A stretch of DNA of 64,000 nucleotides from an uncultured Armatimonadota bacterium (GTDB lineage: Bacteria > Armatimonadota > Fimbriimonadia > Fimbriimonadales > Fimbriimonadaceae), in the NCBI GenBank assembly GCA_903833215.1, contig CAILEM010000060.1:62001-126000 (forward strand). The letters run 5' to 3'. The translations under genes and the position numbers were made by a program. The first letter of the stretch is position 1. Each line of letters starts with the position of its first letter. Shown here piece after piece: positions 1 through 64,000 of the stretch. The notes below the pieces were generated by a model. It was not told where the DNA came from. It did no database searches and saw only the letters and a program-made list of their open reading frames with translations.

Positions 1-624
1 GCCGCTCTCGTTAAGCGCCTTCTGAAAACCAGAAAGACGATCGAAGGGGCCGCGGTGCGGTCTGGCTCCAATCACGGCAATATCCCTATGCCCGAGGTCA
101 ACAAGGTGCTTACCCACCATGTATCCACCTCGGGCGTCATCAGCCATCACCAAATCAAGATGTTCGGCCCCTTCGACCCAGCCGAGCAACACCACGGGCG
201 TGCCCGAAGCAACCAGGCTCTCCACTTGGGACTTGGTGACGAGTCCATTTACCGCGGTGACAAGTAGCACACCATCCGCCCGATGCTCATAGAGTGAGGT
301 TAGGCAATCGCTTTCCGATTCTTGATCGGCCCCACTCAGATGAAGTTGCAGGCGGTAGCCAGCCTCCTTGACGCGGTCAGCAACGAGCTGGATCAGCTTT
401 GGGTAGTACGGGTTGGCGACTTGAGGAACGACGAGCCCAATCGTTCGAGTGGATTGAACCCGAAGATTTCGAGCGACGAGGTTGACCTTATATCCCGCCT
501 CTCTTGCCAACTGCTGGACGAGGTCCTTGGTCTTTTGATTGACCAATGGGCTGTCGGCAAGCGCACGAGAAACCGTGGACTCTGAAACCCCAGCCTTTGC
601 GGCAATATCGGATAACTTTATCAT
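1..624 (-). CDS. LacI-family transcriptional regulator (3' end cut by window edge)
   Basis: This DNA-binding sugar-responsive repressor runs off the left edge after 208 codons. The N-terminus has the LacI helix-turn-helix: start MIKLSDIAAKAGVSESTVSR, then the hinge region (about residues 45-60, RNLRVQSTRTIGLVVP), then the periplasmic-binding-protein-like effector domain. The ATG at 622-624 places the HTH at the usual distance from the start. It is divergent from the aldo/keto reductase-like gene at 718, and two identical palindromes lie between them, so it probably represses itself and that gene. It is closely related over its whole visible length to the LacI gene at 63120: both share QLVADRVxEAGYxLQLHLSG and LGWVEGA segments. 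The effector is unknown. Family assignment is very secure. Confidence 0.95.
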   Translation of the reverse strand, partial: MIKLSDIAAKAGVSESTVSRALADSPLVNQKTKDLVQQLAREAGYKVNLVARNLRVQSTRTIGLVVPQVANPYYPKLIQLVADRVKEAGYRLQLHLSGADQESESDCLTSLYEHRADGVLLVTAVNGLVTKSQVESLVASGTPVVLLGWVEGAEHLDLVMADDARGGYMVGKHLVDLGHRDIAVIGARPHRGPFDRLSGFQKALNESG

Positions 625-635
625 TTTGTCCCGCG

Positions 636-684
636 TTGCAATCGATTGTAACACGACGTCTTAATGTTTTGCAATCGATTGTAA
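636..684. promoter_or_regulatory. Two identical LacI-type operators, 33 bp apart
   Basis: The 16-mer TTGCAATCGATTGTAA occurs at 636-651 and again, unchanged, at 669-684. It is palindromic around a central CG apart from one position per arm, the classic shape of a LacI-family operator. The two centres are 33 bp apart, about three helical turns, suiting cooperative binding on one face. They fill the 93-bp gap between the divergent LacI gene and the aldo/keto reductase-like gene. Autoregulation and control of the neighbour are inferred. Confidence 0.85.
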
Positions 685-717
685 TAATCGCTTCGGTTCT
701 GGTAAACCTACGGCATC

Positions 718-1617
718 ATGCAACCAAAGCTGACTGATCTGACCCGATTCGTATACGGAACTACGCGCCTGGGGGATCAGAGCATCTCCTTTGAGGACAG
801 GGTTGCAATTGTCACCGAGGCGATTGATGCGGGGTGTTGGCTTCACACCAGTAACCAATATGGTGAGGCCCTTAGCGTGCTGAATGCTGTTTACGAGGCG
901 AACCCTTCCAAGTTCCCTTCGACCATCTACAAGCTGGGTCATAACTCCCCAGACGAGGTTCGGGAGCAAGCCACCAAGCAGTTAGCCGTGGTCGGAACGC
1001 CAAGTATGGCGATTGGCCAAGTATTCCCAAGCGGTCAGCTAGCTGAAGATCTATGCACCGGTGGACCCGGAATCGCTGGGTTGGCCAAGCTGAAGGAAGA
1101 AGGTCTCATCGGACGGTTTGAGATGGAAGTCTGGCCATGGAGTTCGGACATCGCATTGCGAACGATTCAGGGTGGGCATGCCGATGACGTCATCGACGCC
1201 TACACCTTCTACTTGAATCCATTGCAGCGGTTCGTCACCAACGAAGTGTGGGACTTGATGCTCGAGAAGAACGTCTCCATCGTCGCGATGCGAACAGTAG
1301 CTGGTGGCGACGTTCGACACACCTTAGTCAAGCCAGATGCTCCCGACTACTTAAAGTTCCGGGCTGGTCAAATTGCCCCAATCTTCGAACGATCTGGCAT
1401 TGAGTCTTGGACCGAATTCGCCACCCGCTACGCGCTTGGCTTCTCCCAGGTCCGCGCGACGGTGGGTTCGACCGCGCGAAGCAGCAACCTGTCCGAGTTC
1501 TTAGCAGCTTCGAAAGACGCGCAACCGTTGCCAGCCGACATCGTTGGGGAGATTCTAGCGCTCCAGCGTCAGTGGTCCGACGACCACGACCGCCACGCTC
1601 CGCAGTGGTCGATGTAG
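718..1617 (+). CDS. Aldo/keto reductase-like protein with degenerate catalytic tetrad
   Basis: The 299-residue protein resembles the aldo/keto reductase TIM barrel. It has an N-terminal YGTTRLGD strand (residues 13-20), then a segment at 41-49 aligning with the family's FDTAxxYG motif, and a KLG strand at about 72-74. The tetrad appears altered. The tyrosine (Y48) and lysine (K72) are present. The aspartate position is histidine (H43), and no histidine follows the strand near residues 97-103 where the catalytic one normally sits. Redox activity is therefore doubtful; it may be a sugar-binding or lyase-like derivative. The divergent LacI gene and operators upstream suggest a carbohydrate role. 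Fold assignment is from pattern only. Confidence 0.6.
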   Translation: MQPKLTDLTRFVYGTTRLGDQSISFEDRVAIVTEAIDAGCWLHTSNQYGEALSVLNAVYEANPSKFPSTIYKLGHNSPDEVREQATKQLAVVGTPSMAIGQVFPSGQLAEDLCTGGPGIAGLAKLKEEGLIGRFEMEVWPWSSDIALRTIQGGHADDVIDAYTFYLNPLQRFVTNEVWDLMLEKNVSIVAMRTVAGGDVRHTLVKPDAPDYLKFRAGQIAPIFERSGIESWTEFATRYALGFSQVRATVGSTARSSNLSEFLAASKDAQPLPADIVGEILALQRQWSDDHDRHAPQWSM

Positions 1618-1732
1618 CTAATTTCCTCTCTACTTTGCGTTGGAGTGTGACATCAACGTGCCACACCTTCCAACGGTCTCCCTGATCGGCCCGCAGTTTC
1701 GTTCCGAATTACGCCCTCGGCGAAGTCTGGGT

Positions 1733-1945
1733 AAGGCGCTCACACCGCTAGGTGCTGTCTCCCCTCGCCGTCCCGAACCATCGCTTAATCGTTCGTCATC
1801 GCTGGGCGCACGATCAACTCGCGCCTTCGCGCTCAAACAGGATCGTGCTGAATGCCCAGCGACGAGCGAACGGCGACGGTTATGGACGGCGAGGGGAGAC
1901 GAGTTGAACTTTCCTTTCCGGAACACTGCGTGTGTTCCTCGTCTA
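1733..1945. repeat. Long hairpin repeat, copy A
   Basis: A perfect 17-bp inverted repeat (1757-1773 with 1884-1900, GTCTCCCCTCGCCGTCC) encloses further nested inverted repeats, including GCACGATC/GATCGTGC. The outer parts match the element at about 9886-10030, whose arms differ in sequence but still pair, so the hairpin itself is conserved. Copy A carries about 70 bp of extra stem-loop missing from copy B. It lies between the aldo/keto reductase-like gene and a toxin-antitoxin pair, with no gene inside. It could be a mobile MITE/REP-like element or a structured RNA. Confidence 0.7.
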
Positions 1946-2099
1946 AGCTGTTTCGACAAACGGCGTGCGTACCCAGAGGGTTCAAGAATACGGAAGATTG
2001 TCAGCTCATGGAAATACACTGTTCGATTCCAGGCATTGCGTTGGTAGATTTCAGGTCATAATTAGGAGGAATCTTGACGATTTAGGTCATAATAAATCT

Positions 2100-2348
2100 A
2101 TGAGGCAGATATCCGTGCACGAAGCAAAGGCACACTTTTCTTCGATCATGAAAGAGGTCGAAGCTGGTGAAGTGGTTGTTGTGACGCGTCATGACAAGCC
2201 AGTGATTGAGATGCGCGCTGTTTCACACCTACGAACACCGCAACTGGGTGCTTTTGCCGAAGAAGATGGTGTCCACCTTGAAGTTAGCTGGACAGACGAG
2301 GAACTGGAAGAGATCTTTGGCGAGCTTGGAGTCATGCCTAAGCTTTGA
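2100..2348 (+). CDS. Phd/YefM-type antitoxin
   Basis: This 82-residue protein is the antitoxin of a toxin-antitoxin pair and should bind both the toxin and its own promoter. The N-terminus (MRQISVHEAKAHFSSIMKEV, then a GEVVVVTRHDKPVIEM strand) is the Phd/YefM DNA-binding fold. The acidic C-terminus (SWTDEELEEIFGEL) would wrap the toxin. I chose the ATG at 2100 because family members begin there; the frame is open further upstream to 1965 but that part overlaps non-coding sequence. The stop overlaps the start of the PIN toxin by 4 nt, indicating translational coupling. Confidence 0.88.
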   Translation: MRQISVHEAKAHFSSIMKEVEAGEVVVVTRHDKPVIEMRAVSHLRTPQLGAFAEEDGVHLEVSWTDEELEEIFGELGVMPKL

Positions 2349-2731
2349 AGCTACTTCTCGATACCAACGTATTTCTATGGGTGTCGAGAGAGCCAAAGCT
2401 CCTTAGCCCCCGCGTAACAGAGCTTCTACAGGATCCATTCAACGAGCGGTACGTTAGCGTTGCGACAGTTTGGGAGATGCAGATTAAGCATTCGCTCGGC
2501 AAATTGCCTCTTCCCGGAAAGGCTGACCTTGTCGCTCAGGCTTGGATGCGCCCTCTCGTCGCAAAGTCGCTCCCAATTGACATGAGGCATCTCCGTACGC
2601 TCTATGAGTTGCCATTCAACCATCGCGATCCGTTCGATCGAATGCTTTTGGCGCAGGCCATGTCCGATGACATGATGATCTTATCTGCCGATGAGGTTCT
2701 TGGGCAGTATTCCGTTCCTGTCATTTGGTGA
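2345..2731 (+). CDS. PIN-domain toxin ribonuclease (VapC-like)
   Basis: The 128-residue PIN-domain protein is the likely ribonuclease toxin partner of the Phd-type antitoxin upstream. It begins at TTG 2345 within the overlap TTGA, giving MKLLLDTNVFLWV with the first catalytic aspartate (D6). The central acidic region contains the conserved WEMQIKHSLGKL stretch, and the C-terminal DPFDRMLLAQA motif carries the later acidic residues expected of a Mg-dependent nuclease. Length and motifs match the type II VapC-like subgroup that pairs with Phd rather than VapB antitoxins. The RNA target is unknown. Confidence 0.88.
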   Translation: MKLLLDTNVFLWVSREPKLLSPRVTELLQDPFNERYVSVATVWEMQIKHSLGKLPLPGKADLVAQAWMRPLVAKSLPIDMRHLRTLYELPFNHRDPFDRMLLAQAMSDDMMILSADEVLGQYSVPVIW

Positions 2732-2806
2732 AGAATCTTTTCCCAGGGACTTTGCTCTACAGGTTGTCAGGAACCCTTGTAAGATGAATGAGCTCCGGAA
2801 TTTTGC

Positions 2807-5800
2807 ATGCCAGACCAAGCAACACCTCGCCTATGTTTGTTTGGGCTCCCTCGTGTTGAGGCGGGCGATATTCAGCTTGACCGGTTCCCAACGAGGCGCT
2901 GTGTCCTCATTCTGGCCCGCCTTGCGATTGCCCACCAAAGGCGGATGTCACGAGCTCAACTAGCGGAAGTTCTTTGGCCAGATGAGCCGTACGAGGCTAC
3001 GCGACAGCGAATGCGGCAGGAGCTATCACGGCTCCGCCTAGCGCTTGGGCCATTCGATCAGCTCCTCGAAACGACCGCAGAATCTGTGCGACTCGACCTA
3101 ACCGAGGTGCAACTCGATGTCGACGAATTCGAACGCCTGATTCGTACCGCAAAACACTCTATCGAGCCCGCACAACGCCAGAGTCTGCTGCGGCGAATTG
3201 TTGAAATGGCATCCGCGCGATTCATGTCTGGTTCGACTGAGAGTTGGATTGAAGTCGAGCGAATGCGTCTCGATGTCGTTCGCTATGGAGCGATGGTTGA
3301 TTTGGGAAACCTCCTGCTCGAATCTGACCACCCTGATGAAGCAATGCGTTTTGCTCAAGAAGCCATTGAGGTTGCCCCTGAAAGAGAATCCGCACACCTC
3401 CTGCTGGTGAGCGCCCTACGCGATCTCGGGCACTTTGAAAGTGCAGTCGCCCACTTTCGTGCGTTCCGGCTGGCGATGACAACCAAACACGGCGTTCGGC
3501 TCTCAGCTCATGCGGAGCGGATCGGTGCCGAAATTGAGCAACCGGTAGCCATAGTGCAAGAGGCCCCTATGGGCCTCAGTTTCTCGCTTCCCGCACCCTC
3601 AGAGCCGATCTATGGGAGGGATGAGACCATCGCTCAAGTTGTCGATTTGCTCATCCCCACCGGTGGAAACTCGCGCCTGGTTACTGTGCTTGGCGTCGGA
3701 GGAATGGGAAAAACGCACCTGATCCTGTATACGTGTCGAGAGCTTTCGAGCGCATTTGGTGAGCGTGTTGCCTATATCGACTTGTCAAATCTTGAGAACG
3801 CAGAGCTCATTCCGAGCGCCATATTGGCCTCGCTTGGCTTGGGATATGTTCCGACAAAGAACCCTATAGATTCTCTGAAAGCCATCTTGTCGAAGGGCGA
3901 ATTAGTCTTGGCGCTCGACAACCTCGAACAATTCGGATCCTCTGCTGCCCAAGTCGTGCGTCTACTTCTGGACGAGATTCCGACCCTCCGCGTACTGGCA
4001 GGAAGCCGAATCCCCCTTAATCTAGCCGGGGAAGTTCGAATCAACTTGGGGCCATTGTCAATTCCATCGGAATCCGCCCGGGAAAATGAGGCGACAACTT
4101 CCGCCGCATTGCACCTGTTCCTAAGCCTTACGGGCACCCTCCAGACGTCGACTCGATTTCGTCCTGACGAATGGGCGACGATATCCAACATCGTTCGACG
4201 CCTCGAGGGCGTTCCCCTGGGTATGCAACTTGCCGCATCCAGAATGCGGGCGATCGGACCGAAGGCACTTCTGCGGACCCTCGATCAGGGACTAAGTGTA
4301 TTAACTAACGCGCGCGCGGATGCGCCCGAAAGGCATCGAACTTTACGTAACGCGGTGGCCGGCAGTGTCGACCAACTGGAGCCGTCCGTACAGCAGGCAC
4401 TGTTTGCCCTTTCCATTTTCCGAGGTGGCTGGACGCTTGATGCGGCTGAGACTCTATGTGGAATTCAAGATGCATCCTTGACGATGGAGCTGCTCGCCGA
4501 CGCCTCTTTGATTACCATTCTCAATGACGGCCAGCAGATTCGATTTCGAATGCTTGAGACCATTCGCGAGTATTCCGTCTCCCTACTCACAGAGCAGCAG
4601 ATTGCGGAGTTGAGACGCAGCTTTGTCAGTTGGATGGTTGAACGGTCGCGTCTCGTTGCGGTTGATCTGATCGACGGCACGGCATTGACTGAAATCGATT
4701 CGCTTGAACTTGAGATCGACAATCTCCGCGAGGCACTTCGGTACAGCCTGGAGGAATTTCCGGAGTCGGCGTTTGAACTCGGAGCAAACCTTGGGTCCTT
4801 CCTACTCTTTCGGACGAGCGGCTACGAAGCATATCAGTTTTACACGGAGCTGTTCGCGCGTTACGGGTCTCTTCCCGTGGGTCTGTCCATGCTCCGCTCT
4901 TCGTACGGGCATTCCCTCATTGCCCACTTTGTTCAGGCGAGTGACATGGGTGATATCTACGATCGCACGCTTCGGTTGGGCCACGCCATCTCTGATCGTT
5001 CACTCGAAATCAAGACGCTCGTTCTGCAAGCCTTCCGAGCTCAAAACAACATCCAGTATGCGGAATGTCGAGGGTTCCTCAGCGAGATCGATGCCTTCGC
5101 ATCTGAATTTGGGTGGTTCGAAAGTGAAGGATTTGCGGACAGAGTCAAGAGTCGATTTGCGCTGTATCAGGGAGAACTCGAGTCTTCGATCGGTCACCTT
5201 CGGTCCGCTGTTTCTTGGTTCAGTGCAAGGGGCGAGCTGTTCTTTCAATCCCTGTGTCGTCGTGACCTAGCGGCGGCGGCGATTGACCTTGGCGATGTCG
5301 ATCTTGCTCGCGCAAATTTGGCCGGACTCCTTCAACAAGCTCGGGAGATCCGGTATTTCATGCTGATTCCAGCCATCCATCGGATCGAGGGGCTCGTCGC
5401 GCTCCGAGAACAAAACTACCTGGAGGCGTTACGCAGCTTCCAAATCGGTCTGGCCGGGAGAAGTGAACTCGGTGTGAAATTCCACGAAGCCGAGCAGTGG
5501 AATGTTATCGGGAGGACCTACCTCGAAATGGGCCAATTGCCTGATGCAAAAGTTGCCTTTACCAACGCCGCAAAGATGTGGCTCGCCGAGGGCTTACCCG
5601 TCTCGTCCGCGATAGCAGTCACTGGATTAGCCGCGGTGAGCCATCAGGAAGGACAGTTGGCAAGAGCGGTTCGGATTCTCCTGTGCGCATCAGACGTGAT
5701 CGAATCTGCTGGGGCGAAGCTCATGCGTTTTGAGACGAAATTTGCGAATAACCTTCAATCTGAACTTCGGCGAACCGATCTCTTCACCGAGCACCTCACC

Positions 5801-5860
5801 AACGAATTGACGCTCGATGAGGCCATCCGGCTGGGATCAATCTCCACTCCTGCCCATTAG
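2807..5860 (+). CDS. BTAD/SARP-like regulator with STAND ATPase and TPR domains
   Basis: This 1017-residue protein has the AfsR-like layout. A winged-helix region (residues about 8-95) and bacterial transcriptional activation (BTAD) helices (about 100-245) are followed by a STAND/NB-ARC ATPase and then TPR-like helices from about 600 to the end. The ATPase has Walker A GVGGMGKT at 296-303 and a Walker B-like LVLALDN at about 366-372. Such proteins activate nearby genes by binding direct repeats close to the -10 box, gated by ATP and a signal sensed through the helical repeats. The next gene on the same strand, a large secreted protein, has such a repeat upstream and is the obvious candidate target. 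The signal is unknown. Confidence 0.9.
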   Translation: MPDQATPRLCLFGLPRVEAGDIQLDRFPTRRCVLILARLAIAHQRRMSRAQLAEVLWPDEPYEATRQRMRQELSRLRLALGPFDQLLETTAESVRLDLTEVQLDVDEFERLIRTAKHSIEPAQRQSLLRRIVEMASARFMSGSTESWIEVERMRLDVVRYGAMVDLGNLLLESDHPDEAMRFAQEAIEVAPERESAHLLLVSALRDLGHFESAVAHFRAFRLAMTTKHGVRLSAHAERIGAEIEQPVAIVQEAPMGLSFSLPAPSEPIYGRDETIAQVVDLLIPTGGNSRLVTVLGVGGMGKTHLILYTCRELSSAFGERVAYIDLSNLENAELIPSAILASLGLGYVPTKNPIDSLKAILSKGELVLALDNLEQFGSSAAQVVRLLLDEIPTLRVLAGSRIPLNLAGEVRINLGPLSIPSESARENEATTSAALHLFLSLTGTLQTSTRFRPDEWATISNIVRRLEGVPLGMQLAASRMRAIGPKALLRTLDQGLSVLTNARADAPERHRTLRNAVAGSVDQLEPSVQQALFALSIFRGGWTLDAAETLCGIQDASLTMELLADASLITILNDGQQIRFRMLETIREYSVSLLTEQQIAELRRSFVSWMVERSRLVAVDLIDGTALTEIDSLELEIDNLREALRYSLEEFPESAFELGANLGSFLLFRTSGYEAYQFYTELFARYGSLPVGLSMLRSSYGHSLIAHFVQASDMGDIYDRTLRLGHAISDRSLEIKTLVLQAFRAQNNIQYAECRGFLSEIDAFASEFGWFESEGFADRVKSRFALYQGELESSIGHLRSAVSWFSARGELFFQSLCRRDLAAAAIDLGDVDLARANLAGLLQQAREIRYFMLIPAIHRIEGLVALREQNYLEALRSFQIGLAGRSELGVKFHEAEQWNVIGRTYLEMGQLPDAKVAFTNAAKMWLAEGLPVSSAIAVTGLAAVSHQEGQLARAVRILLCASDVIESAGAKLMRFETKFANNLQSELRRTDLFTEHLTNELTLDEAIRLGSISTPAH

Positions 5861-5902
5861 AAAGGTCCGCCAATAGTCCCAGAAGTTTCTCATCAATGGG
5901 TT

Positions 5903-5936
5903 TGTGACAGATCTGTGACGATGCCCTTCTACGCTT
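5903..5936 (+). promoter_or_regulatory. SARP-like direct repeat and -10 box
   Basis: TGTGAC occurs at 5903-5908 and 5914-5919, an 11-bp period, followed 10 bp later by the -10-like TACGCT (5930-5935). There is no good -35 box. Direct repeats of 11-bp period just upstream of the -10 are the known binding pattern of SARP/BTAD activators. Position between the BTAD gene and the secreted-protein gene supports the link; binding is inferred. Confidence 0.5.
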
Positions 5937-5991
5937 CCTTTTGCATGTGATGCGGACCTCCGAGTCGGCTCGCAAAGAAAGGAGAATCAGA

Positions 5992-8900
5992 ATGAGGGCA
6001 AAAACCCAAGTGAATCCGAAACCAAAAAGGTCGTGGGCCTCGCGCTCCGGCTTTGGTGTCCGAAGAGGACTAACCTACCTCGCCGCATTGGTGGTGGGCT
6101 TATCCGCCACCGCAACATCCCAAGCCCAGGTGGGTCCTGGAGGAATCGCCTTTTTTGGTGATCGCGTCATCAAAGAATCGATCGCCTCGACGGCGCCTAT
6201 CACTCAGATAACGGGCGGAACGAATTTCACATTCGCCCGACGTGCCGATGGGACCGCGGTCTCATGGGGCCTTAACCAAAACCATCAGTGTGACCTTCCG
6301 AAAGGGCTCACTGGCATCACCCAAGTAGCTACCGGTAGTTTGCACACCCTTATTTTGCTGTCCAATGGAACAGTGAAGGCGATGGGACTCAACAACTACG
6401 GCCAAGTGGACGTGCCGGCTGGGCTGTCGAACGTCATCCAGGTGGCAGCGGGACAGTACAACTCGGTGGCCCTGAGGAGCGACGGAACCGTTCAGGTTTG
6501 GGGATGGCTTGCAGCTGGTTTGGCACCTCCGGTTGGCCTAACCGGTGTGGTTCAAATCGCGGCGGGTGAGGCACACATCGTTGCCCTCAAGAGCGATGGA
6601 TCGGTCGTCTGTTGGGGGCAGAACACTCACGGCGAATGCAATTTCCCGGGTGGTCCGAACAATGTGATCAGCATTTCAGCTTGTTACGAACATTCTGGTG
6701 CCGTACGATCCGACGGAACGATCACTTTTTGGGGGGCCAATAGCTACGGAGAGTCTGCGGTACCAGCCGGGCTCTCGTCGATTCAGAAGATCGCGGTAGG
6801 ACCCAATCACAGCTTGGCGCTGAAAGCTGATGGAACCGTCGTCGGCTGGGGAAGCAACTATGCGGGTGAAAGAGTCCCGCCAGCCGGGCTGACCAATGTG
6901 AAGAGCTTAGGCGCAGGGTCACAAGCAAGTTATGCCATCGATGGAACCGGCAAGGTCATCGCATGGGGCAACAGTGATTTCGGACAGACGCTTGTTCCAT
7001 CAGCCTTGTACGATATTCGAAAAATCGCGGCAGGTTTCGGCCATGTCGTGATGCTGAAGCATGATGGCTCCATCGCAGCATGGGGACGAAATTCCGAACT
7101 CCAGTGCGACGTTTCTGGTCTTCTGACTTCCGGTTACTCCGATGTCTCCGCCGGTACGATGCACAGTGCTCTAACCGGGGCGTCATTTGCTAACAAGAAT
7201 CTATTTGGCGATAATAGTTGGCTTCAAATCGCGATTCCACCCAACATGGGATCGGTTTACGATCACTATTGGGCTGTCGGTTCCACCACGTACGCCCACA
7301 AGATTGCTGGTGGTGTCGACGGCTATGGTCGGAGCATTGAAGGCGAATTGGGTTTGGTCTCCCAAGGTGACTTCGTTCAAATTGCAGGTGGCGCACTTCA
7401 CGCCGTTGGCCTCAGGCCAAACGGTACCGTTGCCACGGCGGGTAGCAACTCCAACGGCCAGCTCAACGTTCCTGCCGGCCTAGCCAACATCACTCAGGTC
7501 TCAGCCGGAACCTTTCACTCACTTGCTCTCGGAAGCAACGGCTTGATAACGGGCTGGGGACTTAACAATGCTGGTCAGTGCACCGCACCGGGCAACCTGC
7601 TTAGTCCAATACAGATTGGTGGAGGACATGAGCATTCTGTAGCACTGCAAGCGAGCGGAACCGTTGCTGCCTGGGGCGGAAACTCTTATGGCCAATTGTC
7701 GGGACTCGATGGCCTTGGCGGAATCAGCCAGATTGGTGTAGGTGAGTATTTCACCGCATGTCTTCCCAATGTGAGCCTGTCGGTCGCTCCCTATTCCGTT
7801 TACGGAGGAAAGACTGCTACGGGAACGGTATTTATTCCAACCCCAGCGCCAGCCAGTGGCGTTTCGGTTCTCTTGACTTCAAGCAGTTCGTATGCGTCGG
7901 TTCCATCGGCAGTAGTAATCCCTTCCGGTGCCACTTCGACAACATTCGCGATTACGACAACAAACCCAGATGTCGTAACCCAACCTGTGATTACGGCGCT
8001 GGTGAAAGATGTTCCTCAGTCGGCGCTTCTGACCATCAAACCTACCGATTTCACAATGGTGACTTCGATCCCGTCGGTTGTCGGAGGATCCACAATGCCA
8101 CTGACGCTTTCGGTGGTCTTGGCACATCCCGCCCCAGCCGGTGGAGCAACGATCAACGTCGTTTCTTCCGATCCGTCGATTACGGTACCAAGCCCGATCA
8201 TCATCCAATCTGGACAGCAGTCGAAGCAGGTTGCCCTGTCAGACCTGCGTGTTCACACTGCAACTCCCGTCACGATTACCGGCTCCTACGCCAATACGGT
8301 GGCCGTCAACTCCATTACCGTCAACCCATTCCAGGTGACATTCATGGGGCTCAATCCGTCAACGATTGTCTCTGGATTTCCAACGACGGTGTCTGTAACT
8401 CTCAACTCGGTTGCGGCGAACCCAGTTACCGTACAACTCACTTCGAACAACTCCGCCGTCATTGCGAGTCCGCAAACGATTACCGTCGCCGCTAACAATA
8501 ATGTCGGGACGCTCACAGTTACTCCCGGCGTGATTACTACCGCGGTTGGGATGAAATTAACAGCAAGTCTTGACGGCTCATCCGTTCTACGGGACTTCGT
8601 CGTCATCCCTGCAGTCGCCCTTGCGACCAACGTCACATCTGTCATTGGTGGATCAACGAATCCGACGACTCTCACCGTTACGATTCCACTTCCAGCGCCC
8701 GTCGGTGGGGCGTCGATCACGTTGAGTTCAACGGATCCATCGATCACGTTCACCAACCCGTTGGTGATTCCGTCGGGTCAAACGACCAAGACGATTACAC
8801 TCCCCGTCGGTCGTGTGCATGCTTTGACACATCTCACGATCTCGGCAGCGTATTCAACCTCGGTCGCTCAAATCGGCTTTATGGTGCTGCCGTTGCAAGT

Positions 8901-9738
8901 CACCGTGTTCAACGTAGCACCTGTGCCGGTGATTGGCGGTGGCTCCACCACTGGAACAGTCACTCTCAACGCAACGCCAACCTCGGACGTGGTCGTGTCT
9001 CTGATCTCATGGAACAACACGGTTGTCCCTGGGCCGGTTTCGCTCAAAGTCTTGGCGAATTCGAATCAAGGATCAGCGAAGATCGTCACGGCCCCCGTCG
9101 CAACGAACACTTCGGTTACCGTAGCCGCAAATCTCGATGGCTCTGCAGTGAACAACGTCTTCACTGTAAATGCAGCCCTCTCCAAGGTCGCCTTGAGTTC
9201 ATCGTCTGCGTACGGGGCTACAAACCTCACCGCAACAATCACGCTGACGATGCCAGCGCCGGTTGGCGGATTGACGGTGAAGCTTGCATGTGTCAACGGT
9301 CAGCTACTCACCCCGAACTGGGTGATCGGCGCTGGTCAAACGACATCAACATTCCCAGTCGCGACAAATGACCTGGCTGCGAACGCAACGCTCTCGTTGA
9401 CGGCGACGTTGGGTCCACAGTCGGTGAGTACCACCGCTACCGTGATGCCCAATCGGATCACGACCTTCGTCGTGAACCCAACGAGATATATCGGCAACTC
9501 AACTACCAAGGTGACGGCAACTGTCACGCTGATGGCTCCAGTTGTCTATGACGTGTACGTCAACGGGACATCGACCAACTCCGCGTTGGCTGGCCTTCCT
9601 GGTTTGATTACCATTCCAGCTGGAAAGGTATCGGCAGCGGTTGTGGTCACACACTCGAAGGCTACAAAATCGACGGCGGTGACTGTGACCGCCACCCGAG
9701 CCGGTGCCTCGAAGGCAGTGAACGTTACTGTCCAGTAG
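5992..9738 (+). CDS. Secreted RCC1-repeat protein with tandem Ig-like domains
   Basis: The 1248-residue exported protein begins at ATG 5992, seven bases after the strong ribosome-binding site GAAAGGAG (5977-5984). The frame stays open upstream but the ribosome site decides the start. A basic N-terminus and a hydrophobic stretch (LTYLAALVVGLSATATSQAQ) form a signal peptide. The next roughly 570 residues contain RCC1-type repeats, each with a core like VAWGxNxxGQ followed by VPAGLxxV, predicting a beta-propeller. The rest is tandem beta-sandwich-like segments recurring around SSDPSIT and SVVGGST phrases. No catalytic motif, LPXTG or PEP-CTERM anchor is visible. Adhesion or surface interaction is likely; the ligand is unknown. 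A terminator follows directly. Confidence 0.85.
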   Translation: MRAKTQVNPKPKRSWASRSGFGVRRGLTYLAALVVGLSATATSQAQVGPGGIAFFGDRVIKESIASTAPITQITGGTNFTFARRADGTAVSWGLNQNHQCDLPKGLTGITQVATGSLHTLILLSNGTVKAMGLNNYGQVDVPAGLSNVIQVAAGQYNSVALRSDGTVQVWGWLAAGLAPPVGLTGVVQIAAGEAHIVALKSDGSVVCWGQNTHGECNFPGGPNNVISISACYEHSGAVRSDGTITFWGANSYGESAVPAGLSSIQKIAVGPNHSLALKADGTVVGWGSNYAGERVPPAGLTNVKSLGAGSQASYAIDGTGKVIAWGNSDFGQTLVPSALYDIRKIAAGFGHVVMLKHDGSIAAWGRNSELQCDVSGLLTSGYSDVSAGTMHSALTGASFANKNLFGDNSWLQIAIPPNMGSVYDHYWAVGSTTYAHKIAGGVDGYGRSIEGELGLVSQGDFVQIAGGALHAVGLRPNGTVATAGSNSNGQLNVPAGLANITQVSAGTFHSLALGSNGLITGWGLNNAGQCTAPGNLLSPIQIGGGHEHSVALQASGTVAAWGGNSYGQLSGLDGLGGISQIGVGEYFTACLPNVSLSVAPYSVYGGKTATGTVFIPTPAPASGVSVLLTSSSSYASVPSAVVIPSGATSTTFAITTTNPDVVTQPVITALVKDVPQSALLTIKPTDFTMVTSIPSVVGGSTMPLTLSVVLAHPAPAGGATINVVSSDPSITVPSPIIIQSGQQSKQVALSDLRVHTATPVTITGSYANTVAVNSITVNPFQVTFMGLNPSTIVSGFPTTVSVTLNSVAANPVTVQLTSNNSAVIASPQTITVAANNNVGTLTVTPGVITTAVGMKLTASLDGSSVLRDFVVIPAVALATNVTSVIGGSTNPTTLTVTIPLPAPVGGASITLSSTDPSITFTNPLVIPSGQTTKTITLPVGRVHALTHLTISAAYSTSVAQIGFMVLPLQVTVFNVAPVPVIGGGSTTGTVTLNATPTSDVVVSLISWNNTVVPGPVSLKVLANSNQGSAKIVTAPVATNTSVTVAANLDGSAVNNVFTVNAALSKVALSSSSAYGATNLTATITLTMPAPVGGLTVKLACVNGQLLTPNWVIGAGQTTSTFPVATNDLAANATLSLTATLGPQSVSTTATVMPNRITTFVVNPTRYIGNSTTKVTATVTLMAPVVYDVYVNGTSTNSALAGLPGLITIPAGKVSAAVVVTHSKATKSTAVTVTATRAGASKAVNVTVQ

Positions 9739-9764
9739 GGTGGGCGACATAGCTTGCGCAAGGG

Positions 9765-9792
9765 AGACCCGGCTTTAGTCCGGGTCTTTTTT
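9765..9792 (+). terminator. Rho-independent terminator
   Basis: An 8-bp perfect stem (AGACCCGG, 9765-9772, with CCGGGTCT, 9780-9787) closes a 7-nt loop and runs into a T tract (9787-9792). It lies 27 bp after the stop of the secreted RCC1-repeat gene. Confidence 0.93.
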
Positions 9793-9885
9793 GCTTTTGG
9801 GTTCCGCGTACAATTCCAAGTTCATCCCCCGACCGGCTCGCTGTTCCATTCGTTCGCTTGCTCTATGCGTTAGCTGGTCTGGACG

Positions 9886-10030
9886 CTTACACCGCTTGGT
9901 GCTGTCTCTCCCCGATGTCCCGAACAGTGGCGCGCTGAATGTCCATCGACGAGCGAACGGCGACGATTATGGACAACGGGGAGAGACGAGTTGGACTTTC
10001 GCTTCCCGGAACCATGCGTGCGATTGGGGA
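9886..10030. repeat. Long hairpin repeat, copy B
   Basis: This is the shorter relative of the element at 1733-1945. Its arms (GTCTCTCCCCGATGTCC at 9904-9920 and GGACAACGGGGAGAGAC at 9971-9987) pair over 17 bp with one mismatch. The loop retains the GACGAGCGAACGGCGACG stretch also seen in copy A. Arm sequences differ from copy A at positions that keep pairing. The rest of the 9793-10205 gap holds only a second hairpin and no gene. Confidence 0.7.
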
Positions 10031-10156
10031 CTCGATGGTCACAACCTCTTCTGAATCCGTCCGAAAGCACCAAAGGTGCGCCCAATTATAGCGAAGGGCA
10101 TCGCCCTGGTGGCCCGTAACAACAAATTCCGCAGACCTGTCAGGGCGACCTATCTT

Positions 10157-10179
10157 GTCGGTGGGAAATGCCCACCGAC
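10157..10179 (-). terminator. Strong hairpin after the thioredoxin-like gene
   Basis: A perfect 9-bp stem (GTCGGTGGG with CCCACCGAC) closes a 5-nt loop about 27 bp beyond the stop of the thioredoxin-like gene at 10206. No T tract follows on the minus strand, so it may slow or end transcription but is not a textbook terminator. Confidence 0.4.
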
Positions 10180-10205
10180 TTCGTCAATCGCCAAAACCCG
10201 AAAAG

Positions 10206-10823
10206 CTATTTCGGCGCGGTGGCTTTGATGTTCAGCTTTGCGAGAATATCCACCAGGCTTTGCTCGTTACCAGAACCCACGAACGACCCTGCGATTTTGC
10301 CGTCGCGGTCGATGACGTACATCGTGGGAATTCCTGGAACCTTGTACAAACGCTTGGCGATGCTTGCTTTGCGGATGCCAGCACGGTCTCCTTCGGCTGG
10401 GTCGCGAACAAAGTTGAAGTGGTATTTCGTGCCGGCGTTCTTCCCCATCCACTCTTTGAAATCGGGCTTCTGATCCCACGTGTTGAGGCTGAGCACAACC
10501 ACGCCTTTATCTTTGATCTGCTGGTAAATCTTCTCAAGACCAGGCATCGATACTTGGCAAGGACCACACCAGCTAGCCCAGAAGTCGAGGATGACGACCT
10601 TTCCCTTGAGGTCGCTAAGGTTGACCTTCTTCTCATCAATTGTGAATGCACTGAAATCCGGAGCCTTCTCACCGGTGGGTACTCCCTTGAACTCGAACGC
10701 CGGTGGGCGCGCCGCTGTCCCTGTATTCACTGCCTGTGCAGGCAGCGATTGCTGGGCGCAGGCAACAGCAGCAAGGCCCAAAACAGTGGCAAAAATTCCT
10801 GACAATCTACTTATTGCTTTCAT
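10206..10823 (-). CDS. Exported TlpA-like thiol-disulfide oxidoreductase
   Basis: This 205-residue exported thioredoxin-fold protein probably reduces or shuffles disulfides outside the cytoplasm. I start it at the ATG complementary to 10821-10823, which begins a clear signal peptide (MKAISRLSGIFATVLGLAAV, then ACAQQ). The mature part has the AhpC/TSA-like entry (GEKAPDFSAF) and the active-site WASWCGPC with C86 and C89. The cis-proline loop (VPGIPTMYVIDRDGK) is intact. It stands alone with no cytochrome biogenesis genes nearby, so the partner is unknown. The frame is open upstream for 19 codons but those lack signal-peptide character. Confidence 0.9.
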   Translation of the reverse strand: MKAISRLSGIFATVLGLAAVACAQQSLPAQAVNTGTAARPPAFEFKGVPTGEKAPDFSAFTIDEKKVNLSDLKGKVVILDFWASWCGPCQVSMPGLEKIYQQIKDKGVVVLSLNTWDQKPDFKEWMGKNAGTKYHFNFVRDPAEGDRAGIRKASIAKRLYKVPGIPTMYVIDRDGKIAGSFVGSGNEQSLVDILAKLNIKATAPK

Positions 10824-10894
10824 AAACTTCTTGGGGTCGCGAGCGTTTCCATAATACAGCGGATTTCGGCCGATACTCATTGTAAGAATCCTGA

Positions 10895-11320
10895 CTAAAC
10901 CTTGAGACGCATGATAAACTCTCGAGCAGAGATGATCTCAGTGGTGCTAATTCGCACCAACGTCAGCAGGTCCTCATCTCCGGAAACGAGGAAATCGGCA
11001 TGCCCTCCGCAAGCCAACTCAAGGTACTTGTTGTCTCCCGGATCGCGGCATATGTCCACTTTCGGCATGTTGCCGATTCGCTCGCTTAGCGAAGCGATAG
11101 CTGCAAATGCTGATGCCCGAGCCTCTCTGGTCACCCATCGATCGAATTTTTGCCTGGAGAGGACAGCGGCCAACTCATCTAGAGTCTCAATCGACTGCAA
11201 AATAGTGCAGTGCGAGATTGCCAAGGAGAGCATTTTCCCGGGCAGTGAATTCGGAAACATCAAGCCACTCACGATCACATTTGTGTCGAGAACGACTCTA
11301 GGCTCACTCTTCGTCGGCAA
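10895..11320 (-). CDS. PIN-domain toxin (TIGR00305-like family)
   Basis: A 141-residue PIN ribonuclease with N-terminal RVVLDTNVIVSGLMFP and a later CRDPGDNKYLELA motif followed by ADFLVSGDEDLL. Both are hallmarks of the putative toxin PIN family TIGR00305. The acidic residues for metal binding are present. Its start overlaps the 3' end of the upstream small gene by 17 bp, the usual antitoxin-toxin order. It probably cleaves RNA when released from the antitoxin. The target is unknown. Confidence 0.88.
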   Translation of the reverse strand: MPTKSEPRVVLDTNVIVSGLMFPNSLPGKMLSLAISHCTILQSIETLDELAAVLSRQKFDRWVTREARASAFAAIASLSERIGNMPKVDICRDPGDNKYLELACGGHADFLVSGDEDLLTLVRISTTEIISAREFIMRLKV

Positions 11321-11540
11321 GGATATCTTCCAATATTTCGAGGCTTAAGCCGCTTCTCTGAGCTTCTTGACCTAGCCGCGCCTGGGCCATATTGAACTGA
11401 GATATTGCCTCTTCCTTGGAGCGAGTACCTAGAAACTCAATGAATACTCTAATAGCCAAGTTGCGCTCAGCTTCTGATGCGTGGACGAATGCATCTGCGA
11501 CATCCGGAGAAACTGGGATTGAGATTTGACTGAGTGCCAT
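11304..11540 (-). CDS. Probable antitoxin partner of the PIN toxin
   Basis: A 78-residue protein encoded just upstream of, and overlapping, the PIN toxin gene. From the internal ATG at 11540 it reads MALSQISIPVSPDVADAFVH; the frame is open to 11567 but the shorter form fits the family better. The short N-terminal strand followed by helices resembles a ribbon-helix-helix DNA-binding fold. The acidic C-terminus (SLEILEDILADEE) suits toxin binding. The assignment rests mainly on gene order and overlap. Confidence 0.72.
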   Translation of the reverse strand: MALSQISIPVSPDVADAFVHASEAERNLAIRVFIEFLGTRSKEEAISQFNMAQARLGQEAQRSGLSLEILEDILADEE

Positions 11541-11633
11541 TGAAAGATAATACGACGGGAAGGTCAAGATTCGACATCCAAGCTGGAAAAGATTGTTCTA
11601 TGTCTCAGGGCGCTGTTGACCTTTCAAACACCT

Positions 11634-14129
11634 TTAGTCGCTGGTATTGGCGTTCATGAACCACTTTCTCAGGAGCGATTCGACTTGCCCAGCCTTGACC
11701 GTACTCATGTCGATCGCGCCGACGTGCTCGGGGTAAGCCATGATCTCCAACAGGTGTCGAATCGCGACTAGGCTTGACTCCTCATACAATGCATACAACC
11801 CGACGCGATCGGTAGACGCGAGTGGCTTCTGGGGCGAGACTTCCGGCCACGGTTTGTCAGGAGTCCAGGGGACCACGTCGAGACAGAGGCTGGGTAGTAC
11901 ATGTATCACCGAGCTTCTTGGTTGAACGTAAATCGGCAACGTAATCCCTGAGAGCATGGCCGTGAAGCGATTGATCGCATCGGCATTTATCTTCGAACGA
12001 TAGGCGCACCACTGCTCCGGAATCGGCTGCATTAACAGGCTCGGACTTCCCGGCCTGTAATCGTAGTGTCCCAGGTTTCCGTCAATGAAGAACGGTTGCG
12101 AGATGTCGAAGTTGAGTTCGATATCGGGAGTGGCGACGTCGATTGGATCCACTCCATGAGCACGAAGAAAGCTTAATCGCATGGATTCCGAGTAACCGAA
12201 TTCGTTCAGAACGGCTAGCCAGTTCTCATAGAACGAACCCCAACTGATGCGCGAATCAGTCAGTTCGTATCCCAACGGCCTAGATTCAATGAGGACAAGC
12301 CCGTTCAGCCCAGGCGTGCGCGCTAGTGACGCAAGTTCCGTCCAACGACGCTCGACACCGGGGTCCAAATGGTCTACAAGATCGTAAATTGGCGGTGGCC
12401 CAAGACCGGACGCATCACCCATCGATTGGGCCCTCTGCCAATCCGGTTCTAGAGCCCGCCTGGCCGCAAGTTGGGTACCGGTATCACCAAGGATATTCAA
12501 ATCTTGGACATTTCTCGAAGTCCCAGAAAGCGCTTTCCATGGCCGGATGACCAGACTTACCTTTAGCCCAGATTTCACAGCGGCTGAGACGGCTTCCTTG
12601 TGGTGCGTTTCAAGCCAGACCTGCTTGAATCCATGTCTTCGCGCCGCGTCCAGCACCATCTCCGCCTCGTGTTTGCTTTCCGCTCGCACAATCAGTCGAT
12701 GCCTACCTGTCACTCCCGGTGCGGTGGGGTTGATTTTGATCTCAGGCTCAACCTTGGGTGCATCTGGAACCCTAAACGACATGCGCTGCCCGAGAGATTC
12801 CCCAGAAAGTTGTTGTCCACTTGGGAGTACAAGCACGTACTCAATCACCGACTCTATGCCAACGTGGTGAAGATCAAACGGGTCTGCTCTCCTCTGAACG
12901 GCAGCATGGCTGATGAGATCACGCATCGGTTGAGTCAAGTCGGCAGTCGGAACCAGCTCCTCTGTATCCAGACTCAAAAGGGCTCGGTCATTCGGCGCGA
13001 ATGGGCTCTTCTCGTCAAAACCGACCTTTGACAATGCACCAGACTTCCCAATTTGGCTATGCCAAAGCCGCTGTCGCCTGTGTAGTTCCCTGTTTACAGT
13101 AGCGCTCCAAGCGGCGAACTTCAGTTTGCGCACGCCCATGCCCGCGATCTCGGAGGTAAGCACAAAGCTAGGACCGACCTTTCGATAGGTACCAGTGACG
13201 CATAGTGCCAGCCCTTTGAGCAAATCGCTCGCCTTGGCTTTTGCTCCCCAGCACTTCACTTTCAGCCCGGATACCCGTATGTCCGAAAGAAGTTCCATGC
13301 CGGTTACAGACCCGACCGCTTGAAGAACACCTTTGATGGTTGCTTCCGCAGGCAGGTTCACTTCCGTGTTGAGGACGGGGTCGCGATAGTTAAGCTGGGA
13401 GGGCTTGAGTTCGTTGGGGACAGACTTTCGCGGTTCGATGCCAAAATTCGTTCTATAGCCTGAGTCACGTAAGTTGATCGTCTTATCGCCCGGTTTGCCG
13501 CGCCACTCATGGGGAGATAGCACAGAATAGCTCCTCGGATTTTCTTGGATAATCAAGTGGAATAGCAGCCCAGACTGCAGCTTCAACTTGACGGAATCGA
13601 GTTGGTCGCCAGTAAGCGTCTGCTCGTCAACCTGTTTTCCGAGAGTGCTGTCACCATCGACGATGTGAGTTGTGTACGTCAGGCTTGGTCCCAGGATCGA
13701 TTTGAACACCTTGACCTGCTCGCCCTGGAGATCTGATATTCCAATGCCTCCAGCCGCCCCAGTTTTGGCTTGTTCTGGGGTGAGGGTGGAAACAAGATAG
13801 AGGACCTTATCAGTGCGCGCTAAGCCGTCGTACAGGTTCGGCTCCTGGAGGAGCGAATCGTCAATCAGAACCATATCTCGGGGAACGATGGCCGTGATGG
13901 AACCGAGACTGGCAGGCTTTCTATCAAAGAGGTTCAAGGAAGCTGCCCCGTGCTTCGCCCTGACATGATCCGGATCAACCACGATCATCGGCCCCGATTT
14001 GGAAGCATCCCAGCCATGGCCGGATAGGTAGTCAGACAGGCTGTCGGTGCTCTGTCCCGTCTGCCCAAGCGTGGACAAGGCTATTGCGAGAAGGGATGCG
14101 CCTTTGATCCAGAGCCCAGAAATAACCAT
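11634..14129 (-). CDS. Large exported protein with STN-like and TIM-barrel-like parts, function unknown
   Basis: The 831-residue protein starts with a signal peptide (MVISGLWIKGASLLAIALST, cleavage after TLGQTGQS). I do not recognise a named family. At about residues 260-335, the pattern LLSDIRVSGLKVKCWGAKA, then DLLKGLALCV and YRKVGPSFVLTSE, resembles a secretin/TonB short N-terminal (STN) domain. From about residue 480 on, strands such as FKQVWLETHH and GLKVSLVIRPWKA, and a later SWGSFYENWLAVLNEF, resemble the TIM barrels of uncharacterised glycosidase-like proteins. No catalytic pair can be assigned. It is divergent from the sugar ABC transporter, so a role in glycan sensing or breakdown is possible but unproven. 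Confidence 0.6.
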   Translation of the reverse strand: MVISGLWIKGASLLAIALSTLGQTGQSTDSLSDYLSGHGWDASKSGPMIVVDPDHVRAKHGAASLNLFDRKPASLGSITAIVPRDMVLIDDSLLQEPNLYDGLARTDKVLYLVSTLTPEQAKTGAAGGIGISDLQGEQVKVFKSILGPSLTYTTHIVDGDSTLGKQVDEQTLTGDQLDSVKLKLQSGLLFHLIIQENPRSYSVLSPHEWRGKPGDKTINLRDSGYRTNFGIEPRKSVPNELKPSQLNYRDPVLNTEVNLPAEATIKGVLQAVGSVTGMELLSDIRVSGLKVKCWGAKAKASDLLKGLALCVTGTYRKVGPSFVLTSEIAGMGVRKLKFAAWSATVNRELHRRQRLWHSQIGKSGALSKVGFDEKSPFAPNDRALLSLDTEELVPTADLTQPMRDLISHAAVQRRADPFDLHHVGIESVIEYVLVLPSGQQLSGESLGQRMSFRVPDAPKVEPEIKINPTAPGVTGRHRLIVRAESKHEAEMVLDAARRHGFKQVWLETHHKEAVSAAVKSGLKVSLVIRPWKALSGTSRNVQDLNILGDTGTQLAARRALEPDWQRAQSMGDASGLGPPPIYDLVDHLDPGVERRWTELASLARTPGLNGLVLIESRPLGYELTDSRISWGSFYENWLAVLNEFGYSESMRLSFLRAHGVDPIDVATPDIELNFDISQPFFIDGNLGHYDYRPGSPSLLMQPIPEQWCAYRSKINADAINRFTAMLSGITLPIYVQPRSSVIHVLPSLCLDVVPWTPDKPWPEVSPQKPLASTDRVGLYALYEESSLVAIRHLLEIMAYPEHVGAIDMSTVKAGQVESLLRKWFMNANTSD

Positions 14130-14285
14130 CTGTCACTACCTAACCGGTCGAACAATAGTTTAGCGATCTTATGGCCCAAGCCAGCGTCCTAAACGTGTGC
14201 AAGGAGTCGTCGTTGTGCAATTTTTACCCTCCGGTGGAAACAAGATTCGACATGAATCCCAGAACGACTCCGCACTAATGGTTCG

Positions 14286-16691
14286 ATGTTGAACAGAAAA
14301 CTTAGCGTTGCTGCACTCTCTCTTCTGTTGATGACGTCTGCGATGAGCAGGGGCCAACAGACGTTGTCGGTATGGGGAGCTCAGCTGGGACCCGATACGA
14401 TCGCGGGAACCCTTGCCGTGGCGCAGGCTTTTGAGGCTCGTCACCCGGGTGTCCATGTGCGAATGCTTGGACTCGGTGCCGGGCACATGAATCCCCAAAA
14501 ACTCCTTACTGCCATTGTCGGCGGTTCTCCTCCTGATGTGGTGGTTCAGGCCCGATTCAACATTAGCGATTGGGCCAGTCGAGGAGCGTTTGTGTCACTC
14601 GACCCTTTTCTGGAAAGGGATCGCAAGGATCCCAATTGCCCAAAGAGGGAAGCCTACTACACAGCTGCATGGGACGAGGCGGTCTACAAAAACAGTGTTT
14701 ATGGCATCCCAACTGGCGCCGATGACCGTGCCCTCTATTGGAACAAGGCAATTTTTCGCGAGAATAAGGACGCCCTTTCGGCGGCAGGACTCGATTGGCA
14801 ACGTCCGCCGAGAACGTGGTCGGAGATGCTTCGATATTCGAAGGTCCTGACGATTCCCGGAAAGCGAGCTGGTTTCATTCCAAATTTTGGCAACGCTTGG
14901 CTCTACCTTTACGCGTTTCAGAACGACTCCTACTTCCTAACACCGGATGGATCTCGCTGCACGCTGGCCACCCCAGAGACCGCGGAAGCCCTTAAGTTCA
15001 TGAAGGATGGTTACGATCTTCTTGGGGGATACACTGCTGCCACCGCTTTTCAATCCGGCTTTCAGGGGAAAGAAAATGACCCGTTCCTCACCGGTCAAGT
15101 TGTCATGAAGATCGATGGTGACTGGTCGTTACCTGGCATCGCCCGCTATGGTCCCACACTCGACTTTGGCGTTGCGCCTCCTCCCGTGCCCGATGATCGC
15201 CTTGCACGAAAGGGTCGATTCGCCAACGATCCGGATCCATTCCTCACCTGGTCAGGTGGCTTTAGCTTGGCGATGCCTAGGGGCTGCCCAAACAGAGACC
15301 TTGCTTGGGAGTTCATCAAATTCGGATCCAGTCTGGAAGGTCGACTGATTGAGAATGCTGCCCAGGCGGCCGCCGATCACGCGAAAGGTCGGCTATATCT
15401 GCCGAGAATTCAGGGCCTCAAGGCTGCGAACGAAGCACTTTATCGAATCTACAAACCTCGACAAGCCAAGTTCGCTGACTCCCTGCAAGTGCACATCGAC
15501 TTAATGAAGTCATCTCGTTATCGACCTCCCACCATCGTTGGCCAACTCCTTTGGGATGAGCATGTTAGGGCAACTGAGCAAGTCCTTCTCGGGAAGGCAG
15601 AACCGATGGAGGCGCTTCTCGACGGGCAAAAGAAGGTCCAGCGCGGGCTCGACGTCCTCGTAAAAAAGCAGAAGCTCAGCGTCGTTCCCATGTGGATTGT
15701 CGGCGCAATCGCAATCAGCTTATTGTCGATTGGGATCGGGCTCTGGGGCAGAACATGGAGGCGAGCGCGCCTTGGCAAACTGTCCCGATACGAGGCGAAG
15801 TGGGGAATTTTCTGTGTTGCCCCTTGGATTGTCGGTTTCCTTGTCTTCACTGCCGAACCGATGATTGCATCGCTGTTCTTCAGCTTTACCGATTACGACG
15901 TTCTATCTCCGCCGCGTTGGGTGGGGCTGCGTAATTTCGCGGAATTGGCTACCGACGATCGCGCCAACATTTTCAAAGCGTTTGGTAACGCCGCGTATAT
16001 GGCTGGGATCGGGGTGCCATTAGGGCTGTTCACTGGACTCGCTGTCGCAATGCTGCTCAACTCAGCTGTGCGCGGCATGCGGTTCTACCGCACGGTCTTT
16101 TATCTTCCCGCGATTGTTCCGGTCGTCGCTAGTTCGGTTCTCTGGATTTGGCTGCTGACACCCGACCCAAACAAGGGCCTGATCAACGCCGTGTGGCGAG
16201 ATACGGTTGGTGCCTGGATCCATGCCCCCTTACCGGGTTGGTTGGCGGCAGAATCATGGGCGAAGCCCGCATTGATCCTGATGGGAGTTTGGGGAGCCGG
16301 TAGCGGAATGATCCTTTGGCTCGCTGGACTGAAGAACATCCCAAGGAGCCTGTATGAAGCGGCGGAGATTGACGGCGCCAATAAACGTAATCTCTTCTTC
16401 ACGGTCACCCTCCCGATGCTGAGTCCGGTGATGTTCTTCAACGTCGTGATGGGCTTGATCGGCGCCGTACAAGAGTTCGATAGGGTGTACGTCATGGCGG
16501 GCGATGACGCCAACGGCCCAAACGATTCGCTGCTGGTGCCTGCCAAGTACCTGTTTACCAATGCCTTCAGCTACTTCAAAATGGGCTACGCAAGCTCTTT
16601 GGCGTGGACACTTTTCGCCGTCATCTTGCTCGTCACGCTTTTGCAATTCTCGGTCTCGAGATTCTGGGTCTTTGAGGAGACATCCTCATGA
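14286..16691 (+). CDS. Sugar ABC transporter: solute-binding protein fused to MalF-type permease
   Basis: The 801-residue protein joins two normally separate parts. Residues 1-24 form a signal peptide and about 25-450 are an extracellular family 1 sugar-binding protein (TLSVWGAQLGPD, then FEARHPGVHVRM and GGSPPDVVV). After a TM segment (about 463-485), residues about 500-800 are a MalF-type permease with the EAA loop EAAEIDGANKRNLFFTVTLP that contacts the ATPase. Fusion would fix one binding domain per permease. The next gene overlaps by 4 nt and encodes the second permease. No ATPase gene lies in the window, so a shared MsmK/UgpC-type ATPase elsewhere is likely. The neighbouring glycosidase suggests an oligosaccharide substrate. 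Confidence 0.93.
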   Translation: MLNRKLSVAALSLLLMTSAMSRGQQTLSVWGAQLGPDTIAGTLAVAQAFEARHPGVHVRMLGLGAGHMNPQKLLTAIVGGSPPDVVVQARFNISDWASRGAFVSLDPFLERDRKDPNCPKREAYYTAAWDEAVYKNSVYGIPTGADDRALYWNKAIFRENKDALSAAGLDWQRPPRTWSEMLRYSKVLTIPGKRAGFIPNFGNAWLYLYAFQNDSYFLTPDGSRCTLATPETAEALKFMKDGYDLLGGYTAATAFQSGFQGKENDPFLTGQVVMKIDGDWSLPGIARYGPTLDFGVAPPPVPDDRLARKGRFANDPDPFLTWSGGFSLAMPRGCPNRDLAWEFIKFGSSLEGRLIENAAQAAADHAKGRLYLPRIQGLKAANEALYRIYKPRQAKFADSLQVHIDLMKSSRYRPPTIVGQLLWDEHVRATEQVLLGKAEPMEALLDGQKKVQRGLDVLVKKQKLSVVPMWIVGAIAISLLSIGIGLWGRTWRRARLGKLSRYEAKWGIFCVAPWIVGFLVFTAEPMIASLFFSFTDYDVLSPPRWVGLRNFAELATDDRANIFKAFGNAAYMAGIGVPLGLFTGLAVAMLLNSAVRGMRFYRTVFYLPAIVPVVASSVLWIWLLTPDPNKGLINAVWRDTVGAWIHAPLPGWLAAESWAKPALILMGVWGAGSGMILWLAGLKNIPRSLYEAAEIDGANKRNLFFTVTLPMLSPVMFFNVVMGLIGAVQEFDRVYVMAGDDANGPNDSLLVPAKYLFTNAFSYFKMGYASSLAWTLFAVILLVTLLQFSVSRFWVFEETSS

Positions 16692-18349
16692 CCAGTAACC
16701 TCCTATTTGCGGTCGGAACCCTTGCCGACTGGTTTGGCATGGCGCTTGTGATTCGCACCTTGTACTTGCTGGCCAAACGTCAACCGGGAGTTGGGGTTTC
16801 AGCCCTATTCGCGGGAGGATCGCTGTTGGTCGCGGCAATGACTCCTGCCTTTCACGGGCAGTTCGGGCTGCCTCTGATTTGGGTCGTTCTGCCATTTTCA
16901 GGCTGGGCGGTAGCAACCGTTGGCCTACTGTGCTTGGTAAATGTCCTTCGATATCTCCTAGAGCGAACGGGGGGACGCCTCAAGGGGATTGCTGTTTCTG
17001 GAGTTCTGTTACTTGGCGCGGTGTGGCTGCTCCGAACGGATCCAGAGGCGCATTTTGATGTTCTCACAGGCAAGATACTTCTGAGCGTCGAGAGCATTAT
17101 CGCGATCTTTTGCCTCGCTCTCGCTGCGATTGGCATCATGGCGTTTGCAAATCGTGAGATGAGGAAGCTCGCCACTCGATTCGTTATCCATGTGACGCTC
17201 CTATGCGGGTGCGTCGTTTTTGGGCTCCCATTTGCCTGGCTCATGATCACAAGCTTTAAGGAAGACCGAGATATGGCGAGCCCGAATGGCCTGGTCTGGA
17301 TTCCCAAAGTGCAGAAAACCGTCCCGTATCTCGACCCCGAGGAGCCTGTTTTTCAGGGGGACTATCACGGGAATCGCGTGGAGGCGGCAACCATCGGTCG
17401 GAATTCGGATGGAAGCTATATCACGGAAGTGCGGCGTCCAGCGAGCCTCGCCGGAATGTCAATCAATGTTCGCCCGGAGCAGTTTCGAATCATTCCCAAC
17501 GACGCTCCGGTGGTTGCGGGCAAGGGTTACACCGCCTTCGTTACTCGCGAAATGAGCGATGGACGGCGGCAGCTGAGTCTGATGACTCCGGCCTCACTAA
17601 AGGGGACCGTCAAAGTCGTATCGCCGGATGAGGTGGAACCGGTTCGAGAAGTGGGATTGCGGACGCGAAACTATACCGATGCACTGGAATCGATGCCGGT
17701 TGAGACCCAGTCGGGACTGCTCTACCTGCGAAACACACTGTTGTTGGTGGTGCTGTCCGTCTTCGGAACCGTATTGAGTTCCTCGCTTGTCGCCTACGGA
17801 TTTGCCCGATTACGGTTCCCCGGCCGAGAACCGCTGTTCAAGATCTTGTTGGCGACGATGATGCTTCCTGGGGCGGTCACCCTGATGCCACAGTTCCTGC
17901 TGTTCCGTTGGCTGGGCTGGATCGATACCTTGCTGCCGTTGTGGGTACCCGCGTTCTTTGGCGGGGCTTTTAACGTCTTCCTGCTGCGCCAGTTCCTTGT
18001 TCAGATTCCCCTTGAGTTAGAGGACGCCAGCCGGATAGATGGCGCAGGGATCCTGCGAACCTTCTGGACAGTGATGCTACCGCAGGTGAAACCGGCGTTG
18101 GCAGTTGTCGCAATCTGGACTTTCATGGGGGCTTGGAATAGCTTCATGGGCCCGTTGATCTACATCAACAGCCCCGAGAACATGCCGCTCGCCTACGCTC
18201 TTCAACTGTTCCAAACTGAACGTGGCGGTGAGGCGGGAATGATGATGGCGTTCGCTTCGCTAACCATCCTTCCCGTGGTCGCCCTGTTCTTCTTCGCCCA
18301 ACGTTACTTCATCGAAGGAATAACCTTTAGCGGCTTTGGGGGGAGATAG
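16688..18349 (+). CDS. Sugar ABC transporter MalG-type permease with N-terminal TM region and inserted loop
   Basis: At 553 residues this is about twice the usual MalG length. Residues 1-160 contain extra hydrophobic segments not found in MalG. The permease proper begins at about 165 (FVIHVTLLCGCVVFGLPFAWLM). After the family's SFKEDRDM segment there is an extra roughly 120-residue polar insert, probably extracytoplasmic, before the remaining TM segments start at about 345. The EAA-like loop LEDASRIDGAGILRTFWTVM is intact. The 4-nt overlap with the upstream fusion gene shows coupling; together they form the membrane channel. The insert may replace contacts made by a free binding protein. Confidence 0.9.
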   Translation: MTSNLLFAVGTLADWFGMALVIRTLYLLAKRQPGVGVSALFAGGSLLVAAMTPAFHGQFGLPLIWVVLPFSGWAVATVGLLCLVNVLRYLLERTGGRLKGIAVSGVLLLGAVWLLRTDPEAHFDVLTGKILLSVESIIAIFCLALAAIGIMAFANREMRKLATRFVIHVTLLCGCVVFGLPFAWLMITSFKEDRDMASPNGLVWIPKVQKTVPYLDPEEPVFQGDYHGNRVEAATIGRNSDGSYITEVRRPASLAGMSINVRPEQFRIIPNDAPVVAGKGYTAFVTREMSDGRRQLSLMTPASLKGTVKVVSPDEVEPVREVGLRTRNYTDALESMPVETQSGLLYLRNTLLLVVLSVFGTVLSSSLVAYGFARLRFPGREPLFKILLATMMLPGAVTLMPQFLLFRWLGWIDTLLPLWVPAFFGGAFNVFLLRQFLVQIPLELEDASRIDGAGILRTFWTVMLPQVKPALAVVAIWTFMGAWNSFMGPLIYINSPENMPLAYALQLFQTERGGEAGMMMAFASLTILPVVALFFFAQRYFIEGITFSGFGGR

Positions 18350-18405
18350 CACTTAGGCAAGCAGGCTTGGTCGGTATGCTTCCTAGTTGGACGAGTCGCT
18401 TAACT

Positions 18406-19383
18406 ATGCCAGCCATTGACACTATCCTGTTTCCAGAAGGTCGGTTCATGCCGACCATCCCTGCTTGCGATCACTACGCCGGCAGCGAAAAGCTGATTCT
18501 GAAAAGTATCGGCATCCAGAACGCTTCGGACGTCGAGTTCGACATTACTTGCGACCTTGAAGATGGAGCGGGTGTTGGCGGAGAAGTAGAGTTACGCAAG
18601 TTGGTTTGCGATGTGATCGGGTCTTCACTGAACGTCCACAAGCGAATCGGAGTGCGGTTCCACGACTTCGATTCTGCTCACTTTGGCGAAGACCTTGAGG
18701 TCGTGATGAAGTCGGTCGGTGCGCTCCTCTCCCACGTGACGGTGCCAAAGATCACGGGTTACGCACAGGCAAAGGCGATCGTCGAATCGGTTCGGAAGGC
18801 ATCTCTCGACAACGGATTACCTGCCCCCGTTCCGATTCATTTGTTAATCGAGACGCACGGTGGGGTTCATGATGTCTGGGAAATCGCAGGACTACCGGGC
18901 TTACGCGGCCTCGACTTTGGCCTGATGGATTTCGTTTCGGCCCACTATGGTGCGCTCCATGACGGTTGCATGCAGTCACCCGCCCAGTTCGAGCATCCCA
19001 TCGTCGTTCGCGCGAAATCAAACTTGGTCGCCGCGTGTCTGGCTCACGGAATCATCCCAGTCCATAACGTCACCACCGGATTTGCCGACATGGAATTGAC
19101 CCACAACGACGCGCTTCGAGCCCGAACCGACTTCGGGTTCATGCGCATGTGGAGTATCCACCCGAATCAGATCGCGCAGATCCTGGCCGCCTTTCGACCG
19201 AACCTGAGCGAGGTCACCAAAGCATCCGAGATCATCCTAGCTGCCCACCACGCTGGCTGGGCCCCGATCCGAGTCGGAAACACCCTCCACGACCGTGCTT
19301 CTTTCCGCTTCTACTGGAACATCTTAAAGCGAGCAAAGCTCGCTGGAGTGGAGCTTCCCCAAGAGGTTGCTGGGCTGGAATAA
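18406..19383 (+). CDS. HpcH/HpaI aldolase, CitE-like lyase
   Basis: A 325-residue TIM-barrel protein of the HpcH/HpaI-CitE group, which cleaves or forms C-C bonds in acyl-CoA or oxo-acid substrates using a divalent metal. It shows FDITCDLEDGAG early, HLLIETHGGVHDVWEIAGLP and DFGLMDFVSAHYGAL, which match the metal-binding Glu and Asp regions, and a late WSIHPNQIAQI, matching the CitE substrate-loop motif. The ATG at 18406 is preferred; an upstream TTG adds 13 poor residues. It lies 56 bp after the permease gene and before an exported glycosidase, so it may act on a catabolic product of the imported sugar. The exact substrate cannot be told. Confidence 0.82.
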   Translation: MPAIDTILFPEGRFMPTIPACDHYAGSEKLILKSIGIQNASDVEFDITCDLEDGAGVGGEVELRKLVCDVIGSSLNVHKRIGVRFHDFDSAHFGEDLEVVMKSVGALLSHVTVPKITGYAQAKAIVESVRKASLDNGLPAPVPIHLLIETHGGVHDVWEIAGLPGLRGLDFGLMDFVSAHYGALHDGCMQSPAQFEHPIVVRAKSNLVAACLAHGIIPVHNVTTGFADMELTHNDALRARTDFGFMRMWSIHPNQIAQILAAFRPNLSEVTKASEIILAAHHAGWAPIRVGNTLHDRASFRFYWNILKRAKLAGVELPQEVAGLE

Positions 19384-19432
19384 CTGGACGTCGTGCCGTT
19401 GTTGAACGGATCCATGTAACCTGAAGGTGCCC

Positions 19433-21769
19433 ATGATCCTGTTATTCGTCGCTTCTATTTGCTTGTCAACCGAATCGCCTTGGCTTCCCATGAACCGTCG
19501 AATGGTGGTGAGCCGCCATAACGTCGTGCTGACAAAGTTCGATGACTCGATGCCTGTTCAAGTCGGGAATGGCGAGTTCGCATTTGGGATGGACATCACG
19601 GGGCTTCAAACATTCGTTCCGTTCAATACGATGTCGCAGTGGGGATGGCATACCAGCGCGTTGCCACCTGGCAAGAAAATCGAAGACTTCGAGGGGCAAG
19701 TTTGGGATACCCACGGTCGGCCTGTTCGCTATCCGATGCCCGATCCAAACCATCCAGAAATTTCCGATTGGTTAGCGGGCAATCCACACCGCATTAACTT
19801 GGGAAGGATTGGACTTACGCTTAAAAAGAAGGACGGGTCGCTGGCAGTTGCAGCGGATCTTGAGAACGCTCGTCAAGTTCTGGATCTATGGAATGGGATC
19901 GTAACGAGCCAGTTCAAGCTTGAAGGCGTTCCCGTGACAGTGAAAACGGCTTGTCATCCTAAGCTCGACCAGATCGCGGCAAATATCGAGTCGCCGTTAC
20001 TGAAAGTGGGGCGGTTGTCAGTCTTTTTGGAATGTCCAGGTAACGATCCACGGCAATTCGCCAACTTCGTAGGAGATTGGAGCCATCCCGGTCGTTTCGA
20101 GATGCGCTCACTGCCGCAGATGAATCAAGTGGACATGCTGCGCCAGATCGACAACGACGCCTATTCGGTCAGTCTGAAGTGGGATGGCGGTGCAACTCTG
20201 ACTCGTCCCAGCGTCTCTGGGCAACCCCCTCTAAAGATCGTGAGCGCCAAGTACGGTGCACGCGACAGATGGCTAGATGTCACCGAGCAAGCTCAAAAGC
20301 TCGTCAGCGATGGACGAATGACGATGCGTGCGGATAACAATCTCGGGCCTGAGCCCATTCACGGAGTTGTGAAGTCGCTTAAGGTTGTTTTTAACACAGG
20401 CGGCAAGGACCAGACGGCAGAAGCAATCGAAAATAGCGACATCCACCTTGATGTCGTGCCCAATCGAGAGCGTCTGACTCTGCAGCCGACAAAGGATTCG
20501 ACCTCGCTTTCATTCGTTTGTGCCTTTTCGCCCAGGAACTTGCCAGCAGCTCTGCCAACCGCAAGGTCAACTTTTGCTGAGTGTCGCGAAAGTTGGCCCC
20601 AATACTGGCGAAGCGGGGGTTTCATCAATCTGGCTGGCAGTACCGATCCTCGTTGGCACGAACTTGAGCGCCGGATTGTGCTTTCGCAGTACTTGATGAA
20701 GGTGAATGAGGCCGGCTCGCTTCCTCCGCAGGAGAGCGGGCTCGTTAACAACGGTTGGTTTGGCCGCTTCCATATGGAGATGGTCTGGTGGCACGCGACC
20801 CATTGGGCTCTCTGGAACCATTGGTCTGAACTCAACAAGAGCCTTGGAATCTACAAAGAACTTTTGCCTGCTGCGCTGAAGCTTGCCAAGAGCGAGGGGT
20901 ACCAAGGTGCGCGCTGGCCGAAGTGTATCGGCCCCGGTGGTCGTGAGTGGCCACATGAAATTCATTCGCTGCTGATTTGGCAGCAGCCGCATCCGATTTT
21001 CTTTGCTGAGTTGGATTATCGCGCACATCCCACAAAGGAGACCTTGAAGAAATGGCAGCCGATTGTAGAGGCCACCGCCGACTTCCTGGCGACGTTCGCA
21101 TACCAAGAACCAAAATCTGGGCGTTATGTCCTGGGTCCGCCAATTGTCTTGGTTTCTGAGAATACAAAACCCAAAACAACGATGAACCCAACGTTTGAGT
21201 TAGGCTATTGGCGCTTCGGATTGCGAACTGCCCAGGAATGGCGAAAGCGAATGGGTCTGAAAACTCGGCCTCTTTGGACCAAGGTTCTTAACGGGCTATC
21301 GCCGCTTCCAAAGCAAGACGGTCTGTATGTGCTTCATGAAGGCGTGAAGGATATGTGGACGAAGTGGAACTTTGAGCATCCCGCTCTAACTGGTGCTTTT
21401 GGACTGCTGCCTGGCGATGGCGTGGATCCCGCGACGATGCGCAAGACTTTCGCCAGAGTGACGTCGACTTGGGACTTCAACCACACTTGGGGCTGGGATT
21501 TTCCCATGCTTGCCATGTGCGCTGCCCGCCTTGGTCAGCCTGATCAAGCGATCGACATGCTACTGCATTCATCGCCCGGTTTCCAATTCGACGCCCACGG
21601 CCTCGCCACCGGCGGCCCCATCCCCTACTTCCCCGCCAACGGGGGCCTTCTCTACGCCGTAGCCCTCATGGCCGCCGGTTGGGATGGCGCGCCGAAAACC
21701 GATGCGCCTGGATTCCCGAAGAATGGAAAGTGGAAGGTGAAGTGGGAAGGGCTGAGTAGGGCGCTGTGA
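19433..21769 (+). CDS. Exported (alpha/alpha)6-barrel glycosidase-like protein (GH65-like)
   Basis: The 778-residue protein has a short signal peptide (MILLFVASICLSTESPW), starting at ATG 19433 behind GAAGG at 19423-19427. An N-terminal beta-sandwich (residues about 20-300) carries VQVGNGEFAFGMDITGLQTF. A helical C-terminal part has NNGWFGRFHMEMVWWHATHW and WPKCIGPGGREWP, typical of six-hairpin glycosidases related to GH65/GH95 and animal ATHL1-like glucosidases. The final part has GGLLYAVALMAAGW, another six-hairpin signature. It is probably an extracytoplasmic glucosidase feeding the transporter upstream. Linkage specificity and the catalytic acid are uncertain. Confidence 0.75.
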   Translation: MILLFVASICLSTESPWLPMNRRMVVSRHNVVLTKFDDSMPVQVGNGEFAFGMDITGLQTFVPFNTMSQWGWHTSALPPGKKIEDFEGQVWDTHGRPVRYPMPDPNHPEISDWLAGNPHRINLGRIGLTLKKKDGSLAVAADLENARQVLDLWNGIVTSQFKLEGVPVTVKTACHPKLDQIAANIESPLLKVGRLSVFLECPGNDPRQFANFVGDWSHPGRFEMRSLPQMNQVDMLRQIDNDAYSVSLKWDGGATLTRPSVSGQPPLKIVSAKYGARDRWLDVTEQAQKLVSDGRMTMRADNNLGPEPIHGVVKSLKVVFNTGGKDQTAEAIENSDIHLDVVPNRERLTLQPTKDSTSLSFVCAFSPRNLPAALPTARSTFAECRESWPQYWRSGGFINLAGSTDPRWHELERRIVLSQYLMKVNEAGSLPPQESGLVNNGWFGRFHMEMVWWHATHWALWNHWSELNKSLGIYKELLPAALKLAKSEGYQGARWPKCIGPGGREWPHEIHSLLIWQQPHPIFFAELDYRAHPTKETLKKWQPIVEATADFLATFAYQEPKSGRYVLGPPIVLVSENTKPKTTMNPTFELGYWRFGLRTAQEWRKRMGLKTRPLWTKVLNGLSPLPKQDGLYVLHEGVKDMWTKWNFEHPALTGAFGLLPGDGVDPATMRKTFARVTSTWDFNHTWGWDFPMLAMCAARLGQPDQAIDMLLHSSPGFQFDAHGLATGGPIPYFPANGGLLYAVALMAAGWDGAPKTDAPGFPKNGKWKVKWEGLSRAL

Positions 21770-21943
21770 ATATGAGGATCGCCCATGTGTTTGCGAATAT
21801 ATTGGAGGTCTCATCGTGCATCAAGTTGAGTTGCAGGAGATACAGGTGATCTGAAGGAGCATAGAACGGACTTATCTCCAATGCAAATTGGCGTTACCAT
21901 AGCAAATAGACAGTTGATAGCCGCCGCATGGTAACTTCAACAC

Positions 21944-22141
21944 ATGAATCGAGGAATTCGGCCATCATCTGATCTTGTCATCGGGCCAGCAGCGGACCTC
22001 GATCGTGAGCGTGCGAGACAGTGGCGAGATCGGACCATCCAAGAGCGAGCCGATATATTTGTCGAACTGATGCGTATTTGGAATGCCGATGCACCCGGAC
22101 TTGATCGAACTCTTAGAATTACTTCGTATTCACAACGTTGA
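21944..22141 (+). CDS. Small helical partner of the nucleotidyltransferase
   Basis: A 65-residue protein whose 3' end overlaps the next gene by 59 bp. Its middle (RARQWRDRTIQERADIFVEL, then MRIWNADAPGLDRTLRI) matches a helical pattern I know from small proteins encoded just upstream of DUF6036-type nucleotidyltransferases, where R/W/ER positions recur. The pair may be a toxin-antitoxin-like unit in which the enzyme modifies a nucleic acid or its partner. The assignment is from pattern and overlap only. Confidence 0.55.
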   Translation: MNRGIRPSSDLVIGPAADLDRERARQWRDRTIQERADIFVELMRIWNADAPGLDRTLRITSYSQR

Positions 22142-22550
22142 ATACTTGGTGGTTGGGTCAACAGCCCTTGCGATCCATGCGAGACCTCGGTACACCGAGG
22201 ACATCGACTTGTGGATAAGGCGGTCCGCCGATAACACACACCGGTTGGCCGACGCCCTTCGAGCCTTTGGCTTCGAAGTGAGCGACGAGACTTTGCGGCC
22301 ATTTTGGGAACAAGATCGCCAGATGGTTACGCTGGGGGTTAAGCCACAGGCGGTCGACCTGCTCAACTTTTTGGGAGAAGACAGCTTCGAAACAGCTTGG
22401 GCAGGCAGGACGGAGGCTTCAATCGCGGGCGTCCTCGTTCCCGTAATTGGCTTTCGAGAGTTTGTGAAATCAAAGCGGACGGCCGGGCGACCCAAGGACC
22501 AAGCTGATCTCGCTCTACTTCAAGAAATTTGGGGCGACTTGCCCGAGTAA
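22083..22550 (+). CDS. Nucleotidyltransferase-fold protein (DUF6036/AbiEii-like)
   Basis: The 155-residue protein has the nucleotidyltransferase fold: HNVEYLVVGSTALAIHARPR followed by YTEDIDLWI, the G-S/T-A loop and the DxD metal-binding pair. A later VDLLNFLG strand supplies the third acidic position. FREFVKSKRTAGRPKDQADL is typical of the AbiEii/DUF6036 group. It could be the catalytic half of a TA-like module with the small gene upstream. A second ATG lies two codons in. Transfer substrate is unknown. Confidence 0.85.
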   Translation: MPMHPDLIELLELLRIHNVEYLVVGSTALAIHARPRYTEDIDLWIRRSADNTHRLADALRAFGFEVSDETLRPFWEQDRQMVTLGVKPQAVDLLNFLGEDSFETAWAGRTEASIAGVLVPVIGFREFVKSKRTAGRPKDQADLALLQEIWGDLPE

Positions 22551-22699
22551 CTGAGCATCGTCGCGGTTTGACCCAATTTCCTTGCTCGTTCAAAACAGTC
22601 ATTTCAATCTGCTTGGCGATAACCTCCGCCGGTGATCACCCTGCAGCGAAAGGTTTGCGAACAGGAAACGGTGGACGGCAAGCAGGCGAAGTACATATG

Positions 22700-22909
22700 T
22701 TAGTGAGCGGGAAGGCACAACTCTTCGATCTGCTCGGCCAGGCGACGACCATCCATCCCTGCGTGAGTTCGAAGGGCGGACGTGATCGCCAAGGCGTCGG
22801 CTGGCGCAGGCTCACTAACCGGGCGCATATGCCACAGCGCCCGTGTTCCGTAACCTCGGAATGCCCGCTTGTAGAGGGTCACGTAATCTTCCGCGCTTCG
22901 GTTTTTCAA
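22700..22909 (-). CDS. Small conserved-looking hypothetical protein
   Basis: A 69-residue reading frame starting at TTG, with AAAGG about 15 nt upstream. The residues RAFRGYGTRALWHMRPVSEP then DALAITSALRTHAGMDGRRL and AEQIEELC form an amphipathic helical pattern that looks like selected protein rather than chance. I vaguely recognise this pattern from short bacterial hypothetical proteins but cannot name a family. It lies alone between the nucleotidyltransferase gene and the CocE-like gene; the rest of 22551-22977 shows nothing. Confidence 0.5.
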   Translation of the reverse strand: MKNRSAEDYVTLYKRAFRGYGTRALWHMRPVSEPAPADALAITSALRTHAGMDGRRLAEQIEELCLPAH

Positions 22910-22977
22910 AGCGATTCATCTAACCTTTAGGTTCAATTCAAGACACCGAGGCGCTTATACGTCTGGTCAACGGCACC

Positions 22978-24870
22978 CTATTTCGCCCCAAGAACCGATT
23001 GATCGAATGCCGCCTTGCCACCGATAACAGGAAGCTCGATTCGGGTCGCGTCGAGATCGACGGTTAGCGTCGTGCCGGGTTTAGGCCAAAGGGTGAAGTC
23101 GCGATCGCTGGAAAGGATCATCAAGGCGATGCGCTTGCTGGCGGGGATGATCTGATCTTTCGGTTGGAGGTCAAACGTTAGGTTCACGAATTGGCCCGGT
23201 TTGAGGGGAACACCGGGGGTCTTGAAGTGATAGTCGCCTCCGTTCTTAAGAGATCGATAGTTCTGAGGGTCCGCCCATCCTCGGGTGATGAGATTGGCAG
23301 TTCCGATCTGGACACGAGTCCATGGGAGTTGCACCAAATAGACCGACAGATTCGCGGCGGGAGTGCTCGATGCAAGTCGCAGCGTCACGCGAGCGGTGCC
23401 AGAAAGGTGAAGTGGGGTCGTAAGTTTCGGCGCAGCGTAGATCAGGCGGTGGGTTGAATCGTCGGCAAGAGCGAGCGATGGTGCATCAAAGGACACATCA
23501 TCAATCAGGTCTTCCCTTCCTTGCTTCGGCGTGCGAGATGTTGAGAGTCCGCCTGCCGTTCTGCCTCCCGAGGTTGGGAACAGGGTCACAGGCTTTGCTT
23601 CGGGATTGGGGAAATCTGCGTAGGGCACGGGAGGACCAGCGCGTCGAGGGCCACCGGGCACACTTTCCCGCACAATGTAGGCCTTCGGCCCGTTCTCAAC
23701 TCCGTTAGGAACTCCGTAAAGGAAGCGGGTAAACCACTTGTTCTGCAGTTCCATCGGTGGTTCGCCGCCGTGCCCCCCTTGGTGGAAATACTGGATGAGC
23801 GGCACTCTACCTTTGACGGCCTGACTGATTCGTGTGCTGTGCTCAGGCACCACATTCCAGTCGTTGAAGCCGTGGCACATCAAGACCGCACATCGAATGC
23901 CACTTGCGAACCGGAGCAGGTCTCGCCCTTCCCAGAAATCGTTGTAGTCGCCGGTTTTGCGATCTTGGCCCTTGGCCAATTCACCGTCGCGGTACAGCCG
24001 ATTTGCGATGTCTCGCAGTGCTGGATCACCGCTGTGAATGAAATCGTACAGCGAATCCACGTCCTCTCCGAGGTAGCCGCCTGGGCTTCGAACGAGTCCG
24101 TTTGAACGGTAATAGTGGTAGTAAGACGTGTTCGGCGAGACCGGAATGATGCACTCGAGCCCCTTCACGCCGGTCGTTGCCGCCGCGATGGGAATCGTCC
24201 CGTTGTAGGAGGTTCCTATCATCCCAACCTTGCCCGTGGACCATTTTGCGAAGACCTGAGTCTGACCATCGACCGACGTGAATCCCTTCGCGCGCCCGTT
24301 CAACCAATCGATGACCGCCTTGGGCGCATAGCGCTCGGGCACTCCGCCAACCGTCGGACATCCCGTCGACAATCCTGTTCCGGGTGCCTCCGAGTGGACG
24401 ACCGCAAATCCACGTGGGACCCATGTCCCGACAAAATCGTTCGAAATGCGTGTTCGCTTCGCATCGAATCGGATATTGGGATGAAAAGTCCGAGGCGTCG
24501 GCTCGGTGCCAAGCTCTTGGTGGACGTCCCAATTGATGCCCGGCCCATCTCCCGTGCCAGCAAAGTAAGGCGATGACTCGTAAATGACGGGTACCCGCAA
24601 ACCATCGGTGTCGGTTTGTTTGGGTCGCGTCACATCAACAAACACCCGATCATGCTTTCCCACATGGGCCGAATCAAACTCCGTCTCCACCCACAAGCTT
24701 TCGCGTATCCATTCGGACGACTTCGAAAATGCCTCGACTACTTGCGCCTGGCCATCCACGAAAACCGGCTTAGCTGGCGTCCCCTTGGTTTGGGCGGACA
24801 GAGCAACGACGGCAACTGCAAACGAAAGACCGATCCCGACCCGAGGCAGCCAAAGCTTGGTGAAAGGCAT
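22978..24870 (-). CDS. Exported CocE/PepX-type S15 hydrolase
   Basis: The 630-residue serine hydrolase resembles Xaa-Pro dipeptidyl-peptidases and CocE esterases. A signal peptide (MPFTKLWLPRVGIGLSFAVA, cleavage near VALSAQ) exports it. The alpha/beta-hydrolase core carries the nucleophile elbow GMIGTSYNG, with Ser at about residue 220, the aspartate strand CHGFNDWNVVPEH, and the histidine in YFHQGGHGGE. The C-terminal jelly-roll domain (TRVQIGTANLITRG) is typical of the family. It probably cleaves proline-containing peptides or esters outside the cytoplasm. It stands alone and is divergent from the DUF6438 gene. Confidence 0.92.
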   Translation of the reverse strand: MPFTKLWLPRVGIGLSFAVAVVALSAQTKGTPAKPVFVDGQAQVVEAFSKSSEWIRESLWVETEFDSAHVGKHDRVFVDVTRPKQTDTDGLRVPVIYESSPYFAGTGDGPGINWDVHQELGTEPTPRTFHPNIRFDAKRTRISNDFVGTWVPRGFAVVHSEAPGTGLSTGCPTVGGVPERYAPKAVIDWLNGRAKGFTSVDGQTQVFAKWSTGKVGMIGTSYNGTIPIAAATTGVKGLECIIPVSPNTSYYHYYRSNGLVRSPGGYLGEDVDSLYDFIHSGDPALRDIANRLYRDGELAKGQDRKTGDYNDFWEGRDLLRFASGIRCAVLMCHGFNDWNVVPEHSTRISQAVKGRVPLIQYFHQGGHGGEPPMELQNKWFTRFLYGVPNGVENGPKAYIVRESVPGGPRRAGPPVPYADFPNPEAKPVTLFPTSGGRTAGGLSTSRTPKQGREDLIDDVSFDAPSLALADDSTHRLIYAAPKLTTPLHLSGTARVTLRLASSTPAANLSVYLVQLPWTRVQIGTANLITRGWADPQNYRSLKNGGDYHFKTPGVPLKPGQFVNLTFDLQPKDQIIPASKRIALMILSSDRDFTLWPKPGTTLTVDLDATRIELPVIGGKAAFDQSVLGAK

Positions 24871-25035
24871 AATTCAACGATTATAGGGCTTACGACATGC
24901 TGTGCGCTGCTTTCGAGTCCCAGATGTAGTGCGAACTCTAGTTGTTATCCACACTCATTCTGCCGGTGCATTTCTACAGAAACTTCTTTCCATGGTCCTT
25001 GACCAATTCGGACTCACTTCCACTAGACTGGAATC

Positions 25036-25527
25036 GTGAGTATCACCGCTCTACTTCTGCTACCACTATCTCTTGCCTTCACGCCTGAGCAAAAGGCGCG
25101 TGAGATTCCCACAAGCATCTCTCTTGAGCGCACGTACTGCTTTGGGACATGCCCTGTTTACACTGCCACGATAGAGCGCTCGGGAAAGATTCATTATCAC
25201 GGCGAAGCAAACGTTCAGAACATGGGGAATGTCGAAACGCAGACTTCACCGCGCGATTTCGAGCGATTGGCGGCAGCGATCCGCAGGATAGGCTTCGAAT
25301 CGTTTGCATCCAAATACACGAGTAATTACACCGACCAGACTTCCGTCATCACGACCGTCAAATGGGCAAAGCGGACAAAAGAGGTCGAGAATTACGGAAT
25401 GAATGGACCTGATTCCCTCTGGGAGCTGGAAGAGATGATCGATGGAGTTGTACTCGGTTCTGTTGAAAGCCAAATTGTCCGAGACCGCCCTTTGAGCGCC
25501 GTAAAGCCCAAAACCGGGGCAAAGTAG
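25036..25527 (+). CDS. DUF6438-domain protein, probably exported
   Basis: A 163-residue protein starting at GTG. A hydrophobic N-terminus (MSITALLLLPLSLAFTPEQ) looks like a signal peptide. The rest matches the DUF6438 pattern: a strand with two cysteines (ISLERTYCFGTCPVYTATIE), then SGKIHYHGEANV, and a helix LAAAIRRIGFESFASKY. No catalytic residues are known for this family. The cysteines would suit a disulfide. It stands alone between oppositely oriented genes. Confidence 0.8.
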   Translation: MSITALLLLPLSLAFTPEQKAREIPTSISLERTYCFGTCPVYTATIERSGKIHYHGEANVQNMGNVETQTSPRDFERLAAAIRRIGFESFASKYTSNYTDQTSVITTVKWAKRTKEVENYGMNGPDSLWELEEMIDGVVLGSVESQIVRDRPLSAVKPKTGAK

Positions 25528-25634
25528 GCGCAAGGATCGTAGAATCGAGCGGTACTTCCCATCCCTTTTCGTCTCCGACGAGTTGAGCAGTTGGATCAAA
25601 GGAAGGGTGCTGTCAGCCCCGTCATAATCGGCAA

Positions 25635-26459
25635 ATGGCCACACTTTCATGGGAAGATCGAGCACTCCGGGCGGCCTCGTTTAACGAGGAAGCTGAGCGG
25701 TACGATCGGGCTCGACCGACGTATCCGCCGATCGTGTTTGACCACCTTTGGCGCATGGCAGATTTGGATGACCAGCCGAACGTGGTCGAAGTTGGGTGCG
25801 GGACGGGGCAGGCTTCGCGAAGCCTGGCCGAGCGCGGTGCCCGCCTGACTTGCGTTGAACTCGGCGAGAATATGGCGGCGATTGCCCGCCGTAATCTTGC
25901 TCCTTTTCCTGTGGCCAAGGTCGTGGTGTCCAAGTTCGAGGACTGGGATCCGAAAGGGGATACCTACGACTTGGCGTTCGCTTCAGCTTCGTGGCACTGG
26001 ATTCAGCCGCAAGTTCGATATTTCAAGGCAGATTCGGTGCTCAAAGCGGGAGGCCACATCGCGGTTATGTCCTCAGAGCATTTCTACCCAGAGAACTTCG
26101 ATCCTCTCTTTATCGCACTCCAAGAAGTCTATGGAGCGGTAACCGGCAGTCAGAGAGAAGTAAAGGTTCAATCGCTCCCCGAACCAGGTGCCTTCGACAA
26201 AAGTGACGACGATCACATTGCCGAAATGAACCTTACTGGCGCTTTCGAATTACCAGAAGTGGTCCGTGAGCTGTGGTACATCGAACGCACTGCCGATCAG
26301 TATATTGACCTTCTCGGTACCTATTCCGATCATTGGGCTCTCGAACCGGATGTGCGCCGACGGCTTTTTCAAGGCATCCACCAAGTCATTGCCACAGGTG
26401 CTACCGGAAGCATTCGAAAGCACTACCTAACGACCTTGCGGGTTGCACGGCGAGTGTAG
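25635..26459 (+). CDS. Class I SAM-dependent methyltransferase
   Basis: The 274-residue protein has the Rossmann-type methyltransferase core: SAM motif I NVVEVGCGTGQASRSLAERG (about residues 49-68), the acidic residue after motif II (CVELGENMAAIAR), and motif IV DLAFASASWHWIQP. The N-terminal FNEEAERYDRARPTYPP is typical of the UbiE/trans-aconitate-methyltransferase-like group that methylates small molecules. The substrate cannot be told. The gene stands alone. Confidence 0.93.
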   Translation: MATLSWEDRALRAASFNEEAERYDRARPTYPPIVFDHLWRMADLDDQPNVVEVGCGTGQASRSLAERGARLTCVELGENMAAIARRNLAPFPVAKVVVSKFEDWDPKGDTYDLAFASASWHWIQPQVRYFKADSVLKAGGHIAVMSSEHFYPENFDPLFIALQEVYGAVTGSQREVKVQSLPEPGAFDKSDDDHIAEMNLTGAFELPEVVRELWYIERTADQYIDLLGTYSDHWALEPDVRRRLFQGIHQVIATGATGSIRKHYLTTLRVARRV

Positions 26460-26471
26460 GGTGTGCGCCGG

Positions 26472-26792
26472 TCACCTGCGCTGGGCAGCTACAGCCGCAG
26501 ACATGACAAGCGGCCCGAGAATGCCGTAAACGAACCCCAGCACAACGGTCAGAACGAGCCTTTGCGAGGAGAATGGCCGTTTCGCCACGATGTCTGCAAG
26601 GAATGCCAATGCGGAGCAGGAGTAGAGCAACGTATGCGCTGCCACAAACATTTCATAACGAATCGAGGGGTCCCCAGGGGTGACAAAGGACAGGCAGACA
26701 AGCGCAATCGAGATTAGGCAACCGACGGTACCAATGCCCTGCAGAATGCCAACCCTTGCGGAGCTTCCCACCCAAGCCTCTCGTCGTCTCAT
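26472..26792 (-). CDS. Small multi-TM protein, unknown family
   Basis: A 106-residue hydrophobic protein with a basic cytoplasmic start (MRRREAWVGSSARVGILQG) and about three TM segments (residues about 20-36, 45-65, 75-100). I do not recognise the family. A truncated copy of the same gene lies at 50459-50593 (REAWVGxSxRxGILQ, then GDxSIRxxMF), so this is a lineage-specific paralogous family rather than a chance frame. The 3' end converges with the methyltransferase gene 12 bp away. Confidence 0.7.
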   Translation of the reverse strand: MRRREAWVGSSARVGILQGIGTVGCLISIALVCLSFVTPGDPSIRYEMFVAAHTLLYSCSALAFLADIVAKRPFSSQRLVLTVVLGFVYGILGPLVMSAAVAAQRR

Positions 26793-26830
26793 CTGTTCGA
26801 ATTATGTGCCCAAGCTCCTCCACTGTGGTC

Positions 26831-29317
26831 TCAGGCTGGAGAAATGCCTGAGACCACTGTCGCCGACGCCGACTTCAGACCGGGGCTGGTGGCGGTGAGG
26901 ACGATTGATCCAGGTTTCGATGTGGATTGAACGATGACGATCGCGAGGCCGTGAAGTGCTTTCCTTCGACGCGCCTTATAAGACTCGTGGCTACCCATGT
27001 CGCCGTTGTCGACGCCTATGAGGGCTGCAGGGCCGGCAATGGAAAACTCAATCTCATGGTCGGCATCGGGCACGGTCCGTCCGTGCTCATCAACGACGGT
27101 GACGACAAAGTGAGCGACATCGCGACGGTCGGCTTGGATCTGCGGGCGATCAGGAATGAGTTGGAGTGCGGCGGCTACTCCGACGGTAGTGAGTTCCACG
27201 GTAGAGACAACCTTGCCATCGCGAGTTCCGACTGCTTTTAGCGTGCCCGGCTCATAAGGCACATCCCATTCAAGGTGGAGGTCGGCAGTAGTTCGAATGC
27301 CGTGAGAACGGCTTGGAAATTCGCCCCAGTTCTTGACGAAACCGCTATGCGGGAAAGAGTAGCCTTTCACCCCAATGGACTTTCCGTTGAGGAATAGCTC
27401 AACGCTATCGCAGTTGGTGAAGCACCTTACCGGGATGAATCGACCCTCTTGACCAGCCCAGTTCCAGTGCGGAAACAGGTGGATCATGGGTGCGTCGGTC
27501 CACTGGCTTTGATAGAAGTAATAGCCGTCTTTGGGAAATCCGCAGGTATCGATGACGCCGGCCATCGAGCCTTTTCGCGGCCATTGGGACTCACCGAGAT
27601 AGTCTATTCCGGTCCACATGAAGTCACCTGCGACGTAATCGTGGAGCCGAATAAAGCGCCACCGACCCTCAACGTCAATGAGTCGAGCGGCACTCATGCC
27701 GGAGAAGAGGTCTCGGTAGTCACCTCGTACGCCACCCAGAGCACCGTGTTCAGTGCCGATAACTCGCCAGTCGCGATGGGCTTCTTTGTCGATGCCGTAA
27801 TACAGGGAGGCCTGAGGTCCCCAACGATCGACATAGTTATATCCCTTGATGTCGAGTTCGGCGAGAAACTCGGGACGTGCGCGACCCTCGGGAGGGTCGG
27901 AAGCCATATGGTCGAGCCCGGCCGTTACCATCCTTGTCGGGTCCTCGCGGTGGAACACGGTGACGAGCTTACGCAGGGTCTCTGCCCCGCTCGCATACGC
28001 CTGGTCGGGGATCTCGTTGCCGGCGCTCCACACGACAATTGAGGGATGGTTGCGGTCGCGATGAATGAAACTCACGAGATCGCGCTCGTACCATTCATCG
28101 AAGAATTCCACGTAACTGTGCTTCGGCCCGTACGGGAATTTGGCGACCTTCCACTCGTCGAACGCCTCTGCCATCACGAGAAAGCCCATGCGGTCGCAAA
28201 GGTCGAGGAACTCGGCAGCAACGGGGTTGTGGCTGGTTCGGATGGCATTGCAGCCCATCGCTTTCAGGATCTCCAGCCGCCTTTCCCATACTCGCTCGGG
28301 CACGGCTGAGCCGACCGCTCCCGCCTCATGGTGGAGGCACACGCCATTGAGCTTCACCTGCTTTCCATTCAAGATGAAGCCGAGATCAGCATCGAAGATC
28401 GCCTCCCGGACACCGAAGGAGGTTGCGGTTTCGTCCGTAACACGCCCATCACCCTTCACGGTGGTGACGGCACGGTATAGGACCGGCGTCTCGACCGACC
28501 ACAGCCTTGGCTTCTCGATCTGGAGCATTTGGATGAACTCGACTTCGGCACCTGCCGCGACCGTCTGGCTCGTCTCGACCGATTGGAGTCGAGCACCGGT
28601 TTCGTCGACGATCGTGGTCGTCAAAGCGCAAGCGGCGGGTCGATTTCCATCGTTGCGGACAGTCGTTTTGGCCTGGACCGTCGCGCGTCCAGCAGTGACG
28701 GATGGGGTTGTAACGAACACACCCCATTGGCCGACATGGAGGGAATCGGTGACTGTCAGCCATATGTGGCGATAAATGCCGGAGCCGGAGTACCACCGGC
28801 TGTTGGGTTGATGGGAGTTGTCGACCTTGACCGCCACGATGTTCTCACCGTCGGGATTCAGGTACTTCGTGACATCGTAGGCGACGGGAACGTAGCCGTT
28901 CGGGCGAAGGCCGAGGCGATGCTCGTTGATCCAGACTTCACCATATTCGTAGATGCCGTCGAACTCCAAGCTGACGACCATTCCCTTTGCGGCCTTGGGG
29001 CCGCGGAATCGTTTGCGGTACCAGGCTATGCCAGTGGGCAGGCTTCCTTGAGCCACTTCCTTCTCGCTATAAGGTCCTTCGATACTCCAATCGTGCGGCA
29101 AGTCGAGGGGGCGCCACTGGGAGTCGTCGAAACCATTCAACTGGCCGCCCGGCACATCGCCATTTAAGAAGCGCCAGCCGAAGTCAAAGGTTTCCCGACT
29201 GCGTGGAGAAGAGATCTCAGCAGGGGTGGTATGGCCGAGAGGTGAAACGGCGGCAACCAGAGATGTGGCCGCAGCGTGACCCAGGAGTCTACGTCGACTA
29301 ATGAGGTTCTTGTCCAT
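26831..29317 (-). CDS. Exported GH2 family beta-galactosidase-like glycosidase
   Basis: The 828-residue enzyme starts with a Tat signal (ISRRRLLGHAAATSLVAA, twin arginines at 8-9). The GH2 layout follows: sugar-binding jelly roll with WRPLDLPHDWSIEGPY, Ig-like domain, and a TIM barrel. The acid/base region is VVWSAGNEIPDQ; the nucleophile is probably the glutamate in VIGTEHGALGG. A C-terminal Ig-like pair (LTTVGVAAALQLIPDRPQI) is typical of bacterial extracellular GH2. It would act on beta-galactosides or related hemicellulose side chains after export. It stands alone. Confidence 0.93.
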   Translation of the reverse strand: MDKNLISRRRLLGHAAATSLVAAVSPLGHTTPAEISSPRSRETFDFGWRFLNGDVPGGQLNGFDDSQWRPLDLPHDWSIEGPYSEKEVAQGSLPTGIAWYRKRFRGPKAAKGMVVSLEFDGIYEYGEVWINEHRLGLRPNGYVPVAYDVTKYLNPDGENIVAVKVDNSHQPNSRWYSGSGIYRHIWLTVTDSLHVGQWGVFVTTPSVTAGRATVQAKTTVRNDGNRPAACALTTTIVDETGARLQSVETSQTVAAGAEVEFIQMLQIEKPRLWSVETPVLYRAVTTVKGDGRVTDETATSFGVREAIFDADLGFILNGKQVKLNGVCLHHEAGAVGSAVPERVWERRLEILKAMGCNAIRTSHNPVAAEFLDLCDRMGFLVMAEAFDEWKVAKFPYGPKHSYVEFFDEWYERDLVSFIHRDRNHPSIVVWSAGNEIPDQAYASGAETLRKLVTVFHREDPTRMVTAGLDHMASDPPEGRARPEFLAELDIKGYNYVDRWGPQASLYYGIDKEAHRDWRVIGTEHGALGGVRGDYRDLFSGMSAARLIDVEGRWRFIRLHDYVAGDFMWTGIDYLGESQWPRKGSMAGVIDTCGFPKDGYYFYQSQWTDAPMIHLFPHWNWAGQEGRFIPVRCFTNCDSVELFLNGKSIGVKGYSFPHSGFVKNWGEFPSRSHGIRTTADLHLEWDVPYEPGTLKAVGTRDGKVVSTVELTTVGVAAALQLIPDRPQIQADRRDVAHFVVTVVDEHGRTVPDADHEIEFSIAGPAALIGVDNGDMGSHESYKARRRKALHGLAIVIVQSTSKPGSIVLTATSPGLKSASATVVSGISPA

Positions 29318-29417
29318 GGCACAAAGGTTACCGCGATAACGGAATACGTCTGCCTTTTGCTAGCTACCCCCGCGATTCACCTTATTTCTCGGATTGGATG
29401 CTCTCCATCTCGCATCA

Positions 29418-30251
29418 CTACGCAGCCGCGAGAGATTCGAGACCGAGCATGGCTACCTTACGAGATTCGCCCCATCGGTACCCACCAAGAACGCCGCTTG
29501 CACGAATAACTCGATGGCACGGAATTAAAAAGGCGAGGTCGTTTTTCGCAACGCTTGACGCGACGGCACGGACTGCCTTTGGGAGTCCAGCGGCGTCGGC
29601 CAGGTTCGAATAAGACACGACGTCGCCGGTTGGAACCTCGAGTAGCGCCTTCCAAACTTGAAGTCGGAAGGGAGAACCTCTCATTACAACCCCGATGGTG
29701 GCAGCCGGAGAAGCTCCCTCCATGCGCCTGACGACTTCGTTTACGGTCATCTCCAGATAGTGACGATCCTGGATATGGGTGGCGTTTGGCCATTCTCGAA
29801 GGAGTTCAATCTCTCCTTCCTCGGACTTGGCCACAAAACTGAGACGGCAGAGCCCCCGCGGTGTTGCCGCAAAGAGCGCATTCCCGAAGGGTGTGTCGAA
29901 GACTCCCCATCGAATCACAAGGTCACGTCCAAGTGACTTCGATTCTCCAGGCGTCATTGACTCGACGGAAAGGAACAAGTCGTGTAATCGGGACGCACTC
30001 GACAGGCCGAGGTCGTAGCTGGAATCCAGAAGATTTTGCGAACGGATAAGCGTCTTAGCCCTCGCATGACGCATAGCCTGGGCAAACTCTTTCGGCGAAA
30101 CCCCAGCCCAATCGACGAACAGCCGCTGCAGGTGAAACGGACTGATGTGAACCTCCTTGCTGAGCTCTTCGAGAGTGGCGTTTCCGTCCTTCTCACTCAG
30201 GTGTAGTATCGCCGCGGCGACGAGGTCGAAGGTCGGCGAGTCGAGCTTCAC
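29418..30251 (-). CDS. AraC-type HTH fused to O6-methylguanine-DNA methyltransferase (Ada-like)
   Basis: The 277-residue DNA-repair protein removes alkyl groups from O6-methylguanine. An N-terminal AraC helix-turn-helix (LEELSKEVHISPFHLQRLFV, then GVSPKEFAQAMRHARAK) precedes a methyltransferase domain with the active-site FLIPCHRVIR cysteine and the GNALFAATPRGLCRLSFV strand. It lacks the Ada N-terminal zinc-cysteine domain that senses methylphosphotriesters, so it may not autoregulate as E. coli Ada does. The upstream DUF1203 gene overlaps by 4 nt and is probably co-transcribed. Confidence 0.95.
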   Translation of the reverse strand: MKLDSPTFDLVAAAILHLSEKDGNATLEELSKEVHISPFHLQRLFVDWAGVSPKEFAQAMRHARAKTLIRSQNLLDSSYDLGLSSASRLHDLFLSVESMTPGESKSLGRDLVIRWGVFDTPFGNALFAATPRGLCRLSFVAKSEEGEIELLREWPNATHIQDRHYLEMTVNEVVRRMEGASPAATIGVVMRGSPFRLQVWKALLEVPTGDVVSYSNLADAAGLPKAVRAVASSVAKNDLAFLIPCHRVIRASGVLGGYRWGESRKVAMLGLESLAAA

Positions 30252-30721
30252 GCTCTTACCGCCGAGCAGGCGAAGCAGCCTTGCTTAGCAAAGTGAATGT
30301 GAATCACCTCTGTCTCTGGATTTGCGAAAAAGGCTTGAATCGCAGATTCGGCACTTTCTCCGGGAGTAACAGTGGCGTCAAGCATCATCCTCTGTGAATT
30401 GTATGCTCTAAGGGACAACATTCGGCTCTTCAGCATATCTGGAACCTGATTCGGGGACAAACTGGCCGACGGCACATCCTTGCGGACAAAGACGGGGCCG
30501 CGAGCGTGGTAGGGTGAGCCCACCTCCAAGTGGGTGAACGAGACAAGAATCACCTCGTCACCCACTTGCGCGTCTTGTAGAGAAACCCGGCATGGGGTCC
30601 CAGGGAAGTCGGTGACGATCATTCGGACGGCATCCAAGGAGGCGAGTTCTTCATCTGACATGCTGAAGAAGCCTGCAAATTGGCCGTAGTTGAGGGACTG
30701 AATTTGAAAGCTGGTCGCCAT
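30248..30721 (-). CDS. DUF1203 family protein
   Basis: A 157-residue protein starting at ATG 30721 (MATSFQIQSLNYGQFAGFFS). The pattern FPGTPCRVSLQDAQVGDEVI, then SYTH-like VSFTHLEVGSPYHARGPVFV, and the C-terminal IHIHFAKQGCFACSA, fits the DUF1203 family. Its biochemical role is unknown. It is coupled by a 4-nt overlap to the Ada-like repair gene, which hints at an accessory role there. The frame is open 12 codons further upstream. Confidence 0.8.
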   Translation of the reverse strand: MATSFQIQSLNYGQFAGFFSMSDEELASLDAVRMIVTDFPGTPCRVSLQDAQVGDEVILVSFTHLEVGSPYHARGPVFVRKDVPSASLSPNQVPDMLKSRMLSLRAYNSQRMMLDATVTPGESAESAIQAFFANPETEVIHIHFAKQGCFACSAVRA

Positions 30722-30868
30722 GGGAAGAGTCTGCGCAACCCTTGCCCCATACTCCAACCCGATTCTTGCGGTTGTTCTGGATCGAGTGCTCTGTGCCTTT
30801 ATTCTGCGGCTGGCCGTCCCAAATAGCTTTCAAACCTCCTGTTAGCTCGACGATAATGAATCTAGAAT

Positions 30869-31129
30869 ATGGGTATCAAGGGTATCAGAACAACTATCAC
30901 CCTCGACGAAGATATGTTCGCGAGGCTAAAGCAGGAAAGCGTAGCAAAAGACGTTTCATTTAAAGAAATGCTTAATGAAGCTGTCCGGTCTGGATTGACC
31001 TCAAAGTCGATAAGAACTGCGACGACGACATACACCATCGAGCCGGAAAGTCTTGGCAAGCCTGCCGTCAATAACCTCGATAATATCGGTGAAGTCATTG
31101 CCACTCTTGAGGGGGAATCCTGGTGTTGA
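30869..31129 (+). CDS. Ribbon-helix-helix antitoxin (VapB-like), toxin apparently lost
   Basis: An 86-residue protein with the RHH start IRTTITLDEDMFARLKQES, then VSFKEMLNEAVRSGL, and a C-terminal toxin-wrapping tail. Family members are normally followed at once by a PIN toxin. Here the frame beginning at the overlapping GTG 31123 reads VLTFLD and is then closed by TAG, so no toxin follows. It is an orphan antitoxin or the remains of a pair. Confidence 0.82.
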   Translation: MGIKGIRTTITLDEDMFARLKQESVAKDVSFKEMLNEAVRSGLTSKSIRTATTTYTIEPESLGKPAVNNLDNIGEVIATLEGESWC

Positions 31130-31463
31130 CCTTCCTCGACTAGGCTGACTTCTATTGTTTCGTTTAGCTGATGTAATTCAGCGAACCCCCTCGCCGCTAT
31201 CTTGTTCCTGACAACTCCGACAGGTTCATGACAAGAAGCCAGTCGACACTCTAGGACGGCGACAAAAAACGTTCTGTCGGCGACGAGGTCCGCGTCGGGA
31301 ACTGTAACGTACTCCGCCGCGGATTGAATCTAGGTGACGCAATCGAACTTCAAACCCTTACCTGCGTTCCTGGTGTCAGCCAGATGGTTGTGGCCGACAT
31401 TTCGGCTAACCTTCCAAAAATGAAACGGCAAAGACATGTAGCACGTCTGCTACACTTGGCAAT
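31130..31463. other. Gap without a clear gene; possible toxin remnant
   Basis: This 334-bp gap follows an orphan antitoxin. The expected toxin start (VLTFLD, then stop) is visible at 31123-31143. An open frame without ATG runs 31255-31506 (SVGDEVRVGNCNVLRRGLNL and on), overlapping the next antitoxin; it matches nothing I know and is not PIN-like. I see no repeat or RNA gene. Confidence 0.4.
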
Positions 31464-31718
31464 ATGCGACGAACGTTGAATCAGCGAGAGCTTCGGAATG
31501 ATAGCGGGGAGGTGATGCGGGCGCTCGAAAGCGGGGAGGCATTTACAATTGCGCGAAACGGAGTCCCCGTGGGCGAGCTAACACCCGTTCAGCGAAACCG
31601 TTTTGTCGACATACGGCAACTCCAAGCCAAATTGGCCAGTGCTCCCAAAGTTGACTACAAGCGTTTTCGAGCAGACGTAGATGCATTCCTAGACCAAGAT
31701 CCCTCACCTCATGGCTAA
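31464..31718 (+). CDS. Phd-like antitoxin
   Basis: An 84-residue antitoxin (MRRTLNQRELRNDSGEVMRA, then LESGEAFTIARNGVPVGEL), a variant of the Phd/YefM fold that recurs beside PIN toxins. The basic C-terminal part (KVDYKRFRADVDAFLDQD) should bind the toxin. It overlaps the PIN gene by 8 nt and should autoregulate the pair. Confidence 0.87.
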   Translation: MRRTLNQRELRNDSGEVMRALESGEAFTIARNGVPVGELTPVQRNRFVDIRQLQAKLASAPKVDYKRFRADVDAFLDQDPSPHG

Positions 31719-32118
31719 ATACGCGCAGGGCTTGCTCGACACTTCGGTCCTCATCGATCTCGAGTCGATTGATCCCGAGCTCCTGCCGAACGAGGCATCC
31801 ATTTCAGCGATCTCTATGGCTGAGTTAAGTGCTGGCCCACACGCAACCTCGGATGTGGACGAACGAGCTCGGCGGCAGGCAAGGCTCCAATTCATCGAGG
31901 CGTATATGTCTCCAATTCCGTTCGATGCCGACTGCGCCAGAGCATACGGCCTCGTCTTCGCTGCGGTTTCGGCTGTCGGCCGAAAGCCTAGAGGAGCGCG
32001 TGCGGTCGATTTGATGATCGCCGCCACATCCGTAAGCTTGGGACTACCGCTGTTTACGCGCAACGCAGTTGACTTCGCTGGCCTCGAAGACCTCACCGCA
32101 ATCGTTTCCCTGCCGTAG
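31711..32118 (+). CDS. PIN-domain toxin (VapC-like)
   Basis: The 135-residue PIN ribonuclease starts at ATG 31711 within the end of the antitoxin gene. It has the first acidic residue in GLLDTSVLIDLE, the helix SISAISMAELSAGPHAT, and the C-terminal RAVDLMIAATSVSLGLPLFT followed by RNAVDFAGL, the standard PIN acidic set. It probably cleaves a tRNA or rRNA; the target cannot be predicted. Confidence 0.9.
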   Translation: MAKYAQGLLDTSVLIDLESIDPELLPNEASISAISMAELSAGPHATSDVDERARRQARLQFIEAYMSPIPFDADCARAYGLVFAAVSAVGRKPRGARAVDLMIAATSVSLGLPLFTRNAVDFAGLEDLTAIVSLP

Positions 32119-32310
32119 GGCAGGGGGCTGACAACTGGATTTCGTCATCCAATTCCACGCAGTAAGCCTCAACCTCATCCCCGATCAGGGGCCTTTTTGA
32201 ATGAGGAGGAATTCGCATTCCTTGCATGGAAACCAATACATGGGTGCCGTACCGGCTTGAGCATTTGTGTCGATCTTGCGCATCGTAGGGGTCGGGTGGC
32301 AAAATGGCAT

Positions 32311-34110
32311 ATGCGCCGCCTGCTGTTTGCCTCGCTTGCTTGTATTTGGACCGCCTCCGCTATGGCGGAGATTGATTACCGAGTTAAGGTCAATACGACC
32401 GACCACCGGTTTGAGGTCACGATGTCGGTGCCGGTTGCGGCGGCGGGTCCACTGACCGTTCAGATTCCCAATTGGGCACCAGGTGCCTATTTTCAGCGTG
32501 ACGGCGGGCAGAGCGTCCACGATCTCGCCGTAACAGATGCATCAGGGGCAGCACTGGCTGTCACTCATCCAGACGGCAGTACTTGGGCGATCGCAGCGAC
32601 CGCACCGGGGACGGTCAAGCTCCACTACTGGACGTCGACCCGAGGCGGCGGATTCGGAGGTGGGGGACGCGGCCCGGTTGACGAGAGCTACGTTCAGCTT
32701 TCTGGCCCATCGGTCTACCTCTACGCAGTCGACCGCAAGAAGGAACGGTGCAAGGTGACGTTCGACGTCCCGTCGGGCTGGCCATGCCTCGTGGGCTTGG
32801 ATCCGACGTCCGGGCCAGCAAACACCTTTAGCGCGCCGACTTACGACGTTCTCGCCGACAACCCGATGAGCACGGGCGATGTCAAAGTCGAGACCTACAA
32901 CCTGCGCGGCAAAACCCACACGATCGTCCTTGAGGGTGCAGGCAAGGACATGATCGATAAGGACTTGATCCTAAAGAACTGCAGATTCGTCAGCGCGGCG
33001 GAGACGGATTTCTTTGGAGGGGCACCTTACCACAAGTATGTTTGGCACTTTATCGTGACGCCACACGGACGCGGTGGCGGCGGCCTTGAGCACCTGAGCA
33101 GCACCCAAATCACCCTCTCCAGTGACCTTACTCCCAGCTCGCTCAGCCTGCTCGCCCATGAGTACTTCCACTTGTGGAACGTCAAGCGAATTCGATCGAG
33201 TGTCCTTGGCCCCTTCGACTACACGAAGTTGCCGAAGACGGGCGCCCTGTGGTGGCTGGAAGGCGTCACCGATTACTACGCCAGCTTGCTGCCCTATCGG
33301 TACGGCGCATGGACTCGACCGCAGTTTTACGGGGAGATCGTCCAGAACATGCGGGCGATCCAGAACAACCCGGCTCGGTTGACAGTGTCCGCAAACGACG
33401 CCAGCCTGCGCGTTGGCGAGGCGAATGGTGGTCGCGGAAATAGCAATGGCTTCCAGATTAGCTACTACAACCTTGGCTGGCTCGCCGGGTTGTGCCTGGA
33501 TACCGAGATTCGCGCCCAAACGAACGGCAAGCATTCTCTGGACGATGTCACCCATGCGCTCTTCAACGAGTGCAAAAACGACAAGCCCGGATTCCAGGAA
33601 GGCGAAATCCGAAAGCTGTGCATCAAGTTCGGTGGCCCCGCGCTTGGTCCGTTCTACGACTCGGTTGTGAACCAGCCTGGGGAGAAGCCAATCGCAGAGC
33701 AACTGACGAAGATGGGCCTCAAGCTGGATACCCACGACGAGACATTTACCGAGATCGGATTCAATGCCGCCCCCTCCTTTGGTGGTGGAATTGGAGTAGG
33801 CGGAATCCGCGGCCCGGCGGCTGGCAAACTAGAGTCGAGCGATGTGATCAAATCAGTAAACGGCACGTCCATCGATGGCAAAGACATGCGAGACGCGATC
33901 GGCGCGGTTCAAACCGCGATTACGGGGGCGAAAGTCGGGACTCCGATCGAACTCGTCGTCAAGCGCGGCAGCGCCGACGTCAATGTGACGATCATCCCGG
34001 TTTCCGCCAAGCGCCCCATCCACACCGTGGTTGTTGACCCCGCAGCGACGCCCGCCCAAAAAGCGCTCGGCGAGGCATGGCTGGTGAGCAAGACTCCATC
34101 CGTTCAGTAA
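32311..34110 (+). CDS. Exported M61-family aminopeptidase with PDZ domain
   Basis: The 599-residue zinc peptidase resembles M61 glycyl aminopeptidases. The ATG at 32311 gives a signal peptide (MRRLLFASLACIWTASAMAE); the open frame begins 38 codons earlier without such a feature. An N-terminal beta domain ends at PNWAPGAYFQRD. The active site is HEYFHLWNVKRIR with H283 and H287, and the third ligand is E317 in WWLEGVTDYYA. A C-terminal PDZ domain (about 500-580, KLESSDVIKSVNGTSIDGKD) is typical. A glycine-rich stretch (GGGFGGGGRG) lies near residue 115. It trims peptides outside the cytoplasm. Confidence 0.93.
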   Translation: MRRLLFASLACIWTASAMAEIDYRVKVNTTDHRFEVTMSVPVAAAGPLTVQIPNWAPGAYFQRDGGQSVHDLAVTDASGAALAVTHPDGSTWAIAATAPGTVKLHYWTSTRGGGFGGGGRGPVDESYVQLSGPSVYLYAVDRKKERCKVTFDVPSGWPCLVGLDPTSGPANTFSAPTYDVLADNPMSTGDVKVETYNLRGKTHTIVLEGAGKDMIDKDLILKNCRFVSAAETDFFGGAPYHKYVWHFIVTPHGRGGGGLEHLSSTQITLSSDLTPSSLSLLAHEYFHLWNVKRIRSSVLGPFDYTKLPKTGALWWLEGVTDYYASLLPYRYGAWTRPQFYGEIVQNMRAIQNNPARLTVSANDASLRVGEANGGRGNSNGFQISYYNLGWLAGLCLDTEIRAQTNGKHSLDDVTHALFNECKNDKPGFQEGEIRKLCIKFGGPALGPFYDSVVNQPGEKPIAEQLTKMGLKLDTHDETFTEIGFNAAPSFGGGIGVGGIRGPAAGKLESSDVIKSVNGTSIDGKDMRDAIGAVQTAITGAKVGTPIELVVKRGSADVNVTIIPVSAKRPIHTVVVDPAATPAQKALGEAWLVSKTPSVQ

Positions 34111-34120
34111 ATTACAAGGG

Positions 34121-34143
34121 CGGGGCGGATTTCCTTCGCCCCG
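34121..34143 (+). terminator. GC-rich hairpin after the M61 gene
   Basis: CGGGGCG (34121-34127) pairs with CGCCCCG (34137-34143) around a 9-nt loop, 10 bp after the M61 stop. A weak ATTTCC run follows. It is a likely but imperfect intrinsic terminator. Confidence 0.5.
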
Positions 34144-34166
34144 ATTTCCGGTTAGATTGACTTACA

Positions 34167-34424
34167 ATGAGAACAACTCTCTCGACAAAAGGCCAGGTCG
34201 TCGTGCCTCGCTCGATAAGAAGTCGATTGGGACTTCGTCCTGGCGACGAGTTCTCTATCAAGCTTGACAACGGCTCGATCGTCCTCACGCCGCTGATACC
34301 GAAAAGGTTCGCCGTCACCATCGGCATCGATGCGGTAACCCACATGCCGGTAGCAACCGCCGAACCCGGAGCGCCTCTACTCACAAGCGACAAGGTCGCT
34401 GAACTCCTCGCGGATTTCCCATGA
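34167..34424 (+). CDS. AbrB/MazE-type antitoxin
   Basis: An 85-residue protein with a swapped-hairpin AbrB DNA-binding domain: MRTTLSTKGQVVVPRSIRSR, then LGLRPGDEFSIKLDNGSIVL. The C-terminal half would bind a PIN toxin. Its stop overlaps by 4 nt the start of a PIN gene that is cut off after about 30 codons, so the antitoxin is now an orphan at the edge of the defence island. Confidence 0.88.
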   Translation: MRTTLSTKGQVVVPRSIRSRLGLRPGDEFSIKLDNGSIVLTPLIPKRFAVTIGIDAVTHMPVATAEPGAPLLTSDKVAELLADFP

Positions 34425-34515
34425 GACTCCGGCTGGACGTGAACAGCTTAATTGCACTCGGTTTTGCGGACCGCGCCCTTCATAGCCAGATGGTAGCGTG
34501 GACGCGCCAGCCGTT
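34421..34515 (+). pseudogene. Truncated PIN toxin gene at the island edge
   Basis: The first 30 or so codons read MRLRLDVNSLIALGFADRAL then HSQMVAWTRQ, the canonical start of a VapC toxin (the DVN catalytic aspartate, then HxxxVxxW). After that the sequence no longer resembles PIN and within about 15 bp becomes the 3' end of the oppositely oriented hsdR. The frame continues to 34708 only as antisense of hsdR. The exact junction is approximate. The rest of the toxin gene was not found in this window. Confidence 0.75.
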
Positions 34516-34520
34516 ACCAT

Positions 34521-37500
34521 TCACACTGCCACAGCGTAAACGCTCTTGTCGCCTTCGGGATACTTTTCGTAGAAGTGGTCAAAGACGGCGGAGCACTTGT
34601 CCTTGTAGATGTCGGGACCATACTTCTCGGGCAAGCCTTTGTCTAGACAGTCGTCGATTACCAAGCGAACGCGAGAGAACGAACTGCGCTTCTGACGCCA
34701 ATCGATGACCATGTACTCCTTCAGTCGCGCAAGCATTTCACGCGCCACCTTCTTTACTTCTTTCCGTTCGGCATCAGAAAGGTCCGGTGCCGGGCGGGTA
34801 AGGATGTCGAAGACTACTAGCTCTTCTTCGGACATCTGCTCACGGACATGCCGCTGCTGTTCCGCGCTCATCCCCTGCGCGAGGTTGACGAGTTCCTCGA
34901 ATAACTGCTCTATGCTAGCTGCGCCCGTATTGTAGGCATCGATCAACTGGTTGAATTTGTCCAAAAAGTCGATGCGCGTCTTGTTTAGCAAGATCAGCTT
35001 GTCCAGTTGTGCCTTGATTGCTGCCTTAAGTGCTTCAATCTCTGTCTGCTTCTGCTGAGACTTCTTGAATTTGGCGTTCAGTGCCTCGAAGTCAATCTTG
35101 GAGAGGTCTATCTTCGGAGTCTCGCGTACCGAATACCCCGCACCCACAATCGATGCGTCTAGAACCCTCTCGATGCTAGCGAGCACATCGTCCAGCTTCA
35201 TCGGTGTGGGCGTAAGTTTGGTCTTGATCGACGCCGCGATGACGCCCAAACACAGCACCCTACCCATGAATTCAATGGCCGAAGGGTGCGGTTTCACTGC
35301 TCGATACAGCGTTTCGACCAACCTCACATGCCCCAGAAAGTTCTTCCGCAGCGGGTCAGGTGCGATCAATTTCTCAACCGCTTGCACAACCAACGACAGC
35401 CGTTCAATCGATCCTGCTGGTTCCGATTCGATGGCATCAATGCTCACGCCATGTTCGTGGCAAAATGCTGCGGCTTCCTCAACCGCTGAGCGAAGCGTCT
35501 CCGCTAGTCTGTCCTTGTCTCGAACGGGCGTCTCGCCGCCGCTGCCCTTCCCATAGATCGCAAGTGCCTTCTCAAGAGACAAGAACACATTGGCGTAATC
35601 CACGATCACACCGGAATACTTGCCTGGAAACACACGGTTCGCCCTGGCAATGGTCTGCATTAGCGTGTGGTTGCGCATCGGTTTGTCCAGATACACCGTT
35701 GAACAAGACGGCGCATCAAAACCGGTCAGCCACATGGCACATACGAAAACAATTCGAAGCGGATCCAAAGTGTCCTTAAACTTCTCGTCAAGGTGCTCCT
35801 TGTTCATCCGCTCGCGGTGGGGCAAGATATTCAGCCCACGGGCCCTCATCGTCTCTATCTCGTTCTGCTCGGGTGAGACGATCACGGCCATGTCCGTCGT
35901 CTCCATTATACGGCGTCGTTCCGTCAGTTCCGCCCGCTCAGAATCCGACAGGCCGTCAACGAGTAAGCGCTTTGAGACGCGCTCGAACTCCTTCGCCCAG
36001 TGCACCCAAACCTTGTCATACATGCGCAGGGCCGTCGCTTTGTCGATTGAAACGACCATTGCCTTACCCTGAAAACCGCGACCTAGGAAGTGAGATACGA
36101 TGTCCTTCGCCACCGTCTCCAGGCGGTCATCACGAGTGATGAGGTGATACTGCGTTCCTAAGAGCTTCTCCAGGCGGTCTTCGGCGTCCTCATCCAATCC
36201 CGCCGCTTCCACCACGTTGTAAATGTCGTCGTTGAGCTGCGGATTCACTAGTTGAAGCTCAGGAGTTCGGTTCTCGTAAAACAGGGGGACCGTGGCATTG
36301 TCTTCCACCGATTGCTGGAAGTCGTAAATCGAAACGTAGTCGCCAAAGATCTCGCGAGTACGTTCCTCCCCTGCGATCAGGGGGGTACCGGTAAACGCCA
36401 CAAATGTGGCCTGCGGCAAGGCGGCACGCATGTTCATCGCCATCGTGTCGTATTGGCTACGGTGGGCTTCATCCACCAGTACGATCACGTCGCGGCGATC
36501 GCAAAGCACTTCGTTGGTCTGAAATTTGTGGATCAGTGTGAATACGTAGCGGTGGTTGCCGCCCAACAATTCTCGCAGGTGCGCGCCGGAAGTTGCATGG
36601 CACTGTTTGCTCTCCGCATCACTTACGGCCCCACACGCCTTAAACGTTTTGGCTATCTGATCGTCCAACTCCACCCGGTCAGTGATGATCACAAACGTCC
36701 AGTTCCCAGGGTGCTTGCGCAGAATTTTCTGCGCAAAGAACACCATCGAAAAGCTCTTGCCCGAGCCCTGGGTATGCCAAAACACGCCGCCCTGTCCGGT
36801 AAGCGTCTCGCGGGCTTTCAGCGAAGCGAGGATGGCGTTGTTCACACCTAAGAACTGGTGGTTCTGACCGACGATCTTAGCGACTCCCAAAGAAAGCTCG
36901 CTAAAGACGGTGAAATTCTCTACTAAGTCCATCAAGCGCGAGGGTTCGCAGGTCCCCCGCAGGATCACCTCAAGCGATATGCGGCGCGGCTCGTCTTCTC
37001 GCTCAATCCGTTTCCACTCAAAGAAGCGCTCCCAGTCCGCGGTGAGAGAACCCACATGGCTGTCCGTTCCATTGCTCGTGATAAGGAGCGCGTTGTAGAC
37101 AAAGAGGCTAGGAATCCCATTGAGCGAATGCTTGTAGCTGGTGAGGTTTTCATCGAACCCGACTCGGTCATCCACACCCGGCTTCTTGAACTCCATCACG
37201 ATGAGCGGGAGGCCGTTTACAAAGAGGATTACGTCCGGGATCGCCGCATACATCGGCCCTTGAATCTTCAACTGACTGACCGCCAAGAAGTCGTTTCTGT
37301 CGACGTGTTGCCAGTCGAGAATACGCACGCGCTCCTGCTTCTGTCCGCCATGTTGGTCGTCGGGAAGGGAGACGAGCACTCCATTCTTGAGAAGTTCGTA
37401 GACTTCGCGGTTCGCTCCAACGAGGCTCATGCCGCTCCGGTCCGCCGTGACCTGGTCGACGGCGTTCTGAATCGCCGAAGGCGGAAATCCCGGGTTCAAC

Positions 37501-37679
37501 GCTTTCAGCGCAGAGCGCAATCGAGGGCCGAGAACGACCTCGCCTCTCGCACTCCTTCCGAGTGAACCATTCGCAACATCACCTTCATGGAGCGCACTCG
37601 TCACCGACCAACCCATCGAGGCCAGCAATGAGAGCGCTGGTTGCTCTACTAGCTGATCTTCGGTGTAGTCGTGCGACAT
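34521..37679 (-). CDS. hsdR: Type I restriction enzyme HsdR (nuclease/translocase subunit)
   Basis: The 1052-residue protein is the motor and nuclease of a type I restriction-modification system. The N-terminal nuclease domain has VNGLPLIVMEFKKPG, containing the ExK of the PD-(D/E)xK fold (about residues 155-170). The SF2 helicase follows with Walker A HTQGSGKSFSM (lysine about 303), DEAH-box VLVDEAHRSQY (about 400) and motif III FTGTPL. The C-terminal helical part contacts HsdM. Length and motif order are complete. It is last in the operon, separated from hsdS by the reverse transcriptase gene and a 223-bp gap. Confidence 0.97.
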   Translation of the reverse strand: MSHDYTEDQLVEQPALSLLASMGWSVTSALHEGDVANGSLGRSARGEVVLGPRLRSALKALNPGFPPSAIQNAVDQVTADRSGMSLVGANREVYELLKNGVLVSLPDDQHGGQKQERVRILDWQHVDRNDFLAVSQLKIQGPMYAAIPDVILFVNGLPLIVMEFKKPGVDDRVGFDENLTSYKHSLNGIPSLFVYNALLITSNGTDSHVGSLTADWERFFEWKRIEREDEPRRISLEVILRGTCEPSRLMDLVENFTVFSELSLGVAKIVGQNHQFLGVNNAILASLKARETLTGQGGVFWHTQGSGKSFSMVFFAQKILRKHPGNWTFVIITDRVELDDQIAKTFKACGAVSDAESKQCHATSGAHLRELLGGNHRYVFTLIHKFQTNEVLCDRRDVIVLVDEAHRSQYDTMAMNMRAALPQATFVAFTGTPLIAGEERTREIFGDYVSIYDFQQSVEDNATVPLFYENRTPELQLVNPQLNDDIYNVVEAAGLDEDAEDRLEKLLGTQYHLITRDDRLETVAKDIVSHFLGRGFQGKAMVVSIDKATALRMYDKVWVHWAKEFERVSKRLLVDGLSDSERAELTERRRIMETTDMAVIVSPEQNEIETMRARGLNILPHRERMNKEHLDEKFKDTLDPLRIVFVCAMWLTGFDAPSCSTVYLDKPMRNHTLMQTIARANRVFPGKYSGVIVDYANVFLSLEKALAIYGKGSGGETPVRDKDRLAETLRSAVEEAAAFCHEHGVSIDAIESEPAGSIERLSLVVQAVEKLIAPDPLRKNFLGHVRLVETLYRAVKPHPSAIEFMGRVLCLGVIAASIKTKLTPTPMKLDDVLASIERVLDASIVGAGYSVRETPKIDLSKIDFEALNAKFKKSQQKQTEIEALKAAIKAQLDKLILLNKTRIDFLDKFNQLIDAYNTGAASIEQLFEELVNLAQGMSAEQQRHVREQMSEEELVVFDILTRPAPDLSDAERKEVKKVAREMLARLKEYMVIDWRQKRSSFSRVRLVIDDCLDKGLPEKYGPDIYKDKCSAVFDHFYEKYPEGDKSVYAVAV

Positions 37680-37918
37680 GGCGTATTTTTCATGTTACCA
37701 ACCTTCCCATTGACACAGAAGATCAACACTCAGTTTTTAGCGACGGTGGTCGTGGACACGAATTTCCTCGGCCCAGCGTGTAGCCGACTTCTCAGGAAAG
37801 GATATTCGATTCTGTAATGGGACTCATCGAGTGCGACCGGAATCGGTAGGTCGTCGCGGCATCCGATGCCCACCGAACGATGAATTTTAACTGATAGAAT
37901 GTTTAACCGCCTCGCCAC
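37680..37918 (-). other. Spacer between RT and hsdR genes with possible small ORF
   Basis: All other junctions in this operon are overlapping or within 10 bp, but 223 bp separate the reverse transcriptase stop from hsdR. A 62-codon frame (37730-37918, starting MARRLNILSVKIHRSVGIGC) begins inside the last codons of the RT gene and has plausible codon use. I do not recognise it. The spacer could alternatively carry an hsdR promoter or a non-coding RNA used by the RT. Confidence 0.4.
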
Positions 37919-40854
37919 TTGCTCGCCTTGAACCCAATCGGCACAGGTTTGAACTTGCGTGCCTTAGAATACTCCCGTAGATGAGATCGATCGCGAATCC
38001 GATTAAGCCGGGCAATTAGCTTGGTCTGGTCCTCACAACTCATTTCCGGCCGCCGCAACTGGTATTGCCTCAACTGCATGAAGTCAATTTCTCCAGTCAA
38101 TACGAAGTCGTCCCGCCCGCCTTTTACCCTCAGGATGTCACGTTCATATCGTTCGCAGAATGGACCACGTATCCAACTATCTCCAAAAAGGCGATTGTTG
38201 ACTTGAATGATGTATGCATGCAGATCCGTGGCAGAAGAAGCCACCATGTTGCTGAATCCATCGGTATCTCGATTCCATTCCAAGACGAATAGCCCATCGA
38301 TTTCACCGCGCAACGGTGTTCGTAAATCGAGATTGGTGAAATCGCTACAGATCAGTGCACAAAAGCAGAAGCCATCGTGACTGACCAATAGTGGCGATTG
38401 CGATCGGCTGACGAACTTAAAAGCCTGCGGTTTTGCGTGCTCTAATTCGAACTTTTCAACCCATGCTGGTTGTGTCTTGTCGCTTCGAATCGCAATGGTC
38501 AGTCCTGGCAGACTATGTGATGTCAGAGCGAGAAGCGCCTGATTTTGCACGTCATGCCCCACAACTTTATACTCAAGACCGGCGATGAGCGAGATGTTCG
38601 CATTGCCAAGTAGTTCCACAACGCCTTGCGCCCATCGCCGGGGCAGACAAAGTTCTGGCATAACGAGGTAATCGACTTGGCCACGTGCCCTCAAGGTTGC
38701 GGACACAATTCCGCGAATGCGTTCATATCTTGACAGCCTAGTCGGCGGAGAAGGAGCAAGTGACTGCAGCAGATCATCGTTCCGTGTCTCAACGCTTGCA
38801 ACTGCAATTACTGCACTACCGGGATTGAGGCCACGGGAAGTGGTGCCACCTGTCCCGACCTTCAGGCGTTGCAGTCCGACAGCCTCCTCATGGTATTCCA
38901 GCGGCAAGTTACTGCCTCCATATCCCCTAAAGGCACGAAGGTATCTCGCCACATTTGGTAGCTCCTGCAGCGGCAGGCATGAAGTGATTGCATAAGTGGA
39001 GAGTGGTCGAGTTGGGAACAGAATGGGACGCCAGTCAAACGGTGGGAGGGTGACGATCTCCTGGAATCTACGTACTTCGCTAGGAAGCAGATCCAGTGGA
39101 GTTGCATACTGTAATTGTTCCTGCGGTTCGCCAGCAATCCACCGTTCACCGTATGGTGCGCGCGCCCAATCGGCGGCGTGTAGATCTCGACTAAGCGCGC
39201 TAGCGTCAATGTCGCCCACAGTAATGCTGCCTAGTTTACGGAGGATCTGGGCTGAAAGGTCTGACACAACTCCGAAATCCTCCGCCTTCGCCGCCCCTAC
39301 CACTGCCTCGACGAGTTGCCATGATAGTAAATTCCAAAACCGCTCCGCCTGCAAGCCGTCCCTTGGAGAAACCACCTCCTTCAGGAGTACCAATTTCTCT
39401 ACGAACTCTTCCCAATCCCGTTGATCATTGCAGGAGACCATTAAGGCGATTACCCAGGGTAAGCGTTTGAAGTAGGTATAGAACTCGTCCGGCGTGAGGC
39501 AGTGCCTGATGATTAGTCCATAAAACCTCGATCGAATCGTTTGCCAATCAAATGGGGCAAGGTCGATGTCATAGCGTTCCATCAGTCGTAGCATTTGGGT
39601 AAAGGCCGCTCTTCTTAGCTCAATGCTCTTGGCTGACCTAAGCTCATGCACCTGGATGTTGTCACCATCTCGCAGAATCAGCGCCCGTCGGCCAAGTTCC
39701 ACCGGATCAGAGGGCAACGGAGGCTTAACACGCTGCTCACTCGATCTGGCGTTTTGCTCTTCAATCAACGCTTGAAGGATTTCTACGCCTGCCGGTCCAT
39801 GTAACCGCTTGATTGAGGTCTTTTCCCTCGAAAGCTGCAATGCCGGGTGATCCCTCACAACAACCCTTACTTCTTGTTCTGTGGAGGCCTCACTATTGAA
39901 GCGGAAACAGCTAACGGAGCTAACGAGCCTGTCCATGGCTGCCGTACTGCTAGCATCCTCGCCCGCTCTGCTGACTGCTAGGAAGATATCGTCGACGTAT
40001 CTGCCATAGTAAACGTCGCCAAAAATCCCCAATTCGCGATCCATCGGCGTGAGTAGGACATTAGCGATCAGGCCGGATGCAGTCAGCCCCACCGGTAGGC
40101 CGTACTCAATACCCAGACATTGTCGAGTCCATGTGGACATCGCCTGCAGTAGATGCTTTGTTAATGGAATTGCATGTGGGTAGCCCAAAGGGTCCTCTAT
40201 CGACGCAATCTCATTTGAAATGAATCCTGGCCTTATCTCATGGTAAAAGTCTTTTAGGTCAAAGTTGTACACAACTACGTCTCGATTTTCCGCCAAGGCC
40301 CTCGAAATCGCTTCGTAGCCATTTGCTTGCCACTTGCCATACTGTTCGGCGAAAGCACGAAACAGACGATGACTGTCCATTTTCATCGCACCACTCGCAT
40401 CTCTCAAGCGGTCAACTCGATTCGCGAATACATGACGGTCTGATAGCAACCTATCTAGGTGCGAACCAGCATGGATAATCCACAGTGCGCTAAGCACTTG
40501 GGCTTCTACTGTCGGGTCGATGATATCGCGGAACGGCATTAACGATGGGCTATCACGATCTTCATTTCCTTGCCACTGCAAGAGCGGATCTGCGTCGAAG
40601 TAATGCCACCTCGACTGCTTGGGCTGCTGGCGAGCAGGGCGCTTAGGAATGCTGGTAAGTGCACCAACGTTCTGTGCGTCCGACCAATAGTCAGTTTCGG
40701 CCTCTCCCAAATGTGGCAATAACTTCTCCAGATTCGCCACCAGGTCCTGCTCAAAAGCTGCAAACTTCAGCCCGCTCGCCACATTCCCATCACGGTATGC
40801 TTCTGCCTTAGCCTTACGGTAGGCAATGAATAGTTCGTTGAGTGATAATTCCAT
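37903..40854 (-). CDS. Defence-associated reverse transcriptase fused to nitrilase (DRT1/UG1-like)
   Basis: The 983-residue protein joins two enzymes. Residues about 110-340 are an RT palm: motif A NFDLKDFYHEI (197-207), motif B GLPVGLTASGLIANVLLTPM (252-271), and the catalytic YVDD at 286-289. A helical middle (about 400-630) precedes a C-terminal carbon-nitrogen hydrolase: E734 in LVMPELCLP, K801 in WVEKFELEH, C836 in ALICSDFTN form the Glu-Lys-Cys triad. RT-nitrilase fusion is the hallmark of class 1 UG/Abi RTs (DRT type 1, UG1; UG5/UG6 are relatives), which protect against phage. Sitting between hsdS and hsdR, nine bases after hsdS, it is transcribed with the restriction system. Motif integrity suggests both activities are live. 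Confidence 0.92.
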   Translation of the reverse strand: MELSLNELFIAYRKAKAEAYRDGNVASGLKFAAFEQDLVANLEKLLPHLGEAETDYWSDAQNVGALTSIPKRPARQQPKQSRWHYFDADPLLQWQGNEDRDSPSLMPFRDIIDPTVEAQVLSALWIIHAGSHLDRLLSDRHVFANRVDRLRDASGAMKMDSHRLFRAFAEQYGKWQANGYEAISRALAENRDVVVYNFDLKDFYHEIRPGFISNEIASIEDPLGYPHAIPLTKHLLQAMSTWTRQCLGIEYGLPVGLTASGLIANVLLTPMDRELGIFGDVYYGRYVDDIFLAVSRAGEDASSTAAMDRLVSSVSCFRFNSEASTEQEVRVVVRDHPALQLSREKTSIKRLHGPAGVEILQALIEEQNARSSEQRVKPPLPSDPVELGRRALILRDGDNIQVHELRSAKSIELRRAAFTQMLRLMERYDIDLAPFDWQTIRSRFYGLIIRHCLTPDEFYTYFKRLPWVIALMVSCNDQRDWEEFVEKLVLLKEVVSPRDGLQAERFWNLLSWQLVEAVVGAAKAEDFGVVSDLSAQILRKLGSITVGDIDASALSRDLHAADWARAPYGERWIAGEPQEQLQYATPLDLLPSEVRRFQEIVTLPPFDWRPILFPTRPLSTYAITSCLPLQELPNVARYLRAFRGYGGSNLPLEYHEEAVGLQRLKVGTGGTTSRGLNPGSAVIAVASVETRNDDLLQSLAPSPPTRLSRYERIRGIVSATLRARGQVDYLVMPELCLPRRWAQGVVELLGNANISLIAGLEYKVVGHDVQNQALLALTSHSLPGLTIAIRSDKTQPAWVEKFELEHAKPQAFKFVSRSQSPLLVSHDGFCFCALICSDFTNLDLRTPLRGEIDGLFVLEWNRDTDGFSNMVASSATDLHAYIIQVNNRLFGDSWIRGPFCERYERDILRVKGGRDDFVLTGEIDFMQLRQYQLRRPEMSCEDQTKLIARLNRIRDRSHLREYSKARKFKPVPIGFKASKWRGG

Positions 40855-40863
40855 CGTCTGAAC

Positions 40864-42015
40864 CTAGTCGCGTGACGGACTGCTAAGTAGGAGCTTCTTC
40901 AGAAGCAGGTCGCGAGTTTGGCGGAGGTTGTGCGCCTGGCGTACGAGGATCTGCTGTTCGCGAATTGCTACATCAAACACATCGCTGAACTGTTCCAACA
41001 AGCGCTCAGGCGGCACAAAAAAAAGCGTTTTCTCCAATACGTGCCAGTTAGCTCGCGGCATCTTTGATCCATTTGAACTTGCGACTGATTGGGCGACAAA
41101 GCCGTCGCTGCTCACCAAAGCCGTCACAAGAGCCGAATACTTGGGTTGCTTAGCGCGGATGACAATAGTGTCGGCGGAGCATAGTCCGTCAAATGGGGCG
41201 ACACTGACTTTGTGGAAGTAGGGGCGGATTTTCCCGAAAAGCACTTCGCCTTGCCGGAACTCTAGCTTGTTCGAGCCTAGTTCCGAGGTTGTCTCCCAGT
41301 CGTCAAGCGCCATTGACCTTCTTGGGATGTGTTCAAGTCCAACATAGGGCACTAGCTCGTTCAAAGCGCCTTTCGGGACGTTGCGTCGCACTTCCTGACA
41401 AACATCCTTTAACTGCCTCACGTCCCAACCCGGCGGTGCCAAAACCGACTCAAGTCCTAACGTGTGCAACACGCGAGGCACGGATTCGTGGCCGGGGTAG
41501 CGGAAGTGGACGAACCACTCGCGGTATAGGCTGCGGGCCATTTCCTCTAGGATTCGGATGCGACGCTGGCAGTTTTCGATCAGGTCGTCGTAGGCTGACA
41601 AGATGCCCGCGATGCGCCGCTGCTCTTCGAGCGATGGCCAAAGAATCGGAATCGAGTGAATGTGATTGCGATTGAGCGACGGGTTCGATGCGCCTGCGTC
41701 GTATTGCTCAAAGTGCATCGTCTGAACGAAGTAGTAGGCGAATTTAGCGTCGTTGCCGCGGAAATCCTTGACCCAAAGGGTTGTGTCGTGCGGCCAGTAA
41801 CGCCCCTCTTCAAAGAAGGCAGAACCTAGGGTTCCCTTTCGACCAATGATAAGACCTGGTCCTTCAAGCTTGTACTCGAAGTGAGTCGATTTTGGCCCTG
41901 ATGACGAATAGACTGGATATGGTCCATCGGACTGTTCGTCTTTTGTAATGTCGAAGCCACGCTGGAATGTTAGTTGATCACCTAACGTCGTTTTGGTCCA
42001 TGCGCACCGACTCAT
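40864..42015 (-). CDS. hsdS: Type I restriction enzyme specificity subunit HsdS
   Basis: The 383-residue protein determines the recognition sequence. It has two target-recognition domains: the first starts TTLGDQLTFQRGFDITKDEQ and ends before the conserved helix EEQRRIAGILSAYDDLIENC (about 130-150); the second starts WDVRQLKDVCQEV (about 200) and ends in the distal helix LLEQFSDVFDVAIREQQILV. The two long helices form the spacer coiled coil. It overlaps hsdM by 4 nt, so the two are co-translated. Its two half-site specificities cannot be read from sequence by eye. Confidence 0.96.
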   Translation of the reverse strand: MSRCAWTKTTLGDQLTFQRGFDITKDEQSDGPYPVYSSSGPKSTHFEYKLEGPGLIIGRKGTLGSAFFEEGRYWPHDTTLWVKDFRGNDAKFAYYFVQTMHFEQYDAGASNPSLNRNHIHSIPILWPSLEEQRRIAGILSAYDDLIENCQRRIRILEEMARSLYREWFVHFRYPGHESVPRVLHTLGLESVLAPPGWDVRQLKDVCQEVRRNVPKGALNELVPYVGLEHIPRRSMALDDWETTSELGSNKLEFRQGEVLFGKIRPYFHKVSVAPFDGLCSADTIVIRAKQPKYSALVTALVSSDGFVAQSVASSNGSKMPRANWHVLEKTLFFVPPERLLEQFSDVFDVAIREQQILVRQAHNLRQTRDLLLKKLLLSSPSRD

Positions 42016-43724
42016 GCCTCCAACATCTCCGCGACGTTTTGGGCGATAGTGGCTTCGAGCTCGCGCGCTAGGAGGTTCAAGCTTTCCAGTTCTTCGTTCA
42101 ACGCTGTGAGGCGTTCTTTGAAGTCCTCGTCACTGACATCTTCGCCGGGGGCGACGCCAACGTAGCGGCCCGGATTGAGGCTATATTGTTGTGCGACTAT
42201 TTCGTCGATAGTAGCGGCCCTGCATAATCCCAGTACGTCGCGGTAGATTGGCCCAGTTTCGCCCACAGCAACTTCTCGTTCAGTTGGGTGATGGCAGAAG
42301 AGTTCCTTAATCTTTGCTTTTGCCTCATCGCCGCCTAGGGTGTAATCGAGCTCTTCGCCTCTAAAGAGCCGCACGACATTCGCAAGAAAGCCGATCTGGG
42401 AGGTGGTCCAGTCGCGGTGGGCCCGGTCGATTTGGCGATAGATGTGTCGTGCATCCAGGAATAACACCCTCTCCTGGCGCCAAGTGTGTTGAGCTGTCCG
42501 TCGGCGGGTCGCTTCGTCGGCATCATGCGCCATCTTCAGGTCTGCAGACTTGGACGCATCGAGGAACCACAGCGTACACGGCAGCGTGACGGTATAAAAC
42601 ATGTTCGGGCCGACGGCGACCATGACATCCACCACGCGGCCTTCGATCAACTTCTGCCGAATATCCTGTTCGCTCGACCGTGCGTCGGATGCTGAGTTTG
42701 CCATGACGAACCCGGCGCGGCCGGTCTCGTTTAGCGAGGAATAGAACAACTGAATCCACAGGTAGTTCGCGTTATCCGTACGCGGCAGGCCGAGAGGGTA
42801 CCGTTTGCCAAGTCCGGTGGCACCGGCTAACCGCTCTTTATCCACTGCGTTCACGTTAAACGGCGGGTTGGCGAGCACGAAGTCGAACCTACCAACCGCG
42901 CTGTGCGGGTCGTCGTAATAGCTGTTGATTTCACCGCCGTGCTTGACGTCCCCCTCTAGTCCGTGGATGGCGAGGTTCATCCGTGCGAGCTTGCCGGTTT
43001 CGTCCGTTTTTTCGACCCCGAAGATGCTGAGTTCTTTGCCCGGATCGCTCTTATGCTCGCTGACGAACCGTGCGCTCTGCACGAACATGCCGCCGCTTCC
43101 GCAGGCGGGATCCAGGATGCGTCCATGGTACGGCTCCAGAACTTCAACAAGTAGCCGGACGATGGGGCTGGGCGTGTAGAACTCTCCGCCCTTGCTGCCT
43201 TCGGTTCGAGCGAACTCGCCCAGAAAGTATTCGTAGATGCGGCCAAAGGCGTCGAATTCGAGGCTAACGGGTATCTCACTTACTTTCTTTAGCAAGTCCT
43301 TTAGGAGCGAGCTGCTAAAGATGTTGTACGTCTTGGGCAATACCCCTGCCAGTGACGGGTTATGCAGTTCAATGTCGCGCATCGCGGCATTGATCGCCTT
43401 GCCAATATCGGCATCCTCGGGCAGATTCAAGAGATGAGGGAAGCGTGCGGTATCTGTGAGATAGAGAACACCTTCCGCGCTGTAGGCCATCGGATCGTCT
43501 ATCTGACTGCCACGCCGTGAGCTAGTGGCGGCGGCTTCGAGCTCCTTGTGCCGCTTCTCGAATCTGGCTTCGGCAAACCGCAGAAAGATGAGACCCAAAA
43601 TTGGCTGGGAATATTGCGCGGCAGTGAGTCCGCTGTTGGCGCGGAACTGATCTGCCGCCGCCCATAAACGCTGCTCAAGCGCCTGGTTATTCACATCACG
43701 TTCGGTCGGAGCAATCCACTTCAT
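42012..43724 (-). CDS. hsdM: Type I restriction enzyme DNA methyltransferase HsdM
   Basis: The 570-residue adenine methyltransferase has the N-terminal HsdM helical domain (LEQRLWAAADQFRANSGLTA), the SAM-binding motif ILDPACGSGGMFV (about residues 205-217) and the catalytic motif FDFVLANPPFNV (NPPF at about 285). The C-terminal ELESLNLLARELEATIAQNV helix packs on HsdS. Full length with intact motifs. It opens the operon on the minus strand; upstream is a gene fragment of an MNT nucleotidyltransferase. Confidence 0.97.
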   Translation of the reverse strand: MKWIAPTERDVNNQALEQRLWAAADQFRANSGLTAAQYSQPILGLIFLRFAEARFEKRHKELEAAATSSRRGSQIDDPMAYSAEGVLYLTDTARFPHLLNLPEDADIGKAINAAMRDIELHNPSLAGVLPKTYNIFSSSLLKDLLKKVSEIPVSLEFDAFGRIYEYFLGEFARTEGSKGGEFYTPSPIVRLLVEVLEPYHGRILDPACGSGGMFVQSARFVSEHKSDPGKELSIFGVEKTDETGKLARMNLAIHGLEGDVKHGGEINSYYDDPHSAVGRFDFVLANPPFNVNAVDKERLAGATGLGKRYPLGLPRTDNANYLWIQLFYSSLNETGRAGFVMANSASDARSSEQDIRQKLIEGRVVDVMVAVGPNMFYTVTLPCTLWFLDASKSADLKMAHDADEATRRRTAQHTWRQERVLFLDARHIYRQIDRAHRDWTTSQIGFLANVVRLFRGEELDYTLGGDEAKAKIKELFCHHPTEREVAVGETGPIYRDVLGLCRAATIDEIVAQQYSLNPGRYVGVAPGEDVSDEDFKERLTALNEELESLNLLARELEATIAQNVAEMLEA

Positions 43725-43870
43725 AAATTGTTAGATTAGGGATCGTCAGGTGCTGTACACCCCTGATCTTTCTCTATACTACTGCACCACCGATGACACC
43801 GGCGGTCGGTGGCCAGTCCCTCGCTAATCTTCGCTTGCCCTTCATGGGAAAGTAGCTTCAAAGGAGACAG

Positions 43871-44014
43871 TCAGTTCTGTGTTTTTGGGTTGGAACTGGC
43901 TTTGGGGAACGAAGCAAAGGCGTCGACGTCACTTCGATCTCGAGCCGTACCACGTGCCACAGTACCAAACAAGCGAAGGTTGAACACGCCGAATTGATGT
44001 GCAAACGTAGTGAT
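43871..44014 (-). pseudogene. MNT-type nucleotidyltransferase fragment
   Basis: In one minus-strand frame 47 codons read FGVFNLRLFGTVARGTARDR then SDVDAFASFPKAS. This is the GS/T-x-A-R-G-x5-SDxD signature of minimal nucleotidyltransferases, the antitoxin half of HEPN-MNT systems. The frame is closed upstream by TGA and ends 24 bp after the motif, so the rest of the roughly 100-residue domain is missing and no HEPN partner is visible. It is a relic beside the restriction operon. Confidence 0.7.
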
Positions 44015-44017
44015 TCA

Positions 44018-44334
44018 GGTCCGTAGTTCTCGGAAGGTCTCAATAGGGCAATGCATGGCTAGAGCGACAATTCAAAAAAAGCCAGAGCTGCCCCATTGCA
44101 CGGCGTAATGCCATCCGAGTACTGCCGAAAAGCGTGGCTACCAGTCTCAGATAGTTTTCAAACTTAGGGCTGGGCCGTGCCTGCCGAACGCACAAAGAGA
44201 GTTTGGGGGCCATTGCTTTCAATGTTGCGTACCTAGTGCCGGTGTCTGAAAGCCCATACCCGATTGCAGGAGCCCCGACGCTAGAGTTATATTTCCTCCC
44301 ACAAGCTGACGCGCGACAAGGCCGCGCCATGAAT
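44018..44334. other. Gap upstream of the membrane/ATP-grasp pair
   Basis: About 320 bp between the MNT fragment and the promoter of the next gene. A long minus-strand frame across it (to 44513) lies partly antisense to the next gene and has no recognisable protein pattern. I see no repeats or RNA gene. Confidence 0.4.
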
Positions 44335-44365
44335 TTGACAATGTTTGCAAAGATCATGATATGAT
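44335..44365 (+). promoter_or_regulatory. Sigma-70-like promoter of the membrane/ATP-grasp pair
   Basis: A consensus -35 TTGACA (44335-44340) is followed 19 bp later by TATGAT (44360-44365), about 50 bp upstream of the ATG at 44416. The spacer is slightly long, but both boxes are good. Confidence 0.5.
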
Positions 44366-44415
44366 TTACTTTAGGCAGGAGATTGGGACGTACGCCTTGC
44401 CAAGGGAACCAAAAA

Positions 44416-45546
44416 ATGGACGCCACAATAGTTGCCGCCCTTATTGCCGCCGGAACTGCCCTGCTGATTAAATTGCTGGACTTTGCTCCTCGAAAGATCA
44501 GTTCCTCGGACACTTCATCAGAGGCAAATACATCGCAACATCAGCCACCAAAGGCTCGGCGCTTCGTAGCTGCCATATTGGTTGCCTGCGTGGTTTTTGG
44601 GGCCGTCTTTATTCTTTGGCCGTTTTTGGTTCGACCGGATCGCGTGTCGATGGATGAGGATGGGCTGTTAAGACTTCAGGGTACATACTTGAAATCGAAC
44701 GCTAACCATGAAATCTTGGATAGTTCACTAGTTGAGAATATCGCTCTAAAGTCTCTTCTAACAAAGTCGAGGTCCGCCAATCCCCCGGTCGAAACAATAG
44801 AGACTATTTTCGTCGATGCTCAAGTCCGTGCAGTGCCACCACATGCAAAACTAGAGGAAATCAACGATTGCTTCCGTTACTACAAACTCCAGTTCATAAA
44901 GAGGGTGTCTCCTGCCCGCGACCCACTTCTTGTGCGCGGCCTGAGCCGCCCGAGCAAGCCAGGTCGGCAGCCGCTCGAATGGATGTTCCCTTATGATACG
45001 ACAATAAGAAACACGCTTAATGGGCAAGGAGGTACGGTCCCGTATTTGTGGATCCAGCCAATCGACGAGCCCTCAGTGCTCGTAGCAGCCGCATACCATG
45101 ACCGATTTGCAGAGCACGACTGGATTCTCGTTGAAGTTGACGACTTCACCCGAGCCGCGCCTGTTAAGCACGTTGTCGTGGGAATCACCCACTTATCACT
45201 AGTAGTAGCCGGGAATGCAAATGGTCCCACGACAACTAAGGCCTTCGACGTGGTTCAGGACAAAGACCAAATTACGGTCAAGCTGCATAAGGAAGAACCA
45301 CGGCAGGCGATTTCCCCGTTTGAATCTAGCCGTGAACTGGCTGATCTGTACAACGCTGTCCGTGACCTCATTGATACTAAACTCCCAAATTTGCCTACCG
45401 GCCCTAACGCATCGGTAGATGCCGCAGAAATTGCCACTTTTCACGAGGTGCTTTGGATGTTGAAGAAATCAAACCCGATGGTGTCCCTTATTGACATCGC
45501 CAACGAGCCGAATAACGTTTTAACTTTTGTGAATGTACCGCAGTGA
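44416..45546 (+). CDS. Two-TM membrane protein of unknown family in the defence island
   Basis: From ATG 44416 the protein has 376 residues. One hydrophobic segment is at the N-terminus (TIVAALIAAGTALLIKLL), a polar linker follows, then a second TM segment (about 51-73, FVAAILVACVVFGAVFILWP). The remaining roughly 300 residues form a soluble domain (for example GGTVPYLWIQPID then HDRFAEHDWILVEVDDF), outside or inside depending on topology. I recognise no family. Its stop overlaps by 4 nt the GTG start of an ATP-grasp gene, so the two work together. A defence function is suggested only by location. Confidence 0.75.
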   Translation: MDATIVAALIAAGTALLIKLLDFAPRKISSSDTSSEANTSQHQPPKARRFVAAILVACVVFGAVFILWPFLVRPDRVSMDEDGLLRLQGTYLKSNANHEILDSSLVENIALKSLLTKSRSANPPVETIETIFVDAQVRAVPPHAKLEEINDCFRYYKLQFIKRVSPARDPLLVRGLSRPSKPGRQPLEWMFPYDTTIRNTLNGQGGTVPYLWIQPIDEPSVLVAAAYHDRFAEHDWILVEVDDFTRAAPVKHVVVGITHLSLVVAGNANGPTTTKAFDVVQDKDQITVKLHKEEPRQAISPFESSRELADLYNAVRDLIDTKLPNLPTGPNASVDAAEIATFHEVLWMLKKSNPMVSLIDIANEPNNVLTFVNVPQ

Positions 45547-46817
45547 AAATGGGTAGGCCTAAAATTGCGGTAGTAGGCCTGAGCTACCTTCGGGAACTCG
45601 GTATCAGTCGCCTTCAAGGCGGCTATGAGGTCGCATGTATTTCGGAACCGGCTTCCAGTTTGTTCTGCTTCAGCGATGTGTGTGTTCCCATAAGCTCCAT
45701 CGATGCGACTGACTCGGAACTCCTAGACGCACTTCGTTCCGCAGAGAGACGACTCGGTGGCCTCGACGGTGTCATCTGCTTGCGCGACCCAAATCTAGTG
45801 GCAACAGCCCGTGCTGCAAAACGTATGAAGTTGCGTTTTCCATGCGATTCCAGCCTCGGCGAGGTATTGGATAAGTATGCATTTAGACTGCTTGCGAACA
45901 GGATCTCCGGGTGCGTCTCAGCAACTGTCCGCCTGATTGAGTCGCGTTCAGATTGGTCGACCTTTTTCGCCTGCGTTGATGCTGCTCTCCAACAGGGTCC
46001 CCTCATCATGAAACCACGGCGAGGAAGCTGCAGTTATCACATAGTGCAAATCGCGTCTAAGGAGGATATTCCTCGGGCATGGGAAGTATTCTCCAGAGCA
46101 ACGAACTACCGAGGCGGTGATTTCATTGTAGAAGACCTCGTTGAGGGAACAGAATCCTCGGTTGAATGTGTTATTCAGAGCGGCTTGCGCCTCGCCCTGC
46201 AAACGACGTATTTACCGAGAGTCAAGGAGTTTGAGTTCACCGAATCAGGTCATGCTGTCGACTTCAGTTCGTGGATGCCTCGGCCCATTATTTCACGGAG
46301 CATCGAGCAATTGTGCCAGCTGTCTGGTCTAGACGATTGCATCCTTCACGTTGAGTTTCTCGAGACTCCAACCGGGCCCTTCCTTATAGAAGTGAATCCC
46401 CGCCTTGCGGGTGATTGGATTCCAGAGCTCCACAGACATGTGCACGGGAGGGACCTTTATATGCTCGCATGCAAAATTGCTGTTGGAGATGACATAGCCC
46501 AAGAATGTGCCATTCGAAATACGGCCTATGCGGCTCTTGTTCGATTCTCGGCTCCGGGGATTAAGACCAGCTACAGTGACCTGGTAGGAACTGAACTCAG
46601 TGGTAAGCACGATCGAGTCACTTTTCTGCAAGCTGACTGTTCAAACGGACTTAACAATGACGCCCGTGGAGTTGCTTGTATGCTGGTCGGGCAATCCCCC
46701 ACGGAGTTGGAGGACCGAGCTGAAAGAATCATCAGCGCCGCCACCGGGTCTCCGAAACCACATGCAACCCATACAGCCCGTCCGAACGAAGACATGCACA
46801 GTCTGTGGAGCAAATAA
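45543..46817 (+). CDS. ATP-grasp ligase-like protein
   Basis: The 424-residue protein has the three-part ATP-grasp layout. It starts with a Rossmann-like domain (KIAVVGLSYLRELGISRLQG). The ATP-binding lid follows with GPLIMKPRRGSCSYHIVQI (about 155-175), then IVEDLVEGTESSVECVI. The metal site is LHVEFLETPTGPFLIEVNPR (about 275-295), with the E and N that bind Mg. Such enzymes join a carboxylate to an amine or make acyl-phosphates. It begins at GTG inside the stop of the membrane protein gene, so the pair is coupled. The substrate is unknown; it could tag or build a peptide-like product. Confidence 0.88.
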   Translation: MKMGRPKIAVVGLSYLRELGISRLQGGYEVACISEPASSLFCFSDVCVPISSIDATDSELLDALRSAERRLGGLDGVICLRDPNLVATARAAKRMKLRFPCDSSLGEVLDKYAFRLLANRISGCVSATVRLIESRSDWSTFFACVDAALQQGPLIMKPRRGSCSYHIVQIASKEDIPRAWEVFSRATNYRGGDFIVEDLVEGTESSVECVIQSGLRLALQTTYLPRVKEFEFTESGHAVDFSSWMPRPIISRSIEQLCQLSGLDDCILHVEFLETPTGPFLIEVNPRLAGDWIPELHRHVHGRDLYMLACKIAVGDDIAQECAIRNTAYAALVRFSAPGIKTSYSDLVGTELSGKHDRVTFLQADCSNGLNNDARGVACMLVGQSPTELEDRAERIISAATGSPKPHATHTARPNEDMHSLWSK

Positions 46818-47088
46818 AAAGGGGATATCGCACCGGTGCCTTTACAGCTGGCGTGGCCGTAACCAAAATCCCGCGTATTCTCTGGCTTTTTCTGAGTACA
46901 TTTCCGTGGTAGAAATATGTGAGCGTTGAGCTCAGTGAGGTTAACTCCCAGTTGGGGTTTCGACCAAGTTCAAATTGGGTCGGGGTTGGCCGTACTGGAC
47001 AGTTTCAAACATTCAGGGTGCTGCCGATAATACCTTAGTGGCAGCCGACTGCCAAGCAACGATTGCGGACTATTGGACAAGGAGTTGC
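46818..47088. other. Intergenic region between two island operons
   Basis: About 270 bp without a convincing gene. A frame overlapping the end of the ATP-grasp gene shows CTVCGANKKGISHRC, superficially like a zinc-binding knuckle, but it lacks a proper start and ends at 46929. Nothing else is apparent. Confidence 0.35.
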
Positions 47089-47118
47089 TTGTGCAAGGTG
47101 GACATGGTGTAGTATTAT
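47089..47118 (+). promoter_or_regulatory. Promoter-like boxes just before the three-gene cassette
   Basis: TTGTGC (47089-47094) and TATTAT (47113-47118) are 18 bp apart. The -10 box lies only 3 bp before the GTG start at 47122, so a transcript from here would be nearly leaderless. No ribosome-binding site is seen before the GTG. Moderate confidence only. Confidence 0.35.
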
Positions 47119-47121
47119 GCT

Positions 47122-47442
47122 GTGAAGGTAGTCCAGGACTCGGCGGTCGCGATTACATGCGGCATTGTAGTGTATTTTCTGACATTTTCCCTAGGCGTAG
47201 ACTCTCCACTTTGGCGCTGGGCTACTACCTTCGTCGTATTCATAGTCTGTTTAGCCGTGATGGTCTTTATGCGTTCGAGCAATAGTAGGGCAGCCAAATC
47301 CACGTCAGTCGCGAGTAATAACCGGAGCAAACGCCTGGAGGTCAAGGATGTAACAGTTTCGAAGCAAACAGACCACCTCGACGTATTGAGTGGAAATCGA
47401 ATCGACGAAGACATAAAAGTCGGAGACATCGATATCTTGTGA
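47122..47442 (+). CDS. Two-TM protein with VGDI tail, first gene of a putative conflict cassette
   Basis: The 106-residue protein has two TM segments (residues about 7-25 and 32-50), a basic polar linker, and a tail of alternating strand-like residues (RLEVKDVTVSKQTDHLDV, then DEDIKVGDIDIL at the very end). The next protein carries a matching GRDLSVGDISVEL segment, so the two may pair through beta strands. It starts at GTG and overlaps the next gene by 4 nt. Small two-TM proteins are frequent membrane-damaging effectors in defence systems; that role is inferred here. Confidence 0.7.
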   Translation: MKVVQDSAVAITCGIVVYFLTFSLGVDSPLWRWATTFVVFIVCLAVMVFMRSSNSRAAKSTSVASNNRSKRLEVKDVTVSKQTDHLDVLSGNRIDEDIKVGDIDIL

Positions 47443-48263
47443 GTACCCCCAAACCGGTTGACCACATCGACTGGCGCGAGGTCTTGGACAAACTGGAACC
47501 ATACTTTCACTCTCGTGGAGGTTTTGTCCACATCTCAGGTCCAGCTGGCGCGGGCGCGGTGGCCCTAATAGATCATATTCGGTGGGAATTTTTCACTCGT
47601 CACAATGTCCTCGTTCCGAAGCTTGATCCATCTTTCCCAAACACTCGGGACCCCCACTCATTCATGGACGAAGCAGAGAAGGTATTGGGCCTAAGAACCA
47701 GTGAGGACCTTGAAAGTAAGCAAGTCACGATTAACGTGGCATCAAGTAATGAAGTGGGAAGAGACCTTTCTGTCGGCGACATTAGCGTCGAGTTGAACTT
47801 AGGTGATAGGCAGTTGCAAGCTCGCGTGAAGGACTTTTACAATCAGCTCCGGCTGTATACTGTACAAAAGAGACTTGCCATTCTTTGTTATGCTGAGCCG
47901 CGGGTGCCGTGGCCAACTCAGACACTTTATTGGCTTCGGTTGTTGTGGTCCCAGTGCGTCGTAGAGCTTGTGGCTAGTGGTGCGGTAGTTTTCTTCTTGG
48001 AAACTACAATGCTTGACCGCCGCCCAGAGCTGCCCGAGCCGGACCTGGTGATGGAACTCCCTCGCGTGTTTGCTAACGAGGAACTGACTCATGCCAAAGA
48101 GGACCTTGCCAAAATCCTAGGCGTTTTTTTCCCAGACGAGACGCCCGAATTGATTACCGTTAGGTGTGAAACGGTTCTTGATTCTAGCGGGCAGCGGCCA
48201 GAAGTCGTTCGTGCACAGGTTCAGGGCCTTCGTCTCAAGCGTAATTTGGTGGCGTCGTTGTAA
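47439..48263 (+). CDS. P-loop-like protein lacking the Walker lysine (split STAND N-half)
   Basis: The 274-residue protein starts at GTG with a helix and the strand FVHISGPAGAGAVALI: a Walker A shape (residues 34-41) in which the usual GK[ST] reads G-A-V. Following segments (HNVLVPKLDPSFPN, then KRLAILCYAEPRV and VVFFLETTMLD) look like the core strands of a STAND/AAA-like NTPase. An insert at about 95-120 holds the GRDLSVGDISVELN motif shared with the upstream TM protein. With the missing lysine it may bind but not hydrolyse nucleotide. The next gene begins on the last base of its stop and could supply the winged-helix and TPR half. Confidence 0.65.
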   Translation: MSTPKPVDHIDWREVLDKLEPYFHSRGGFVHISGPAGAGAVALIDHIRWEFFTRHNVLVPKLDPSFPNTRDPHSFMDEAEKVLGLRTSEDLESKQVTINVASSNEVGRDLSVGDISVELNLGDRQLQARVKDFYNQLRLYTVQKRLAILCYAEPRVPWPTQTLYWLRLLWSQCVVELVASGAVVFFLETTMLDRRPELPEPDLVMELPRVFANEELTHAKEDLAKILGVFFPDETPELITVRCETVLDSSGQRPEVVRAQVQGLRLKRNLVASL

Positions 48264-49123
48264 TGGAAATGAATAACGTCGCGACCGACAGTGTAAGAGC
48301 ATTCTTATCTGGTTTGCCAATAGGAGCAGAAGCTTTGGCCAGGACTTTAGCTGTACCTGCGTTGCTTACCGATGAACTCGCAAGTTTCCTATGTGAGAAA
48401 GTGTCAAATCATGCCACCTGGGTCCCTGACTTCCTTGATACCTTTGCAAGGGCACCTTTTTCGATTCCGGGCCATGGTGACTGGCGACTCAACACCGAAG
48501 CAAGGGAATACCTCCTCAAGGGTTTTCGTGGCAGGAATCTTCTGATTCGTATTCATGAGTTGATCCTGTTGTTCGCTCAGGAGCGATTAGAGAACGACGT
48601 AGGGGCGGTGCCAACTTACCTTCGAGAGCCCTCTGGATTGGCCTATCACATTGCCATTACAGATCCAGGGGAGGCGTTAAGGCAATATTCGCAATGCTGG
48701 CATTCCGCGCGGACAGGTCAGATTTGGTTTGCTGGCGTTCTCGCGGAGGAGAACGAGATCCATGGACTCCTACCTCCTCAAGCGATCGAGGCCCCTTGGC
48801 TTCGGGGATATAGTTCTTATACGGAACGAGACTGGTCAACAGCCTCACGCTATTTCAGTGAGGTGATCCGCAGGGGTGGAGACCGCCTGGAAGTGGCAAT
48901 CGCGCTTCACTTGATTGGGCGTCAAGAATGTCAACAAAACAGACACGAAGAGGGTGAGCGTCACCTTCGCGAGAGCATAGAGGTTGGCCTGAGAATCAGT
49001 GCCGGTCACCACGTTTTGCAGGTTCGGCACACCATTAGTCTGCATCAAGCCAGACTGAATCGAGAAGAAGAGCGGGAGCAAATGCTCCTCGAAGGCTTAG
49101 AGGTTGGCCATGAGCATCGGTAA
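48263..49123 (+). CDS. Winged-helix/TPR protein with frameshifted C-terminus (split STAND C-half)
   Basis: The 286-residue frame starts on the overlapping TAATG. The N-terminal 90 residues (FLSGLPIGAEALARTLAVPA, then LLTDELASFLCEKV) resemble the winged helix that follows a STAND ATPase. From about residue 185, TPR-like units appear (YTERDWSTASRYFSEVIRRG, then EGERHLRESIEVGLRI). The last repeats have a 120-bp nucleotide period. In the final unit one extra base (around 49106-49115) shifts the frame and stops it, while homologous sequence continues downstream. The protein is therefore probably shorter than its ancestor. It likely acts with the P-loop-like partner. Confidence 0.65.
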   Translation: MEMNNVATDSVRAFLSGLPIGAEALARTLAVPALLTDELASFLCEKVSNHATWVPDFLDTFARAPFSIPGHGDWRLNTEAREYLLKGFRGRNLLIRIHELILLFAQERLENDVGAVPTYLREPSGLAYHIAITDPGEALRQYSQCWHSARTGQIWFAGVLAEENEIHGLLPPQAIEAPWLRGYSSYTERDWSTASRYFSEVIRRGGDRLEVAIALHLIGRQECQQNRHEEGERHLRESIEVGLRISAGHHVLQVRHTISLHQARLNREEEREQMLLEGLEVGHEHR

Positions 49124-49308
49124 CGATCACCACGCTTCCCAGGTTCGGCAACCCTCGGTCTGCCGCTTGCCAAACGCGATCAACATTAAGTGGATGAGCA
49201 AACCCTATGCAATATCTTGCGATTGGACGCCGCTTCCATAGGCTGCGTCGAGTCGCGCAGGTTCTTCTCAGCCTTGAAAGGCACCTCAAAGGCCGAGATC
49301 GAGAGTAA
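49124..49308 (+). pseudogene. Decayed TPR tail of the preceding gene
   Basis: Bases 49101-49160 repeat 48981-49040 closely (both contain AGGTTGGCC, then TCACCACG and CAGGTTCGGCA) but in a shifted frame. Further on, a different frame reads RRVAQVLLSLERHLKGRDRE before a stop at 49308, a plausible TPR end. At least two frame changes are needed to join these parts to the upstream gene, so the tail is degenerate. Confidence 0.6.
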
Positions 49309-49610
49309 GTTCGGTCATCAAGCTTTTAGAGCCTCGATATTACGCCTGTGCTAATTTATCAGGCAGATTGAGTCTGAGCAAGAAAGCCTTTAGTACATCT
49401 TAATAATAATGTCAGTAAAATACTTATTTATCCGGATATCTCAGTGCATATCGGTGTGATGGGGCCGAGGCTGAAAAGCGTGGCTGGGTAACTAGGATTA
49501 GGAAGAAATGACAAACAATACTTCCCATTGAATTTCGCGAAATGGTGTCGAGGGAGTGAATACAAACAGTTTGTGTCCTGCGAAACCCCCTACGAGTGTA
49601 TTGGCAACCT
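49309..49610. other. AT-rich gap at the probable right end of the island
   Basis: This 300-bp stretch is noticeably richer in A and T than its surroundings (for example 49398-49440) and has no gene. It separates the decayed cassette from the backbone alpha/beta hydrolase gene and may hold the right junction of the island. I found no clear attachment-site repeat matching the left edge. Confidence 0.4.
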
Positions 49611-50447
49611 CTACTTATCCATGAACCCGAGACTCCTTAGCCACTTGAGCGCGGCAGGCATGCCTTGTTGGAGCATGGAGTTGTAGTGGCCGCCGGTGGG
49701 GACTTCTACGAGTTTGGATTTGGGCACGGCGGCGGCAAATTGGCGGACTTCGGTGGCGGGGACGTTGGTGTCGTCGTTGGCGTGGAAGAGGAATAATGGG
49801 CGGTGGATTCGGTGGGCGCGGGTTGCGGGGGAGAGTTGCTGAACCTTGGCGCTGAAGCCGGGAACAGATCGCTCGATTCTCGATACGACTCGGCCAATTC
49901 GCTGTGGCACATCGGTGACAGGAGCGTAGGCGACGCATGCGGTGATGCGCGGATCAGACTCCGTCACTTGCAGGGCTAACGTGGCGGCGGAGCTGTGGCC
50001 GATTGCTATCACTCGATGGGGATCGACTTCTGGAATGTTCCTTAGCGCATAGTTCAGCGCGCGTTGGGCATCCTTGATTCCCATGTCGGAGTCCATGAAC
50101 TCCCGAATCGCAGGGAAAGGATTTCGGTCACCTTGCGAAACTGGGCCGGAGATATCGTAGGAGACGACGATACATCCTGCCTGCACATAAGGCGTATGTT
50201 CTGGTTCATCACCCGATCCCAGGGTCATACCGCTATACAAAGGGGAGCCGGCAGGACCGATCAATACTAACGGTCGTCGTCCCTTCCTGCCCTGTGGACG
50301 ATAGATCCAGATCTGATGCGTCCGATCAAGTCGGACGATCTGCTTCGAGGCGGCAGGCGAAGCCGCTCTTTGACTGGCCGCACATTCGACCATTGAGAGG
50401 ACTGTGAGTGCAACCAAGAGGTGCTTTCCAAGAGGGCTTCGCAACAT
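49611..50447 (-). CDS. Exported alpha/beta hydrolase
   Basis: The 278-residue hydrolase begins at ATG 50447 with a signal peptide (MLRSPLGKHLLVALTVLSMV then ECAASQ). The open frame extends to 50576, but that part overlaps a remnant gene in another frame and adds no signal. The fold is shown by RRPLVLIGPAGSPLYSG (oxyanion loop), the nucleophile elbow AIGHSSAATLAL with Ser, the Asp in LFLFHANDDTNVP and the His in PTGGHYNSM. It resembles dienelactone-hydrolase-like or acyl-peptidase-like esterases. Substrate unknown; the neighbouring glycosidases may hint at a carbohydrate ester. Confidence 0.87.
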   Translation of the reverse strand: MLRSPLGKHLLVALTVLSMVECAASQRAASPAASKQIVRLDRTHQIWIYRPQGRKGRRPLVLIGPAGSPLYSGMTLGSGDEPEHTPYVQAGCIVVSYDISGPVSQGDRNPFPAIREFMDSDMGIKDAQRALNYALRNIPEVDPHRVIAIGHSSAATLALQVTESDPRITACVAYAPVTDVPQRIGRVVSRIERSVPGFSAKVQQLSPATRAHRIHRPLFLFHANDDTNVPATEVRQFAAAVPKSKLVEVPTGGHYNSMLQQGMPAALKWLRSLGFMDK

Positions 50448-50458
50448 GATCCCTAATA

Positions 50459-50593
50459 TTAGGCGCAAAACATATGGAAGCGAATGGAAACATCGCCTGG
50501 CAAGACAAGGAACACGACGAAGCTGGCGGCTCCAAGCCACTGGAGAATGCCATATCTCTCTGAATTTCCGACCCAAGCTTCTCGTCGCTTCAT
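50459..50593 (-). pseudogene. Truncated copy of the small TM protein at 26472
   Basis: A 44-codon frame starts MKRREAWVGNSERYGILQWL and continues to LPGDVSIRFHMFCA before a stop. It aligns with the first half of the protein at 26472-26792 (REAWVGSSARVGILQG, then PGDPSIRYEMFVA), lacking a few residues between and the whole C-terminal half. It lies just upstream of the alpha/beta hydrolase gene. It is most likely a remnant of a second family member. Confidence 0.7.
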
Positions 50594-50721
50594 CTGCCCC
50601 GATTATGTGTCCAGAATCTCGCCGCGCGGCATTCTTGGACGCGATTGGGTCGAGTGCGGTTTACGCCATCGACCCTGCTTCACGCTGCAAATCCAAGTTT
50701 TTATTCCAGGATACGTACGAA

Positions 50722-53061
50722 TTATTCGCGGAGCCCAAGCCGCAACACCGTTACGGACCGAGGTTGGAAAGTGTAGGGACTTCCCGCCTTAAGCCCGGAG
50801 ACGGTCGTCTTCCGGGGAGCGATTTTGTTCGGAGCACCGAAGCCGTTCTCCGACATGAGATCGGGGCCGGTTAGGACCAAGGCAGTGCCGGTTCCTTTGA
50901 GCTGTGCGCCACCGATATTCAGGCGGAGCGTTCGGGTAGCGTCGGATGCGTTCACGACTTTGACGATCAATTCCTTTGTCTTATCGTCAACACCTGCGAT
51001 GGCGGTGAAGTCGAGTGCGCCGGATTCGCGTAGCGTCTGCACAAGCTTGCCGTCGAGGTAGGCCCGGGTTACGCTACCTTGGCGTTCGATGCGGACGTCA
51101 TACCAATGGTTTGACTCCACCGTTACCGGTACACGCTCGCCAGTAATACTGCCGTCGCGCTCGAAGCCGGTAAGGCTGTTCTGCCATCCTCCCGCATTCA
51201 AGCGCAGTTGCCGACCCGCCTTCATGTCGAACACGATGAGGAAGCCTTCCGCACCGGCAAGCTTACGAGCCTTGAGGTTCAGCGTGTAGTCGCCATCTGG
51301 GGCGACCGCGTCTTTGATTCGGACGGTGCGGTTGTTTTCCAGCGACGACTGTGAGATGATGCCGTCATTTACGCTCCAATCGCCCTGAGGATCAACCAGC
51401 GAAGCGTTGGTCACGTCTACGCTCGTGTAAAGTGTGTTGCCACCGGAAACGAGCGTGATGTCCTTAAACTCAGATTTCGTGGCCCATGTCATCAGTCCAA
51501 TCCCACCTCCGGGCTTAGGTGCCTCGCCCATGAAGGTTGGAGAGGTCACCCCGACGTTGCGGTCGGCACGGTTGGTTGAGAACATGCGCTGGACATGGTA
51601 GCTGGGCGTACCGTAGGAACGGGTTCCGTCGAACACGATCGCGTTAGGGTTCCATTGCCGGTTGTTGACGTTCACAAATAGAGGCGCGTAAGAGGCCATT
51701 TGCACGACGTCCGAGTTGCGCTCGATGCCGGTCATGAAGGCTGCTTCGCCCAACGCGGCGGCGAGGTTGCCTTGGCCGCAGCCCTCGGTCACCGCATACT
51801 CGCCCACGTAGACTTTCGGGCCTCTGCGACTATAAGTGTCGTAACGTCCCGCGTTCTTCCAGAAGAACGAAGGCGATGAGTAGTAGTGCTCATCAACGGT
51901 CTCGACGGGCTGGTTCGAAAGGTTCGTGTTCGAAATGGTGACGATGTCGGGATACTTCGCTTTGATCGCGTCGTAGATCATCCGATATCGTGGCTCGTAG
52001 GCATCGTTTCCGCCATTGAACCAGCCACCATTCTCGTTTCCGATCTCGATGTACTTCAGAGCAAAGGGCTTCGGGTGGCCGTTCTTGGCACGTAAGGCTC
52101 CCCACTTCGACGTGACGGGCCCGTTTGCGTACTCGATGGCATCGACCGCGTCGCCCACCCACTTGTCCATCTCACCGATGGACGTAACCTGGCGGTGATC
52201 GATGCCGCAGTTGACCACGAACAGTGGTGCCGCTCCCATGTCCTCGCACCACTGCAGGTACTCATGAAAACCCAAACCGAACGTGTTTGAGTAGCCCCAC
52301 ATCGAGTGGGCGAGTCCTTGGCGGTCTTCGACAGGGCCGATGCTACGTTTCCAATCGAACGCGTCTGAGAAGCGGTCGCCGCCCTCAACATAACAGCCAC
52401 CAGGGAACCGAACGAAGCCGGGCCTCATTGCGGCAACGGTCTCTGCCAAGTCCGAGCGCAATCCGTTAGGACGTCCTTTCCATGTCTTCTCTGGAAACAA
52501 CGAGGCATAGGCCACCCACACGGGGCCACCTTTTGCTGATAGTGCGAGTTGAGATTTCGCATCGCTTTTGCGCGCGGTGATGGTGCACTCCATGCGTTTC
52601 CAACCATCGCCGGGAATGCCTAAAGAGGAGGAGAACCCACCACCTGTCGTCGATAGCACGCCGGACCCTTTCGACCACACAACAAGTCGATATCGCTCAC
52701 CTTTGCGGAGAGGTACGCCCCAAAATCCCTCATTCACAGCCGTACCTCCATCGCTGATTCGGAGAGAAGCACGATGCGCCGGGTTCGGTCCTTCCGTGCG
52801 GTCAAGAGCGACGTTGCTTCCCGACCAGCCAATCGGCAGATTATTGGGGCCGTCCGTTGTCTCGAGGCCGCGGTTGCGCAGAAGCTCGGCATAGAGACCG
52901 CCGTCGCCAGCTTGGTTTATCTCCTCAAAGAAGATGCCGTAGAGCGACGGGCTGACACGTGCACCTGGCTTGGCGACATCGATTGTCAAAGAAGGAGAAC
53001 TGGCTTGTGGGCCGACCGGCAGCAAAACCAAGGCGAGGTTCAGGGCGTTTATCAAGTTCAT
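50722..53061 (-). CDS. GH51 alpha-L-arabinofuranosidase, exported
   Basis: The 779-residue enzyme removes arabinofuranosyl groups from arabinan, arabinogalactan or arabinoxylan. A signal peptide (MNLINALNLALVLLPVGPQA) is followed by the GH51 start SPSLYGIFFEEINQAGDGGL, a carbohydrate-binding-like insert (about 80-180), and the barrel with MRPGFVRFPGGCYVEGGD. The acid/base is in KYIEIGNENGGW and the nucleophile in KVYVGEYAVTEG. A C-terminal domain (about 545-640) resembling a concanavalin-like fold is inserted before the terminal sandwich. It lies 22 bp after the GH27 gene and is probably in the same operon. Confidence 0.94.
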   Translation of the reverse strand: MNLINALNLALVLLPVGPQASSPSLTIDVAKPGARVSPSLYGIFFEEINQAGDGGLYAELLRNRGLETTDGPNNLPIGWSGSNVALDRTEGPNPAHRASLRISDGGTAVNEGFWGVPLRKGERYRLVVWSKGSGVLSTTGGGFSSSLGIPGDGWKRMECTITARKSDAKSQLALSAKGGPVWVAYASLFPEKTWKGRPNGLRSDLAETVAAMRPGFVRFPGGCYVEGGDRFSDAFDWKRSIGPVEDRQGLAHSMWGYSNTFGLGFHEYLQWCEDMGAAPLFVVNCGIDHRQVTSIGEMDKWVGDAVDAIEYANGPVTSKWGALRAKNGHPKPFALKYIEIGNENGGWFNGGNDAYEPRYRMIYDAIKAKYPDIVTISNTNLSNQPVETVDEHYYSSPSFFWKNAGRYDTYSRRGPKVYVGEYAVTEGCGQGNLAAALGEAAFMTGIERNSDVVQMASYAPLFVNVNNRQWNPNAIVFDGTRSYGTPSYHVQRMFSTNRADRNVGVTSPTFMGEAPKPGGGIGLMTWATKSEFKDITLVSGGNTLYTSVDVTNASLVDPQGDWSVNDGIISQSSLENNRTVRIKDAVAPDGDYTLNLKARKLAGAEGFLIVFDMKAGRQLRLNAGGWQNSLTGFERDGSITGERVPVTVESNHWYDVRIERQGSVTRAYLDGKLVQTLRESGALDFTAIAGVDDKTKELIVKVVNASDATRTLRLNIGGAQLKGTGTALVLTGPDLMSENGFGAPNKIAPRKTTVSGLKAGSPYTFQPRSVTVLRLGLRE

Positions 53062-53083
53062 TTTGTTGGTGCTTGCGATTTCG

Positions 53084-54358
53084 CTATTTGGAGACTCGGA
53101 ACAGTTCCGCCCCGTGAGGCGGCAATTCGGGAGCGAGCGCGTCTAGGCGGCCGAGATCTTGGCGGGTCCACAGGTCGCGGACTCGAACCAGGCCGGAGAA
53201 GCCAAGGCTCTTGAGATCGACCGGTACCTTCGCGGAGGTCTCACCGATGTTGAACACTGCCAGGTAACGGTCTTGCGAGTTCGGCACGTCAGCGACCCAC
53301 GCAACCGCATTCTCCGTGCGGAAGAGCTGGCGATTGTTTCCGCTGTGCTGGTTGACGGCGATGACCTCGGGGTTAGTGAGGAGGGAGAAAGTCGCGTCGT
53401 CGAGCTTCGTAAGGTCGCTTCCATCGATCAGGGGCGAGCGGGCGACGCACCACAGCGTCATCACCGTACGAGACTCGTCCGCCGTAAAGCGACTCTTGCG
53501 TCCGAGGCCAACAGTGCCTAATGGCAGCATGTCCGCATCGGGGTAGGCGCCTTCGCGTCGAAACGGAGTCCAATCGTGAAGCCGCTTGAACTGTGCGAGC
53601 AGCGCATGCCAATCATCCCAGAAGTCGTCACTGATCCGCCACATGTTCGCGTGAGAATTGACGTGGGACCCTGCACTCAAAGGCGTCTCTCCCGGCGAAG
53701 TACTGAAGACGATCTTCCGCCCCGTCTTATCGATCGCCCGGCGGATCCCTGCGATTTCAGCCTGGTGGTAGGGGCGAGAGAGATCGTCTACTTTCACGAA
53801 GTCGATGCCCCATGCCGCCGCCTGGCGAAACACAGAGTCGTAGTAGGCTTGGGCGCCTGGCTTCGCCATGTCGACGCCATACATGTCTTGGTTCCACGAA
53901 CAGGTGCTCGATCGGTCCGCGACGTCAGCGGCATGGTAAGGCGTGCCAAGAATGGGTAGATTCGCTTCAACTGCCTGCCGAGGGATGCCACGCATCATGT
54001 GGATGCCGAACTTGAGCCCCTTTTTGTGGATCGCATCGGCAAGCGGTTTGAATCCCTTTTTCTCCGTGGCGGAAGGAAACTTTTCTGCTGCGGGAAGGAG
54101 ACGACCGTAGCCGTCCATCGTCAGCCGTGCGTTGGGGTTGTAATCGAATCCTTTGGATTGCCCCTCGTACCATTGGATGTCCACGGTGAAGTAGGTCCAG
54201 CCGAAAGGTTTGAGGCGCTTGGCCATGACCTCGGCCTGCTCAAGAGCCTGCGACTCGGTAATCGTCGTTCCGAACGGGTCCCAACTGTTCCAGCCCATCG
54301 GAGGCGTCGCCGCCCATGCGTGGTAGTCGATGGATAGGAGAATGAGGTTGAGTAGCAT
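53084..54358 (-). CDS. GH27 alpha-galactosidase, exported
   Basis: The 424-residue enzyme hydrolyses terminal alpha-galactosyl groups, as in galactomannan or raffinose-type side chains. After a short signal peptide (MLLNLILLSIDYHAWA) come the GH27 hallmarks: TPPMGWNSWDPFG, GWTYFTVDIQWYEG, the paired cysteine region CSWNQDMYGVD, and the nucleophile Asp in DFVKVDDLSRP. The acid/base Asp is in WRISDDFWDDWHAL. The C-terminal beta domain ends with PELPPHGAELFRV, typical of the family. It is upstream of the GH51 gene in one likely operon with the LacI gene. Confidence 0.94.
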   Translation of the reverse strand: MLLNLILLSIDYHAWAATPPMGWNSWDPFGTTITESQALEQAEVMAKRLKPFGWTYFTVDIQWYEGQSKGFDYNPNARLTMDGYGRLLPAAEKFPSATEKKGFKPLADAIHKKGLKFGIHMMRGIPRQAVEANLPILGTPYHAADVADRSSTCSWNQDMYGVDMAKPGAQAYYDSVFRQAAAWGIDFVKVDDLSRPYHQAEIAGIRRAIDKTGRKIVFSTSPGETPLSAGSHVNSHANMWRISDDFWDDWHALLAQFKRLHDWTPFRREGAYPDADMLPLGTVGLGRKSRFTADESRTVMTLWCVARSPLIDGSDLTKLDDATFSLLTNPEVIAVNQHSGNNRQLFRTENAVAWVADVPNSQDRYLAVFNIGETSAKVPVDLKSLGFSGLVRVRDLWTRQDLGRLDALAPELPPHGAELFRVSK

Positions 54359-54432
54359 GGATTCGATCTGAGTCGTACGGCTCTATAGCACTGTTTACCT
54401 GAGGTCAATCTGTGGTCGGATTCGTCGTGATC

Positions 54433-54448
54433 CCCTCGTCACCGAGGG
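54433..54448 (-). terminator. Small hairpin after the LacI gene
   Basis: CCCTCG (54433-54438) and CGAGGG (54443-54448) form a perfect 6-bp stem with a 4-nt loop, 30 bp beyond the LacI stop and 75 bp before GH27. No T tract follows on the minus strand; it may attenuate rather than end transcription into GH27. Confidence 0.35.
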
Positions 54449-54477
54449 CACCGTTGCTGGTTGCGTTCTTGTGAGAG

Positions 54478-55521
54478 TTAAGAGTTCGGTCGGCCGAGCG
54501 TCGTCCCAGGGGAGAATTTCACGGGAATGGTATCGAAAAGCGGGCCAGGCTCGCCTTCTATCAGTCGATTGAGCAAAGTCAACCCAGATGCAGCCATTGC
54601 CTCAAGAGGAACGGCCACGCTTGCGACGACGTGGGGGGACTTGCAGGGCCAAACAATGCCGTCGTAACCTACGACGGAAAGGTCTTGAGGCACCCGAATA
54701 CCTTGAGCCTCACATTCCTCGACGATTCGGTAGGCATTTCCATCGTGCCACACGAACAGCGCAGTCGGGCGAGGCTTAATAGCGAGAAGTGCCCGCACCG
54801 TATCCTGGGGTGAGTCGTCGTAGACGATGATGTTTCGCTCATCAAACACGACGTCGCGTTGGGCAAGCTCCTCCCGAAGCCTCCGCAAGCGACCGGTTGG
54901 GTCAAGCATTCCGCCACGCTGACCGACGACGGCAGCAATGTTTCGGTGACCGTGCTCCACCAAAGCTTCCGCGATCAGCCTCATTCCTACTGCCTCATCG
55001 TCAACCACGGTGGAAAACTCAGGCTCGACGTGATGCGGCGCAACAAGGACAGTTGGCAGGCTCGAACCTCTCAACAAAGGCAGCAGAGGTTCATCAGCGG
55101 TAGATCCGAATAGCACCAACCCATCAGCCAATCCACCGTTGAGAAAGTCGTACGTCTCCTGGGCATCTCGATTGAAATTCGCGTGGATGAGAATGTCGTA
55201 ACCTAGGACGCCGCCTGCCCGTTCGAGAGCTCCAGACAGCCGATCTAGGTAGAGGTCGCCGCTTGACCGTTTGCGGAACGCATTGAAGAGCGATATGACA
55301 TGCGTTCGGCCTCTGCGCATGTTCCGGTGGAGAAGACTTGGTGTATAGCCAAGTTCCTGGGCAGCAATCTGAACCTTGCTGCAGGTGTCATCCGAGATTC
55401 GCCTTCGGCCGGAGTTACCCGCCAAGACTGAGGAGACGGTGGAGGTGGACACACCGACGATCCTTGCTACGTCGACCAGAGTGGATCGCGACCTGATGCT
55501 TTCCTTAAATCTATCGTTCAT
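54478..55521 (-). CDS. LacI-family regulator of the galactoside/arabinoside locus
   Basis: From the ATG at 55521 this is 347 residues. The HTH reads STLVDVARIVGVSTSTVSSV (about residues 13-32) and is followed by a GNSGRRRISDDT turn. The effector domain has the usual strands (DGLVLFGSTADEP, FVWHDGNAYRIVEE, LSVVGYDGIVWP). The open frame extends to 55572 but those codons overlap an operator. It sits between GH27/GH51 downstream and the divergent GH35 gene, and two matching palindromes (GCACAA-N4-TTGTKC) flank the divergent promoters. It probably represses both sides until a galactose- or arabinose-containing ligand appears. Confidence 0.94.
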   Translation of the reverse strand: MNDRFKESIRSRSTLVDVARIVGVSTSTVSSVLAGNSGRRRISDDTCSKVQIAAQELGYTPSLLHRNMRRGRTHVISLFNAFRKRSSGDLYLDRLSGALERAGGVLGYDILIHANFNRDAQETYDFLNGGLADGLVLFGSTADEPLLPLLRGSSLPTVLVAPHHVEPEFSTVVDDEAVGMRLIAEALVEHGHRNIAAVVGQRGGMLDPTGRLRRLREELAQRDVVFDERNIIVYDDSPQDTVRALLAIKPRPTALFVWHDGNAYRIVEECEAQGIRVPQDLSVVGYDGIVWPCKSPHVVASVAVPLEAMAASGLTLLNRLIEGEPGPLFDTIPVKFSPGTTLGRPNS

Positions 55522-55554
55522 GGCTTCGATGCGGTGGGACGATCTGTGCATTTT

Positions 55555-55570
55555 GCACAAACGTTTGTTC
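55555..55570. promoter_or_regulatory. LacI operator near the regulator's own start
   Basis: GCACAAACGTTTGTTC contains the perfect 12-bp palindrome ACAAACGTTTGT (55557-55568) centred on CG. It lies 35 bp upstream of the regulator's start and shares its half-sites with the site at 55691. Autoregulation is inferred. Confidence 0.75.
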
Positions 55571-55690
55571 ATTATAAGCGCTCTTATTCAATAAAGCACA
55601 TAAGGGCCACCAGAATCAGTCCATCCCGGAGGTGCTTTCGCGAGACTTCAGGCTCAAAAGCGTCAATTATCGTTCCTTAAAACACATTAA

Positions 55691-55728
55691 GCACAAGGGT
55701 TTGTGCGGCGATAGTTTGCTTCTATAAT
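55691..55728 (+). promoter_or_regulatory. LacI operator overlapping the GH35 promoter
   Basis: The palindrome GCACAAGGGTTTGTGC (55691-55706) overlaps a -35-like TTGTGC (55701-55706). After 16 bp comes a consensus TATAAT (55723-55728), which overlaps the annotated ATG of GH35 (55727). A repressor here would block polymerase. The promoter position implies the transcript starts near 55735. Confidence 0.7.
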
Positions 55729-58048
55729 GGTTGTCGTGTTGGCACAGCGCACCGAATCGGCCGCCGAATCGCGAGAAGAGCGATCTCCTGAGGTCTCATC
55801 ACTCAGTTTTGCGATAGGAGAGACAGAATTTCTGCTGAATGGCCAACCGTTCGTCATTCGCTGTGGCGAGATTCACTTCCCAAGGGTGCCGCGCGAGTAC
55901 TGGCGGCATCGACTGCAAATGTGCCGTGCGCTTGGCTTAAACGCGGTCTGTGTTTATCTGTTCTGGAACTTCCACGAATGGGAGGAAGGCAAGTTCGACT
56001 GGTCCGGCCAGGCCGACGCGGCTGAATTCTGTCGGCTCGCACAGGAAGAAGGCCTGTGGGTCTTACTCAGGCCGGGCCCGTACTCTTGCGCGGAGTGGGA
56101 AATGGGTGGTCTCCCGTGGTGGCTGACGCGACGTGACGGTATCAAGTTGCGATCCACTGACCCCCAATACTTGGAGCCGGCAACACGATATCTCCTTGAG
56201 GTGGGTCGCGTTCTTTCACCCCAGCAAATAACGCGGGGCGGGCCAATCCTGATGGTCCAGGTGGAGAACGAATACGGCTCGTTTGGCGATGATCCTGAAT
56301 ACATGGGAGCGCTCCGACAAACCCTTCTGGAAGGCGGTTTTGACGTCCCTCTCTTTGCCTGCAACCCGGCCGGAGATCTCGCAAATGGGCATCGTGACGA
56401 CCTTTTCCAGGTCGTCAACTTCGGGGCGGGTGCGGCGGAACCAGCTTTCGAAAGCCTACGCAAGATCCAGAAAACTGGCCCACTGATGAATGGCGAGTAC
56501 TACCCGGCCTGGTTTGACATGTGGGGCCGTCAACACCGTACCGGAGACCCAGGGCCGATCGTCGCAGACCTTGACGCGATGCTTGCCCAACACCGCTCAT
56601 TCAGTCTTTACATGGCCCATGGTGGTACGTCATTCGGTTTTTGGGCAGGGGCAGACCGCCCGTTCAGCCCCGATACAACGAGTTACGACTATGACGCGCC
56701 AATCTCAGAAGCGGGCTGGATCACGCCAAAGTTTGAGGCGATTCGGGCTGTGATGGCGCGCCACCTTCAGGTGGGCGAGACCCTACCTGATCCCGCCGAC
56801 GCAGTCAAAGTTGTCGAGATTCCTAGCTTCGTTTTGTCCGAGACTGCCGCCATCTTTGATAACCTCCCTGAGCCCCTTCGGGACGAAGCACCACGCACGA
56901 TGGAGTTCTACGGCCAGAGTCGGGGGGCGATTCTTTACCGAACAACGCTCCCAGCGGGACGGGAGGGTAGGTTGTCGGTCCGGGCGGTCCACGATTTTGC
57001 ATGGGTGTATCTCGGCGAGCAGCAAGTAGGCATGATGGACCGACGAGCGGGGAGCTATCACCTCGATCTACCAGCGCGAACGGAACCCACGCAACTCGAT
57101 CTGTTGGTTTATGCGATGGGCAGAGTCAACTATGGTGAGCAGGTATTCGATCGGAAAGGAGTTCATGGCCCAGTCATTTTTGAGGGCGAGGAACTGGGAA
57201 GTTGGGACGTGTACTCACTCCCCTTCGATGAAGTCATGCGAGCGCGACTGCGCTTCTCTACCGTCGAGCAAAGTGGACCCAAGTTTTGGCGCGGCACTTT
57301 CCAACTGAAGGAAACGGGAGACACGTTCCTCGACGTGCGCGGTTGGGGAAAAGGCTTGGGTTGGATCAATGGCCATTGCCTCGGTCGGTACTGGAACATC
57401 GGTCCCCAACAGACTCTCTACGTCCCTGCTCCATGGTTGACCGAAGGTGCCAACGAAGTCGTCATCCTCGACTTACTTGGTCCCACTGAGCCTCGACTCA
57501 GCGGTCTGAGGCAGCCGATTTTGGATCACCTTAGGCCAGAACTCGACTTCGCGGGGACAAAGCGAGCAGGGGGGGCATTTGCGCCCGAGGAACCGTTGCT
57601 CACCGGTACCTTTTCGAGGGCGGAGGGTTGGCAGGAAGTCATGTTCGAACGTCCAGCCGAGGGCCGTTACCTCGCCTTGGAAGCTCTGAACACCTACGAC
57701 GGAGGACGCTCTGCAGCGATTGCAGGGCTCGAAGTTGTGGATACCGAGGGTCGTCCGCTTCCGCGAAACGGGTGGAAGGTTCTTTGGGTCAGCAGCGAAG
57801 AGGTGAACTATCTGCCCGGAGAGGCAGAACATGCGCTGGACGGACAAGCCTCCACATACTGGCACTCGGAGGCAGGAGCCAGTGCCCTACCGCCTCCCCA
57901 CCAGTTCGCTCTGGACCTCGGTGAGACACGCGTGATTGGAGGCATTCGCTACCTGCCACGCGCCGGTGGATTTGAAGTAAGCGGACGCGTCCGGGAGTAT
58001 CGCGTTTATCTAGCGAACCGTCCCTTCGGCCTGGATCCAACCCCATAG
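55727..58048 (+). CDS. GH35 beta-galactosidase with C-terminal discoidin-like domain
   Basis: The 773-residue enzyme hydrolyses beta-galactosides. No signal peptide is visible, so it is probably cytoplasmic. The barrel starts at about residue 30 (FLLNGQPFVIRCGEIHFPRV) and has LLRPGPYSCAEWEMGGLP. The acid/base is E182 in VQVENEYGS and the nucleophile E257 in MNGEYYPAWFD. Two jelly-roll domains follow (RGTFQLKETGDTFLDVRGWG), and the last 140 residues look like an F5/8 type C domain (HALDGQASTYWHSEA, then FALDLGETRVIGGI). A TATAAT overlaps the ATG, so GTG at 55736, in the same frame, may be the true, leaderless start. Control is by the divergent LacI protein. Confidence 0.94.
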   Translation: MVVVLAQRTESAAESREERSPEVSSLSFAIGETEFLLNGQPFVIRCGEIHFPRVPREYWRHRLQMCRALGLNAVCVYLFWNFHEWEEGKFDWSGQADAAEFCRLAQEEGLWVLLRPGPYSCAEWEMGGLPWWLTRRDGIKLRSTDPQYLEPATRYLLEVGRVLSPQQITRGGPILMVQVENEYGSFGDDPEYMGALRQTLLEGGFDVPLFACNPAGDLANGHRDDLFQVVNFGAGAAEPAFESLRKIQKTGPLMNGEYYPAWFDMWGRQHRTGDPGPIVADLDAMLAQHRSFSLYMAHGGTSFGFWAGADRPFSPDTTSYDYDAPISEAGWITPKFEAIRAVMARHLQVGETLPDPADAVKVVEIPSFVLSETAAIFDNLPEPLRDEAPRTMEFYGQSRGAILYRTTLPAGREGRLSVRAVHDFAWVYLGEQQVGMMDRRAGSYHLDLPARTEPTQLDLLVYAMGRVNYGEQVFDRKGVHGPVIFEGEELGSWDVYSLPFDEVMRARLRFSTVEQSGPKFWRGTFQLKETGDTFLDVRGWGKGLGWINGHCLGRYWNIGPQQTLYVPAPWLTEGANEVVILDLLGPTEPRLSGLRQPILDHLRPELDFAGTKRAGGAFAPEEPLLTGTFSRAEGWQEVMFERPAEGRYLALEALNTYDGGRSAAIAGLEVVDTEGRPLPRNGWKVLWVSSEEVNYLPGEAEHALDGQASTYWHSEAGASALPPPHQFALDLGETRVIGGIRYLPRAGGFEVSGRVREYRVYLANRPFGLDPTP

Positions 58049-58098
58049 TCGCATTCACTAGCGACCATATAGCCAGTAGAGGTGCAACGAAGACGATA

Positions 58099-58128
58099 AG
58101 CCCTCCCTGGTTTGGACCTAGGAGGGCT
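58099..58128. terminator. Hairpin between convergent GH35 and DUF1906 genes
   Basis: AGCCCTCC (58099-58106) and GGAGGGCT (58121-58128) form an 8-bp stem between two converging genes. It could serve both directions, though T tracts are weak. Confidence 0.55.
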
Positions 58129-58151
58129 GAGGAATCTTTACTGGTGATCTG

Positions 58152-58757
58152 CTAGGCAGTCCAGAGGACGGCTTCATTCACGACAAAGTCCGTGTCAACG
58201 TCTAGGCCTGCAACGGTGGCGCCTGGCCCTTGGATAATGTCTGCTTTAGGTTTCCACTTGAGGAACCCGCTCCAACCTCGGGACTGGGCAAGCCAGGTGA
58301 AGTGCGCGACTCCCGCTTGCTTCATCGCTTCGCATGCTTCACCGGACCCGTAGATTCCAGTCAAGATGCCAGCCGCATCCATCGCTGCGTGTACCTCTTG
58401 GAAGTAAGTGAGGATCGGGCCTTGGATGTTGTCAGTGGTGGCATCGTAGTCCACTGCAAAGAAGATCGGTGCAGTTTTGGGGGCTCCTGCCGCAGCAGCA
58501 TTGGCAATCGCGACGTTAGCGTCGTCGGTACCTTTGCCCTCTTGGAAGTAATCCACCGAAGTTGGATCGTTCTCGAAAACCATGCCAATTCCCGTGCCGG
58601 GAACCGAAAGAATCGAAGCGGCCTCGGCAGCTCTTAGCTGCTTTCTCGGGAAGTTTTTGGTATCTGGCGAGATGTAACGCAGGAATCCGTGGAAGCCGGA
58701 TGTGACGACATTGTGAACGTTGCCAACTACGGAGGAAGGGGTGTCAATTGCTTGCAT
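58152..58757 (-). CDS. DUF1906 (Rv2525c-like) glycoside-hydrolase-like protein
   Basis: The 201-residue protein matches the DUF1906 TIM-barrel domain related to GH25 and to Rv2525c. The pattern is GFHGFLRYISPDTKNFPRKQ, then GIGMVFENDPTSVDYFQEG, APIFFAVDYDATTD and GIYGSGEACEAMKQAG. The acidic residues in FAVDYD occupy the place of the catalytic residues, suggesting action on cell-wall glycan or a related polymer. It has no signal peptide. It starts MQAIDTPSSVVGNVHNVVTS and stands alone. Confidence 0.82.
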   Translation of the reverse strand: MQAIDTPSSVVGNVHNVVTSGFHGFLRYISPDTKNFPRKQLRAAEAASILSVPGTGIGMVFENDPTSVDYFQEGKGTDDANVAIANAAAAGAPKTAPIFFAVDYDATTDNIQGPILTYFQEVHAAMDAAGILTGIYGSGEACEAMKQAGVAHFTWLAQSRGWSGFLKWKPKADIIQGPGATVAGLDVDTDFVVNEAVLWTA

Positions 58758-58881
58758 AAAATAAACCTCTTGAGCAATAGAGAGTCCACGACAACTTACA
58801 CTATGGAGATTGGTTCCACAAGGAGATCAGGACATTCTTAACTGAAAAACAATTACTTCGTGTTGGATGACTCTAGGCCCT

Positions 58882-59274
58882 TTATTCGCTCTTCGCTTGT
58901 ATGAGTTGTGGGATTCGGTCGAAATGTCTGTCTCTTGTCACCAAAGCCAAATCGTGCTCAAGAGCAAGCGCCGCGATCCAAACGTCATTGATGGGAATCG
59001 GCGTTCCCGCGTTCTTGAGCTGAACGTAGAGGCGTGCATAGTGCTCGGCCGTTTCTCTAGACTGGAGAAGAATTGCAACCGATGGCTTTGCCAGAAATCG
59101 TTGCAGGATCGATTCGTTTTCATGCTTACGAACTCCATTTAGGAATCCCACTTTGAGTTCGGCGAGAACGGGCAGAGGAACGAAAACAGCTTCACATTGT
59201 CCCAGCCATTTCGCAAGCGATGCATCTCCTCGAAAGAGATCTGTAAGTCGGTTGGTGTCAATCGCCACCTTCAT
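58882..59274 (-). CDS. PIN-domain toxin (VapC/FitB-like)
   Basis: The 130-residue PIN ribonuclease begins MKVAIDTNRLTDLFRGDASL with the first Asp at 6. The helix LAELKVGFLNGVRKHEN and the C-terminal PINDVWIAALALEHDLALVT, then RDRHFDRIPQL, hold the remaining acidic residues; DVWIAA is typical of FitB/VapC enzymes. It overlaps the antitoxin gene by 4 nt. Likely target a structured RNA. Confidence 0.91.
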   Translation of the reverse strand: MKVAIDTNRLTDLFRGDASLAKWLGQCEAVFVPLPVLAELKVGFLNGVRKHENESILQRFLAKPSVAILLQSRETAEHYARLYVQLKNAGTPIPINDVWIAALALEHDLALVTRDRHFDRIPQLIQAKSE

Positions 59275-59519
59275 TTCCAGTCCTCGGGGTCGACTGACCT
59301 TTGAGTCTCGATAGCAGAATCAAATGCCGCATCGGGCTGCCATTGTCCGACCAGGTCTGAGAAATCGGCAATCTGACGCTGACCTATGGTCGCCTTTGTC
59401 AGTTCATCCAGGATGACCTGATTGATGCTTTTGTTCTGCATCGCCGCACGTTCCCTCAGTGCGCGATCCACCTCGCCAGGGACACCTCGAACCGTGTATT
59501 GAATTGCATGCACACTCAT
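59271..59519 (-). CDS. FitA/VapB-like antitoxin
   Basis: From ATG 59519 the 82-residue protein reads MSVHAIQYTVRGVPGEVDRA then LRERAAMQNKSINQVILDEL, a ribbon-helix-helix DNA-binding domain of FitA/CopG type. The C-terminal tail (DLVGQWQPDAAFDSAIETQR) has the Asp/Trp pattern that inserts into a PIN active site. The frame is open far upstream (to 59987), but that part is antisense to the kinase gene. Repeats of GCATGCAC around the start (59506 and 59541) may be its operator. Confidence 0.86.
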   Translation of the reverse strand: MSVHAIQYTVRGVPGEVDRALRERAAMQNKSINQVILDELTKATIGQRQIADFSDLVGQWQPDAAFDSAIETQRSVDPEDWK

Positions 59520-59552
59520 GCAGGCATTATGGCAGGTCATGCATGCACTCAT
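59506..59552. promoter_or_regulatory. Repeated GCATGCAC motif at the antitoxin start
   Basis: GCATGCAC followed shortly by TCAT occurs at 59506-59519 and 59541-59552, 35 bp apart, one inside the antitoxin start and one just upstream. Each holds the palindrome GCATGC. RHH antitoxins bind such paired sites. The rest of the gap to 59814 shows nothing else. Confidence 0.4.
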
Positions 59553-59814
59553 TGGTTCGCGATCGCCCTGTAATGCGGTGAGCGTTAAACGGAGGTCCTC
59601 CCGAGGATGGCTAAGCGTACTCTGTGCAAAAACGACAAATCTCCATCGCGATGGGTAGAATTCTCCTCTCCCTGATGGGAAGCCTACGATTGCTTGCTCG
59701 CAAGCTGTGACGCCTCCAGAGCTATCGTTTCCAGAAATTAGAATCCGGCAGAAATTCAGAACAGACACCTCTGTATCAACTTGATCCGGTTTGACTGGAT
59801 CCTTCTGACCAACC

Positions 59815-62379
59815 ATGAGTGAGCTCTTTACGCTCGAAAGCCTATCCATCTTTGCGGAGCCCGGCCCTGATAAAATTACGGAGCGGGACCCACGCTGGGA
59901 CCTTGCATTAGCAAGACGCGAGGCGAGACTACGTACTTCAGAAGACCTAAGCAATCCCGGCTGGTTGCTAGACGCCATCGAATTCACCTACGACACGGGA
60001 AGGTACGAAGACTCGCTCGCCTATACAAAGCGGCTAACGGCAGCGGGGTCGTCCGGTATCGAATGGGTCGTGGCGCGCGCTCTGTTCTTTAAGTGTGGAT
60101 GCCATTTGGCGATGGGAAATGGCGGGATGGCTGACCGCTGTGCGAACAAGTTGTCGAGGCTCGCGGCCAGTACAAACGACTCGAGGGTGGAAGGAATTCA
60201 CTTACTGCTCAACGGGATGAACCGACAGTACAACGTCGGCCATATGAAGCAGCGGCAACAACAGCGCGGTGCTGACTATGCTTTGCCACTATTTGACGAG
60301 GCCGCCTCGATGCTCGCCAAGACGGAAGAACTCGATTTCTCCATCCGCGCCTTCGTTGAATTGGCGCGGGCGAGATTTGAAATTGGAAACTTCTTTTCGG
60401 GCATTGATGCGATCAATCAGGCCACCAGACTTTCGCGAGATCACGGCAGTTGGAACCACATCAGTCAAATCATGACGCTGGCGGCAAGCCACGTTTCCGA
60501 TATGGGATACCGTATCGGCGTTGAGGATGTCATTCGTCGCTCGATCGCCTGGAGTGACTTTGTCGGAGATCGCTGGACTCACATCGAAGGATTGACGGTT
60601 CTGGGACGGTTTCTTTACTACACGATGCCGGTTGGAAATCCTCTTCTTACCGCCGAACCCGATCGTTACCTGCGGATTGCGGCTAAGGAAGCCGAACAGC
60701 TTGGAGTTAGCCGCCTTGCGGCGAGTATCGATAGCACTCGCTTCTTCCTTTTTCGAAAGGCGGGTGATGACAAGAAGGTCCAAGCCCTACTCGGTGACGT
60801 TTCTGGAGAAGAGGAATTTCGCGAGAAACAGCTTCGCGAAAACCGAATTGAGATCGAGAAGATCGCAGAAGAGCGGAGGAGGAAGACTGCTCTCCGGCTA
60901 CATGATGGTGTTGAAGATACACAAGACGCCTTCTTTGTGTTTGATGCCCTTCGCGACAGCACTGGCGTATGTCGAGATTTCTGCTGGGCGTATGTAAATC
61001 GCGCCGCCGAAAAGATATTTGAGCAGTCAAAGTTTCAGATCTTCTTGTTTTCGGAAGCACGATTACAGCCTCAGCTCGCGGGTCTCGATGACGCCCTGAT
61101 GAATGCTCTCAACAACCGTGAAGCATTTGATCAGGTTCATGAGGTCCACGTCGAGAGTGAGAGCCTTTGGCTACAAAGGCGTATCGTCCCGAGCGGCGAT
61201 GGCGTTGTCATCACTATCCGGGATGTCACCGCTGAGAAGGTCATCGAGGCTGCGCTTCGGCAAGCTGCCGCGAGCGCTCAGGAATCGGAACATACGAAGA
61301 CCGCCTTCCTAGCGAGCATGAGTCATGAGATTCGAACACCACTGAACGGCGTACTGGGATTGGCGCGAATGCTTGCCGAGACGGAGATGACTCCCTTACA
61401 AAGGGGTTATGTGAATGACATCGTCCTGAGTGGCAATATCCTCCTGGAACTCATCGGCGATGTCCTCGATCTATCGAAGATTGAGGCCCAAGAAATGCAA
61501 CTTTCGCCGGCACCCGTCTCGTTATCATCGATCGTTTCATCTGTGGTGACTCTTTTCCACGGACAAGCCCAAGAGCGTGGGATCGGATTGCGATTTAGCA
61601 TTGACAGCGACGTTCCGGAAACTGTGCTTGTCGATGCCGTGCGGCTTCGGCAGGTTCTATCGAATCTTGTAGGCAATGCGGTCAAGTTCACCGACCATGG
61701 TGGCATCCAGATCCACGTTTACACGGAGGCCCAGTGGATAGTGTTTGAGGTGCGAGACACGGGGATTGGCATTCCGGAAGACCATATTGCCGAAGTGTTT
61801 CATCGCTTTCGACAGGTTCATTACTCAGCGAGAGGTGGAACCGGGTTGGGCTTGGCAATTTCAAAAGCCCTCGTTGAGATGATGGGTGGAGACTTAAGTG
61901 TCGAATCCCAGGTTGGGCTGGGAAGTGCATTCTACGTCCGCCTCCCTTTGCCTGAACTCAGAGTCGTAACTCCTGAAAAGCATCAAGCATTCGCTCGTCG
62001 TTTCGACGGTGGCCGGGTGTTGATCGTCGATGATAACGAGGTCAATCTGCTCGTTTCCTCACATGTGATTGAGAAATTTGGATGCGAGGCTGTGTGTGCC
62101 AACAGTGGAACAGAAGCTCTCTTAACCCTTGAGAATGAAACTTTCGACCTTGTGTTTATGGACGTAAAGATGCCGGGGATGAGTGGGCTGGAAGTGACAC
62201 AGGAGGTCCGTCGCCGTGAAGGACAGGGTCGACACACGCCCATTATCGCCCTCACTGCTGGGGCTCTGCTTCAGGAGCAACAGGCATGCTTCGATGCTGG
62301 TATGGATGATTTCGTTACCAAGCCGATCAACATCGATTCCATCCAGAATATTCTCAATAAGTGGCTTCCTAAAGCGTAA
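59815..62379 (+). CDS. Hybrid histidine kinase with N-terminal TPR-like sensor
   Basis: The 854-residue cytoplasmic kinase has a helical, TPR-like N-terminal half (about residues 25-340), a short coiled coil (EKQLRENRIEIEKIAEERRR), a PAS-like domain (about 365-475), then HisKA with H504 in SMSHEIRTPLNG. HATPase motifs follow: the N box with N621 (NLVGNAVKF), DTGIGIP and GTGLGLAISKALVE. A C-terminal receiver has VLIVDDNEVN and phospho-acceptor D783 in LVFMDVKMPG. Phosphate would pass from H504 to D783 and on to an unlinked phosphotransfer protein or regulator. No TM segment is seen, so it senses a cytoplasmic signal. Confidence 0.93.
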   Translation: MSELFTLESLSIFAEPGPDKITERDPRWDLALARREARLRTSEDLSNPGWLLDAIEFTYDTGRYEDSLAYTKRLTAAGSSGIEWVVARALFFKCGCHLAMGNGGMADRCANKLSRLAASTNDSRVEGIHLLLNGMNRQYNVGHMKQRQQQRGADYALPLFDEAASMLAKTEELDFSIRAFVELARARFEIGNFFSGIDAINQATRLSRDHGSWNHISQIMTLAASHVSDMGYRIGVEDVIRRSIAWSDFVGDRWTHIEGLTVLGRFLYYTMPVGNPLLTAEPDRYLRIAAKEAEQLGVSRLAASIDSTRFFLFRKAGDDKKVQALLGDVSGEEEFREKQLRENRIEIEKIAEERRRKTALRLHDGVEDTQDAFFVFDALRDSTGVCRDFCWAYVNRAAEKIFEQSKFQIFLFSEARLQPQLAGLDDALMNALNNREAFDQVHEVHVESESLWLQRRIVPSGDGVVITIRDVTAEKVIEAALRQAAASAQESEHTKTAFLASMSHEIRTPLNGVLGLARMLAETEMTPLQRGYVNDIVLSGNILLELIGDVLDLSKIEAQEMQLSPAPVSLSSIVSSVVTLFHGQAQERGIGLRFSIDSDVPETVLVDAVRLRQVLSNLVGNAVKFTDHGGIQIHVYTEAQWIVFEVRDTGIGIPEDHIAEVFHRFRQVHYSARGGTGLGLAISKALVEMMGGDLSVESQVGLGSAFYVRLPLPELRVVTPEKHQAFARRFDGGRVLIVDDNEVNLLVSSHVIEKFGCEAVCANSGTEALLTLENETFDLVFMDVKMPGMSGLEVTQEVRRREGQGRHTPIIALTAGALLQEQQACFDAGMDDFVTKPINIDSIQNILNKWLPKA

Positions 62380-62420
62380 AAGGTTAGACAAATCGATATC
62401 AATTCCATTAACGTAATGGC

Positions 62421-62906
62421 ATGGATGTGAGGGGAAAGGGCAATTCGCCAAACAGGCTCCAAATCGATGTTGAGGACATGATCATGGCGCTTCAGAACCA
62501 AGACCGCGAGGGTGTCTTTTATCTTGATCGAGAATCGGGGGAGGTCAAGTTCTATTACGACGGACTCTTTGATGGCGAAGAGGTGGATGAGGATTTCGAC
62601 ATTGACGAAGTCATGGACATGCCGCAGTATCAGAGGATCTTGGGAATTTTCTCCTCCGACGCCTACCAAGTCATGGAAGACTTCATTGAAACCGTGAGTT
62701 CGGAAAGGCACCAGCAAATCCTTACAAAGGCCATCTCCGGTAGGAAGCCGTTTCGTAGTTTCAAAGACGCCCTCTTCGAACTCGGCGACACCCGCGAACA
62801 ATGGTTCAAATTCGAAGAGGCAGCCTACGAACAAATCGCCAAGCACTGGCTAAAGGAACACGACATCGAAGCCGATTTGGTGAAGAAGCCCTGGTCCGCA
62901 AGTTAG
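62421..62906 (+). CDS. UPF0158 family protein
   Basis: A 161-residue acidic protein. The pattern VEDMIMALQNQDREGVFYLD, then RESGEVKFYYDGLF, and a helix RYQVMEDF-like YQVMEDFIETVSSERHQQIL, followed by FRSFKDALFELGDTREQWFK, matches the UPF0158 family. Its role is unknown. It lies 41 bp after the histidine kinase and could be co-transcribed with it. An alternative start would trim the first dozen residues. Confidence 0.85.
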   Translation: MDVRGKGNSPNRLQIDVEDMIMALQNQDREGVFYLDRESGEVKFYYDGLFDGEEVDEDFDIDEVMDMPQYQRILGIFSSDAYQVMEDFIETVSSERHQQILTKAISGRKPFRSFKDALFELGDTREQWFKFEEAAYEQIAKHWLKEHDIEADLVKKPWSAS

Positions 62907-62962
62907 GTTGGTAAGTATCCGACAAACTTAAGATCGACGCACGCTTCACAAATGGCTGTGGA

Positions 62963-62997
62963 GATATGTCGATAAAAACGAAAATCATCGACATATC
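62963..62997. repeat. Perfect 11-bp inverted repeat upstream of the right-hand LacI gene
   Basis: GATATGTCGAT (62963-62973) and ATCGACATATC (62987-62997) pair perfectly across 13 bp. It lies just beyond the UPF0158 stop and 120 bp before the LacI start. It may be a regulator site distinct from the LacI-type palindromes, or a terminator-like hairpin without a T tract. Confidence 0.6.
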
Positions 62998-63054
62998 CAA
63001 TCGATGTGTCCACGTTATCGACGTATTGGTGCCGAAAGTCAATTCTCGGTCGAC

Positions 63055-63101
63055 TGCACACGATTGCAAACTTCGAGTAAGATTCTCTGCAAACGTGTGC
63101 A
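63055..63101. promoter_or_regulatory. Two LacI-type operators, 33 bp apart
   Basis: TGCACACGATTGCA (63055-63068) and TGCAAACGTGTGCA (63088-63101) are near-palindromes centred on CG. Their centres are exactly 33 bp apart, the spacing also seen upstream of the paralogous LacI gene at the left end. The nearer one ends 18 bp before the start codon, suiting autorepression. Confidence 0.75.
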
Positions 63102-63119
63102 CCTTCGCATGAGAATCTT

Positions 63120-64000
63120 ATGGTAACGCTAGAAGACATCGCCCGAAAAGCAGGAGTCTCACACTCGACGGTGTCGAGAGCGCTCGCCGATAGCCCGCTG
63201 ATCAATCCTGAAACGAAGAAGCGCATTCAGCAATTAGCCGACGAAGCTGGATACCAGGTGAATCAGGTTGCGCGGAATCTTAAGGTCCGGTCCACACGCA
63301 CGATTGGGTTGGTGGTTCCTGAGGTATCCAACCCGTTTTATCCCCGGATCATTCAACTCGTCGCAGACCGGGTCCGCGAGGCGGGATACAACCTACAACT
63401 GCACCTAAGCGGAGCCGAGCAGGAGTCTGAAGTGGCAAGCCTCGCATCGCTTCGCGAACATCGAGCCGACGGCATCTTGCTCGTGACGGGTGAGCATGGA
63501 TTAGTTGCAAAAGAGCAGGTCTCCAAAATGATCCGTTCAGGATTACCGATCGTGCTCATGGGCTGGGTCGAAGGTGCCGACCAAATTGATATGGTAACCG
63601 GCAATGACGCAAGCGGAGGCTATGAACTTGGTCGGCACCTTGTTGACCTCGGCCATCGCCGGATCGCTGTCATCGGCAAGCCACCTCACCGAGGGGTTTA
63701 TGATCGAATGCTCGGCTTCAGGCGTGCGCTGGAGGAGTCTTCGGTGGACCTTCCAGAAAACGTAGTCCTGCCAGCTCGCGACGGTCACCAAGTTCGTGAC
63801 TGTGTTCACCAGTTACTCGCCCTCGCAGAGCCACCCACTGCCATCTTCGCCTATCAAGATTCTCTTGCCGCCCTCGTCTACAAGCACCTCGACGAAGCGG
63901 GAATATCGATTCCTCGAGACATGACCGTGGTCGGATTTGATGACCTCGATCTTGCCACCTACATCTCACCCCACCTGACGACGGTTGGTTTGCATACGGA
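63120..64000 (+). CDS. LacI-family transcriptional regulator (3' end cut by window edge)
   Basis: The first 293 codons of a LacI repressor. It starts MVTLEDIARKAGVSHSTVSR at ATG 63120; an ATG 11 bp earlier is out of frame. The hinge (RNLKVRSTRTIGLVVPEVSN) and effector domain (QLVADRVREAGYNLQLHLSG, LMGWVEGADQIDMV, AIFAYQDSLAALVY, VVGFDDLDLAT) are intact. It is a close paralogue of the LacI gene at 1-624, with the same segments in the same order. Operators just upstream suggest autoregulation; target genes probably lie beyond the right edge. Confidence 0.95.
   Translation, partial: MVTLEDIARKAGVSHSTVSRALADSPLINPETKKRIQQLADEAGYQVNQVARNLKVRSTRTIGLVVPEVSNPFYPRIIQLVADRVREAGYNLQLHLSGAEQESEVASLASLREHRADGILLVTGEHGLVAKEQVSKMIRSGLPIVLMGWVEGADQIDMVTGNDASGGYELGRHLVDLGHRRIAVIGKPPHRGVYDRMLGFRRALEESSVDLPENVVLPARDGHQVRDCVHQLLALAEPPTAIFAYQDSLAALVYKHLDEAGISIPRDMTVVGFDDLDLATYISPHLTTVGLHT

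Follow-up and report, generated by a model that had tools for sequence, protein, structure and literature searches.

Why does a gene for a reverse transcriptase (RT) fused to a nitrilase sit inside a type I restriction-modification (RM) operon? The window (the whole stretch of DNA analysed, 64,000 nucleotides from an Armatimonadota bacterium) carries such a gene on its minus strand, as a frame of 983 amino acids that runs from an ATG at 40854 to a stop at 37903 with zero internal stops. The operon, on the same strand, has the order hsdM, hsdS, RT-nitrilase, hsdR, with a 4 bp overlap between hsdM and hsdS, a 9 bp gap from hsdS to the RT-nitrilase gene and a 223 bp gap from there to hsdR. Each hsd gene has the domains expected of a type I system, as shown by Pfam and PADLOC, and Pfam RVT_1 was found in the fusion. 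An earlier, sequence-only reading had placed the RT-nitrilase between hsdS and hsdR, just past hsdS on the same strand, and gene coordinates and Pfam agree with it; Pfam and PADLOC also confirm its description of a type I RM operon with the fusion integrated in it.

42012..43724, minus strand: hsdM, type I N6-adenine methyltransferase subunit, 570 amino acids (Pfam N6_Mtase 1.9e-72, HsdM_N 1.4e-21)
40864..42015, minus strand: hsdS, specificity subunit, 383 amino acids (Pfam Methylase_S 4e-18; PADLOC Specificity_I 1.9e-96)
37903..40854, minus strand: RT-nitrilase fusion, UG5-nitrilase (class 3 defence-associated RT, DRT), 983 amino acids (PDLC03780 RT_UG5-nitrilase; AlphaFold2 model)
34521..37679, minus strand: hsdR, restriction/translocase subunit, 1052 amino acids (HSDR_N 3.8e-41, SWI2_SNF2 3.6e-71, T1RH-like_C 1e-38)

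The 4 bp overlap and the 9 bp gap make joint expression of the restriction genes and the RT gene plausible, but hsdR could have a promoter of its own in the longer gap before it. Scans for promoters and terminators did not rise above chance level, and the window contains no Rfam RNAs or tRNAs. In the parts checked, the remainder of the window mostly encodes metabolic or regulatory functions (glycoside hydrolases, ABC transport, peptidases, a kinase), so the hsd-RT unit seems to be a defence operon on its own, not a piece of a large island. A 387-residue frame at 44383-45546, divergent from hsdM and without a Pfam or PADLOC match, is followed by an ATP-grasp protein gene that overlaps it by 4 bp.

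The fusion is a UG5-nitrilase. Its top PADLOC match, PDLC03780 RT_UG5-nitrilase (E 1.7e-191), spans residues 2-980 and thus the full length, whereas the Drt1a profile scores 4.7e-28, with its best stretch (723-934) in the nitrilase only. Identity with DRT1/UG1, as first suggested, was therefore rejected, and so was the accompanying class 1 label, since nitrilase RTs are assigned to class 3 DRTs (PMC13275509). The broader proposal of a UG/Abi RT linked with defence and joined to a nitrilase stood, as did the suggestion of a branch distinct from DRT1: profile scores favour UG5-nitrilase and a family tree places the protein among UG5 members. In this tree, with DRT1-like rows as outgroup, the window RT falls in a clade marked 98* with L012, L015 and L016 (the latter two from Chthonomonas sp., Armatimonadota), although its long branch makes the placement less sure. 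That terminal branch measures 1.63 against a median of 0.33, so the protein's function may have shifted. It differs from other UG5-nitrilase members in this long branch, in its low identity to them (about 21-33%) and in its position inside a type I operon, and has in common with them the full-length profile match, the order RT, helical part, nitrilase, and its length. The impression that it was shorter than typical did not hold, as UG5 members are mostly 970-1120 residues long and only DRT1/UG1 is longer (9YFD chain, 1229 residues). Nor was placement with group II introns or retrons, which the sequence-only reading had said would count against it, borne out: neither the profiles nor the Foldseek ranking of the RT and helical part supports it. 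To judge from their names, DRT5S and DRT5L of PMC13275509 are probably UG5 forms.

Conservation was assessed from two alignments, of 79 rows and of 60 members, and the model of the full protein was confident (AlphaFold2; pLDDT 86.5, pTM 0.89). The protein divides into two parts.

38872..40854, minus strand: N-terminal RT and alpha-helical part, residues 1-661 (RVT_1, Foldseek, invariance of D199 and Y286-V-D-D289)
37924..38835, minus strand: nitrilase domain, residues about 674-977, with E734-K793-E800-C836 (fold match, conservation, profile)

The YVDD motif reported at residues 286-289 is present, and D199, D288 and D289 are invariant in the 79 homologues. The nitrilase triad had been given as E734-K801-C836. 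E734 and C836 are conserved, but position 801 varies among family members (E 35, D 13, A 8, R 8, K 4), and K801 was rejected as the catalytic Lys, the conserved one being K793 (78 of 79 homologues); E800 is the probable second Glu. In the 79-row alignment the window protein has the complete catalytic set (D199, D288, D289, E734, K793, E800 and C836). It keeps 52 of 56 near-universal residues, the four lost including Arg 894, which is replaced by Trp. The nitrilase assignment itself was upheld by matches to PADLOC nitrilase models and by the fold, in which residues 674-977 match amidases and nitrilases (Z 23.7, 241 residues, rmsd 2.8 with amidase 4kzf). Residues 1-661, folded separately (pLDDT 85.8), gave DRT6, UG15, DRT9, DRT4, AbiK and Abi-P2 as the top Foldseek ranks, over >500 columns. 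When the bare RT core was compared with a second aligner, DGR and group II RTs scored equal or higher (Z 16-18), as expected from the common palm-fingers fold.

DRT1 (UG1; 9YFD) resembles the window protein in its YVDD RT, helical middle and C-terminal nitrilase with a matching active site, but the window protein is about 250 residues shorter and its profile score is not that of Drt1a. The profile match between the two is confident in the nitrilase (1.8e-36 to the DRT1 nitrilase), and in the RT too when the RT parts are globally aligned. 9YFD was absent among the fold matches listed, possibly owing to its release date. AbiA and AbiK have the UG/Abi RT fold and the helical part, but lack a nitrilase and belong to another class; both have been reported close to RM genes (PMC8934634). 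A further likeness to DRT1 is a conserved Ser, in the family of the window protein, at almost the same position after the palm.

39739..39741, minus strand: codon of S372, candidate protein-priming residue (invariance, predicted loop, parallel with DRT1 S402)

S372 is the sole serine invariant across the 60 homologues, and lies 83 residues past D289, on the margin of a loop predicted with low confidence (372-376, pLDDT <50 in the AlphaFold model). DRT1 primes on S402, which is 77 residues past D325 in a loop not resolved by cryo-EM (PMC13275509). In a forced global profile alignment the two serines fall about 3 residues apart, with no exact overlap. According to the DRT1 authors (PMC13275509), conservation of S402 does not extend to other class 3 DRTs, so S372 as a primer is offered as a prediction that makes no claim of homology. 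S372 is a candidate for the DNA primer of UG5-nitrilase, and the family alignment yields both this residue and the E734-K793-E800-C836 nitrilase site as targets.

Is the RT-nitrilase a fixed part of this operon? The closest hsd-operon relatives in the class (HsdM 63-88% and HsdR 66-88% amino acid identity) are all without it, and related operons carry other genes, or none, between hsdS and hsdR. The nearest sister operon, in genome G016, is 78% identical to the window in hsdM DNA and 88% in HsdR protein. Alignment of the two by blastn (about 79% DNA identity) runs through hsdR, stops 50 bp before it, and resumes 25 bp inside the 3' end of hsdS.

37730..40888, minus strand: cargo interval without DNA homology to G016 (blastn breakpoints 37729 and 40889, against L132)

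At the position of the cargo, G016 has 979 bp of other sequence with an unrelated 195-residue orphan gene; an RT remnant was sought in this slot and none was found. Elsewhere the slot holds a GmrSD-DUF5655 protein, an M78 protein resembling RmrA and a DUF4411 protein (G014), an OLD-like TOPRIM ATPase (G041, with a Fic gene also between hsdM and hsdS), or TIR, HipA-like and DUF3037 proteins (G065). G019 has an M78 protein after hsdS on a contig that ends before hsdR, and the slot is empty in the more distant operon of G012. The GC3 of the RT gene is 0.535, compared to 0.673 for hsdM and 0.683 for hsdR. As DNA homology ends sharply at its borders, the hsdS-hsdR slot is swappable, and the differing slot genes, the breakpoints, the lack of an RT remnant in G016 and the contrast in GC3 are direct evidence of cargo exchange. 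These sister operons make the hsdS-hsdR gap a practical hunting place for new defence genes.

The same embedding recurs across bacteria, well beyond this operon. A genome scan with a single protein query found zero relatives, and an alignment-based scan of one genome per species (84,980 species) succeeded, giving 588 pattern matches and 199 relatives. The window and the best 80 of these 199 make up the 81 loci considered here, and a copy was counted as embedded when it lay in a same-strand run with hsd or BREX genes, with gaps under 200 bp. By this measure 15 of the 81 loci have a type I context and 13 of the 81 a BREX context.

Type I loci: window, L014, L015, L016, L039, L044, L050, L057, L061, L070, L072, L075, L077, L078, L083
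BREX loci: L023, L027, L030, L034, L038, L040, L041, L052, L055, L058, L066, L069, L071

Type I genes were checked with Pfam at L007 (= L015), L008 (= L016), L014, L039, L044, L050, L057, L061, L072, L077, L078 and L083, and BREX genes with PADLOC at L071 and L040. L065 was left out of the type I set because its helicase is unlike HsdR, and L060 because it has an HsdR fragment only; L019 and L087 have hsd genes near, but outside one such run, and were uncounted. The RT directly follows a specificity-domain gene in the window, L015, L050, L072, L077 and L078; in three of these, the window, L015 and L078, it is flanked by hsdS and hsdR. At the BREX locus L071 it comes after HEC-02A/HEC-02B, and a split PglX brackets these genes, with its N-terminal half on one side and its C-terminal half on the other. 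Most of the other loci are solitary: among the best 80 of 199, many homologues have neither a type I nor a BREX gene within 10 kb; they have the same architecture as the embedded copies and are mixed with them on the tree. Type I contexts require at least 9 changes on this tree and BREX contexts at least 7, counts that are rough because the tree was built quickly and several of its branches are long. No relatives were found in phage records, and among viral contigs L092 and L093 only are clear, near-full-length and strong-scoring relatives.

Could this pattern reflect no more than the clustering of defence genes in islands? In 46 of these genomes (202 Mb) there were 83 HsdR-like helicase matches, so that a randomly chosen position has about a 1% chance of lying within 12 kb of one. 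About 11 of 47 RT loci had such a helicase within 12 kb (binomial p about 1e-12; about 0.005 with an assumed tenfold island enrichment). No DRT1 was found in 369 genomes for a control set, so AbiEii of the same genomes served instead: 2 of 35 AbiEii places, counted by hand from coordinates, were within 12 kb of an HsdR-like helicase (Fisher p 0.03), and both apparently fall in loci that had entered the set through their RT. This control sets the RT pattern apart from general defence-island clustering only modestly. The touching reading frames are the stronger argument: the RT recurs in type I families that are unrelated and in BREX, its frame overlapping its neighbours or nearly touching them, which suggests selection for co-expression or co-transfer.

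We consider it likely, with a probability of roughly 70%, that the RT-nitrilase is a UG5-nitrilase class 3 DRT that travels as exchangeable cargo in the hsdS-hsdR slot and acts in the manner of DRT1. The hsd operon would give it mobility and probably shared expression too, and the cargo would provide a second, independent line of defence. Template-free, protein-primed synthesis has been demonstrated for the class 3 enzymes DRT1 and DRT5S/L (PMC13275509). By analogy with DRT1, the RT would synthesise untemplated DNA primed on its own protein (possibly at S372), and this DNA would gather the nitrilase domains into a controlled oligomer. Phage infection would then free the nitrilase, which could hydrolyse a metabolite and so abort the infection. 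As the solitary homologues indicate, an RM partner is not required everywhere, and the protein probably works alone; together with the unrelated effectors in the sister slots, these homologues make cargo that acts autonomously more likely than an obligate partner. On the simplest reading, the operon would carry a self-sufficient abortive system like DRT1. The repeated embedding in restriction and BREX operons suggests that DNA-marking immunity comes packaged with a second-line weapon against phage, and it is possible that the RT acts as back-up once restriction is evaded.

A closer tie would be a guard of restriction, in which the Hsd complex silences the RT-nitrilase, or is sensed by it, and the enzyme fires when a phage anti-restriction protein blocks Hsd. 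PrrC with EcoprrI, and PARIS with Ocr, are models of such guarding. Recurrence in type I and BREX systems, both inhibited by anti-restriction proteins, is what a guard role predicts, and at L071 the RT adjoins HEC-02A/HEC-02B, with HEC-02A showing a weak resemblance to AriA of PARIS. PrrC occupies the same kind of slot in a type I operon (PMC3874165, PMC12707154). Like PrrC, the RT-nitrilase is probably an infection-aborting effector embedded in an hsd operon, but PrrC is an unrelated anticodon nuclease, and dependence on the Hsd complex is its demonstrated feature. The many solitary homologues, alike in architecture to the embedded copies and intermixed with them, and the chemically unrelated effectors carried in the same slot argue against a guard, which we regard as unlikely. 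If it were true, UG5-nitrilase would sense, by means of an RT, that restriction has been evaded, in type I and BREX systems alike.

A looser tie would be plain co-location, the slot being no more than a hotspot of recombination in an operon that moves horizontally, and the RT being tied to restriction by place only. Every sister operon has different slot content, the GC3 of the RT departs from that of hsdM and hsdR, and the surroundings in the window are metabolic, all in keeping with this; hsdS-hsdR has already been proposed as a recombination hotspot for defence systems (PMC12255303). The selection suggested by recurrent, nearly touching frames speaks against it, and we judge it quite unlikely. 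It is very improbable that the window protein is a fast-evolving copy, decaying or repurposed, that may have lost its defence activity: its long end branch and the four lost near-universal residues, Arg 894 among them, fit decay, but the open frame, full catalytic set and confident AlphaFold model do not.

Embedding in hsd operons has precedents, as PrrC (PMC3874165), DarTG2 and TgvAB are defence genes known from such operons. DarTG2, in the RRDM island of EPEC, sits between hsdS and hsdR, which its authors call a potential recombination hotspot for defence systems (PMC12255303); it is likewise an independent defence in the same slot of a type I operon, but a toxin-antitoxin rather than an RT. 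TgvAB, embedded in the type I cluster of V. cholerae VPI-2 (PMC11411939), is also independent, but is a type IV restriction pair with no RT. A survey of BREX names many embedded effectors, with no RT among them (PMC12839542). We found no report in the searchable literature of UG5-nitrilase in RM or BREX operons, though an earlier mention is possible, and none in searchable papers of recurrent embedding of a class 3 DRT. Research has kept DNA-marking immunity (type I RM, BREX) separate from the RT immunity that synthesises DNA, and this arrangement joins the two layers. Should the embedding mean cooperation, the RT-nitrilase could answer what follows restriction failure.

Several further features of these loci are recorded here. 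At L071 (6464-14775) the two PglX halves correspond to positions 1-621 and 622-1173 of a single PglX profile, and at L023, L034, L052, L058 and L069 the BREX PglX is likewise two genes with the RT between the halves. The RT-nitrilase is itself present as two adjacent or overlapping frames at L060 (9953-13172), L075 (10001-12966; 534 and 454 residues, 4 bp overlap) and L026 (about 10000-13000), which are either frameshifts or natural two-gene versions. Genes of 185 and 277 residues lie together between hsdS and the RT at L057 (8098-9494) and L070, a possible accessory pair, and L061 has a 189-residue relative of the former plus a KwaB-like gene of 305 residues. L019 (Acidicapsa dinghuensis) has the RT, an AbiEii match and a type I operon on the opposite strand, all in a stretch of about 12 kb. 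Type I operons repeatedly carry DUF5655, alone or fused to GmrSD; it is a candidate companion of embedded defences.

DUF5655 places: L007 9237-10139, L008 5077-5973, L039 13030-13941, L133 4255-6360
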